From assembly GCA_902785105.1 (NCBI GenBank), contig CACZXF010000011.1:1-38742 (forward strand): a stretch of DNA of 38,742 nucleotides. The letters are read 5' to 3'. Shown piece after piece: positions 1 through 38,742 of the stretch; positions within the stretch are counted from its first letter, which is position 1, and each line of letters begins with the position of its first letter. Origin of the DNA: an uncultured Eubacteriales bacterium. GTDB taxonomy: Bacteria; Bacillota; Clostridia; Christensenellales; Aristaeellaceae. Under the pieces are notes generated by a model that did no database searches, was not told the DNA's origin, and saw only the letters and a list, made by a program, of their open reading frames with translations. A program made the translations under genes and the position numbers.

Positions 1-65
1 CTTTTAGTATACACCGATTCGTCTTCCGTGTATACTACCTTCAGGCCCTCGTATGTTTCATTCAT
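1..65 (-). CDS. 5' end of an unidentified gene running off the left edge
   Basis: On the minus strand an ATG at 65-63 opens a frame that stays open to the window edge and begins MNETYEGLKVVYTEDESVY. A purine-rich AGGGGG tract lies about seven bases upstream, suitable as a ribosome site. Only 21 codons are visible, too few for a family assignment. The plus-strand frame over the same bases is also open to a TGA at 141, but it reads like non-coding sequence and has no start with a ribosome site. Confidence 0.45.
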   Translation of the reverse strand, partial: MNETYEGLKVVYTEDESVYTK

Positions 66-186
66 CGCGGTGCCCCCTGGGGCATGGGGCTTACTGTGAC
101 AGATAATTACGGGAACGTCGAGATCTATCCCGGCGAATCCTGACGGGACATGTTCTGCGTGCCTAAAAAAGTTAGACCAATGATAC

Positions 187-206
187 TTCAGACGCATGTG
201 TCTGAA
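187..206. other. Small hairpin upstream of the coiled-coil gene
   Basis: TTCAGAC and GTCTGAA form a 7-bp stem around a six-base loop. No T-tract follows on either strand, so it is not a convincing terminator. It may be a leader structure of the gene at 280. Confidence 0.25.
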
Positions 207-279
207 AGGGAGAAGGACATACGACGGTTTATTACAATCATTAAGTGGTCATGATGCCACTGAGAAAGGAATGAAGACT

Positions 280-510
280 ATGCCCAGACCGAAAGGATCA
301 AAGAATAAGCCTGCCCTGACCATCGACGAACAGATCGCTGCTACGGAAGAACACATCTCCAGGCTGAAGGAGGAACTCGCCGCTGCCGAGGAGAAGCTAA
401 AGACGCTCATCAGCCTCCGCGACGAGGAGCAGATGAAAGAACTGATGTGCGCCATCGCGGCCTCCGGAAAGTCTGTGACTGATGTGATCGCGATGCTGAA
501 GACCGACTGA
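280..510 (+). CDS. Small hypothetical coiled-coil protein (76 aa)
   Basis: The start is placed at 280 because the ribosome site GAGAAAGGA (262-270) abuts the ATG at 271 but is nine bases from the ATG at 280. The product begins MPRPKGSKNK, a basic N-terminus common to many small clostridial proteins, often on or near mobile elements. Residues about 15-55 form a charged, Ala/Glu/Leu-rich heptad-like helix (EELAAAEEKLKTL), so a coiled coil or dimer is likely. Residues 56-76 form a short predicted helix with GKSVTDVI. A nucleic-acid-binding role is possible from the basic start but unproven. The micro-ORF at 528 follows after a 17-base gap. Confidence 0.6.
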   Translation: MPRPKGSKNKPALTIDEQIAATEEHISRLKEELAAAEEKLKTLISLRDEEQMKELMCAIAASGKSVTDVIAMLKTD

Positions 511-527
511 AAGAGGAGGCTGCGAAC

Positions 528-599
528 ATGAAGAAGCTCCTCATTCTCATTTGTTTTCTGATTTCTATCACAGCGATCGCGGAAGAGGGCGGTATATAG
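528..599 (+). CDS. Signal-peptide-like micro-ORF (23 aa), in frame with the next gene across one TAG
   Basis: A strong AGAGGAGG ribosome site stands ahead of ATG 528. The product is a textbook signal peptide: two lysines, a hydrophobic core LLILICFLISIT and a cleavage-like AIA, then EEGG. Translation stops at TAG 597-599 and the ATG of the peptidase gene follows immediately in the same frame. It may be a remnant of a secreted-protein gene, a coupling leader peptide, or, if TAG were read through, an export signal for the peptidase. Simple decay or coupling is the more cautious reading. Confidence 0.4.
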   Translation: MKKLLILICFLISITAIAEEGGI

Positions 600-1577
600 A
601 TGAAGGAAATACCTATTACAGATATACAATCCATCCGCATTGGACAGATTGAAAACGCGGAAGCCGCTACAGGATGCACCGTCTTTATCTGCGAGAAGGG
701 CATGCGCGCGGGCCTGGATGTGCGCGGGGGCGGTCCGGCTTCCCGTGAGAGCCAACTGCTCAACCCTCTGATGGCGGCACAGACGATTCACGCCATCGTG
801 CTGTCGGGCGGCAGTGCCTATGGACTTGGAACGGCCAATGGCGTGATGGAATATTTAGAAGAGAAAGGCATCGGTTATGATACCGGCTATGCGCTGGTGC
901 CCCTGGTCGCTCAGTCAGACATCTATGATCTGTCCGTTGGCGATGCGAAGATACGTCCTGATGCGGCGATGGGATATGAGGCGGCCCGACTTACGCTGGA
1001 AGCGTCCAACTACCGGGATGGCAACTACGGCGCGGGATGCGGCGCATCCGTGGGCAAGATCATGGGTATGAATTGCGCGATGAAGACGGGCATCGGCAGC
1101 TATGCGGTTCAGATCGGCGATTTGCAAATCGGCGCGGTCGTGGTCCTCAATGCCCTGGGCGATGTGTATGACTGGAGGACAGGCAGGCAGATCGCCGGAC
1201 TGTTGACGGAGGACAAGACAGCGCTGCGAAGCACGCTGGACTATATGACGGATTCCCTCGAAATCGTCGAAAACAAATTCGTGGGCAACACGACGCTGGC
1301 TGTCGTCATCACGAATGCGGCCTTTGACAAGCCCCGGCTGTGCAAGATCGCGGGAATGGCGCATGATGGGTATGCGAGATCGATTAATCCCGTCCACACC
1401 TCCGCCGATGGCGACAGCATTTATGCCGTATCGGTGGGAAATATCGAGGCGGACCAGGATCTGGTCGGCGCGCTATCCGCCCAGGTCGTCAGTGAGGCGA
1501 TCATCAGGGCAGTGGAAAAGGCGGAAGCCGCGTATGGATTGCCCTGTGCTGAAGATTTGAAGAACCTTCGCGGATAA
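600..1577 (+). CDS. P1 family peptidase (DmpA/NylC-type, Peptidase_S58 fold)
   Basis: The 325-residue product matches the P1/S58 family of N-terminal nucleophile hydrolases, which includes the L-aminopeptidase/D-esterase DmpA and the nylon-oligomer hydrolase NylC. These enzymes cut themselves into two chains, exposing a nucleophile. Here the junction is seen as GNTTLAVVITNA with Asn230-Thr231, the NylC-like Asn/Thr arrangement rather than the Gly-Ser of DmpA. Glycine-rich blocks typical of the family are visible: DVRGGGPASRE near 41, LSGGSAYGL near 68 and GAGCGASVGK near 144. It is probably cytoplasmic, as the recognised family begins at MKEIPITDI, but the upstream in-frame signal peptide leaves export open. 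A GAGGGCGG ribosome site lies inside the preceding micro-ORF. The natural substrate cannot be told. Confidence 0.85.
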   Translation: MKEIPITDIQSIRIGQIENAEAATGCTVFICEKGMRAGLDVRGGGPASRESQLLNPLMAAQTIHAIVLSGGSAYGLGTANGVMEYLEEKGIGYDTGYALVPLVAQSDIYDLSVGDAKIRPDAAMGYEAARLTLEASNYRDGNYGAGCGASVGKIMGMNCAMKTGIGSYAVQIGDLQIGAVVVLNALGDVYDWRTGRQIAGLLTEDKTALRSTLDYMTDSLEIVENKFVGNTTLAVVITNAAFDKPRLCKIAGMAHDGYARSINPVHTSADGDSIYAVSVGNIEADQDLVGALSAQVVSEAIIRAVEKAEAAYGLPCAEDLKNLRG

Positions 1578-1602
1578 TGTGATATTCAGATGAAATGAGA
1601 GA

Positions 1603-1650
1603 CCCCCTCCTGAGGCGACCAGGCGTTCAGTCGCTCAGGAAGGGGTTTTT
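1603..1650 (+). terminator. Rho-independent terminator after the P1 peptidase gene
   Basis: CCCCCTCCTGAGGCGAC (1603-1619) pairs with GTCGCTCAGGAAGGGG (1630-1645) with two bulges, and is followed by TTTTT (1646-1650). It sits between convergent genes and may also slow transcription arriving from purL, but the minus side lacks a good T-tract. Confidence 0.8.
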
Positions 1651-1731
1651 GAATGTACTGTATCCGGTCGATGGTCTTGTCAGAGCGTGTTTCCAAAGCC
1701 GAAATGTTGCAGCTTTGACAGGAATACTGCT

Positions 1732-4700
1732 TTATTTGTAGTAGTCCACCGCGCCGCGGAACATGCCGTTGTCGTAGTTGCCGGGGACGTTTTTGTAGAG
1801 GTCCACGTCGAAGCCCACGCGCTCGGAATGGGCCATCTTGCCGAAGACCCGACCGTCGGGGGAGGTGATGCCCTCGATGGCGGCGCAGGAGCCGTTGGGG
1901 TTGAACCGTATGTCCATGGTGGGCTGGCCGTTCAGGTTGCAATACTGCGTGGCGATCTGACCGTTGGCCGCCAGCTCCGCGATGAATTCATCAGAGGCGA
2001 TGAATTTGCCCTCGCCGTGGGAAATGGGGGCCATGTACACCTCGCCGGTCTTCGTGTGCATCAGCCAGGGGCTCTTGTTGGAGGCGATGCGTGTGGAGAC
2101 CAGCCGCGACTGGTGGCGGCCGATGTCATTGAAGGTCAGCGTGGCCTCCACGCACTGGTCCGCCTCCCTGATCTCGCCGTAGGGCACCAGGCCCAGCTTG
2201 ATGAGCGCCTGGAAGCCGTTGCAGATGCCGCCCATCAGGCCGTCGCGCTGATTCAGCAGCTCGTGTACCTTGTCGCGGATGACGGGATTCCGGAAGAAGG
2301 CCGCGATGAACTTGCCGGAGCCGTCCGGCTCGTCGCCGCCAGAGAAGCCGCCGGGAATGAACACGATCTGGCTGCCCGCGATCTTGTTGGCGAAAGCCTC
2401 AGCGGACTCGGCGACTGCCTTCGCCGACAGATTGCGGATCACCATGACCTCCGGCTCTGCGCCAGCCTTGATGAAGGCCCGGGCGGTGTCGTATTCGCAG
2501 TTGGTGCCGGGGAACACGGGGATCAGCACACGGGGCTTTGCCACTTTGACGGCCGGCGCGACCCGCTTTTCCACACTATAATTAAATGTCAGGGGCTTTT
2601 CGTAGCTCTTTTTGACGGTGGCCGGGAAGACCTCGTTTAATCGGCCCTCGTACAGCGCCTCCAGCTCGTCGGCGGAAATGCTGACGCCGCCGCAGGTGAA
2701 CTGACGCGCCGCGGTGGTCTCGCCGATCACATCCGGGCCGTCGCCCGCGTACTCCACCAGGAAGCTGCCGTAGACGGGGGTGAACAGGTCGACGCCCTCA
2801 CGGAAGGTCACGCCGAAGCCCTCGCCCAAAGCCATGCGGAACGCCGCCGAGGCCGCGCCGCCCTTGCCAACCGCCCAGGCGGTGAGTATGGAGCCGTCCC
2901 GGAGGCCAGCATTTACCCGGTCAAACAATGCCTTCTGGCTCACGGGATCGGGGGTGCCGTTCTCCCGGTAGTCGGGCTTCAGATAGCCGATCTTCGAGCC
3001 GGCCCGCTTGAACGCGCCGGACACGATATTATCAGCCGGGCACACGCCCACGGCGAAGGACACCAGCGTCGGCGGCACATGGATGTCCTCGAAGGAGCCG
3101 GACATACTGTCCTTGCCGCCGATGGCAGCGTAACCAAAGTCCATCTGCGCCTCCAGCGCGCCCAGCAGCGCGGAAAGGGGCTTGCCCCAGGCGGTCTCGC
3201 TGTTCATGCGCTCGAAGTACTCCTGGAAGGTCAGGTGCACGTTCTCAGTGCCGTTGCCAGTCGCCACCAATTTTGCGATGGAATCCACCACGGCCAGGTA
3301 CGCGCCGCGCCAGGGACTTTTCTCGCTGACACAGGGGTCAAAGCCGTAGGCCATCACGCTGGCGGTGTCGCTCTCGCCGCCCTCCACGGGCACGCGGGAG
3401 GCCATGGCCTGGGCCGGGGTGAGCTGACGGCTGCCGCCGAAGGGCATCAGCAGGGACGACGCGCCATTGGTGGAGTCAAACCGCTCGGCGAGGCCCCGCT
3501 GGGAGCAGGTGTTCAGGTCGGAAACAGCGGCCTTCATGCCCTCGGTGAAGTCCATCTGGAGGGTTGCCTGCGCCTTGTCCTGAGCCTTCACACAGACGTT
3601 GGTGTGCTTCGGCGCGCCGTTGGAGTTGAGGAACTCGCGGGCCACGTCCACGATGGTGCGCCCGTTCCAGTGCATCACCAGCCGGGGAGACTCGGTCACA
3701 TGGGCCACCACGGTGGATTCCAGGTTCTCCATATCGGCCAGCCTGCGGAAAGCCGCCACGTCCTCGGGGGCCAGCACCACGGCCATGCGCTCCTGGGATT
3801 CGGAGATGGCCAGCTCGGTGCCGTCCAGGCCTTCATACTTGCGGGGCACCTGGTTCAGGTCGATGTCCAGCCCGTCGGCCAGCTCGCCGATGGCCACGGA
3901 CACGCCGCCCGCGCCGAAGTCGTTGCAGCGCTTGATCATCCTGACGGCCTCGGGAGTGCGGAACAGCCTTTGCAGCTTGCGCTCCTCGGGGGCGTTGCCC
4001 TTCTGGACCTCCGCGCCGCAGGTCTCCAGCGACGCCTCGGTGTGGGCCTTGGAAGAGCCCGTCGCGCCGCCGCAGCCGTCACGCCCGGTCCTGCCGCCCA
4101 GCAGTATCACGATGTCGCCGGCAGCGGGCACCTCCCGCCGCACCTGGTCCGCCGGGGCTGCGCCCACCACCGCGCCGATCTCCATGCGCTTGGCCGCGTA
4201 ACCGTCGTGATAGATTTCCTCAACCAGCCCTGTGGCGAGGCCGATCTGGTTGCCGTAGGACGAATAGCCCGCCGCCGCCGTGGTCACGAGCTGGCGCTGG
4301 GGCAGCTTGCCCTTGATGGTGGCCTCCACAGGCCGGGTGGGGTCCGCCGCGCCGGTGACGCGCATAGCCTGATACACATAGCCGCGCCCGGACAGCGGAT
4401 CGCGGATGGCGCCGCCGATGCAGGTCGCCGCGCCGCCGAAGGGCTCGATCTCGGTGGGATGGTTGTGGGTCTCGTTCTTGAACAGCAGCAGCCACTTCTG
4501 CTTCTCACCATGCACATTCACATCCATCCTGATGGTGCAGGCGTTGATCTCCTCGGATTCGTCCAAATCGGTCAAAAGTCCACGGGCCTTCAGCACCTTC
4601 GCGCCGATGGTGGCAATGTCCATCAGGCAGATGGGTTTGGTGCGGCCCAGCTCATCGCGCAGTGCCAAATACCGCTTGTAGGCCGCTTCCACGTCCGCAT

Positions 4701-5412
4701 CCTCGAAGGTCACGTTGCCCAGCTCCGTCAGGAAGGTGGTGTGGCGGCAGTGATCGCTCCAATAGGTGTCGATCATGCGAATCTCGGTCAGCGTGGGGTC
4801 GCGGTGCTCGGATTTGAAGTATTCCTGGCAGAAGGCGATGTCGGCGGCGTCCATGGCGAGGCCGTACTTCCTGATGAAGTCCTTCAGTTCAGCCTCGGAA
4901 TAGCCGATGAAGCCCGTCATGGTCTCCACGGTCTCCGGGATGGCAAAGGCGGTTTTCAGCGTCTCGACGGGGGAGAGGGAGGCCTCCCGGCGCTCCACGG
5001 GGTTGATGACGTGGTGCTTTACAGCGGCCACATCCTGCTCAGACAGAGTACCCTCCAAAATATAGACCGTCGCCGTACGTACGTCCGGGCGCTCCACCTG
5101 CTCCAGGAGCTGGATGCACTGAGCCGCGGAATCCGCCCGCTGGTCGAACTGGCCGGGCAGGTATTCCGCCGCGAAGATCACGCCGGTGTACTCGGGCAGC
5201 TCACGGGTCACGGTGTCCACCATCGGCTCGGAGAACACGTTGGGCACAGCCTTTTCAAACAGCTCTGCGTCCAGGTTTTCCACGTCGTAGCGGTTCAAGA
5301 TCCGAACCCCGGTCAGCCCGCCGATGCCGAGGAAGGATTTCAGCTCGCTGTAGAGTGCGCTGGCCTCGTGGTCGAAGCCGGGCTTTTTTTCAACATATAC
5401 GCGATAGACCAT
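1732..5412 (-). CDS. purL: Phosphoribosylformylglycinamidine synthase, single-chain
   Basis: This enzyme converts FGAR, glutamine and ATP to FGAM, step four of purine synthesis. The 1226-residue chain fuses the synthase and glutaminase parts, as in the long clostridial form. The synthase part shows KNETHNHPTEIEPFGGAATC and DFGAGGVSVAIGELADG motifs. The class I glutaminase domain begins near residue 960 (VLIPVFPGTNCEYDTA). Its catalytic cysteine is Cys1064 in GGICNGFQ, and His1132/Glu1134 lie in PISHGEGKF. The start follows an AAAGGAG site, only six bases after the purD stop, so the two are co-translated. It is the last gene of the purine operon. No clear minus-strand terminator was seen downstream. 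Confidence 0.97.
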   Translation of the reverse strand: MVYRVYVEKKPGFDHEASALYSELKSFLGIGGLTGVRILNRYDVENLDAELFEKAVPNVFSEPMVDTVTRELPEYTGVIFAAEYLPGQFDQRADSAAQCIQLLEQVERPDVRTATVYILEGTLSEQDVAAVKHHVINPVERREASLSPVETLKTAFAIPETVETMTGFIGYSEAELKDFIRKYGLAMDAADIAFCQEYFKSEHRDPTLTEIRMIDTYWSDHCRHTTFLTELGNVTFEDADVEAAYKRYLALRDELGRTKPICLMDIATIGAKVLKARGLLTDLDESEEINACTIRMDVNVHGEKQKWLLLFKNETHNHPTEIEPFGGAATCIGGAIRDPLSGRGYVYQAMRVTGAADPTRPVEATIKGKLPQRQLVTTAAAGYSSYGNQIGLATGLVEEIYHDGYAAKRMEIGAVVGAAPADQVRREVPAAGDIVILLGGRTGRDGCGGATGSSKAHTEASLETCGAEVQKGNAPEERKLQRLFRTPEAVRMIKRCNDFGAGGVSVAIGELADGLDIDLNQVPRKYEGLDGTELAISESQERMAVVLAPEDVAAFRRLADMENLESTVVAHVTESPRLVMHWNGRTIVDVAREFLNSNGAPKHTNVCVKAQDKAQATLQMDFTEGMKAAVSDLNTCSQRGLAERFDSTNGASSLLMPFGGSRQLTPAQAMASRVPVEGGESDTASVMAYGFDPCVSEKSPWRGAYLAVVDSIAKLVATGNGTENVHLTFQEYFERMNSETAWGKPLSALLGALEAQMDFGYAAIGGKDSMSGSFEDIHVPPTLVSFAVGVCPADNIVSGAFKRAGSKIGYLKPDYRENGTPDPVSQKALFDRVNAGLRDGSILTAWAVGKGGAASAAFRMALGEGFGVTFREGVDLFTPVYGSFLVEYAGDGPDVIGETTAARQFTCGGVSISADELEALYEGRLNEVFPATVKKSYEKPLTFNYSVEKRVAPAVKVAKPRVLIPVFPGTNCEYDTARAFIKAGAEPEVMVIRNLSAKAVAESAEAFANKIAGSQIVFIPGGFSGGDEPDGSGKFIAAFFRNPVIRDKVHELLNQRDGLMGGICNGFQALIKLGLVPYGEIREADQCVEATLTFNDIGRHQSRLVSTRIASNKSPWLMHTKTGEVYMAPISHGEGKFIASDEFIAELAANGQIATQYCNLNGQPTMDIRFNPNGSCAAIEGITSPDGRVFGKMAHSERVGFDVDLYKNVPGNYDNGMFRGAVDYYK

Positions 5413-5418
5413 AAAGTG

Positions 5419-6699
5419 TCATTCTCCTTTGTTCAAAATGGAGAGCGCCCGCCGCCCGATGTCGTGGCGGAGCATCATGCCGTCCCATTGGATTTCAGCG
5501 GCGGCGGTGTAGGCCTTCTGAATGGCGTTTTCCAGCGTGTCCGCGGTGCAGGAGACGCCCAGCACGCGCCCGCCGGCGGTGACGAGCTCGCCCTTGTCAT
5601 TCCTGCCGGTGCCGCTGTGGTAAACCTGGGCCATCTCATTTGCCCTGCCCATGTCGATGACCTTGCCCTTTTCATACTTGCCCGGATAGCCGCCGGAGGC
5701 CAGCATGACGCAGCAGGCGGCACCGTCGGAGAACTCCACGGGGGTGTCGGCCAGGGTCTCATTTTCCACGGCCTGCATGATGGTCAGCAGATCGGATTTC
5801 AGCAGAGGCAGCACCACCTGGGTCTCCGGGTCGCCGAAGCGGCAATTGTACTCGATGACCTTCGGGCCGTCCTTGGTGACCATCAGCCCGAAGTACAGGC
5901 ACCCCTTGAAGGGGCAGCCCTCGGCGTTCATGGCGGCGATGGTGGGCAGGAAGATTTCCTCCATGCAGCGCTTCGCCACCTCGGGAGTGTAGCAGGGATT
6001 GGGCGCAATGGTGCCCATGCCGCCGGTGTTCAGCCCGGTGTCGTTGTCGCCCGCCCGCTTGTGATCCATGGAGGACACCATGGGCTTCACCACATGGCCG
6101 TCGGTGAAGGCCAGCACGGAGACCTCCGGCCCCTCCAAAAATTCCTCGACCACGATGCGGCTGCCGGACTTGCCAAAAGCCCCGTCGATCATGGCGGCCT
6201 TCACGGCCTCCAGAGCCTCCTCGCGGGTCATGGCGATGACCACGCCCTTGCCCAGCGCCAGACCGTCGGCCTTGACCACGGTGGGCAGGGGGCAAGCTTT
6301 GACATATTCGAGGGCCTTCTCCGCGTCGCCGAAAACCTCATAACGCGCCGTGGGGATGTGATACTTCTTCATCAGGTCCTTGGCGAACACCTTGCTGGCC
6401 TCGATGCGGGCGGCCTTGGCGTCCGGGCCGAAGCAGGGCACGCCCAGCGCGTGGAGACGGTCCACGCAGCCCAGCGCCAGCGGATCATCCGGCGCGACCA
6501 CGGCGAAGTCCACGGGATTTTCCTTCACATAATTGACAATGCCGTCGATGTCCGTCGCCTTGATGCTGACGCACTCCGCGTCCTGACCAATGCCCGCGTT
6601 GCCAGGCAGGGCCACGATCTGAGTGACCTCCGGGTTTTCCTTCAACTTGCGGATGATAGCGTGCTCCCGCCCGCCGCCGCCGACAACCAGAATTTTCAT
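5419..6699 (-). CDS. purD: Phosphoribosylamine-glycine ligase (GAR synthetase)
   Basis: This ATP-grasp ligase joins phosphoribosylamine and glycine to make GAR, step two of purine synthesis. The 426-residue length is normal. The N-terminus MKILVVGGGGREHAI is diagnostic. The ATP-grasp core includes VVKADGLALGKGV and EYNCRFGDPETQ, and the C-terminal domain carries SGTGRNDKGELVTAGGRVL. The start has an AAGGAG site about 11 bases upstream. A 203-bp gap separates it from the AICAR transformylase gene, so purD-purL may have their own promoter, although no convincing one was found there. Confidence 0.97.
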   Translation of the reverse strand: MKILVVGGGGREHAIIRKLKENPEVTQIVALPGNAGIGQDAECVSIKATDIDGIVNYVKENPVDFAVVAPDDPLALGCVDRLHALGVPCFGPDAKAARIEASKVFAKDLMKKYHIPTARYEVFGDAEKALEYVKACPLPTVVKADGLALGKGVVIAMTREEALEAVKAAMIDGAFGKSGSRIVVEEFLEGPEVSVLAFTDGHVVKPMVSSMDHKRAGDNDTGLNTGGMGTIAPNPCYTPEVAKRCMEEIFLPTIAAMNAEGCPFKGCLYFGLMVTKDGPKVIEYNCRFGDPETQVVLPLLKSDLLTIMQAVENETLADTPVEFSDGAACCVMLASGGYPGKYEKGKVIDMGRANEMAQVYHSGTGRNDKGELVTAGGRVLGVSCTADTLENAIQKAYTAAAEIQWDGMMLRHDIGRRALSILNKGE

Positions 6700-6903
6700 G
6701 GATTTTTATACTCCTTTATCAATTGGACCGTTCCCTTTACCCGAATAAACCGGGCACGAGGCCCGGTAGTGACTTTATGATGTGAATTGAAGCCTCATGG
6801 CCCGACCTCCGCCCGGTCACCGACCGCACCGACGCCCCTCCGTCGTCACAGCCGGGATAATCCCCCGGCCAGAGGTCGAACCATGATACTTCAAACTTTG
6901 TAT
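6700..6903 (-). other. Structured gap between purH' and purD
   Basis: The only sizeable break in the purine operon holds two hairpins. ACCGGGC (6749-6755) pairs with GCCCGGT (6761-6767); on the minus strand this is followed by TTTATTC, a weak terminator-like tail. GCCGGG (6851-6856) pairs with CCCGGC (6864-6869). A CCGAATAA at 6741-6748 repeats the core of the upstream PurR-box-like site but has no partner. No riboswitch that I recognise and no clear promoter were seen. Confidence 0.35.
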
Positions 6904-8082
6904 TTAATGATGGAATAACCGAATGCCCGTGAAGGCCATGGCCATGCCGTACTCATTGCACTTCTCGATGACTAAGTCGTCACGGATGGAGCCGCCGGGC
7001 TCGGCGATGACGGTGACGCCGCTGCGCCTGGCCCGCTCGATGTTGTCCGGGAACGGGAAGAAGGCATCGGACCCCAGCGCCACACCGGTGACGGTGTCCA
7101 GATAAGCCCGCTTCTCCTCACGGGTCAGCGGCTCGGGGCGAACGGTGAACAGATTCTGCCACTTGCCGTCGTCCAGCACGTCCTGCCAGTCCTCGGAGAT
7201 GTACACGTCGATGGCGTTGTCCCGCTCAGGGCGGCCCACGGTGTCCTTAAAGGGAAGGTTTAGCACCTTCTCATGCTGCCGCAGGTGCCAGTTGTCGGCC
7301 TTGCCGCCCGCCAGGCGGGTGCAGTGGATGCGGCTCTGCTGGCCTGCGCCCACGCCGATGGCTTGACCGTCCTTGACGTAGCACACGGAGTTGGACTGGG
7401 TGTATTTCAGCGTGATGAGGGAGATCAGCAGATCGCGCTTCTGCGCCTCGGTCAGCGCCTTGTTGGCGGTGACCACGTTGGCGATCATGGCCTCGTCGAT
7501 GGGCAGCGACTGCCGGCCCTGCTCGAAGGTGATGCCGTAGACCTGCTTGCGCTCGATCTCGGCGGGCACATAGGCGGGGTCGATCTTGATGATGTTGTAG
7601 CCGCCCTTGCGCTTGGACTTCAGCACCTCCAGCGCGTCGTCGTCATAGCCGGGGGCGATGACGCCGTCGGAGACCTCGTGCTGTATGAGCTTCGCCGTGG
7701 CCAGGTCGCACACGTCGGACAGCGCGATGAAGTCGCCGAAGGAGGACATGCGGTCCGCGCCGCGGGCCCTCGCGTAGGCGCAGGCCAGGGGAGACAGCTC
7801 CATGTCGGCGGGGACGAAGTAGATTTTACGCAGCACATCGCTCAGCGGCAGGCCGATGGCCGCGCCAGCGGGGCTGACGTGCTTGAAGGACGCCGCAGCA
7901 GGCATACCGGTGGCCTTCTTCAATTCGCTGACCAGCTGCCAGCTGTTCAGGGCGTCCAGAAAGTTGATGTAGCCGGGACGACCGTTCACGACCTCCAGAG
8001 GCAGCTCGCCGTCCTCCATGAAGATGCGGGAGGGCTTCTGGTTCGGGTTGCAGCCGTACTTTAACTGAATCTCATGGGCCAT
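6904..8082 (-). CDS. purH: Stand-alone AICAR transformylase (C-terminal half of PurH)
   Basis: This protein transfers a formyl group from 10-formyl-THF to AICAR to give FAICAR. It is 392 residues long and lacks the N-terminal cyclohydrolase domain of the usual bifunctional PurH of about 510-530 residues. The catalytic Lys-His pair is seen as SFKHVSPAGAA (Lys67-His68), equivalent to Lys266/His267 of the avian enzyme. Further family blocks are YTQSNSVCYVKDGQ, GAGQQSR and SDAFFPFPDN. The missing ring-closing step is supplied by the adjacent PurO-type gene. The start follows TAAGGAGG and lies 12 bases after purO. The symbol purH is used for the activity; the gene is a half-length form. Confidence 0.93.
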   Translation of the reverse strand: MAHEIQLKYGCNPNQKPSRIFMEDGELPLEVVNGRPGYINFLDALNSWQLVSELKKATGMPAAASFKHVSPAGAAIGLPLSDVLRKIYFVPADMELSPLACAYARARGADRMSSFGDFIALSDVCDLATAKLIQHEVSDGVIAPGYDDDALEVLKSKRKGGYNIIKIDPAYVPAEIERKQVYGITFEQGRQSLPIDEAMIANVVTANKALTEAQKRDLLISLITLKYTQSNSVCYVKDGQAIGVGAGQQSRIHCTRLAGGKADNWHLRQHEKVLNLPFKDTVGRPERDNAIDVYISEDWQDVLDDGKWQNLFTVRPEPLTREEKRAYLDTVTGVALGSDAFFPFPDNIERARRSGVTVIAEPGGSIRDDLVIEKCNEYGMAMAFTGIRLFHH

Positions 8083-8094
8083 GATAAGTCCTCC

Positions 8095-8805
8095 TTAAAT
8101 ATTGCGGTTGATGATGGCGGTGTCGCTCTCGCCGGTCTCCAGGTCACGGGTCATGACCCAAAGGGAAACCTTGTTGTCGGCGTTCAGGCCGTTCCAGAGC
8201 TCGTCTGCGATGGCCTTCGCGGTGCCGTTGCCGATGGAGACGGCCTCCGGGTCGCCGGTGAAGGACGGGATGGGATTGCCGTCTGAGAGGTAGGTGTGCA
8301 GGAAATAGCCCGTGCCCGCCGCGACCTTCTCATACTCCCAGAAGACCCGGTGGCAGCAGGAGCCCAGCGCGTCACCGGCGCGGAGAATGCCCATGTCCAG
8401 ACTGAAATCGCCGTCCTCAAAGGTCACCATGGCGCTGACGCGGGGGGTGAAGTTCGGCGCGTCCGGCTCAAAGGTCCGCGTGCGCAGGGCCTTGATGAAG
8501 GAGGCGTCGTTGCGGATGAAGTCGTAGATGGTGTCGGTCTGGTCGCCGTTGGTGACGATCACGCGGTTCTCAGTCTCCCGGACCGGCCAGTAGATGATGA
8601 GACTGGGGTCCACCATCTGGGAGGGGTCAAAGGCCTCGGTGCGAATGCCGCCCCGGTCCTCCACAAAGACGCGGTTGCGGCTGTTCACGCTGCGCCCCAT
8701 GATGAAATAGGCCATGACGGCCCGCTTGCCGTCGGAGGATTTGCCGATGATGATGCCGCGGCCGGGATAGGTGGTCGCCCCGGCGGCCTGTGCCATGGTG
8801 TTCAT
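8095..8805 (-). CDS. purO: IMP cyclohydrolase, archaeal PurO-type
   Basis: This enzyme closes FAICAR to IMP, the last step of purine synthesis. The 236-residue product shows the PurO family pattern: YPGRGIIIGKSSDGKRAVMA near the start, then FIMGRSVNSRNRVF and GGIRTEAFDPS. It is unrelated in fold to the cyclohydrolase domain of bacterial PurH and belongs to the Ntn-hydrolase-like family first known from archaea. The start is the ATG at 8805, preceded by GGAG and overlapping the purN stop as ATGA; an upstream in-frame ATG lies within purN and lacks such a site. Its place beside a half-length PurH explains how the pathway is completed. Confidence 0.88.
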   Translation of the reverse strand: MNTMAQAAGATTYPGRGIIIGKSSDGKRAVMAYFIMGRSVNSRNRVFVEDRGGIRTEAFDPSQMVDPSLIIYWPVRETENRVIVTNGDQTDTIYDFIRNDASFIKALRTRTFEPDAPNFTPRVSAMVTFEDGDFSLDMGILRAGDALGSCCHRVFWEYEKVAAGTGYFLHTYLSDGNPIPSFTGDPEAVSIGNGTAKAIADELWNGLNADNKVSLWVMTRDLETGESDTAIINRNI

Positions 8806-9395
8806 TGAACCTTCTCCAATCTGATTCGTTTCGATACGATTTCCGTCGCCCTGGGCAGGAGAATCCATTCCGCCTGCTCCATGACCCGCTTTTGCAGAAT
8901 CTCGGGGGTGTCGCCTTCCTGAATATCCACGGCCTTCTGGGCGATAATGCGTCCCCCGTCGGGAATTTCATTGACATAGTGGACCGTCGCGCCGGTGACC
9001 TTCACGCCGTAGCTCAGCGCGGCTTCGTGGACGTGCAGCCCGTAAAAGCCTTCGCCACAGAAGGAGGGGATCAGCGACGGATGGATGTTGATGATGCGTT
9101 CGGGATAGTGGGATACAAAATATTTGGAGAGTATCGCCATGAAGCCCGCCAGCACGATCATCTCTATATTGTGGTCCTTTAGCGTTTCCAATATTTTAGC
9201 TTCAAGATCGGGCTTTGTGCAGACGGCGATCTCGATGCCCGCGTTTCTCGCCCTCTGGAGGGCGTAGGCGTTCGGGTTATTGGATATAACCAACACGATC
9301 TCCCCGTCTGGGATTTCGCCCCGGCTCTGGGCGTCGATCAGTGCCTGGAGATTCGTGCCGCCGCCGGAGACCAGCACCGCGATGCGCGTCCTCAT
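8802..9395 (-). CDS. purN: Phosphoribosylglycinamide formyltransferase
   Basis: PurN formylates GAR with 10-formyl-THF. The 197-residue product begins [17 protein letters not shown]. It carries the catalytic residues Asn103 and His105 in [10 protein letters not shown] and Asp146 in EIPDGG, matching Asn106, His108 and Asp144 of the E. coli enzyme. A longer frame upstream was not used because the family start and an AGAGGG site favour ATG 9395. Both ends show 4-base ATGA overlaps, with purM before and purO after, indicating tight translational coupling. Confidence 0.95.
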
Positions 9396-10435
9396 ACCAG
9401 TCTGACCCTCTCTTCGCTCTCGATGACCTCGCCAATAATGCGGGCATTCTCGCCGCACTCGTTCAGCACGCGCACGGCCTCATCCGCCTGGTCGGCGGGT
9501 ACGGTGATGCACATGCCAATGCCCATGTTGAAGGTATTGTACATATCCCTCTCGGGAATCTTGCCGGTCTGGGCGATGCGGTCAAAGAGGGGGGAGGTCT
9601 CCAGCGCGCTCGTCTCGATGCAGGCGGTCAGGCCCGCGGGCAGGCTGCGGGGAATGTTCTCGTAGAAGCCGCCGCCGGTGATGTGGGAGACGGACTTGAC
9701 CTTCACGGACTCAGCCAGCTTCAGCACGGGCTTGACGTAGATGCGGGTGGGCTTCAAAAGCGCCTCGCCCAGGGTCATGCCCAAATCCTCACAATACAGC
9801 TTGAGGGAGCCCTTCTCCACGTCGAACACCTTCCGCACCAACGAGAAGCCGTTGGAATGGACGCCGGAGGAGGGGAGACCGATGAGTGCGTCGCCCGCCT
9901 TCACGGAATCCGGCTCAAAGATTTTGCTTTTATCCACCACGCCGACGGAGAAGCCCGCCAGGTCGTACTCGTTGACGGGATAGAAGCCCGGCATTTCGGC
10001 GGTCTCGCCGCCGATGAGCGCGCAGCCCGCCTGGACGCAGCCCTCGGCCACGCCGGCGACGATCTGGGCGATCTTCTCGGGCACGTTCTTGCCGCAGGCG
10101 ATGTAGTCCAGGAAGGTCAGCGGCTTCGCGCCGCAGCATACGATGTCGTTGACGCACATGGCCACGCAGTCGATGCCCACGGTGTCGTGCTTGTCCATCA
10201 GGAAGGCGATTTTCAGCTTGGTGCCCACGCCGTCTGTGCCGGAGACCAGCACGGGATGGGTCAGCCCGGTCATGTCCAGCTCGAACAGGCCGCCGAAGCC
10301 GCCGATGCCGGACAGCACGCCGGGGATGTTCGTCCGGGCAATGTGCTGCTTCATCAGTTCGACAGCGCGATAGCCGGCGGTGATGTCCACGCCCGCCGCC
10401 GCGTAGCTGTCGGAACGGGAATTATTCATAGCCAT
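9392..10435 (-). CDS. purM: Phosphoribosylformylglycinamidine cyclo-ligase (AIR synthetase)
   Basis: PurM closes FGAM to AIR using ATP. The 347-residue length is typical. Diagnostic blocks are [59 protein letters not shown] and NTFNMGIGM. The start has GAGGAG five bases upstream, within a nine-base gap after purC. Its stop overlaps the purN start. Confidence 0.97.
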
Positions 10436-10444
10436 AAAAGCTCC

Positions 10445-11155
10445 TCACTTGCCCATCAGGCGGCGCATGACTTCATTGTAGGCATCCTCGACGCCGCCGA
10501 GGTCCCGGCGGAAGCGGTCCTTGTCCAGCTTTTCGCCGGTGTCCTTGTCCCAGAAGCGGCAGGTGTCAGGGGAGATCTCGTCGGCCAGCACGATGGTGCC
10601 GTCGGGCAGACGGCCAAACTCCAGCTTGAAGTCCACCAGGGTGATGTTCAGCTTGAGGAAGTAGGCTTTCAGCACGTCGTTGACCTTGAAGGCGTAGCGC
10701 TCGATGGTGTCGATCTCCTCGGCGGTGGCCAGCTTGAGGGCCAGCGCGTGGTAGCGGTTCAGCAGGGGATCGCCCAGGTCGTCGTTCTTATAGGAAAACT
10801 CAATGGTGGGAGCGTCGAACACGATGCCCTCCTCCACGCCGTAGTGCTTGGCGAAGGAACCGGCGGAGATATTGCGGATGATGACCTCCAGCGGCACGAT
10901 GGAAACCTTCTTCACCAGGGTCTCCCGGTCGGAAAGCTCCTTGACGAAGTGGGTGGGAACGCCCTCCTGCTCCAGCATCTGCATCAGCATGTTGCTCATG
11001 CGGTTGTTGATGACGCCCTTGCCGGCAATGGTGCCCTTTTTGAGGCCGTTGAAGGCGGTGGCGTCGTCCTTGTATGACACGATGTACAGGTTTTCGTCGC
11101 TGGTGGCAAAGACCTTCTTGGCCTTGCCCTCATAGAGCTGGTTGAGCTTTTCCAT
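10445..11155 (-). CDS. purC: SAICAR synthetase
   Basis: PurC joins aspartate to CAIR to form SAICAR. The 236-residue product begins MEKLNQLYEGKAKKVFATSD. It shows the SAICAR synthetase signatures LEVIIRNISAGSFAKHYG and LVDFKLEFGRLPDGTIVLAD. A clear AGGAGGA site precedes the ATG, and purE ends 21 bases upstream. The length matches the short bacterial form. Confidence 0.97.
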   Translation of the reverse strand: MEKLNQLYEGKAKKVFATSDENLYIVSYKDDATAFNGLKKGTIAGKGVINNRMSNMLMQMLEQEGVPTHFVKELSDRETLVKKVSIVPLEVIIRNISAGSFAKHYGVEEGIVFDAPTIEFSYKNDDLGDPLLNRYHALALKLATAEEIDTIERYAFKVNDVLKAYFLKLNITLVDFKLEFGRLPDGTIVLADEISPDTCRFWDKDTGEKLDKDRFRRDLGGVEDAYNEVMRRLMGK

Positions 11156-11176
11156 GGTGTTTGTTCCTCCTGTATA

Positions 11177-11674
11177 TTAAAGGTTGCTGTAGGCTTCTGA
11201 AATGGCGCGGTCCTTCTCCTCGACCTTGGCGGTCTGGGCGGCACGATAGGCAGCGAGACGGTTCATGAGGCGGTCGTCGGACAGGGCCAGCATTTGCGCT
11301 GAGAGCAGGGCGGCGTTCACCGCGCCGTCGATGGCCACCGTGGCTACGGGCATGCCCGAGGGCATCTGGACTGTGGATAAAAGCGCGTCCAGACCGTCCA
11401 GGGTGGAGCTCTTCATCGGCACACCGACCACCGGCAACAGCGTGTTTGCCGCCATGGCCCCGGCCAGGTGGGCCGCCTTGCCCGCCGCCGCGATGATGAC
11501 GCCGTAGCCCTCCGCCTGTGCAGACTTTGCGAACGCCGCCGCCGCTTCGGGCGTCCTGTGCGCGGAGAGTATCCGCACCGCAAAGGGAATTTCCAGGGCC
11601 TTCAATGTGTCCATCGCACCCTGCATGACCTTCAGGTCGCTGTCGCTGCCCATGATGATGGCTGCCTTTTTCAT
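11177..11674 (-). CDS. purE: N5-carboxyaminoimidazole ribonucleotide mutase
   Basis: PurE moves the carboxyl group of N5-CAIR to give CAIR. The 165-residue product shows class I PurE features: [10 protein letters not shown] near the start, SAHRTPE with the active-site histidine near residue 41, and [16 protein letters not shown]. The ATG has GGAGG about eight bases upstream. It is the first gene of the operon and lies about 44 bases after the predicted transcription start. No purK, purF or purB is present in the window. Confidence 0.95.
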
Positions 11675-11724
11675 GCCTGACCTCCGTACCGCCGATCTAT
11701 AAACCGGCTCGATTAATGGCTATA

Positions 11725-11753
11725 AGTATATCGGGGCTATATTATATCGTCAA
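11725..11753 (-). promoter_or_regulatory. Sigma-A-like promoter of the purine operon
   Basis: On the minus strand TTGACG (11753-11748) is separated by exactly 17 bases from TATACT (11730-11725). This predicts a start near 11718 and a short leader before purE. No room remains for a purine riboswitch in that leader. Confidence 0.75.
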
Positions 11754-11756
11754 TCC

Positions 11757-11800
11757 AATTCCGAATAATTAACCGTAAAAAATGCCGAACGTTCGGGTAT
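11757..11800. promoter_or_regulatory. Pair of PurR-box-like sites upstream of the purE promoter
   Basis: AATTCCGAATAAT (11757-11769) fits the Bacillus PurBox consensus AWWWCCGAACWWT with one mismatch. An inverted GTTCGG core lies at 11791-11796, inside the palindrome CCGAACGTTCGG (11785-11796). The two inverted boxes are about 18 bases apart, close to the 16-17 known for Bacillus PurR control regions. They sit directly upstream of the -35, as in B. subtilis purE. PurR itself is not in the window. Confidence 0.6.
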
Positions 11801-11889
11801 TTGGAGGGGGTTCGACAAAGTTTAATCCAATTCAACCGGTGAATTTAATGGTTTTGCGGTTGGGTAGCGGCACTTTTTTGTCATAATAT

Positions 11890-11932
11890 GCGTCTAACTG
11901 GAAAAGGACTTGCCGGGAGACGCTTTTCTTTT
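11890..11932 (+). terminator. Terminator-like hairpin in the purE/HAD divergent gap
   Basis: GCGTCT (11890-11895) pairs with AGACGC (11918-11923) across a 22-base loop and is followed by TTTTCTTTT. No gene lies upstream on the plus strand, so it could end a short RNA or act as a leader attenuator for the HAD gene. The rest of the gap from 11801 to 12061 holds AT-rich sequence with no coding frame of note and no convincing promoter for the HAD gene. Confidence 0.35.
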
Positions 11933-12061
11933 CCGCCACTTTAGCATATTTTTACGGCTTATGATAGAAAAGTTTCCATGCAGAGGAGATAATTAGGATA
12001 ATCATTTTTTTGTCAAGATACTGGGAACGGGCATTGTATGAAGATGCGGAGGGTGATGGAG

Positions 12062-12901
12062 ATGGAGAAGCGCATTATGCTGGCCGCACTGGACATGGAC
12101 GGCACGCTTTTAAACAGCGATCATGAGGTGACGCCCTATACCCGTGCGGTGATGGAGCACGCGGTAGCACAGGGCCGCGTACTGGCGCTGTGCACGGGGC
12201 GCTGTCTGTCCGAACTGCGCCAATATCTCAACGAGCTGCCCTTCGTTGGCTATGTCATCGGACAGAGTGGTGGCTGGATCTACGACGTGGCCGGTAAAAA
12301 GTCGATTCGGCAGATCGTGCTGGAGGACAGCGAAGTCGACGCCATACTGACTGCTGCCGAGGGCATGGACATCACCTGGCAGGTGTTTATTGACAATCAG
12401 TCCTACATGCAGTTTGGCCGGAGCCGGGACTGGGCGCATTATCATCTTTCGACCTTTGGAGGGGTTTTTGAAGCCACTTCGCTGTTTATCGAGGACGCGC
12501 CGGAAAAATGCCGGGAAAACCGGGGTCGGGTCAGCAAGATCAACCTCTATTTTGCCGACGATACCGAATGTCGGCTGTACGGTGAGCGCATCGCGGGACG
12601 TCCCCTGGCGGTGACCGGCGCCCTTGGTCCGGGCTATGAGATCTCCCCGCTGGGGGTCAGCAAGGCCCAGGGACTTGAACTGCTTTGCGAGTATCTCGGC
12701 CTTTCGATGGATCAGACCATGGCCGTGGGGGATGGCGGCAACGACCTGGATGTCATGGGCGCCGCCGGACTGGCCGTAGCGATGGGCAACGCCATTGAAG
12801 CCGTGCGCGATCTGGCCGACGTGATGACCGACGACAACGACCACGACGGCGTGGGCCACGCCATTGAAAAATATATGCTCAACCCAGAGGACTGTCAATG
12901 A
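12062..12901 (+). CDS. HAD superfamily phosphatase, Cof type
   Basis: The 279-residue product has the haloacid dehalogenase signature DMDGTL with Asp11 and Asp13 as nucleophile and acid. The Mg-binding motif GDGGNDLDVM lies near residue 223, and the tail AMGNAIEAVRDLADVMTDDN is typical of Cof-type sugar-phosphate or nucleotide phosphatases with a C2 cap. The start at 12062 is chosen because GGAGGG (12048-12053) is eight bases upstream; ATGs at 12038 and 12056 fit that site poorly. Its stop overlaps the GGDEF gene start as ATGA, so the two are translated together. The substrate cannot be inferred. Confidence 0.85.
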   Translation: MEKRIMLAALDMDGTLLNSDHEVTPYTRAVMEHAVAQGRVLALCTGRCLSELRQYLNELPFVGYVIGQSGGWIYDVAGKKSIRQIVLEDSEVDAILTAAEGMDITWQVFIDNQSYMQFGRSRDWAHYHLSTFGGVFEATSLFIEDAPEKCRENRGRVSKINLYFADDTECRLYGERIAGRPLAVTGALGPGYEISPLGVSKAQGLELLCEYLGLSMDQTMAVGDGGNDLDVMGAAGLAVAMGNAIEAVRDLADVMTDDNDHDGVGHAIEKYMLNPEDCQ

Positions 12902-14229
12902 ATAATATCGGAATGGTTTCTGACGAGCGGCGGAAGGCTTATGAGCACGTCGCCCGCTCCCTGGCGCTGCGCTACGACACGATCTATTATGTGGATGTGT
13001 CCAGCAGCGCGTACATCGTCTTTTCCTCCACCGACGCCTATCGGGAACTGGAGCTTTCACCCAGCGGCAGCGACTATTTCACTGAAATCAGACGCCGGCT
13101 GGAGGAGATCGTCCATCCCGAGGATCGCTCCCTTGCGGCGTTGATGACCTGGCGGGATGAACTGCCCTCGGTGGTCAACCGGGAGCGCGTGGTCTATACC
13201 ACCTTTCGGGTGCTGTTCCAGGGCACATTTATCTACATGAACTGTCAGGCCATGTGGGCCGATGACGGACGTCACCTCATCGTGGGCTTCAAGGATGTGG
13301 ACGCCTGGGAGCGCCGCCGCCGGGACGCGGAAGCCCGGACTCAGGTCTATTCCCAGATCGCGCTGACGCTGGCCCATCGCTACGAGGGCATCTACTATGT
13401 GGACCTGGAGGACGAGAGCTGCATCCGCTTCGCCGTCAAGTCGGATGGCGACAGCCGAAAGGTGACCGGGGAGCATGAATCCTTCTTTGAACTGGCGCGC
13501 CGTCAGGTGATGCAGGCGGTCCATCCCGCCGATCGTGACCGCATGGAGCCGCTGATGAACCGGGAGGCGCTGCTGGACACCATCGACATTGAGGGCGTGC
13601 TGTCCATCACCGTCCGCGCCAAGCGGGACGGGCATTACATCTACGTCAACTTCCGCTGCATGCGGGCCGAGGATGATCGCTACCTGATCGTGGCGATGTC
13701 CGATGTGGACAAAAAGGTTCGCCACAAGAAGGCGCAGGAAAAGGCCATGCGCGACGCGGAGCACCGCGCCATGCGGGACGAGCTGACCCGCGTCCGGAAC
13801 AAGAACGCCTATGCCGAAATGGAAGACGAGCTTCAAAAGGCCATCGACGAGGGCAGGGCGGAGCCGCTGGCCATCGTCATGTGCGATGTCAACGACCTGA
13901 AGGGCGTCAACGACGGCCAAGGCCATCTGGCCGGGGATGCGCTTTTACAGGAAGCCTGCAAGCTGATCTGCTCGACCTACGCCCACAGTCCGGTCTTTCG
14001 CGTGGGCGGAGATGAGTTCGTCGCCATTCTCAGGGGCGAGGACTACGAGCGTCGGCAGGAGCTGCTCGGGCAGATGCGCGGACAGTCCCGCGAACACCTC
14101 CAGGACGGCGGCGCGGTGGTGGCCGTGGGCATGTCCGATTATCAGAAGGATACCTATATCACCGATGTATTCGAGCGTGCCGACCGGGAGATGTACGAGG
14201 ACAAGCGGGCGCTGAAGGGCGAAGCTTAG
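12898..14229 (+). CDS. Diguanylate cyclase with two PAS-like sensor repeats
   Basis: The 443-residue protein has an intact GGDEF active site (residues 370-374, in FRVGGDEFVAIL) and the domain-opening DELTRVRNK near 294, so synthesis of cyclic-di-GMP is expected. The allosteric I-site RxxD would lie at 361-364 but reads YAHS, so product inhibition is probably lost. Residues about 15-135 and 150-270 are two copies of a PAS-like unit sharing YYVD and HPEDR/HPADR. No membrane segment or signal peptide is visible, so the sensors act in the cytoplasm. Translation is coupled to the HAD gene. A TAG ends the gene. Confidence 0.88.
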   Translation: MNNIGMVSDERRKAYEHVARSLALRYDTIYYVDVSSSAYIVFSSTDAYRELELSPSGSDYFTEIRRRLEEIVHPEDRSLAALMTWRDELPSVVNRERVVYTTFRVLFQGTFIYMNCQAMWADDGRHLIVGFKDVDAWERRRRDAEARTQVYSQIALTLAHRYEGIYYVDLEDESCIRFAVKSDGDSRKVTGEHESFFELARRQVMQAVHPADRDRMEPLMNREALLDTIDIEGVLSITVRAKRDGHYIYVNFRCMRAEDDRYLIVAMSDVDKKVRHKKAQEKAMRDAEHRAMRDELTRVRNKNAYAEMEDELQKAIDEGRAEPLAIVMCDVNDLKGVNDGQGHLAGDALLQEACKLICSTYAHSPVFRVGGDEFVAILRGEDYERRQELLGQMRGQSREHLQDGGAVVAVGMSDYQKDTYITDVFERADREMYEDKRALKGEA

Positions 14230-14365
14230 AGAAATAACGATTCTTAGTTTCTGAATAATAAACAGGGATATGACGAGATGAATGGGGGATACAGTCAGCC
14301 TGTAAACGAAAGCATTTTTCATTACTCCGCCAAATTCCAATTTGTCAAACGATTAAGCATAAAGT

Positions 14366-14399
14366 AGTGCAGGACATCCGAAAACGGATGTCCTGCACT
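14366..14399. terminator. Perfect 15-bp hairpin between convergent genes
   Basis: AGTGCAGGACATCCG (14366-14380) pairs perfectly with 14385-14399 around an AAAA loop. It lies between the GGDEF gene and the convergent small secreted-protein gene and probably stops both transcripts. T-tracts are weak on both sides. Confidence 0.6.
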
Positions 14400-14402
14400 G
14401 CT

Positions 14403-14840
14403 TTACAGTCCCTCTTTGACAACCCTGTCACATCGGGCGCATTCCTTCTCCACCTGTTCCCAGGTGGCATAGCGATAACCGACGAAGGTCTTGCCGTCCT
14501 CGCTGAGCAGTATCAGCGCTTCTGTGTCCTCGTCAATATCGTTCGCCATGGGTACGGCGATGATCCAGCCCTCGCCCTTCCAGAAGGCCACGGCTCCTGT
14601 GGGCTCCACCTTAGAGAGCGCGTCATAGTTGCGGGCGAAGCGCTCCCATTCCGCCGCCCCTGGCGCGATGCCGGAGAAGGGTAATAGCGTCACCAGCCGC
14701 TCATATTCTCCTGAGCCCAGATACCCGGCGGCGGATCGAGCCGTTTTGAGCAGCGAATCGGACAGCTCCGGCGCGGCGAAAGCCGACAGCGACATCAGCA
14801 GTGTCAGCGCCGCAAGCATGAAACACAGTTTTTTCTTCAT
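14403..14840 (-). CDS. Small secreted hypothetical protein
   Basis: The start at 14840 follows GGGAGGG by seven bases and gives 145 residues beginning MKKKLCFMLAALTLLMSL, with a cleavage site like SAFA-AP near residue 22. The mature part of about 120 residues is globular and acidic, with aromatic positions such as GEGWIIAVPMAN and FVGYRYATWEQVEKECARCD. Two cysteines near the C-terminus (CARC) could form a disulfide or bind a metal. There is no lipobox. I do not recognise the family. It lies 78 bases downstream of holA's stop on the same strand. Confidence 0.65.
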   Translation of the reverse strand: MKKKLCFMLAALTLLMSLSAFAAPELSDSLLKTARSAAGYLGSGEYERLVTLLPFSGIAPGAAEWERFARNYDALSKVEPTGAVAFWKGEGWIIAVPMANDIDEDTEALILLSEDGKTFVGYRYATWEQVEKECARCDRVVKEGL

Positions 14841-14918
14841 ATACGATCCCTCCCGGGCTTTTAAGTCGGTCACCATTTGGACGCAAAACCTTCCCTTCGG
14901 TTCCCTGCTTCCATAAAA

Positions 14919-15944
14919 TCACTGTTTCCGGTTCTGCGCCAGCCCGATGGAAAAGAGCATTCGGTTGAGGGCATCCACATCCCGGAGCCTGCCGGACTTG
15001 ACGGCGTAATCGGCCTCCACCCCGGAGTCATACAGACCTGTCAGCCAGTTCGCCGAGAGCCGGGCCACCTGTCGAGCGGTCTGTTTGGCGGCGTAGGGAT
15101 GAAGCTTCAACTGCTGCTGCACGGCCTCCGCACTGCCCCCGGCGTCCAGGGCGCTCTTCATGTGGGCCATCTGCCGAAGCTGCCGGTTCAGCATGGCCAG
15201 CAGTCCCATGGCATTCTGTCCGCCCTGGATCAGACTGTTGACGGTCTGCTGGGCTTTGAACATGTCGCCCCGGAGCAGATGGTTCATCAGCTCGAACACA
15301 TTGTATTCCAGTGACGGGGAGACGATGGCCTCCACGTGCTCCAGCGTGATCTCCTGCCCGTCGCCCACATAGGCGCACAGCTTGTCCAGTTCGCCGTCCA
15401 GCCGGGTCAGCTCCCGGCCGGCCATGAAGGTCAGCGTGCCGACGGCCTGAGCGTCGATCTTCTTCTTCTGTCCTTTTACCTTCTTCTGGCACCACTTCAC
15501 GAGTTCGCTGTCCGTCAAAAAATCAAAGGTCACCAACGCGGACTTCTTTTTCAGCAGCCCGGTCAGCTTTTTCCGTCCGTCGGGCTCGCCCCGCATGTAG
15601 AACACCAGGGCACATCCCGGCGCGGGATTGTCCAGCCACTTCTGCATCCAGGCGGCTTCGGCCTCCTCGTTTTTCGACTTCCCCGGCATCAGCGGGGCCC
15701 AGTCCCGTACGGTGACCACTCGCCGATCGCACATCATCGGCAGCGTCTCGGCGGCGTCGGTGATCTGCTGGGCTGTGACGCCCTCCAGCACCGCGTCGTT
15801 CAGCGCCTCCAGCCCCGGCGGCAGCAGCTTTTCCCGCAGGTATTCCAGGGATTCCCGCTTGATGTATTCCTCCGGGCCGGTGAACAGATAGACCGGCGCG
15901 ATGTCGCTGCCGTCGATGGCCTTGCGAAATTCACTCCAGTTCAT
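14919..15944 (-). CDS. holA: DNA polymerase III delta subunit
   Basis: This is the clamp-loader delta subunit, which opens the beta clamp. The 341-residue product matches HolA in length and layout. It has the N-terminal VYLFTGPEEYIKRESLEYLR block, a degenerate AAA+ middle with KKKSALVTFDF, and a helical C-terminal collar domain (LEYNVFELMNHLLRGDMFKA and LLAMLNRQLRQMAHMK). The start overlaps the comEC stop by 14 bases, an arrangement common in Firmicutes where comEC and holA are neighbours. Confidence 0.92.
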   Translation of the reverse strand: MNWSEFRKAIDGSDIAPVYLFTGPEEYIKRESLEYLREKLLPPGLEALNDAVLEGVTAQQITDAAETLPMMCDRRVVTVRDWAPLMPGKSKNEEAEAAWMQKWLDNPAPGCALVFYMRGEPDGRKKLTGLLKKKSALVTFDFLTDSELVKWCQKKVKGQKKKIDAQAVGTLTFMAGRELTRLDGELDKLCAYVGDGQEITLEHVEAIVSPSLEYNVFELMNHLLRGDMFKAQQTVNSLIQGGQNAMGLLAMLNRQLRQMAHMKSALDAGGSAEAVQQQLKLHPYAAKQTARQVARLSANWLTGLYDSGVEADYAVKSGRLRDVDALNRMLFSIGLAQNRKQ

Positions 15945-18291
15945 GAACCGCCTCCAGAAAGGTTTTCACCCGCCAGCCCTCCGCCGACGCGGTGAGCGTG
16001 ATGGCCCCGCGCTCGTCCGTGCGCAATATGTCCGCCCCGGCCTCGGCCAGCTTGTGAAGCGTCAGGTCAGCGGGATGGCCGAAATTGTTCTCACCCACGG
16101 AGATCACCGCGATTTCCGGGGCTGTCGCCTCCAGAAAATGGGCGCTGGTGGCGTTGTCCGCGCCGTGGTGGGCGACCTTCAATATATCGCAGTCCGGCAG
16201 ATCGTCCGGTTCGCCCGCCGTGGTCAGGTCCCCAGTGAACAGCACGGAGCGTCCCTCCGATTCCGCCAGTAGCAGGAGAGACATGTCGTTCACCTCATCA
16301 AAGGGCCCATGGGGATTGTAAACCGTCACCCGCGCGTTAGGCGAGAGTGCAACCTCGTCACCCGCGAACAACTCAACGATGGGAATATTCATACTTTGTG
16401 CCTTCACAATTCCCTCGGTGACCGCCTCGGCAATCTCTTCCTGCTCGAACCAGCCCGCCGGGACGTAGATGGACCCCGGACGAAAGCATTCAAGTATGTC
16501 CATCAATCCGCCTGCGTGGTCCTGATGGGGATGGGAGAGGAACACGCCGTCCACCTGCAAACAGGTCGCGCTGAGATAGTCAGCCGCGGGCGTGTAAGTA
16601 TCCCCGGTGTCAAATACATAGACATGACCCCGGCTTTGCAATATCGCGCAGTCTGCCTGCCCCGCGTCCAGAAAGGTGACGCGGAAGGGCTGGCAGTTGA
16701 TCCATGTGACCAGCGAGGACAACCCCGCAACGACGACCAAAGCCAGCGGCAGCAGCCGACGACATCTGATGGGCAGGAGACACAACTCCGAGGCGGCGAT
16801 CATCAACGCGGCGTGGATGAGGATCAGTACCGCAGGATACCGCCCGATTCTGATAGAGGTCAGCGGCAGATTTGCGCTGGATTGAGTGATGGTCGTCAAT
16901 AGGCTCAGCATCCCATCCGGCAGCAGCGCCAGCAGTGCGCCGAGGGGATGGAGTATGACGCTGACCACCAGCGCCGCCATCGCCAGAAGATAACCGGCGA
17001 TGCACAACGGTACGCAGACCAGATTGAAGGGTATTGACACCACCGACTGAACGCCGAAACAGGCGATGACCGCCGGCAGGGTTGCCAACTGCGCGGCCAG
17101 CGACGCGCAGAGCAGCTCTGGCAGATAGTTGATGGCTTTACGAATCAGCCTCTGCTTGCGGGGCTGATGATAGCTGGGCTGCGGCAGGCGGTCCAGACGG
17201 AGTAGCGCTTTCAGCGGCGGCATTAGCAGTATAATTCCCGCTGAAGCCGCGAAGGACAATATAAACCCACCGTCGCCGATGGCCAGCGGTTTGACCAGTA
17301 TATACCCCAGCAGCGCCGCGGCCAGCCGCGTCAGTGGATCGGCGGGCAGCCCCAGCACCCGGGAAAAGCTGAACAGCCCGAACATGGTCAGCGCCCGGAC
17401 GAAGGGCGCGGAAAACCCGATGAGTGCCCCGTAGAACAGCAGCGGTCCCAGCACGATTAGGTTTGCCCGCCGCCGGGACATGAACCGCTGAAGCAGTGCG
17501 CTCAATGCCATGGCCAGCGTGGTGACGTGCAGACCGGAGATGGCGATGAGATGGGCGGTGCCGGTGGCGTTGAGGGATTCCCGCAGCTCCTCGCTGATGA
17601 GGGAGCGATCGCCCAGCACAAGCGCCCGCACCATTCCCGCGCTGTTTGGAAACAGCGCGTCGATGCGCCGCCCCAGTGCGTGTCGTAGATCAATGATGTG
17701 TGAATACAGACTCCGGTCTGTACTGAGTATCTCCACGTCCTCTAACTTCGCTGTGGCGATGGCGTCCATGCCGTTGCGGTGTAGGTATTCCCCGAAATCA
17801 AACTCAAAGGGGTTGGTGACGGGATCGTTGGTCCAAATATGCCCCTTTAATCGCAGTCTTTGACCGTATACAATGTCGAAAGGCGCTTCTTCATCACTGC
17901 GAAGATATAATCGCAGACGCAGCCTGCTGGGTTCATCATCTACCGTCTCCGGAAGAAAACGGGCGATAATACGACTTGTGTCCGGATTTATGAACGGGTC
18001 GGAATCAACAATGCCGACCATGGTCACATTATAACAGGTCTGCACGGGCGGAAAGCTGTCCAGACAGACCGTCATGCGCAGCATACCCAAACCGATGCCC
18101 ATGACCATCACCAGAAGAACAAACCGACGTCGGTTAATGCCGAGCAGAGGAACAGCGCAGAGCGCCAATGACAGGGGCAGCGGCAGGGTCAGAGTTTTGG
18201 CGACGACCTCTCCGCACAGCACAGCCAGCGCAAACACGGCCAGTGGCCTTGCGCGAAGCTGTCGAAAGGGCAGACTGTTCCGCCAGTCCAT
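15931..18291 (-). CDS. comEC: ComEC/Rec2 DNA-uptake channel with C-terminal metallo-beta-lactamase domain
   Basis: ComEC forms the inner-membrane channel that imports single-stranded DNA in natural transformation. The 786-residue protein has N-terminal membrane segments, a soluble OB-like region, then the competence core beginning near LVLGDRSLISEELRESL and TAHLIAISGLHVTTLAMAL followed by many membrane helices. The C-terminal domain carries the metal motif SHPHQDHAGG and FTGDLTTAGE. The start at 18291 lies four bases after the preceding gene; an in-frame ATG at 18327 is the alternative, and neither has a strong ribosome site. No comEA, comK or other competence gene is in the window, so function in uptake is inferred. 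Confidence 0.92.
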   Translation of the reverse strand: MDWRNSLPFRQLRARPLAVFALAVLCGEVVAKTLTLPLPLSLALCAVPLLGINRRRFVLLVMVMGIGLGMLRMTVCLDSFPPVQTCYNVTMVGIVDSDPFINPDTSRIIARFLPETVDDEPSRLRLRLYLRSDEEAPFDIVYGQRLRLKGHIWTNDPVTNPFEFDFGEYLHRNGMDAIATAKLEDVEILSTDRSLYSHIIDLRHALGRRIDALFPNSAGMVRALVLGDRSLISEELRESLNATGTAHLIAISGLHVTTLAMALSALLQRFMSRRRANLIVLGPLLFYGALIGFSAPFVRALTMFGLFSFSRVLGLPADPLTRLAAALLGYILVKPLAIGDGGFILSFAASAGIILLMPPLKALLRLDRLPQPSYHQPRKQRLIRKAINYLPELLCASLAAQLATLPAVIACFGVQSVVSIPFNLVCVPLCIAGYLLAMAALVVSVILHPLGALLALLPDGMLSLLTTITQSSANLPLTSIRIGRYPAVLILIHAALMIAASELCLLPIRCRRLLPLALVVVAGLSSLVTWINCQPFRVTFLDAGQADCAILQSRGHVYVFDTGDTYTPAADYLSATCLQVDGVFLSHPHQDHAGGLMDILECFRPGSIYVPAGWFEQEEIAEAVTEGIVKAQSMNIPIVELFAGDEVALSPNARVTVYNPHGPFDEVNDMSLLLLAESEGRSVLFTGDLTTAGEPDDLPDCDILKVAHHGADNATSAHFLEATAPEIAVISVGENNFGHPADLTLHKLAEAGADILRTDERGAITLTASAEGWRVKTFLEAVHELE

Positions 18292-18295
18292 GCTG

Positions 18296-19009
18296 TCAGA
18301 TATAATATACTTCGCCGATCTTCGCACACTCGGCCTTGGCGAAGTGCTGCTTGGCCTCGTTCAGCAGGTCGGCGGGGTCGTATTTGGGATTGAAATGGGT
18401 CAGCAGCAGCCGTTTGGCATGTGTGTCCTTCGCCAGCTTGCCGCAGAGGGCGGCGGAGAAATGGGGCGCGGTGGGCTTCCAGTCGGCCTCGGACAGGCCC
18501 GCGTCCGCCAGCAGCAGGTCGGCATCCTCGCAGAACAGCTCCAGCAGCGGATCGGTATTGGAATCGCCGGTGAACACGAAGCGCGCGCCGTCGCAGACCA
18601 CTGATACGGCTTTGGTCTCCACGGGATGCCGGGCCGGGTTGAAGGAAACGCGCATTTCGCCGATGGTCACGTCCTCGCAGGGCCAGAGGTCATAGCAGCC
18701 GCAGTCCAAGAGCGCGCGGGTCATCTCCGGCGTCTTCGGCGCATAGACCGGCAACGGGTGCTTTCGCGGATGGAACTGTATGGCGTACTGCATGGGCAGC
18801 ATGTCGGACATGTGGTCGAAGTGCAGGTGGCTCAGCACCACCGCGTCCAGCCTATCCAGCGCCCCCGCGCCCATCAGATTCGCCAGCACGCCAGTGCCGC
18901 AGTCGATCAGTATCGTCGTATTGCCGGAGTCGCTCTCCAGCAGATACCCCGAACAGGCACCGCCCGACGCCGGGTAGGGGCCGTTGTTGCCAAGTATTGT
19001 CAATTTCAT
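18296..19009 (-). CDS. MBL-fold metal-dependent hydrolase, RNase Z/YhfI-like
   Basis: The 237-residue product has the metallo-beta-lactamase motif SHLHFDHMSDM, with further ligands at FTGDSNTD and LLTHFNPKYD. The N-terminus MKLTILGNNGPYPASGGACS is typical of the RNase Z-like hydrolases that include B. subtilis YhfI. It lacks a clear exosite insertion, so a tRNA 3'-processing role is uncertain; phosphodiesterase or another hydrolase activity is equally likely. The start at 19009 follows GTGAGG. It has its own promoter (19041-19070) and reads straight into comEC and holA. Confidence 0.82.
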   Translation of the reverse strand: MKLTILGNNGPYPASGGACSGYLLESDSGNTTILIDCGTGVLANLMGAGALDRLDAVVLSHLHFDHMSDMLPMQYAIQFHPRKHPLPVYAPKTPEMTRALLDCGCYDLWPCEDVTIGEMRVSFNPARHPVETKAVSVVCDGARFVFTGDSNTDPLLELFCEDADLLLADAGLSEADWKPTAPHFSAALCGKLAKDTHAKRLLLTHFNPKYDPADLLNEAKQHFAKAECAKIGEVYYI

Positions 19010-19040
19010 ATCGAAAACCTCACAAAGGAATGATAAATTG

Positions 19041-19070
19041 ATTATACCACACACCATTTGCCAAATACAA
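19041..19070 (-). promoter_or_regulatory. Promoter of the MBL-comEC-holA unit
   Basis: On the minus strand TTGTAT (19070-19065) and TATAAT (19046-19041) are 18 bases apart. TGG directly precedes TATAAT, making an extended -10. The predicted start is near 19035, some 25 bases before the gene. Confidence 0.65.
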
Positions 19071-19126
19071 CCCAAAATAATTCGCCTGGCATGAAAGCCG
19101 TCGATTTTTCATAGGATGGCGTATAA

Positions 19127-19146
19127 GGCGCTGTTCCGACAGCGCC
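19127..19146. other. GC-rich hairpin in the leader of the asparagine synthetase-like gene
   Basis: GGCGCTGT (19127-19134) pairs perfectly with ACAGCGCC (19139-19146) around TCCG. It ends about 24 bases before the ATG and has no T-tract, so it is a leader structure rather than a terminator. Confidence 0.4.
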
Positions 19147-19169
19147 CGACCATCGAAGGAGTGGAGGCC

Positions 19170-20891
19170 ATGAATTACTTTGGCGTTTATCATCAGGATT
19201 ATGTGCAGCGGAACGGGAGCATATGTGACGCGCCGTGTGTATCCAAGGGACGGATGATGCTGTGCGCCTACGGCAGCGCCAGCGAGGACGGCCTGATCGC
19301 CATGGCGGAGGGCCGCCTGAGAAACCGGCGCTCGCTGGCGTCGGCGCTGGGCTGCGCGTCGGACGCGGAGCCGGCGCGGATCGTGCTGAACGCCTATCGC
19401 CGCTGGGGGACGGACTATCCCCGGCACCTGGAAGGCCCGGTGATGACCTGCGTGATGGACGCGACGTCGGACCGCATGGTGCTGTCCCGTGACCGCATGG
19501 GAGAGCAGCCCGTATTTTTCGCGATCATGGGGGAAAAGGTGGCCTTTTCCGATCATCCGGATACGCTGCTGAAAAACGCCGCCGCGGAGCCTGTGGTGGA
19601 CGCGGACGGCCTGCGGGAGCTGTTCGGCCTCGGCCCCGCCCGCACGCCGGGCAAGACCTGCTTCCGGGACATCGCCATGCTGGAGCCGGGCTGCACGCTG
19701 ATACTGACAGGCGCCGAGCGGCGGACGGACCGCTACTTTGAAATCGTCTCCCGTCCCCATGAGGACAACGAGATCCGCACGGTGGACGCGGTCCGGGGAT
19801 TGCTGGAGCAGGCCGTGGATGAAACGCTGCCCTTGAACCCGGCGCTGATGCTCTCCGGCGGGCTGGACTCCACAGCGTTGACGGCGCTGCTGGCCCGGAA
19901 GCGGGGCGAACTGATGAGCTTTTCCGTGGACTATCAGGACAACGATCGGGATTTCCAGGCCAACGCCTTCCGCCCGGAGATGGACGCGCCCTATGTGCGC
20001 CTGGCGGTTCAGACCTATCACACCCAGCATCGCACGGTGGTGCTGGATGCCCAGAGCCTCGCCGCGTCGCTGGGCAGAGCGGTATCCCTGAGAGGCTTCC
20101 CCGGCATGGCGGACATCGACACGTCGCTGCTGCTGTTTTCAAGGGACATCGCCCGCTATGCCCGGACGGTGATATCCGGCGAGTGCGGCGACGAGGTATT
20201 CGGCGGCTATCCCTGGTTTCGCGGCGAGGCGGAGCTGGGGGAGGTCTTCCCCTGGTCGGGCTCGATGGCGCTGAGGGAATCGTTGATCAGACCGGAGCTT
20301 CGGGAAACATTGCATTTGACTGAGTATGTCAAAGACATCTTTTCGACCCGCGTGGCGCTGGCGGAACCGGATTATCCCTGTTCGCCCAAGGAGCGGCGGC
20401 TGAAGATCATGCAGAAGCTGTGCTTTGAATACTTTATGACCAATTTGCAGGAGCGGGCCCTGCGGATGTGCGAAGGCGCGGGCCTGCGGGTGCTGACCCC
20501 GCTGTGTGACGAAAGGCTGGCGGAATACGTCTACAATGTGCCCTGGGACATGAAGTTCATGGGCGGTCAGGAGAAGGGCTTGTTCCGCGCCGCCGTCCGC
20601 GATCTGCTGCCGGACAAACTGCTCAAACGTACCAAGAGTCCCTATCCCAAGACATGCAGCCCTCAATACGGCCAGATCGTCCGGCAGATGGCCCTGCGGC
20701 TGATCATGGATCGGGACGCGCCGATCTTTGAGATCGTGGACCGTGAGGCGCTGGCGAACATCGCCCGCTCCGATCTGAATCCCGCCGACACCCCCTGGTT
20801 CGGTCAGCTCATGGCCGGGGCACAGCTATTGGGCTATCTCTGGCAGGTCAACCGCTGGATGCGGGAGCGCAATGTCACGGTGATCCTTTAA
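19170..20891 (+). CDS. Asparagine synthetase-like protein lacking the glutaminase cysteine
   Basis: The C-terminal part is a PP-loop synthetase: SGGLDSTALTALLARK (from residue 229), SGECGDEVFGGYPWF and a late KSPYPKT block match asparagine synthase. The usual N-terminal glutaminase domain is present in outline (LSRDRMGEQPVFF, VAFSDHPDTLLKN), but the start MNYFGVY replaces the catalytic MCGI. The start at 19170 is fixed by AAGGAG and TGGAGG sites; the longer frame from 19116 would not supply a cysteine either. The enzyme must therefore use free ammonia, another amine, or an internal amine, as in lasso-peptide cyclases, though no precursor gene is nearby. Length (573 residues) is near AsnB. It is convergent with the next gene and their stop codons overlap. 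Confidence 0.75.
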   Translation: MNYFGVYHQDYVQRNGSICDAPCVSKGRMMLCAYGSASEDGLIAMAEGRLRNRRSLASALGCASDAEPARIVLNAYRRWGTDYPRHLEGPVMTCVMDATSDRMVLSRDRMGEQPVFFAIMGEKVAFSDHPDTLLKNAAAEPVVDADGLRELFGLGPARTPGKTCFRDIAMLEPGCTLILTGAERRTDRYFEIVSRPHEDNEIRTVDAVRGLLEQAVDETLPLNPALMLSGGLDSTALTALLARKRGELMSFSVDYQDNDRDFQANAFRPEMDAPYVRLAVQTYHTQHRTVVLDAQSLAASLGRAVSLRGFPGMADIDTSLLLFSRDIARYARTVISGECGDEVFGGYPWFRGEAELGEVFPWSGSMALRESLIRPELRETLHLTEYVKDIFSTRVALAEPDYPCSPKERRLKIMQKLCFEYFMTNLQERALRMCEGAGLRVLTPLCDERLAEYVYNVPWDMKFMGGQEKGLFRAAVRDLLPDKLLKRTKSPYPKTCSPQYGQIVRQMALRLIMDRDAPIFEIVDREALANIARSDLNPADTPWFGQLMAGAQLLGYLWQVNRWMRERNVTVIL

Positions 20892-21958
20892 TTTTGAAGG
20901 GCATACAGGCTGCTTTTAGCGCTGTCGATGGCGCTGCGTACGCCGTCCAGCGCGCCCTGCATGTCGAGATAGGCAACCAGCGTGTCAGCCAGCCGCGCAT
21001 AATCTGAAGCCTTCAACGCAGAGGGATCGCCCTCGATGCGCATGTAGTATTCGCCAAAGGTGGCCTTGAGGGCCCTGTCCAGATCGGAATCGGCCTGAGT
21101 CGCGCAAAGCACCATGCACTGGCCGCTGGGGGGATGATGCCGGCTGACGATGGCGGCCATGCCCTCGGCGGCCTGAGCGGCGGTCAAATCATCGGGTTCG
21201 CGGAAGAAGAGTATGGGCAGACAGCCTGTGAAGCGCTCCGCGGCGTCGGGTATGACCGTCGTGCCGGCGCTGATGGCCGTCGGCTCGCCCGTCAGCTCCC
21301 TGGCAAAGGCCAGCTTCGCGCCTCTGGGATTGACGGCCTTGCTGCCCGGAAAGAAGTAACCCCTGATGCCAGCGATTGCCACCCGGCCGAGCCGCGCGTG
21401 GTTCTCGCCGTCAAAATTCAACGGATGGCCCACGTCGTCCATCAGTGAAACCGCCACGGGGTCGGTGGTGCGGGGAACGGAAAAATCCTCATGAATGACG
21501 ATGGCGCTGGCACCCGAACGGGCCATGACCTCCGTCAGACCTTCGCCGGGAAAGCCCAGGTTGTTGGCGGGAATCAGCCCCGTCAGCGCCACCTTGATCC
21601 CGGCGAAGCGGGTGAAGTCCGATTGAAGCGCGTCATAGAAGTACCGCCGCAGAGCGTCCTCCACCGCCGAGGGCAGATTGAGGGCTTTATTGCCCGCCAT
21701 GCAGTCATCCCCCCAGCAGGCAAAGCCGGGAAGGGCTTCACGGATCTCATCCACCATGACGCGGAAGATCGCCTCGCCCTGCTCACGGTTGCGCCGGGAC
21801 ACCGCTTCGCTCTGGAAGGCGGCCTTTATCATCTCCGCCTGTCGCACCGTTTTCCGGTCAGAGACTCGCACGAATAAAAACAGGCAGGTCACCGCCAAAA
21901 CGCCGATGATAACGAACAATACAGTGTTCCGGAATTTTTTTCTTCTGCGCCTTCTCAT
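20888..21958 (-). CDS. Membrane-anchored SGNH-hydrolase-like protein, probable pseudoenzyme
   Basis: The start at 21958 is set by GGAGGAG upstream and gives 356 residues: a very basic tip MRRRRRKKFR, one membrane helix (about 12-32), then an outer domain. The block ACWGDDCMAG (near 80-89) resembles the SGNH nucleophile motif GDSxxxG with Asp85 in place of serine. Later PGEGLTEVMARSG (137-149) resembles the conserved PGETSxTIxxRxG block of clostridial SGNH-like surface proteins. This assignment is from motif resemblance only. If right, the protein has lost its nucleophile and may bind rather than cut a glycan or ester. The layout points to a type II membrane protein. Confidence 0.5.
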   Translation of the reverse strand: MRRRRRKKFRNTVLFVIIGVLAVTCLFLFVRVSDRKTVRQAEMIKAAFQSEAVSRRNREQGEAIFRVMVDEIREALPGFACWGDDCMAGNKALNLPSAVEDALRRYFYDALQSDFTRFAGIKVALTGLIPANNLGFPGEGLTEVMARSGASAIVIHEDFSVPRTTDPVAVSLMDDVGHPLNFDGENHARLGRVAIAGIRGYFFPGSKAVNPRGAKLAFARELTGEPTAISAGTTVIPDAAERFTGCLPILFFREPDDLTAAQAAEGMAAIVSRHHPPSGQCMVLCATQADSDLDRALKATFGEYYMRIEGDPSALKASDYARLADTLVAYLDMQGALDGVRSAIDSAKSSLYALQN

Positions 21959-22044
21959 TCGTGACGCTCCTCCAGCCATCGCTTTTTCTAAAGTATAATT
22001 CAGCCCTATATAAACAGGGATTTGTCGGGGTGTCTGTTCTAAAC

Positions 22045-22160
22045 CACCTCATCCGCCCTCACGGGCACCTTCCCCTCAAGGGGAAGGCATGAGTCTGGGT
22101 TACCGTTACCCAAAAGCCTTTCCCTTGAGGGGAAGGTGGCGCGAAGCGCCGGATGAGGTG
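22045..22160. repeat. 116-bp palindromic repeat element (MITE-like)
   Basis: The element is bounded by perfect 11-bp inverted ends, CACCTCATCCG (22045-22055) and CGGATGAGGTG (22150-22160). Inside are two self-complementary arms, CACCTTCCCCTCAAG with GGGAAGGC (22066-22088) and its near mirror at 22116-22138. The centre is a small hairpin of TGGGT and ACCCA. It carries no ORF. Similar dispersed elements with CTTCCCCTCAAGGGGAAG arms are familiar in gut Clostridia genomes. It lies between two minus-strand genes. Confidence 0.75.
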
Positions 22161-22215
22161 AAAACGTTCCCCCAATTAAATTCCAATTTCCCGGATAAAC
22201 TGAACAGTTATCGTA

Positions 22216-22251
22216 AAATAAAAAGCAGGCACAGGGCATCGGCCCTGTGCC
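22216..22251 (-). terminator. Terminator of the DUF362 gene
   Basis: GGCACAGGGC (22228-22237) and GCCCTGTGCC (22242-22251) form a perfect 10-bp stem with an ATCG loop. Read on the minus strand it is followed by TGCTTTTTATTTTA, a good U-tract. It starts nine bases after the stop of the DUF362 gene. Confidence 0.88.
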
Positions 22252-22260
22252 CGATTTGCG

Positions 22261-23334
22261 TCAGTTCTCAGCCTTGGCGGCCTCAGCGGCAGCCATGGCG
22301 GCGAGGGCCTTCATGCGGCGCTCAGCCACCTCGGGCAGCTCCACGAAGGGTACCACGCCTTCCACACAGTCCGCGGGGGTGACGCGGGCATCGCCCTTGT
22401 CCACGTCCAGCAGGATATAGCGCCGGTTGCCCATCTCCATTTCCTCCATGTAGGAGAGCTGGCGGTGGCCATGACGGCTCTCGATGCGCTCCCGCATGGC
22501 CGCGCCGTCGGTCTCGGACAGGGCGTAGATCAGATCGACGCAGGCCTGGTCCGCAGCCAGGATGTCGTTGGAGGCGACAATGCCGATGTCCGGCGTCACC
22601 ACGGGCTCGGCCAGGCAGCCTTCGCAGTCGCAGGACACGGAGATGTTGCGCATCACGTCGATGAAGCAGGTGTGCACGCCGAAGTGGCCCAGTGTGGCCT
22701 TGGTGGATTCGGTCATGCGCTCCATGAGCTCCTCCTCGGCGATGCTCCACTGGTCGTCGCTGCCCTCGGCCTGATGGATCATCTTCTTGCCGATCCTGCC
22801 GTCGGCGCAGCCGATGCCGATGTTCTTGTTGCTGCCGCCGAAGCCGCCCATGGTGTGGCCCTTGAAGTGGGTCAGCGCCACAAGGGAGTCGTATTCGGGC
22901 AGGGTCTTGCCCACGGTCATGTGGTCGAACCACTTGCCGTTCACCGGCAGGTCCGCCGTGCCCTGATCGTCGGTGATGTCCACAGGGCAGAAGGTCCAGC
23001 CGTTGACTTCGAGGGTCTTGCGGTGCTTTTCGGTGGTGTCGCGGTCGCCCTCGTAAAAGGTGTTGGTCTCGACGATGGTCGCGTCGGGCAGCTCCGTCCT
23101 GATCAGATTTTCCACCCAGTCCCGGGGGATGATGTTCGGCCCGTACTGCTCGCCGGTGTGCAGCTTCACCGCCACGCGCCCGCCGATGCGGCCCTTGACG
23201 CGGTTGTACAACTTCCTCAGCCCCTCCGGGGACAGGTCTCGGGTGAAATAGACGATGGATTCGTTGCCGGTGCGCTCCTCATAGGGTACATAGCGCTCCC
23301 CGCCGGTGCCGGGCTTGCAAATGTTCTTGCTCAT
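22261..23334 (-). CDS. DUF362 domain protein
   Basis: The 357-residue product matches the DUF362 family, seen in AVKLHTGEQYGPNIIPRD, THFKGHTMGGFGGSNKNIGI and the closing region ILAADQACVDLIY. Family members often carry a C-terminal ferredoxin domain; this one does not, but has a cysteine group CDCEGC near the middle that could hold a metal or cluster. It is cytoplasmic as no signal peptide is visible. The C-terminus is alanine-rich. It is a single-gene unit with an extended -10 promoter candidate (TGTTATAAT, minus strand, 23386-23381) and its own terminator. The biochemical role is not known to me. Confidence 0.85.
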   Translation of the reverse strand: MSKNICKPGTGGERYVPYEERTGNESIVYFTRDLSPEGLRKLYNRVKGRIGGRVAVKLHTGEQYGPNIIPRDWVENLIRTELPDATIVETNTFYEGDRDTTEKHRKTLEVNGWTFCPVDITDDQGTADLPVNGKWFDHMTVGKTLPEYDSLVALTHFKGHTMGGFGGSNKNIGIGCADGRIGKKMIHQAEGSDDQWSIAEEELMERMTESTKATLGHFGVHTCFIDVMRNISVSCDCEGCLAEPVVTPDIGIVASNDILAADQACVDLIYALSETDGAAMRERIESRHGHRQLSYMEEMEMGNRRYILLDVDKGDARVTPADCVEGVVPFVELPEVAERRMKALAAMAAAEAAKAEN

Positions 23335-23479
23335 GAACAGTTCTTCCTTTCCTGGTCGCTTTGCCCAATCAAACAGACTTATTATAACACACTTTCCGCC
23401 AATAATCCAGTAGTCTTTCTCACTTGCGCATCGTCAAACAGAATTCATACATGCGCACTGTTGATGGGAATTTTCAAGC

Positions 23480-23508
23480 TTGACAACCGCTCTCCACCGT
23501 CATAGAAT
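23480..23508 (+). promoter_or_regulatory. Promoter of dnaE
   Basis: TTGACA (23480-23485), a spacer of exactly 17 bases and TAGAAT (23503-23508) make a strong sigma-A-like promoter. An AGAGGAA ribosome site follows shortly before the ATG at 23544. The rest of the gap back to 23335 holds the divergent DUF362 promoter and nothing else visible. Confidence 0.8.
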
Positions 23509-23543
23509 AATGAATATGTAGAACGACGAAAGAGGAATCTGCC

Positions 23544-26500
23544 ATGTTTGCCCATCTTCACCTGCACACGGAATACAGCCTGCTGGACGGCGCCTGCCGC
23601 ATCAAGCCGCTGATGGAAAAGCTGAAGGCGCTGGGCATGAAATCCTGCGCCATCACGGATCACGGCGTGATGTACGGCGTGGTGGATTTCTATCGGGAGG
23701 CGAAGGCGGCGGGCATTCATCCGGTGATCGGGTGCGAGGTCTATGTGTGCCCCGATATGAATAATAAAACCTCCGTGACGAGAGATTACAGCCATCTCAT
23801 TCTTCTTTGTGAGAATGAAGAAGGTTATCGAAATCTTTCACGAATGGTCAGCGAAGCGTTTATACGAGGCTATTATTACCGGCCCCGCGTGGATTACAAG
23901 CTGCTCTCTCAGTATTCTGGGGGACTGATCGCGCTGTCGGCCTGCCTTTCCGGCGACCTGCCAAAGCTCCTGCTGGACGGGCGCGAGGACGAGGCGCGGG
24001 AGATGGCGCAGAAATACATCGACATCTTCGGCAAGGACAACTTCTTCGTGGAGCTTCAGAACCACGGCATCCCGGAGGAGAGGCAGGTGCTGCCCAGGCT
24101 GGTGAAGCTGGCTCGTAAGATGGACATTCCCATGGTCTGCACCAACGACTGTCACTATCTGAGCCAGGAGGACGCCGACGCCCAGGAGGTGCTGCTGTGT
24201 ATCCAGACGGGCAAGACGCTATCCGATGAGAACCGCATGAAGATGCACTCGGACCAGCTCTATGTAAAATCCGAGGAGGAGATGCGCAAGCTCTTCCCGA
24301 ACTTCATTGACGCCATTGAGCGTACCGAGGAGATCGCCCAGCGCTGCCATGTGGACTTCGATTTCTCCACCACCCATCTGCCCGCCTTTCCGCTTCCGGA
24401 GGGCAAGACGGATAAGGGCTATCTGCGGGAGCTGTGCGAGGACGGGCTGATGCGCAAATACGGCCCGGAGCGGCAGGACGCCCGGGACCGCATGGAATAC
24501 GAGCTGGGCGTCATTGAATCCATGGGCTATGTGGATTACTTCCTCATCGTCTGGGATTTCATACACTTCGCCAAGACCCACGGCGTGGGCGTCGGGCCGG
24601 GGCGGGGGAGTGGGGCGGGGTCCATCGTGGCCTACGCGCTGGACATCACCGAGATTGACCCGCTGAAATATGCGCTGGTGTTCGAGCGCTTTCTGAACCC
24701 GGAGCGCGTGTCCATGCCCGATATCGACTGCGACTTCGACTACGAGCGCCGGGGCCGGGTGATCGACTACGTGCGCCGCCGCTACGGCGCGGACCATGTG
24801 GCGCAAATCATCACTTTCGGCACGATGGCCGCCCGCGCCGTCATCCGCGACGTAGGCCGCGTGATGGATATGAGCTATCAGCAGGTGGACGCCATCGCCA
24901 AGCAGGTGCCCTTTGAGCTGAACATCACCCTTGAAAAGGCGCTGAAGATGAACCCGGAGCTGAACAAGCTCTACGAGGGCGACCCCCAGGTCCACAAGCT
25001 CATCGACATGGCGCGGAAGCTGGAGGGCATGCCCCGTAATCCCTCCACCCACGCGGCGGGCGTGCTGATCACGGCGCGGCCGGTGGTGGATTACTGCCCC
25101 TTGCAGACCAACGACGATGTCATCACCACACAATTCCCCATGGGCACGGTGGAAGCGCTGGGCCTGCTGAAGATGGACTTTTTAGGGCTTCGGACACTCA
25201 ATGTCATCATGGACACCATCGAGATGGCACGGGACCGGCTCGGCCCGGACTTCAAGGCGTCGGACATCCCCATGGACGAGCCGGGGGTCTATAAGATGAT
25301 CTCCGCCGGCGACACCGAGGGCATATTCCAGTTGGAATCCTCGGGCATGACGTCCTTCCTGACCAACATGAAGCCGGGGAGCTTTGAGGACATCATCGCC
25401 GCCATCTCCCTCTATCGTCCCGGCCCGATGGAGTCCATTCCCCGCTACATCGCAGGCAAGCAGAACCCGGACAGCGTGCAGTATCTGACGCCGCAGCTCA
25501 AGCCCATACTGGATGTCACCTATGGCTGCATGGTCTATCAGGAGCAGGTCATGCAGATCGTCCGCGACCTGGCGGGCTATTCGATGGGAAGATCGGACCT
25601 TGTGCGCCGCGCAATGTCCAAGAAGAAGCACGACGTTATGGCCCGTGAGAAGGAGATATTCATACACGGGCAGGAGGAGGACGGCAAGGTGGTCGTCCCC
25701 GGCTGCGTGCGCAACGGCGTCAGCGAGGCCGCCGCCACCCGGCTGTTCGACGAGATGACCGCCTTCGCGTCCTACGCCTTCAACAAGTCCCACGCCGCTG
25801 CCTACGCCGTGGTGGCTGTGCAGACCGCTTGGCTCAAGCTCAAATTCCCGGTGGAATTCATGGCGGCCATGATGAATTCCATGAACGGCAACACCGACAA
25901 GATCGCGTTTTACATCCAGTATTGCCGCAAGAAGGGCATTGCCATTTTGCCACCGGATGTGAACCGCTCGCTGGAGAAGTTCACCGTGGACGACGCGAAC
26001 GGCAAGAAGGGCATACGCTTTGGCCTCGCGGGCATCAAGTCGCTGGGGCACAACGCCATCGAATCCCTGGTGAACGAGCGGGAAACCGGCGGCGATTACC
26101 GCGATCTGTACGACTTCATCAACCGCACCTCCGGGGCGGCGCTGAACAAGAAGGGCGTGGAGAGCCTCATCCGCGCCGGGGCCATGGACAGCCTGCCGGG
26201 GTATCGTTCTCAAAAGCTCCATGTCTACGAGAAGGCCATGGACGGAGCCAGCAGACAGCTCAAGAACATGGTGTCCGGGCAGATTTCGCTTTTCGCCATG
26301 GACGACGGTCTGGAAGCGCCGCCCCCGCCGATGCCTCAGATCGCGGAATTTGATTCTTTCACGCGATTGCAAATGGAGAAGGACACCACCGGCGTGTACA
26401 TCTCCGGTCACCCGCTGGACGCCTACGCGGAGCAGCTCAACAAGCTGAATGTCAACGCTCAGACCCTTGCGGAGCTCAGCGAGGCCCCGGACGGCGGCAT

Positions 26501-27041
26501 GTCCTGGGAACAGAAGACCGTGCGCATGGGCGGCCTCATCGCGGAAAAGAAGCTGAAGGCCACGAAGTCCGGCGGCATGATGGCCTTTGTGCAATTGGAG
26601 GACATGCTGGGCGTCACTGAGGTGCTGGTGTTCCCGAGGGTCTACGAGCGGGAGGCCGACCAGCTCCGTGAGGATGCCGCCGTGGTCATGACCGGCAAGC
26701 TGTCCGTCCGCGAGGACGAGGCCCCCAAGCTGCTGCTGGACCGCGTCGCGCCGCTCAAAGATATGGAGCTGCTGGACAAGGCGCCGCCTCGCCAGCCCTC
26801 ACGGTATGCGCCGCCGCCCCGCCGCACCTCCGGGCGAAAGCTCTATCTGAAGCTCACCGCCGAGACGCGGCCCAAAGCCCTGGCCATACTCGCCCAGACA
26901 CCCGGCAACATCTGCGTCATGCTCTACATGGCCGACGAGAAAAAGACCTATCAGGCCCCGAGGGATTACTGGGTGGATGAGGGTTATGACTTCGGCGCAC
27001 TGGCCAACCTCATCGGCCCTGACGCCATCGTGCTGAAATAG
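23544..27041 (+). CDS. dnaE: DNA polymerase III alpha subunit, DnaE
   Basis: This is a replicative or lesion-associated C-family polymerase of 1165 residues. Domains in order: PHP (HLHLHTEYSLLDGA near 4, CAITDHGVMYGV), polymerase palm with GPGRGSGAGS (351-360) and the catalytic acids in MPDIDCDFDY (Asp393, Asp395), fingers and thumb through DLVRRAMSKKKHDVM and FNKSHAAAYA, helix-hairpin-helix region, and a C-terminal OB fold (VRMGGLIAEKKLKA). The C-terminal proline-rich PPRQPSRYAPPPRR stretch is a linker. In Firmicutes with PolC, DnaE extends primers, so that role is likely if PolC is encoded elsewhere. It ends in TAG. Confidence 0.96.
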   Translation: MFAHLHLHTEYSLLDGACRIKPLMEKLKALGMKSCAITDHGVMYGVVDFYREAKAAGIHPVIGCEVYVCPDMNNKTSVTRDYSHLILLCENEEGYRNLSRMVSEAFIRGYYYRPRVDYKLLSQYSGGLIALSACLSGDLPKLLLDGREDEAREMAQKYIDIFGKDNFFVELQNHGIPEERQVLPRLVKLARKMDIPMVCTNDCHYLSQEDADAQEVLLCIQTGKTLSDENRMKMHSDQLYVKSEEEMRKLFPNFIDAIERTEEIAQRCHVDFDFSTTHLPAFPLPEGKTDKGYLRELCEDGLMRKYGPERQDARDRMEYELGVIESMGYVDYFLIVWDFIHFAKTHGVGVGPGRGSGAGSIVAYALDITEIDPLKYALVFERFLNPERVSMPDIDCDFDYERRGRVIDYVRRRYGADHVAQIITFGTMAARAVIRDVGRVMDMSYQQVDAIAKQVPFELNITLEKALKMNPELNKLYEGDPQVHKLIDMARKLEGMPRNPSTHAAGVLITARPVVDYCPLQTNDDVITTQFPMGTVEALGLLKMDFLGLRTLNVIMDTIEMARDRLGPDFKASDIPMDEPGVYKMISAGDTEGIFQLESSGMTSFLTNMKPGSFEDIIAAISLYRPGPMESIPRYIAGKQNPDSVQYLTPQLKPILDVTYGCMVYQEQVMQIVRDLAGYSMGRSDLVRRAMSKKKHDVMAREKEIFIHGQEEDGKVVVPGCVRNGVSEAAATRLFDEMTAFASYAFNKSHAAAYAVVAVQTAWLKLKFPVEFMAAMMNSMNGNTDKIAFYIQYCRKKGIAILPPDVNRSLEKFTVDDANGKKGIRFGLAGIKSLGHNAIESLVNERETGGDYRDLYDFINRTSGAALNKKGVESLIRAGAMDSLPGYRSQKLHVYEKAMDGASRQLKNMVSGQISLFAMDDGLEAPPPPMPQIAEFDSFTRLQMEKDTTGVYISGHPLDAYAEQLNKLNVNAQTLAELSEAPDGGMSWEQKTVRMGGLIAEKKLKATKSGGMMAFVQLEDMLGVTEVLVFPRVYEREADQLREDAAVVMTGKLSVREDEAPKLLLDRVAPLKDMELLDKAPPRQPSRYAPPPRRTSGRKLYLKLTAETRPKALAILAQTPGNICVMLYMADEKKTYQAPRDYWVDEGYDFGALANLIGPDAIVLK

Positions 27042-27240
27042 CGGCAACTATTGCCATGAGGGCGGCAACCTTAGATATACTTCAAAAAAGCGAGTGAAGA
27101 TTGCAAAGAAATACCCCGAGGATGATGAGCAGTCCTTTAAGAGTGAGTCTACTGATTCGGACTGGCTGCTGGTGTAGTATAAAGGTCAGAACGCCTGGAT
27201 TTTCAGGCAGTTATGGAAACAAAATAATATCATGAACAAT
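27042..27240 (+). pseudogene. Coding-like remnant downstream of dnaE, interrupted by TAG
   Basis: In a different frame from dnaE, sequence to 27174 reads like protein: LRYTSKKRVKIAKKYPEDD then SFKSESTDSDWLLV. It is stopped by TAG at 27175-27177 and continues in the same frame as YKGQNAWIFRQLWKQ. No start with a ribosome site is visible. It is best read as the decayed tail of a small gene. The terminator at 27241 follows. Confidence 0.35.
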
Positions 27241-27268
27241 GGGCTCTGCTTTCGGGCAGGGCTCTTTT
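27241..27268 (+). terminator. Terminator downstream of dnaE
   Basis: GGGCTCTGC (27241-27249) pairs with GCAGGGCTC (27256-27264), using two G-U pairs, and is followed by TTTT. It lies about 200 bases after dnaE. From there to 27371 nothing further is recognised. Confidence 0.6.
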
Positions 27269-27371
27269 GGTGGTTGCCATAAGAGGTTTTGTTCTGTGGA
27301 TAATGGAGAATACAGCTACAGACAATCCCCCGGAATGGAAGTGATCATGATGACAACGAAGTTAAGCTGAT

Positions 27372-27851
27372 TCAGATGAGGAGGAGAATGCCGGCGATGA
27401 CCGCCGCGCCGATCAGCCATATTGCCGTGAGGATTCCACGCTTTTTCAGCACCTGCGGCCAGGTTTGCACGAAGGGAATGACCTCGGTACCCGGGATGAT
27501 CCAGAACCGGCTGTGGCCCACCCATAATCGGTCGATCACAATGCCGTCATACCAGTTCATCACTTCCAGAAACAGCAGCGCCTGACGGTATACGGGCCAG
27601 AAGCCATAAACGCCATTCCAGACGCGAATGATCAGTATGAGCGCCGCCGCCATGACCGCGAAGAAAGCGGTCATGAAGCGCCGTCGCCTGTAACGGACCG
27701 TCTCCCGGTCCGTCAATCCCAGTTCATACACCTTCTCCTGCACCGGCTTTGGATAGAAGAAAAGGCCGTTCAGAGCGTTGCCGCCCACCCCAAGTTTCAC
27801 CATCAGCGTGAACAGGGCGCAATAGAGGAACAGTTGAATAATAATCCGCAT
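27372..27851 (-). CDS. Integral membrane protein with NWYDGIVIDRLWVGHSRFW motif
   Basis: The 159-residue product has four likely membrane helices: about 2-18, 60-78, 85-100 (weaker) and 137-157. Between them is the striking block NWYDGIVIDRLWVGHSRFW, which I recall as conserved in a clostridial membrane family of unknown function. The polar residues (Asp, His, Arg) placed at a membrane face suggest a functional site, but no activity is known to me. The start at 27851 follows GGAAGTGAG, inside the end of the methyltransferase gene and five bases after its stop. It is the last gene of the minus-strand set. Confidence 0.7.
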   Translation of the reverse strand: MRIIIQLFLYCALFTLMVKLGVGGNALNGLFFYPKPVQEKVYELGLTDRETVRYRRRRFMTAFFAVMAAALILIIRVWNGVYGFWPVYRQALLFLEVMNWYDGIVIDRLWVGHSRFWIIPGTEVIPFVQTWPQVLKKRGILTAIWLIGAAVIAGILLLI

Positions 27852-27856
27852 GACGC

Positions 27857-28537
27857 TCACTTCCTGCAACGGAAACAGCCGATGCCTTCATATCGGGCGA
27901 CATCGACTTCCGAATACATCTTTGACAGCCGTATTCGCAGGCTTTCTTCCGTCTCATAGGGCGGCGTGAAGAAGCCCTTGGGCTGGTACAGGTGCTTGAT
28001 GAACCAATCCGTCCGCTTGCAGCCGCTCTGGATGTAGAAGCAGCCGCAGAAGGTGCCGCCGGGCTTCAGCACACGAAAGGTCTCCTTGTATGCCGCTTCC
28101 TTGTCAGGGAAGGCGTGAAAGCCGTTGAGGGAGAGCACGATATCGAAGCTCGCATCCTCGAAGGGCAGCGCGCCGACGTCGCCCTGCATAAAGCGCACAT
28201 GCTCAATTTTGAGTTGCTTTGCCCGCGCCTGCGCCGCCGACATCATGTCGGGCGAATAATCCAGGCAGGTGATGTCCGCCTTGGGAAGGTCCCGGTAGAC
28301 CGGAATGGTCAGCACCCCCGTGCCCACCGGCACCTCCAGCAGCTTTCCTGAGAAATCCTCCGGCACGCCGGACAGGGCGCGTTCCAGATAGCGGGCATTC
28401 TTCTCGCCGTCCATGTTCCATACGACCCGGCAGATCGCCTTTCCCAGGAGCGTGGAATAGGTCATCATGCCGTCATAGAAGCTGGCCTGCCCGCCGGCCA
28501 TTCGGTAGGCGCTTTTGATTTGATCCTTTCTCGTCAT
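27857..28537 (-). CDS. Class I SAM-dependent methyltransferase
   Basis: The 226-residue protein has a Rossmann methyltransferase core: motif I LLEVPVGTGVLTIPV (the usual acidic-GxGxG loop), motif II CLDYSPDMMSAAQARA, QGDVGALPFEDASFDIVLSLNGFHAF and FRVLKPGGTFCGCFY. This is the UbiE/COQ5-like small-molecule type. The C-terminal region has several cysteines (CFRCRK). The start at 28537 uses ATG with AAAGGGTGA upstream; a GTG nine bases earlier is the alternative. It sits between the ATC-hydrolase-family gene (12-base gap) and the membrane protein. The substrate is unknown. Confidence 0.85.
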   Translation of the reverse strand: MTRKDQIKSAYRMAGGQASFYDGMMTYSTLLGKAICRVVWNMDGEKNARYLERALSGVPEDFSGKLLEVPVGTGVLTIPVYRDLPKADITCLDYSPDMMSAAQARAKQLKIEHVRFMQGDVGALPFEDASFDIVLSLNGFHAFPDKEAAYKETFRVLKPGGTFCGCFYIQSGCKRTDWFIKHLYQPKGFFTPPYETEESLRIRLSKMYSEVDVARYEGIGCFRCRK

Positions 28538-28549
28538 AGCTTTCACCCT

Positions 28550-29257
28550 TTACTTTTTTACGCTGAGAAGCAGCCCATTTTCCGCCTTTACCAGATCATA
28601 CGCCGCCGCGATGGGGTGTCTGTCGCCGACGATCAGATAATCGCAGCGGTCCGCCGTGCAGCACGTCCCCTCGCGGATCAGAGTCGCGTGGAGCGCCTGC
28701 ATGGCCAGGTGATCGCAGTTGCACATCACGGGGAGCACATCCTCCATGTGATGTCGTTTGGCGAACTCCGCGTTGGGACATTGTGTGAAGCAGTAGCGAA
28801 CGACGCCGTCCTCATAGGTATAGCCACCCATGCGGAAGGACGCCGGGAACCGCTGGATCTCCTCGACTCGGATGTCGCTCGCTCTTTTGAAAATTCGATT
28901 CGCCAGCCGGCTGTCCGGCGTGCGGTTCAGATTGAATACCCTGCCGAGGAGGTTATAGACCCCCATAAAGCATTCGTAGATGTCCTGCTGGACGTCTTCC
29001 AGCGGAGGCTTGTCCGGGATCACCCGGTACCAGGCGAAGATGAGTATGGGGTCGTAAATACTGGTGGTCATCCTCACCCCGCCCAGCGCGGGCTCATCCT
29101 TCAGATATTCGCAGTATTGCAGTTGAATCTTTTCCCACAATTCCGCCGCCGTCCGTTCATCGTACCAGCGGTGCAGCAGCTTTTGAACGCACTTTTTGAC
29201 GTTCTTCGTGTAGATCGCGTGCTTTGTGCGATCAAACGGCAAATCCTTTTCCCGCAT
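28550..29257 (-). CDS. L-2-amino-thiazoline-4-carboxylate (ATC) hydrolase family protein
   Basis: The 235-residue product matches the ATC_hydrolase family by its C-terminal half: CPNAEFAKRHHMEDVLPVMC, CNCDHLAMQALHATLIREGT and CCTADRCDYLIVGD. The founding members open a thiazoline ring on the way to cysteine, but most family members have no tested activity. Seven cysteines lie in the last 80 residues, so a metal or catalytic thiol site is likely. The start at 29257 is chosen because TGGAGGT is seven bases upstream; an ATG two codons earlier is too close. It is the first gene of the minus-strand set, facing the divergent methyltransferase operon. Confidence 0.75.
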   Translation of the reverse strand: MREKDLPFDRTKHAIYTKNVKKCVQKLLHRWYDERTAAELWEKIQLQYCEYLKDEPALGGVRMTTSIYDPILIFAWYRVIPDKPPLEDVQQDIYECFMGVYNLLGRVFNLNRTPDSRLANRIFKRASDIRVEEIQRFPASFRMGGYTYEDGVVRYCFTQCPNAEFAKRHHMEDVLPVMCNCDHLAMQALHATLIREGTCCTADRCDYLIVGDRHPIAAAYDLVKAENGLLLSVKK

Positions 29258-29333
29258 CGTCATACCTCCAGACAAGTTCCACCGTGCGCTTCAGGATTTC
29301 ATATATCCAGCTCATCTTCCATTGCCTTTCATG

Positions 29334-29351
29334 AGTTAGCTATATATTACT
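29334..29351. promoter_or_regulatory. Operator-like inverted repeat, site A
   Basis: AGTTAG-CTATAT-ATTACT has one perfect and one partial half of the RTTAG-N6-CTAAY pattern. It lies 77 bases from the ATC-hydrolase start and near a weak minus-strand promoter candidate (TTGACG at 29365-29360). Read on the minus strand it is close to site B. A further looser copy, GTTAG-TTTTAA-CAAAT, lies at 29382-29397. Confidence 0.45.
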
Positions 29352-29402
29352 GCCTTGAACGTCAAACTTCAATATGTTTGTGTTAGTTTTAACAAATAGC
29401 TC

Positions 29403-29430
29403 TTGCATTTCCCGCTTTGTGAGGTATAAT
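29403..29430 (+). promoter_or_regulatory. Promoter of the plus-strand methyltransferase operon
   Basis: TTGCAT (29403-29408) and TATAAT (29425-29430) are 16 bases apart. The predicted start near 29437 lies inside operator site B, so a bound regulator would block transcription. Confidence 0.65.
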
Positions 29431-29432
29431 AA

Positions 29433-29450
29433 AGTAAGCTATAACTAACT
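29433..29450. promoter_or_regulatory. Operator-like inverted repeat, site B
   Basis: AGTAAG-CTATAA-CTAACT is an inverted repeat with five of six arm pairs matching. It sits directly after the -10 of the methyltransferase operon. It shares the RTTAG-N6-CTAAY pattern with sites at 33132 and 36894. Confidence 0.55.
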
Positions 29451-29469
29451 TAATGAAGGGGTGAAGAAT

Positions 29470-30105
29470 ATGGGACTTTTCAAGGATTATGTGAGCCAGA
29501 CCCGCAAGCCGGAGGGCTTTCTGGGAAAGCTGATGCTGAACGGCATGAATTCCGGACACGCGAAGATGGCGGATTGGGGCTTTACACATTTGCCAGCTTT
29601 GACCCCGGAGAAGGCGGCAGATCTGGGCTGCGGCGGCGGACGGAACGCCGGTGAGCTGCTAAAGTTGTATCCCACGGCGCATGTGACCGCCATCGACTAT
29701 TCCGAGCTGTCCGTGGAAAAGGCCCGAGAATACAACCGGGATATGATCGCCGCGGGACGCTGCGAAGTACAGCAGGGAGATGTATCCAATCTCAAGCTGC
29801 CCACCGGGTCATTCGATCTCGCTACAGCCTTTGAAACCATCTACTTCTGGCAGGGACTGGAGAAGTGCTTTGGGCAGGTGGCGAAGGTGCTCAAGCCGGG
29901 CGGATATTTCATGATCTGCAATGAATCCGACGGAACAGACGCCGCGAGCCTGAAATTCGAGAAGATCATTGACGGTATGAAGAACCATACCATAGAGGAG
30001 ATCGAAGGGGCGCTGAGGGCGGCGGGCTTTTCCGAAGTGAAGAGCGACCATCATCCTTCCAAGCCGTGGATCACGGTGCTGGCGAGAAAGCAAGGGGGAC
30101 AGTGA
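29470..30105 (+). CDS. Class I SAM-dependent methyltransferase
   Basis: The 211-residue enzyme shows motif I AADLGCGGGRNAGELL, motif II TAIDYSELSVEKAREYN, QGDVSNLKLPTGSFDLATAF and VLKPGGYFMICNESDG. The ETIYFWQGLEKCF segment is a recognisable signature of a common clostridial methyltransferase group of unknown substrate. The start at 29470 (ATG) has GAAGGGG eight bases upstream; a GTG at 29461 overlaps that site and is rejected. It is the first gene of a five-gene operon, one base from the next start. Confidence 0.87.
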   Translation: MGLFKDYVSQTRKPEGFLGKLMLNGMNSGHAKMADWGFTHLPALTPEKAADLGCGGGRNAGELLKLYPTAHVTAIDYSELSVEKAREYNRDMIAAGRCEVQQGDVSNLKLPTGSFDLATAFETIYFWQGLEKCFGQVAKVLKPGGYFMICNESDGTDAASLKFEKIIDGMKNHTIEEIEGALRAAGFSEVKSDHHPSKPWITVLARKQGGQ

Positions 30106-30106
30106 T

Positions 30107-30886
30107 ATGAAACCTGATTACAAGAACTGGATGCCCAAGGGCATGATCTGGTCCTTTCTGGGCGGGGCGATCGGCTGTGGAATCATTGCGATTGTTCTGA
30201 ACCTGTTGTTGAACGGCACGTTGAGAACCGTGCTGACGGTCATCTTTGCGCTGTTGGCGATCATTTTCTGCGGATTGACCATATGGATGGCGCTGATGCA
30301 TCGCGCGTTCAGCTATGACGGCAAGCGCCAGATGTCCCGGCAGATCATCGAGGGCACGGCGGCATATGTAAAGCTCCCACGGGGCGGCAGGTGCCTGGAC
30401 GTGGGCTGCGGCAGCGGCGCGCTGGCCATCGCCGTCGCCAAACGCAATCCTCAGGCGGAGATCGTGGGCATCGACCGGTGGGGCAAGGAGTACGCCTCCT
30501 TCAGCAGGAAGCTGTGCGAAAACAACGCGAGGGCCGAGGGTGTGAAGAATACCGCCTTCCAGCAAGGCGACGCCACGCGCCTCGAATTTGCCGATGAGGC
30601 CTTCGATGCCGTGGTCAGCAACTATGTTTACCACAACATCCCCGGCGACCGGCAGCAATACCTGCTGGAGACACTGAGGACGCTTAAAAAGGGTGGCGCT
30701 TTCGCGCTTCACGACATCTTTTCCCAATCCAAGTACGGCGACATGCAGGCATTTGTGAAGCAGCTTCGGGATATGGGTTATCAGAAGGTGGAGCTGATCG
30801 ACACCACCGACGGGAAGTTCATGACGAAATTCGAGGCGGGCTGGATGGCACTGAGCGGTTCGGCATTGCTGACGGGAATCAAGTGA
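30107..30886 (+). CDS. Membrane-anchored class I SAM-dependent methyltransferase
   Basis: The 259-residue protein begins with two membrane helices (about 13-33 and 41-63), followed by a cytoplasmic methyltransferase domain. Motifs are CLDVGCGSGALAIAVAKR, IVGIDRWGKEYASFSRK, QQGDATRLEFADEAFDAVVS and LRTLKKGGAFALHDIF. The anchor suggests a membrane-embedded or hydrophobic substrate. The start follows AGGGGG and lies one base after the previous stop. Family function is unknown to me. Confidence 0.85.
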   Translation: MKPDYKNWMPKGMIWSFLGGAIGCGIIAIVLNLLLNGTLRTVLTVIFALLAIIFCGLTIWMALMHRAFSYDGKRQMSRQIIEGTAAYVKLPRGGRCLDVGCGSGALAIAVAKRNPQAEIVGIDRWGKEYASFSRKLCENNARAEGVKNTAFQQGDATRLEFADEAFDAVVSNYVYHNIPGDRQQYLLETLRTLKKGGAFALHDIFSQSKYGDMQAFVKQLRDMGYQKVELIDTTDGKFMTKFEAGWMALSGSALLTGIK

Positions 30887-30896
30887 GGGATTGCCT

Positions 30897-31673
30897 ATGA
30901 AATTTACAGAAATGGGCAGGCCGGATGGCAAGACCGTGCTGCTGCTGCCGGGCACAGCCTGCACCTGGGAGATCAATTTCCACACGGTCATCGACCGGCT
31001 GGCCGAGCGTTATCATCTGATATGCGTCAATTACGACGGCTTCGACGATGAGAAGGCGACAAAGCCCTTCACGGACATGCTGACCGTGACCGGGAAGATT
31101 GAGGATTACATCATCGCAAACCATGGCGGGCGCGTGGATGGGGCCTATGGCTCCTCGCTGGGCGGCAGCTTCGTGGGGCTGCTGATCCAGCGCCGGCGTA
31201 TCCATATCGACCACGGCTTCATCGGCTCCTCCGATCTCGATCAGGGCAGCCCCGTCGTCGCCCGGATTATGACCTGGATCGTGGGGCGGTGGATTGCGGG
31301 CGCGGCGAAGAGCGACAAGAAGCGACAGAAGCTCAAGGACATGCTGGTTAAGAACTTCGGCATGGACATGGACCCCGAGACGGATGCCTTCATGGATGAA
31401 TTCGCAGGAAGCATGGTCTCGCTGCATCCAAGGACGGTAGCGCGGGAGTTCTATTCAGACTATGTGACGCCGCTGGAGGATGACATCCACGTCGATGGCA
31501 CCACGGTACACATCATCTACGCCCTGAAGATGGGGCCCAAGTACGAGAAGCGCTACATGCAGCACTTCCGCGACCCGGACATCATCCGCTTTGACATGCA
31601 GCACGAGGCGTGGATCTTCCAGAGCCAGTGGACGCAGCCCATACTGGACGCCATCGCGGAGCGCATGAATTAA
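30897..31673 (+). CDS. Alpha/beta-fold hydrolase
   Basis: The 258-residue product has an early oxyanion strand TVLLLPGTACTWE and a nucleophile elbow YGSSLGGSF (GxSxG, serine near residue 90). A likely catalytic histidine is in DMQHEAWIF near the C-terminus. No signal peptide is present. The lid region has IVGRWIAGAAKSDKKRQKL, partly amphipathic. The start ATG 30897 has GAGGGA seven bases upstream; the TTG at 30891 is rejected. Placed between methyltransferases, it may cut or form an ester or thioester intermediate, which is inference only. Confidence 0.78.
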   Translation: MKFTEMGRPDGKTVLLLPGTACTWEINFHTVIDRLAERYHLICVNYDGFDDEKATKPFTDMLTVTGKIEDYIIANHGGRVDGAYGSSLGGSFVGLLIQRRRIHIDHGFIGSSDLDQGSPVVARIMTWIVGRWIAGAAKSDKKRQKLKDMLVKNFGMDMDPETDAFMDEFAGSMVSLHPRTVAREFYSDYVTPLEDDIHVDGTTVHIIYALKMGPKYEKRYMQHFRDPDIIRFDMQHEAWIFQSQWTQPILDAIAERMN

Positions 31674-31686
31674 GGGAGGAACCATC

Positions 31687-32292
31687 ATGTTCTGGGACAG
31701 CGTAGCCGGAGTATACGACATCTTCGTCAATGTCATCAACCGAAAGACCCATCAGACATTGAGGAAGATCGTCGCGGAACAGATACAACCGGGCGACAAC
31801 GTGCTGGAATGTGCCTGCGGGACGGGACTGCTCACCGAGGTCATCGCGCCGAGGTGCGAGCGCCTGACGGCCACGGATTTTGCGCCAAAGATGCTCGCGC
31901 GGGCGAAGAAGAATTGTGCTGCGTACGGCAACATCACCTTTGAACCGGCGGACATTACAGCGCTCAATTACCCCGATAACAGCTTCGACGCGGTGGTTGC
32001 CGGGAACGTGATCCACCTGCTGGACGAGCCCATGAAGGCGATTCACGAGCTGGACCGCGTGTGCAAACCCGGTGGAAAGCTGATCATCCCGACCTACATG
32101 AACCGGGATAAAACGGGGAAAACCAGCGGCTTTGCCAGTGCGGTGGGTAAGGCCGGGGCGGACTTCAAGCGGCAGTTCACGGTGGAGAGCTACCGGCAGT
32201 TCTTCCTGGACGCGGGTTACGGCGATGTGACGGTACAGCTTGCCGAGGGACGCATTCCCTGCGCCGCAGCCATGATGAAGAAGGGGATGTGA
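31687..32292 (+). CDS. Class I SAM-dependent methyltransferase
   Basis: The 201-residue enzyme starts MFWDSVAGVYDIFVNVINRK, the UbiE/phospholipid-methyltransferase type of opening. Motifs follow: VLECACGTGLLTEVIA, LTATDFAPKMLARAKK, EPADITALNYPDNSFDAVVA and VCKPGGKLIIPTYMNR. A GGGAGGA site precedes the ATG, 13 bases after the hydrolase gene. It is the third methyltransferase of the operon and differs from the other two in motif detail, so they are not recent duplicates. Confidence 0.86.
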   Translation: MFWDSVAGVYDIFVNVINRKTHQTLRKIVAEQIQPGDNVLECACGTGLLTEVIAPRCERLTATDFAPKMLARAKKNCAAYGNITFEPADITALNYPDNSFDAVVAGNVIHLLDEPMKAIHELDRVCKPGGKLIIPTYMNRDKTGKTSGFASAVGKAGADFKRQFTVESYRQFFLDAGYGDVTVQLAEGRIPCAAAMMKKGM

Positions 32293-32295
32293 CGG

Positions 32296-33024
32296 ATGTC
32301 GAACGCTGAAAAGACGAGGAAGCTGATGCTGGCTGGAATCGCCGGATGTCTGCTTTATGTGGTCGGGGATTTCCTGTTTGCCGCCACGGCTCGGGGTCAG
32401 TCGACGGAAACCATCGGCCTGTTCACCCGGGTGGCATATCTGGACATGGCGGAGTGGCGCATGTGGGGGAGTATACTGTGCGGCTTTACGGGTTCGCTTC
32501 TGTACTACATGGGCTTTCATCAGATGTATGGCCTGCTGGACCTTCGCGTGATCGGGCAGAAGGACAGGCTCTGGGTCCGGCTGTTCAAGGTGGCGTACAT
32601 CACCGGCACCGTCGCCTGGACCTGGGTGCACGCCATGTTCATGACGGATGCGCTGATCTTCAAATATGTGTTCAACGCTTACGGCGATATGCAGACGGCG
32701 GCGGACATCGCCAACCGGGTTTTTTATGCCAACGCGCCGGGCATGGCGGTAGCCTACATACTCTGTGACGTGGAGCTGACGGTCATCATGATTGCGCTGG
32801 TCTGGAAAGGAATCATTCCTTTGAAAAGCACCGGTGCGCGCATTTTGGCGACGCTGTGCAACCCACTCATGCTGCCTGGGGTCGTGGGGAACCTGCTGGC
32901 GCTGCTGCCCTGGCCGCTGAACCAACTGGATCACGGCACGGAGTCCTTCGGCCACGCGCTGGTACTTGTGCTGGGATTGATATTGCTTGAAGAAACGCGA
33001 CGAAAGCCTGCGAACAACAACTGA
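32296..33024 (+). CDS. Multi-spanning membrane protein of unknown function
   Basis: The 242-residue protein has about six membrane helices: near 10-30, 56-78, 97-117, 145-168, 180-205 and 215-232. Charged loops include QKDRLWVRLFK. I do not recognise the family. The start follows GAAGGGG and is three bases after the methyltransferase stop, so it belongs to the same operon. A role in moving the substrate or product of the methyltransferases is possible. No clear terminator follows, and the next gene has its own promoter. Confidence 0.7.
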   Translation: MSNAEKTRKLMLAGIAGCLLYVVGDFLFAATARGQSTETIGLFTRVAYLDMAEWRMWGSILCGFTGSLLYYMGFHQMYGLLDLRVIGQKDRLWVRLFKVAYITGTVAWTWVHAMFMTDALIFKYVFNAYGDMQTAADIANRVFYANAPGMAVAYILCDVELTVIMIALVWKGIIPLKSTGARILATLCNPLMLPGVVGNLLALLPWPLNQLDHGTESFGHALVLVLGLILLEETRRKPANNN

Positions 33025-33095
33025 CAATAATATCAGCATAATTTGGTTTTCGCCTGTCAAGTTCCCATAATAAATGTGAAATTCACGAAAAACCA

Positions 33096-33127
33096 TTGAC
33101 ATTACGGAGGAGTTAGTGTAATATAAT
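33096..33127 (+). promoter_or_regulatory. Promoter of the DUF3793-flavodoxin operon
   Basis: A perfect TTGACA (33096-33101) is followed at 17 bases by TAATAT (33119-33124) and at 20 bases by TATAAT (33122-33127). The first has better spacing, the second the better hexamer. An AGTTAG half-site lies in the spacer at 33111-33116 and operator D starts just after. Confidence 0.65.
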
Positions 33128-33131
33128 ATTG

Positions 33132-33149
33132 AATTAGATAAAACTAATT
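33132..33149. promoter_or_regulatory. Operator-like inverted repeat, site D (perfect)
   Basis: AATTAG-ATAAAA-CTAATT is a perfect inverted repeat at the predicted transcription start, six bases before the GGAGGG ribosome site. It is the best copy of the shared RTTAG-N6-CTAAY pattern. Confidence 0.65.
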
Positions 33150-33167
33150 TGCTTGGAGGGATGTTAC

Positions 33168-33722
33168 GTGCTGGATCGCGCCATCATCGATCACGCCTCG
33201 CCCACGCTGGCTCGGCTAAAGCTGGGCAATCTGTTCAACCATACCATGGGACAGGACTTTCCCGTGGAATTTGCCGCTCTGCGCAGGCAGCTTATGGACA
33301 AGGGTGTGACGATGACGATCCTGAAGGTCTCCGGGGGCAAGGCGCTGATCTATCTCTACCGGGCGGAGGAACTGGAGAGAACGCTTGCGGACGAAGGCGT
33401 GCGGCAATTGCTTGAAACCTGCGGCTACAGTCACTTTGATGTGGGTGGAGCGCTAAAGACGCTGCGGGCACGGCTTCACGACCTCGACAGCTTTCCCCAC
33501 GAGATCGGCGTCTTTCTGGGCTATCCGCTGGAGGACGTCGTGGGGTTCATCGAAAACGGCGGCAGGAACTGCCTGTCCTGCGGCTGCTGGAAGGTGTATT
33601 CCAATGAATGCGCGGCGCTCGCGGCGTTTGCGCGATTTGAGAAGTGCAAGACAGTCTATCAACGGCTGTTTGCGTCGGGCTGCCCGCTGACCCGTCTGAC
33701 GGTGGCGGCCAGAACGGCATAA
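33168..33722 (+). CDS. DUF3793 family protein
   Basis: The 184-residue product starts at GTG 33168, seven bases after GGAGGG. The family signature is clear in HEIGVFLGYPLEDVVGFIEN, the CLSCGCWKVYSNE segment and the closing FEKCKTVYQRLF. DUF3793 genes are often found beside flavodoxins and ferrous-iron transport genes in Clostridia, and here a flavodoxin follows. The cysteines (CLSCGC) could bind iron or a cluster. The role is unknown; an iron- or redox-linked function is inferred from neighbours. The stop lies 21 bases before the flavodoxin start. Confidence 0.85.
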   Translation: MLDRAIIDHASPTLARLKLGNLFNHTMGQDFPVEFAALRRQLMDKGVTMTILKVSGGKALIYLYRAEELERTLADEGVRQLLETCGYSHFDVGGALKTLRARLHDLDSFPHEIGVFLGYPLEDVVGFIENGGRNCLSCGCWKVYSNECAALAAFARFEKCKTVYQRLFASGCPLTRLTVAARTA

Positions 33723-33743
33723 ATATCGAGGAGGAATATCAAA

Positions 33744-34151
33744 ATGAGCAAGGTAGCAGTCGTGTTTTACAGCGGTTCCGGCAACACCGAGGCCATGGCG
33801 GACGTGATCGTGAACGCCTTGGGCGCGGACAAGATCGAGGCGGAGGCCTTCGGCGCGGCGAAGGTGGCTGACTATGATGCCATCGCCTTCGGATGCCCGG
33901 CCATGGGCGACGAGGTGTTGGAGGAGACCATCTTCCAGCCCATGTGGGATGACGTGAAGACCGGCCTGGCGGGCAAGAAGGTGGCGCTGTTCGGCTCCTA
34001 TGGCTGGGGTGACGGCCAGTGGATGCGTGACTGGGAAGCGGACGCCCAGGCCAATGGCGTGACTCTGGCCTGCGAGAGCGTGATCTGCAATGAGGCTCCC
34101 GACGACGAAGCCAACGCGGCGCTGGAAGCGCTGGCAAAGGCCATCGGCTGA
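33744..34151 (+). CDS. Short-chain flavodoxin
   Basis: Flavodoxins carry electrons on FMN and often replace ferredoxin when iron is scarce. The 135-residue product has the FMN phosphate loop YSGSGNTEAMA near residue 9, the FGCPAMGDEVLEE flavin-side loop and the second loop FGSYGWGDGQWM. Length fits the short-chain type. An AGGAGGA site precedes the start. It is the middle gene of a three-gene operon under operator D, which fits control by iron or redox state. Confidence 0.93.
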   Translation: MSKVAVVFYSGSGNTEAMADVIVNALGADKIEAEAFGAAKVADYDAIAFGCPAMGDEVLEETIFQPMWDDVKTGLAGKKVALFGSYGWGDGQWMRDWEADAQANGVTLACESVICNEAPDDEANAALEALAKAIG

Positions 34152-34167
34152 ACGGAGGACATGTGAG

Positions 34168-35832
34168 ATGAAGAAGCTATCGTGTATACTGCTGGTCTTG
34201 GTGATGATGCTTGGCGCGATGGCCCTTGCGGAGACGACGGGCGTCATCGAGATTGGCACTGTCGAGGAGCTGGCCGCGATCAATGACAACCTTTCGGGGA
34301 ATTACGTCCTGACTGCCGACCTCGATCTGGCGGGTGTGGAATGGAAGTCCATTGGCGCTTACGCGCCCTCCGGCGAGAGTGCCGAGGAGCAGGAGATCCC
34401 CGCCGCTGAGACTGCCTTTACCGGTAGCTTCGACGGCCAGGGGCACACCATTTCCAATCTCGTCATCAATCAGCCCGAGGGATGGGCGCAGGGCCTGTTC
34501 GGCTGCGTTTCCAACGCGAAGGTCGGCAACTTTACCCTGGAGAACGCCACCGTGGACGCGCAGATGATGAGCGCTGACGTGGTGGGCTATGCCTACTGCT
34601 CCACCGTGAGCAATGTGACACTTGTGAATGGCAGGGTCAACGCCCACTGGGGCGAAGCGAGCGCCGAGGGCATGTATGGCGGCATCGTCGGTGCGGGCAT
34701 GGGCTCCATGGTGGAGAACTGCACCGCCCAGGCGGATATCACGCTGCCCGACGGCACCGCAAACGCGGGCATCGTGGGCGGCGGCCTGGAGATGACCAGT
34801 GTCGTGGGCTGCACTGCCACCGGCACCGTCACCGCGGGCAACGATTGCTACGGCCTGGGTGGCGTATCCGGCTGCGGCTTCGCGGCGGAGCAGTTCACGG
34901 ATTGCACGGCGGATAATGTGGTCATCACCGCCGGCGACAACTGCTTCTGGATCGGCGGCGTCACGGGCTATGCGGGCGGCTATGCGGACGAACAGTACGG
35001 CATGCCCGTGACCGTGTTCACGAATTGCGTCGCAAAGAATATGACCGTCAATGCGGGCGCAAACGCCGACGGCATCGGCGACATCGTGGGTGCGGGCTTT
35101 TACAATGAGCAGGTGGCCCAGTCCATGGGCGCGCCCTTCGACCAGCCGACTCAGTTTGAGCTGGTGAATTGCACGACGGACAGTGCGAAAGCTGACGACA
35201 CTGCCGCCGCGGCACAACTGCTTGAGGATGTGAAAGGCACATACGTGGCACTTTTCCCGATTATCACCGATCCCGCTTACGATCAGATCTGGCTGGACCA
35301 CTGCGCCGCCGTGGTGGGGGATGAGATGGCTCCGGCGGTGGCACAGGCCCTGAAGGATGCCTGCAACGGCACGATCTATGGCCAGGAGGCTATCGACGTC
35401 TACGGCGACGGCTCCAACGGCGCGCAGTTCGACTGCCTGTTCATCAATGGCGTGGACCAGATCACCTTCGACGGCGCGGTCATTAGCGGCACGCTGGCGG
35501 GCGAAACGGTGTTTTCTCACGAGTACGCCTATGTCAGCCCTCTGTCACTGGGCGGCATGATGAACGGCTACCTCTATGAGACTGCCGACGCGGATGCGGG
35601 CGAATTCAAATACTTCTTCATGATGCCCGACACACCGGCCAGCACCTATCACCTGGAGTTCCGCTACGGCAGTGACGTAGACGCTCTGACCGAGTACGCC
35701 ACCGGCCCCTATGCCTACTGGCTTGCCGCCGGTTTCACGGTGGATGCGGACCAGACGATGACCGAGAACGTGATCGGCCTGTTCTGCGACGAGAATCTGG
35801 CGGAGATGGCCGGCGAACAGCCTGCTGCCTGA
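34168..35832 (+). CDS. Secreted beta-helix (GLUG-like) protein with C-terminal ZinT-like metal-binding domain
   Basis: The start at 34168 has GGAGG nine bases upstream. The 554-residue product has a signal peptide (1-21, ending AMALA). Residues about 30-330 form GLUG-like turns, seen in repeats such as GGIVGAGMGSMVENCTA, AGIVGGGLEMTSVVGCTA and GGVSGCGFAAEQFTDCTA, expected to build a beta-helix. Residues about 351-554 resemble ZinT lipocalins: IYGQEAIDVYG, FINGVDQITFDGAVISGT, GEFKYFFMMPDT, YHLEFRYGSD and GPYAYWLAAG. His495 matches the first histidine of the ZinT HFH block; the second is Glu. No sortase motif or lipobox is seen, so it is probably released. A metal-capture role is inferred. Confidence 0.72.
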   Translation: MKKLSCILLVLVMMLGAMALAETTGVIEIGTVEELAAINDNLSGNYVLTADLDLAGVEWKSIGAYAPSGESAEEQEIPAAETAFTGSFDGQGHTISNLVINQPEGWAQGLFGCVSNAKVGNFTLENATVDAQMMSADVVGYAYCSTVSNVTLVNGRVNAHWGEASAEGMYGGIVGAGMGSMVENCTAQADITLPDGTANAGIVGGGLEMTSVVGCTATGTVTAGNDCYGLGGVSGCGFAAEQFTDCTADNVVITAGDNCFWIGGVTGYAGGYADEQYGMPVTVFTNCVAKNMTVNAGANADGIGDIVGAGFYNEQVAQSMGAPFDQPTQFELVNCTTDSAKADDTAAAAQLLEDVKGTYVALFPIITDPAYDQIWLDHCAAVVGDEMAPAVAQALKDACNGTIYGQEAIDVYGDGSNGAQFDCLFINGVDQITFDGAVISGTLAGETVFSHEYAYVSPLSLGGMMNGYLYETADADAGEFKYFFMMPDTPASTYHLEFRYGSDVDALTEYATGPYAYWLAAGFTVDADQTMTENVIGLFCDENLAEMAGEQPAA

Positions 35833-35850
35833 CAAAAAGCCAGACATACA

Positions 35851-35890
35851 ACAGGGACTCTGAGTGCTCAGAGTCCCTGTTCTGCTGCAT
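35851..35890 (+). terminator. Terminator of the flavodoxin operon
   Basis: ACAGGGACTCTGAG (35851-35864) pairs perfectly with CTCAGAGTCCCTGT (35867-35880) around a TG loop. The tail TCTGCT is T-poor, so strength is moderate. It starts 18 bases after the ZinT-like gene. Confidence 0.7.
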
Positions 35891-35945
35891 GACGATAAAC
35901 GTACTGTCAAACCTAACGTTGCTGACGGGCGATATAGTGTCAGAG

Positions 35946-36476
35946 ATGAAGAAAAACAAACTCCTCTCTGTACAAACATGGGTGTGGCACAATACATTCG
36001 CGGATAATACAGATAGAGACGATACCTATCAATAGCGTGATCACTGCTGAAGATTATAGCGATCACTGGTTCACATCATCCATCGCGGACTATGTAGATG
36101 AGGAATATGACCCTGAGGAGCCCTTATCGAATCTCAGATTTATCCTTGGCGCATGCGGAGATCTTGTGGAGTTCTTCGCTGATGAGAAGGGCGCGGTGTG
36201 ATTTTCAGAGAAGGCTTTCAGTGGGCTTATTTCGCTGCGGGGTTTGATGTCTTCCAGGAGGCGATACAGAAATTGACTGCTTCTTCCACACTGGATCGGT
36301 TTTGCTCTGGCACCCTCTGACAGAAACTGTACGACCTAAACAGCGCCTATGACAATGAGACCGGATTCTATATCGAGAACGAAGAACTGGGCTTAATGAC
36401 TCTGGCGAGATTTATGCGGTTGGCAAAGCCTGACGTGAAGTATTACTTCGTCGGAACGCTGGATTATCATTTTTGA
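35946..36476 (+). pseudogene. Broken ORF of unknown family (frameshifts and an in-frame TGA)
   Basis: Three joined stretches read like one protein. An opening MKKNKLLSVQTWVWHNTF ends at TAG 36033. A +1 frame gives HWFTSSIADYVDEEYDPEE and ILGACGDLVEFFADEK, ending at TGA 36199. A third frame from 36201 gives FREGFQWAYFAAGFDVFQEA, meets TGA at 36318, and continues as YDLNSAYDNETGFYIENEE and KPDVKYYFVGTLDYHF to TGA 36476. Codon use is coding-like and less GC-rich than the neighbours. I do not recognise the family; the style recalls accessory proteins of mobile elements. Confidence 0.5.
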
Positions 36477-36566
36477 GTGACCACACATCTTCTTCCATCC
36501 GGGCGAGCAAAGGGAAAATATCCAAACAAAACCCCAAAAAAGACGAACAAAGGGGAGGGGAGCGCC

Positions 36567-36755
36567 ATGACAGATGAATTGATCCGCAGACTTATTGTTG
36601 CAGACCTGTCCAAGCAGCAAGCGTCCAGTGTGACGGCAGAGACGCTTGTCAATCTTTTCATGCCGGATGACGGAAAGAAACTGATTCTGGCAGCAGAAAA
36701 ACCAGGTAACAGAGATGAACACAATAGTCCAGGAGATGAAGGCTCAATACCTTGA
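36567..36755 (+). CDS. Small hypothetical protein (62 aa)
   Basis: The start at 36567 follows a strong GGGGAGGGGAG site. The product begins MTDELIRRLIVADLSKQQAS and is mostly helical to about residue 45. The last part, GNRDEHNSPGDEGSIP, looks out of frame and overlaps the next small ORF, so the gene may be frameshifted near its end. Base composition is lower in GC than the conserved genes. No family recognised. Confidence 0.45.
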   Translation: MTDELIRRLIVADLSKQQASSVTAETLVNLFMPDDGKKLILAAEKPGNRDEHNSPGDEGSIP

Positions 36756-36837
36756 TTTAAAGCGAAAGATGGTCACATTCGCAGACAATACACTCTTCTG
36801 CGAAGATAATCGTGTGACTCTAATAAATAGTGATTAA
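36715..36837 (+). CDS. Small hypothetical ORF (40 aa)
   Basis: The frame reads MNTIVQEMKAQYLDLKRK then MVTFADNTLFCEDNRVTLI. It overlaps the end of the preceding small ORF by 41 bases in another frame and has only a weak ribosome site. It may be the true continuation of that gene after a frameshift, or a separate short gene. No family recognised. Confidence 0.35.
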   Translation: MNTIVQEMKAQYLDLKRKMVTFADNTLFCEDNRVTLINSD

Positions 36838-36893
36838 GCACATCTATTTTTTTAACTTGACTCCGATTCTCCAAAGTGCTGTAGTTTTATTAT

Positions 36894-36911
36894 GATTAGA
36901 AAAATCTAACT
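36894..36911. promoter_or_regulatory. Operator-like inverted repeat, site E
   Basis: GATTAG-AAAAAT-CTAACT matches the shared RTTAG-N6-CTAAY pattern with five perfect arm pairs. A TATAAT at 36911-36916 directly follows, so the site would occupy the -35 to -10 spacer of a promoter for the DUF4198-like remnant. No good -35 is visible. Confidence 0.55.
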
Positions 36912-36938
36912 ATAATGTATAGAATTGGAGGATTGTCA

Positions 36939-37350
36939 TGAAAAAAACCGAGTTCTTGTCTTGCTCCTGCCTGTAGCCATGTCCGTTATCCCCATGAGTG
37001 CATCCGCGCATGGCGTGTGGTTCGCAATGCGCTGTGATCGTACACAGTTGGTTTGTGGCGAAGGCTGGAAGGATAATGGCTATGCCCCCAATGAACTGAT
37101 CCGCATGAATGGATACGAAGCGTCTTACGCCGATGTAAACGTTGAGCCTGTCAATCCTCCAATGAACTTCGGTGATACCATTATCGTACCGGGTGCCGCA
37201 AATGTCAACCATGGAGGTGAAAGCGCGCCGCCCCATGGAACCTTCCGGGCTATGCCCTTCAGGTTCCATGGGGCGGATGGACGACCGTTTTTTTTCGTCC
37301 ATGTACTTCTCACTTCCCCACAACAACTAATATACGAGGAGGATTACTGA
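36939..37350 (+). pseudogene. Frameshifted DUF4198/NikM-like secreted metal-binding protein remnant
   Basis: ATG 36939 has a GGAGG site seven bases upstream but runs into TAG after 12 codons. Adding one A to the A7 run at 36942-36948 would open a frame with a signal peptide (MKKNRVLVLLLPVAMSV, cleavage SASA-HG). The mature start HGVWFAMRCDRTQLVCGEG and KDNGYAPNELIRMNGYEA resembles DUF4198 periplasmic proteins linked to nickel/cobalt uptake. Past residue about 95 the frame runs through a long hairpin and looks non-native, so the C-terminus is probably lost too. It could be off by mutation, switched by slippage, or rescued by slippage during transcription; decay is the simplest view. Confidence 0.5.
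37228..37302 (+). terminator. Long hairpin followed by a T8 tract inside the remnant
   Basis: CCGCCCCATGGAACCT (37228-37243) pairs perfectly over 16 bp with 37261-37276. An inner GGGC/GCCC stem extends it. A second inverted repeat, ATGGACGA (37277-37284) and TCGTCCAT (37295-37302), encloses T8 at 37288-37295. The arrangement can act as a terminator, with 11 bases between the first stem and the T-run. Confidence 0.5.
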
Positions 37351-37643
37351 TGTTACAGGTTAACGAATCTGACTGGTAGCTGTTCAGGAAGCGCCTGCCT
37401 GACTGTCAGGAAAGGCATATGGAAGGCCTTATTCGGGAGTATGCCGCTCTCTTAGCTGGCTCTGGCGCGGGTTCCGATAAATTCTGGACACTTGAAGCGC
37501 GGATCCGGGAAGATCAGAGGCATGTGGGTGTTGTTGCCCGGATGAGTCGGTCGAATATGTACACGAACCTCCTGGCTTTGCTTCAGGATGGCGTGATCAC
37601 GCTGGATGATCTGAACGGTTTCAGCGACGATCTGAAAGAATGA
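37350..37643 (+). pseudogene. Conserved small clostridial protein interrupted by in-frame TAG at codon 10
   Basis: ATG 37350 has a strong GAGGAGG site seven bases upstream. The frame reads MLQVNESDW, then TAG (37377-37379), then LFRKRLPDCQERHMEGLIRE, DKFWTLEARIRED, MSRSNMYTNLLALLQDG and a closing TLDDLNGFSDDLKE. It fits a small clostridial protein family I recall from its DKFWxLExRI and MSRSNM segments; its role is unknown. The rest of the frame is intact. A single base change (for example AAG to TAG) would explain it. Re-initiation at ATG 37419 would give only 74 residues. Confidence 0.55.
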
Positions 37644-37679
37644 TTTGCATTTGTGATGAGAGATTCTGGTGACGTTGGA

Positions 37680-38573
37680 TCATGTTGAATGACGGAGATA
37701 TGTCTTTATATCTCTAAGAAACAGCTCCGCAGCCGGGGTGAGTATCTGATATTTTTTCCAGACAAAGCGAAAGTGGTATTGTCGCCGGGGCACGAGGGAA
37801 CGAAAGGTGAAGGTGCTGTGCTCGGAAGTGTCTGCAAGTCGGTCCAGACACAGGGCGATGCCCATGCCCTCCTCCACAATGATGGCGGCGTTGAACAGCA
37901 GGTTGTACTGGCAGACGATGTTGGCCCGCGCGGGCTCCAGACCGAAGATGTCCGTGGGCAGATTCACCGACACCGCGCTGCCCTGGCTGGGGATCAGCAG
38001 AGGCTCGCACTCCACGTCCGCGATGGTCAATTCCGCCTTCTGCGCCAGCGGGTGGTCCCGCCTGAGCAAAAAGCCGAAGGTGTCCTCGTCCGGCAGCGGG
38101 ATGGATTCATATTGTTTCATATTGAACGGCTCGATCATCAATCCGAAATCCAATAGGCCCCGGTCCAGCTTTTCTGTCACCTCGTCGGCATTGGCACTGT
38201 ACAGATGGAAGCAGATGCCGGGGTGTTCTCTTTGCAGCGGGATCATTGCCCGGGCGATTTGGCGCATGATCTGCGTCTCTCCGCAGCCGATGAAGATATC
38301 GCCGGAGATCTCGTCCTCCCGGTGAGTGAACTCATCCTTCGTCTTGTCCATCAGATCTACGATCTCCTGCGCGCGCCGCCTTAACCGCATGCCCTCCTGG
38401 GTCAGCCGCACGTTTCGGTTGGTGCGCGTCAGCAGCTGCACGCCCAGTTCTTCCTCCATCTCCCGAATCTGACGTGACAGCGTGGGTTGGGAGAGGTACA
38501 GCGCGTCCGCCGCCCGGGAAAAGCTCTCCTCCCGCGCCACCACCAGAAAATACCTTAAAACGCGAATATCCAT
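37680..38573 (-). CDS. LysR family transcriptional regulator
   Basis: The 297-residue length is typical of LysR regulators. The N-terminal winged helix-turn-helix is clear: MDIRVLRYFLVVAREESFSR, AADALYLSQPTLSRQIREME and LGVQLLTRTNRNVRLTQEG. A linker helix follows and then a two-lobed effector domain (GDIFIGCGETQIMRQIARA, LLDFGLMIEPFN, FGFLLRRDHPLAQK). The ATG has AGGAGG seven bases upstream. No divergent target gene is visible before the window edge, so its regulon is unknown. It is not an obvious reader of the RTTAG-N6-CTAAY sites, since LysR sites are usually T-N11-A. Confidence 0.92.
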   Translation of the reverse strand: MDIRVLRYFLVVAREESFSRAADALYLSQPTLSRQIREMEEELGVQLLTRTNRNVRLTQEGMRLRRRAQEIVDLMDKTKDEFTHREDEISGDIFIGCGETQIMRQIARAMIPLQREHPGICFHLYSANADEVTEKLDRGLLDFGLMIEPFNMKQYESIPLPDEDTFGFLLRRDHPLAQKAELTIADVECEPLLIPSQGSAVSVNLPTDIFGLEPARANIVCQYNLLFNAAIIVEEGMGIALCLDRLADTSEHSTFTFRSLVPRRQYHFRFVWKKYQILTPAAELFLRDIKTYLRHST

Positions 38574-38687
38574 ATTACGACCTCCTGCCGTTACTATTTT
38601 ACTGCCCTTTATTATGCCTGTAAAGCATCAATCATCATTCAAAAGACGGTGTAAAATAGATCTGGGGAAAAGTGAGAGAGGAAGAGC

Positions 38688-38721
38688 GCGAAGCGCCAAC
38701 AGGGGCGCCCCCTAGGGGGCG
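38688..38721. repeat. Palindromic GC-rich sequence near the right edge
   Basis: CGCCCCCTAGGGGGCG (38706-38721) is a perfect 16-base palindrome. Just before it is GCGCGAAGCGCC, which also occurs in the right arm of the repeat element near 22140. This may be the edge of a related dispersed element. Confidence 0.35.
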
Positions 38722-38742
38722 GCGAAAGTTAAGAATATATTA

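What the first reader, a model, noticed from the sequence alone, without database searches (positions are those of the whole stretch)
29334..36911. A shared inverted repeat RTTAG-N6-CTAAY marks three neighbouring loci as one predicted regulon
Seen directly: AGTAAG-CTATAA-CTAACT at 29433, AGTTAG-CTATAT-ATTACT at 29334, perfect AATTAG-ATAAAA-CTAATT at 33132 and GATTAG-AAAAAT-CTAACT at 36894. Each lies at or beside a predicted promoter, with the same arm length and N6 spacing. I found no copy elsewhere in the window. The genes served are the methyltransferase locus, DUF3793-flavodoxin-ZinT, and a DUF4198/NikM-like remnant. The last two contexts point to metal or redox control (DtxR/IdeR boxes also contain TTAG-N6-CTAA, though off-centre); a TetR- or MarR-type repressor is the alternative.
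Basis: partly seen in the sequence, partly recalled or inferred. Interest (0 to 1): 0.78.

Follow-up and report, generated by a model that had tools for sequence, protein, structure and literature searches.

The report
Iron-control DNA switch across Clostridia
A short mirrored DNA word in this bacterium marks a predicted set of iron-starvation genes, and the same word sits before some of the same genes in many other Clostridia, probably read by an iron sensor related to the diphtheria toxin repressor.

Summary
The motif is real and conserved far beyond the window. Two window copies are exact (33133, 36895), 29434 has one mismatch, and 29334 has two (chance level). Two one-mismatch copies were missed: 29382 and 33112. 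The draft genome holds 9 exact copies (reversed control 2); spacer 6 stands out (11 matches against 1-5 for each other spacer from 3 to 9). An exact box lies within 800 bp upstream of DUF3793 in 74 of 80 named clostridial loci; other spacers give 0-3. In relatives, boxes also precede FTR1, FeoB, ZIP, DUF2325, hydrogenase and DtxR-family genes. TTAG-N6-CTAA has the geometry of the published single-dimer IdeR site (TTAGG-N4-CCTAA) without its inner G/C. Best reading: an iron-responsive DtxR-family operator. The likely regulator here is a 121-aa DtxR protein with its own box and six expected metal ligands. Against: 6 of 20 genus genomes that carry the DUF3793 box lack this protein; only 4 of 30 related DtxR loci have an exact box; the own feo operons have none; outside the genus total counts do not exceed the reversed control. 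The 36895 locus stays weak; ZinT and DUF4198 labels were not confirmed. No binding or expression data exist here.

The parts
33096..33124 (+). sigma-70-like promoter of the DUF3793 operon (TTGACA-N17-TAATAT)
   Evidence: a one-mismatch box 21-22 bp before the exact box in 15 of 20 genus genomes with DUF3793, own included
33133..33148 (+). exact operator box ATTAGATAAAACTAAT, 21 bp after the previous box
   Evidence: exact box before DUF3793 in 26 of 30 loci examined, this one included
33168..33722 (+). DUF3793 protein (PF12672), first gene of the operon
   Evidence: (E 1.2e-53)
33744..34151 (+). flavodoxin
34168..35832 (+).
   Evidence: look-alike proteins in L275 and L286 have exact boxes 16-19 bp upstream
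   Evidence: kept in G009, G017, G019
29403..29430 (+). promoter TTGCAT-N16-TATAAT of the methyltransferase operon (by eye)
   Evidence: sequence; similar elements in the aligned relatives; not listed by the scan
29434..29449 (+). operator box GTAAGCTATAACTAAC (one mismatch) just after the -10
   Evidence: RTAAG-N6-CTAAC kept in G009, G017, G019; G004 and G005 have a GATAG-N6-CTAAC box there and an exact box nearby
29335..29350 (+). doubtful box GTTAGCTATATATTAC (two mismatches)
   Evidence: also in G017, not in G009 or G019
29470..30105 (+). SAM-dependent methyltransferase, first of a row of five genes running to 33024
28550..29257 (-). divergent ATC_hydrolase-family gene (PF14196); a G006 gene of this family has an exact box 22 bp upstream
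   Evidence: (L243)
36895..36910 (+). exact but isolated box ATTAGAAAAATCTAAC before a decayed reading frame
   Evidence: no relatives of the frame in 45 other genomes
36925..37350 (+). remnant reading frame without a significant Pfam match (83 in-frame residues tested); DUF4198/NikM label not confirmed

Best explanation
RTTAG-N6-CTAAY is the operator of an iron-responsive DtxR-family repressor. One metal-loaded dimer binds each 16-bp box, and boxes are often paired. In the window the pairs overlap or flank the -10 and +1 of promoters, so that in iron-replete cells RNA polymerase is excluded. When Fe2+ falls, the dimer loses its metal and leaves, and an iron-starvation set is made: flavodoxin to replace ferredoxin, DUF3793, DUF2325, FTR1, FeoB or ZIP transporters in the species that wire them so, methyltransferase operons and ABC transporters. 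In this genome the most likely repressor is the 121-aa DtxR protein at C41:47443-47805, whose own promoter carries a box. Shown by sequence: the operator, its spacer, its conservation at DUF3793, its neighbouring genes and its linkage to DtxR genes. Inferred: identity of the regulator, the metal, and the sign of control.
For: (1) Of the 80 best named DUF3793 loci (of 490 found), 52 have an exact box within 300 bp and 74 within 800 bp; other spacers 0-1 and 0-3; shuffled 300-bp upstreams mean 0.09. (2) 26 of 30 DUF3793 loci examined in the genome's relatives have an exact box within 350 bp (30 of the 32 matches). (3) DtxR genes sit with DUF3793 and boxes in distant lineages: of 7 DtxR genes found near DUF3793 in the 80 loci, 5 have an exact box upstream; 3 of the 5 lead straight into DUF3793 (L188, L195, L204) and 2 are divergent from it. 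G085 has a DtxR-DUF3793 pair with two boxes. (4) The own DtxR has an exact box 33 bp before its start. (5) Pfam tally of 79 box-adjacent genes: DUF3793 8, FTR1 5, ZIP 4, DUF2325 4, Fe-hydrogenase 3, DtxR 3. (6) TTAG-N6-CTAA equals the one-dimer geometry TTAGG-N4-CCTAA of IdeR (PMC8464063). (7) The protein matches MntR and IdeR structures and keeps D9, E12, H78, C100, E103, H104; sulfur ligands such as Cys102 raise Fe2+ selectivity in IdeR (PMC10317159; other ligand equivalences are recalled). (8) Outside the genus, genomes with a DtxR match at 1e-15 or better carry more boxes (mean 4.9, n=33, against 1.1, n=9; P 5e-4, genomes not independent). (9) In C. acetobutylicum iron limitation induces flavodoxin, there through Fur (PMC5050335, passages).
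Against: Within the genus there is no such correlation: mean 7.3 boxes in 22 genomes with a match, 7.8 in 6 without. All 20 genus genomes with DUF3793 have the exact box before it, but 6 (G011, G013, G014, G018, G023, G024) lack the C41-type protein, against 1.7 expected from incompleteness (P 0.004). G011 has the paralogue type that in the own genome sits beside feoB; in G013, G018 and G024 the box-linked DtxR-like protein is of a type whose metal ligands are gone. Exact boxes were found in only 4 of 30 DtxR loci of relatives, own included; 9 of 30 with one mismatch allowed. The 5-of-7 linkage is not an independent test, because DUF3793 operons have boxes anyway. The own two feo operons have no exact or one-mismatch box directly upstream. 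The inner G/C of the IdeR site is nearly absent (G 12 of 324). Outside the genus the summed count does not exceed the reversed control: 396 to 432 in 92 genomes, although that control is a poor match in composition (355 to 28 in the own genome). Two of the 5 FTR1 genes come from stretches that I picked for their DtxR-like genes (G013, G018). No binding or expression data.
Confidence: 0.7

Rival explanations
1. The operator belongs to another dimeric repressor (winged-helix, TetR or AraC type), and DtxR genes are simply among its targets.
For: Six genus genomes carry DUF3793 and its exact box without the C41-type DtxR. A TetR gene (L284) and six AraC-type genes lie beside boxes. DtxR genes that share DUF3793 operons could be mere passengers.
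Against: In the 84-site survey AraC genes were seen only at FTR1 loci, and TetR was noticed once (only 25 of 77 families are shown). DtxR genes recur beside boxes in distant lineages. The geometry equals the IdeR half site.
Confidence: 0.15
2. The metal sensed is manganese or zinc rather than iron, through an MntR-like DtxR protein.
For: Closest solved relatives are MntR; D9 is the MntR-type ligand (PMC10317159); ZIP genes are adjacent to boxes.
Against: Cys at the IdeR Cys102 position; FTR1, FeoB, flavodoxin and hydrogenase neighbours.
Confidence: 0.13
3. Chance inverted repeats in AT-rich gaps.
For: 29335 is within chance; C105:3191 overlaps a TTGAT-N4-ATCAA repeat (an FNR-like word, recalled); 36895 fronts a remnant without relatives. 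The reversed control finds 2 in this genome, so some of the 9 own sites may be accidental.
Against: 74 of 80 against 0-3 for other spacers, shuffle mean 0.09 for 300 bp; spacer 6 excess in the own genome.
Confidence: 0.02

Closest known systems
IdeR/DtxR iron box of Actinobacteria (TTAGGTTAGSCTAACCTAA)
   Same: TTAG and CTAA arms; one IdeR dimer occupies TTAGG-N4-CCTAA, the same TTAG-N6-CTAA geometry (PMC8464063: passages, part of the abstract among them, and section 18 read)
   Different: Consensus here is GTTAG-N6-CTAAC with inner G nearly absent; boxes are separate, 28 of 53 neighbouring pairs 21-23 or 55-68 bp apart, instead of two overlapping dimer sites
MntR manganese regulators
   Same: Short DtxR-family protein, too short for an SH3-like domain (inferred from 121 aa); Asp at the first ligand position; best match among solved structures
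   Different: Cys instead of Glu at the IdeR Cys102 position; operator differs (MntR operator recalled)
Clostridial Fur regulon, e.g. of C. acetobutylicum
   Same: Iron transport and flavodoxin under iron control (PMC5050335, passages)
   Different: Different protein family and box; the one Fur-family gene here lies in a znu-like cluster (read by eye) with no copy of the box at up to two mismatches in the 3.3 kb held

Membership tests
DtxR/IdeR-type iron regulation | A DtxR-family regulator (PF01325 + PF02742) encoded in the genome | tested here: met
   C41 protein, E 1.4e-14 and 1.3e-15, both over cut-off; second copy in the C42 feo cluster
DtxR/IdeR-type iron regulation | Operator with TTAG/CTAA arms in single-dimer geometry | tested here: met
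   TTAG-N6-CTAA; spacer tests; published geometry
DtxR/IdeR-type iron regulation | Inner G/C of TTAGG...CCTAA, as in the 19-bp two-dimer box | tested here: not met
   G next to TTAG in 12 of 324 half-sites
DtxR/IdeR-type iron regulation | Conserved metal ligands | tested here: met
   D9, E12, H78, C100, E103, H104 in the C41 protein (position equivalence partly recalled); the box-linked third type lacks them
DtxR/IdeR-type iron regulation | Iron uptake genes under the operator | tested here: met
   In relatives: FTR1 5 of 79 adjacent genes, 2 of them from hand-picked stretches; FeoB 9 of 20 ORFs, some of them fragments. Not met for the own feo operons
DtxR/IdeR-type iron regulation | Regulator present wherever the operator is | tested here: inconclusive
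   Correlates outside the genus, fails in 6 of 20 genus genomes
DtxR/IdeR-type iron regulation | Metal-dependent binding and repression | not testable with these tools
   needs gel shift and expression data
TetR/MarR/AraC repressor regulon | A gene of that family recurrently beside boxes across taxa | tested here: inconclusive
   TetR noticed once, AraC six times at one locus type; distant loci were not surveyed for these families
Fur regulon | Fur gene linked to the operator | tested here: not met
   single Fur-family gene, no RTTAG-N6-CTAAY copy with up to two mismatches in its 3.3-kb locus

The most novel reading that the evidence does not exclude
A Clostridia-wide iron-starvation regulon runs on separated single-dimer DtxR operators, often in pairs 21-23 or 55-68 bp apart, with two families of unknown function, DUF3793 and DUF2325, as recurrent members. 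In one genus a DtxR-like protein that has lost its metal ligands is box-controlled beside the FTR1 iron permease and may modulate the repressor.
Probability: 0.48. Interest if true: 0.74.

Novelty: new variant of a known kind. Interest (0 to 1): 0.6.

Why it matters
A precise operator would let anyone list candidate iron-starvation genes in many clostridial genomes, most of them uncultured, would give a first functional context (iron homeostasis) to DUF3793 and DUF2325, and would show that single-dimer DtxR sites, reported for one native IdeR promoter and one designed DNA (PMC8464063), can be the rule in another group of bacteria.

Tried and rejected
Rejected: ZinT and DUF4198 labels; the 29335 copy as a firm site; the own feo operons as targets (a two-mismatch copy lies before the C74 one, and a one-mismatch copy about 750 bp before the C42 one); a known structured RNA, no Rfam match at gathering threshold in 29200-37400. 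C105:3191 is doubtful because it overlaps a TTGAT-N4-ATCAA repeat. The frame at 36925 had no relative in 45 other genomes. The reversed pattern proved mismatched in composition as a control (355 to 28), so spacer variants were used beside it. A first upstream scan that ignored strand was replaced. The binomial figures for DtxR (5e-5) and FeoB were dropped as evidence: boxes cluster, DtxR shares operons or intergenic regions with DUF3793, and some FeoB ORFs are fragments. For this reason I lowered the main confidence from 0.74 to 0.70. Literature: no paper in the held library prints the motif in the five spellings tried; DUF3793 gave one paper, on a fungus, seen in the listing only; searches for DtxR regulons in Firmicutes, Clostridium or Lachnospiraceae and for clostridial iron-dependent repressors gave no paper on this operator that I could see (listings; of these I read passages of PMC5050335 only). 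PMC4689551: passages. Subscription papers and RegPrecise were not searched.
Full report
WHAT IS THERE. The window is contig 11 of a 3.44-Mb draft genome in 131 contigs, 91.9% complete; its nearest named DUF3793 relatives are uncultured Clostridiales and Clostridia bins, several with ruminant-gut sample names. Scored against RTTAG-N6-CTAAY, two are exact (33133, 36895), one has one mismatch (29434) and one has two (29335). Two further one-mismatch copies, 29382 and 33112, were missed. Five copies with at most one mismatch against a mean of 1.0 in shuffles is more than chance; the class with up to two mismatches is not.

GENOME SCAN. The exact motif occurs 9 times in the genome, 2 times reversed. 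TTAG-Nx-CTAA occurs 11 times for x=6 and 1-5 times for each other x from 3 to 9 (P 2e-4; 0.003 without the two discovery sites). The nine sites lie before a ZIP transporter, DUF3793-flavodoxin, a remnant (36895), a methyltransferase, a DtxR gene, DUF2325 (two boxes, 22 bp apart), an ABC transporter and a pyruvate-formate-lyase-like gene (the last name is from reading the protein, and that site overlaps an FNR-like word). I then took all 73 sites of six genus genomes chosen for their high counts, the nine own sites, and one each from G013 and G018, two stretches picked for their DtxR-like genes: 84 of 84 fell between genes and 79 within 300 bp of a start, by a gene caller I trained on 20 window ORFs. 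The arms carry stop codons, so some avoidance of genes is expected anyway. Over the 27 other genus genomes the exact motif occurs 198 times against 83 reversed; over the 92 genomes outside the genus 396 against 432.

CONSERVATION. DUF3793 loci from relatives: 26 of 30 examined (own included) have an exact box within 350 bp upstream, among them all 20 genus genomes with the gene (30 of the 32 matches had a locus). In 15 of the 20 a one-mismatch box precedes the exact one by 21-22 bp, and a divergent DUF2325 often has its own exact pair. In 80 named loci (the best 80 of 490, found by DUF3793 and not by the motif) 52 have an exact box within 300 bp and 74 within 800 bp; spacers 2-5 and 7-11 give 0-1 and 0-3; shuffles of the 300-bp upstreams average 0.09, at most 1. 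Without the 17 closest loci the counts are 36 and 58 of 63. The six spacer bases vary. This is the core result, and it rests on the motif test alone.

THE WINDOW LOCI. At 33096-33148 a TTGACA-N17-TAATAT promoter has one box over its -10 and one right after it. At the methyltransferase operon the two one-mismatch boxes (29382 before the -35 and 29434 after the -10) are kept in G009, G017 and G019; G004 and G005 have a one-mismatch box after the -10 and an exact box nearby; the other 8 of the 14 loci examined show none in 310 bp (14 of the 30 loci, the closest matches). The 29335 copy is shared only with G017. The 36895 box fronts a frame with no relative in 45 other genomes and no significant Pfam match; it may be a relic or an accident.

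THE REGULATOR. Of 79 box-adjacent genes (60 aa or more, within 220 bp) the Pfam tally is DUF3793 8, ABC 6, methyltransferase 6, AraC 6, FTR1 5, ZIP 4, DUF2325 4, Fe-hydrogenase 3, DtxR 3 (25 of 77 families shown; 2 FTR1 and 2 AraC come from the picked G013 and G018 stretches; the 3 DtxR are close orthologues in G000, G004, G006). Outside the genus DtxR genes recur with the boxes: 5 of 7 DtxR genes near DUF3793 in the 80 loci have an exact box upstream. Three of these lead directly into DUF3793 or DUF2325-DUF3793, and two are divergent from DUF3793 with the box nearer to DtxR. G085 has the DtxR-DUF3793 order with two boxes. This is evidence of linkage, not an independent count. In one search, 10 of 15 DtxR hits outside the seed set have a box, but 4 of the 10 (L033, L040, L047, L057) came from the pattern search itself. 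The own genome has three matches over the family cut-off; the third (C22) reads like a MarR-type protein. The one at C41 has an exact box 33 bp before its start. It is closest to MntR among solved structures and keeps six metal ligands, with the MntR-type Asp and the IdeR-type Cys. PMC10317159 (passages) says that the sulfur ligands of IdeR raise Fe2+ selectivity and that MntR has Asp or Asn and Glu there; the other equivalences are recalled. FeoB: 9 of 20 ORFs in the 80 loci, fragments included, have an exact box in -250..+90; the two ZIP genes found there have none.

WHY THE GEOMETRY FITS. PMC8464063 (passages; [quoted passage not shown] TTAG-N6-CTAA is the same frame without the inner G/C. 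In 324 half-sites of the 80 loci the base outside TTAG is G 252, A 70, T 2, and the base inside is G only 12 times. So it works like an IdeR half site but is not the classical box. Of 53 neighbouring exact pairs less than 150 bp apart, 9 are 21-23 bp, 19 are 55-68 bp and 9 are 125-138 bp apart; helical phasing was not tested.

RESULTS AGAINST. Within the genus, box number does not follow presence of the C41-type DtxR, and 6 of 20 genomes with DUF3793 and its box lack that protein, more than incompleteness predicts (1.7, P 0.004). G011 has the type that in the own genome sits beside feoB. G013, G018 and G024 have a third DtxR-like gene in a box-fronted row with an AraC-type gene, divergent from FTR1; its metal ligands are gone in the two copies aligned, from G008 and G013. 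In G014 (72% complete) and G023 (88%) neither type was found. Only 4 of 30 DtxR loci have an exact box. The own feo operons have none. Outside the genus the box count follows the DtxR match (P 5e-4, related genomes counted as independent), but its sum does not exceed the reversed control. The regulator assignment is therefore likely, not proven; iron as the signal rests on the neighbouring genes and the Cys ligand.

NOVELTY. DtxR-type iron control is known; this operator and gene set were not seen in the open library in the searches, which does not cover most subscription journals or RegPrecise. I rate it a new variant of a known kind.

Noticed in passing
L295:3445-3864, L296:3141-3551, L256:2630-3052, L278:2589-2960: A third type of DtxR-like gene follows an AraC-type gene in a box-fronted row divergent from the FTR1 iron permease in G008, G013, G018 and G024; the two copies aligned (G008, G013) have lost the metal ligands.
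   Followed up: partly
C105:3192-3205 and 3971-3983 (locus L015): TTGAT-N4-ATCAA repeat overlapping the motif before a pyruvate-formate-lyase-like gene, and ATTAGTTT-N4-AAACTAAT before the neighbouring CRP/FNR-like gene: possibly a separate oxygen or redox circuit.
   Followed up: no
L019:2752-2900: The only Fur-family gene lies in a znu-like cluster; upstream of its first gene is a GAAAATCGTTTTC repeat, possibly a Zur box.
   Followed up: no
L245, L272, L277, L290: Fe-only hydrogenase and other iron-sulfur protein genes in genus relatives also carry exact boxes; whether they are repressed or activated is open.
   Followed up: partly
L306:1501-2924 as reverse complement: In G004 the methyltransferase orthologous to 29470 is followed by a gene that reads like a ZIP transporter (no family search done), which would link it to metal uptake.
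   Followed up: no
L284:1941, L280:2042, L287:813: Boxes GTTAGTGTTAGCTAAC and ATTAGTGTTAGCTAAC before a TetR gene and ABC-type genes contain a nested GTTAGCTAAC and may be a different operator.
   Followed up: no
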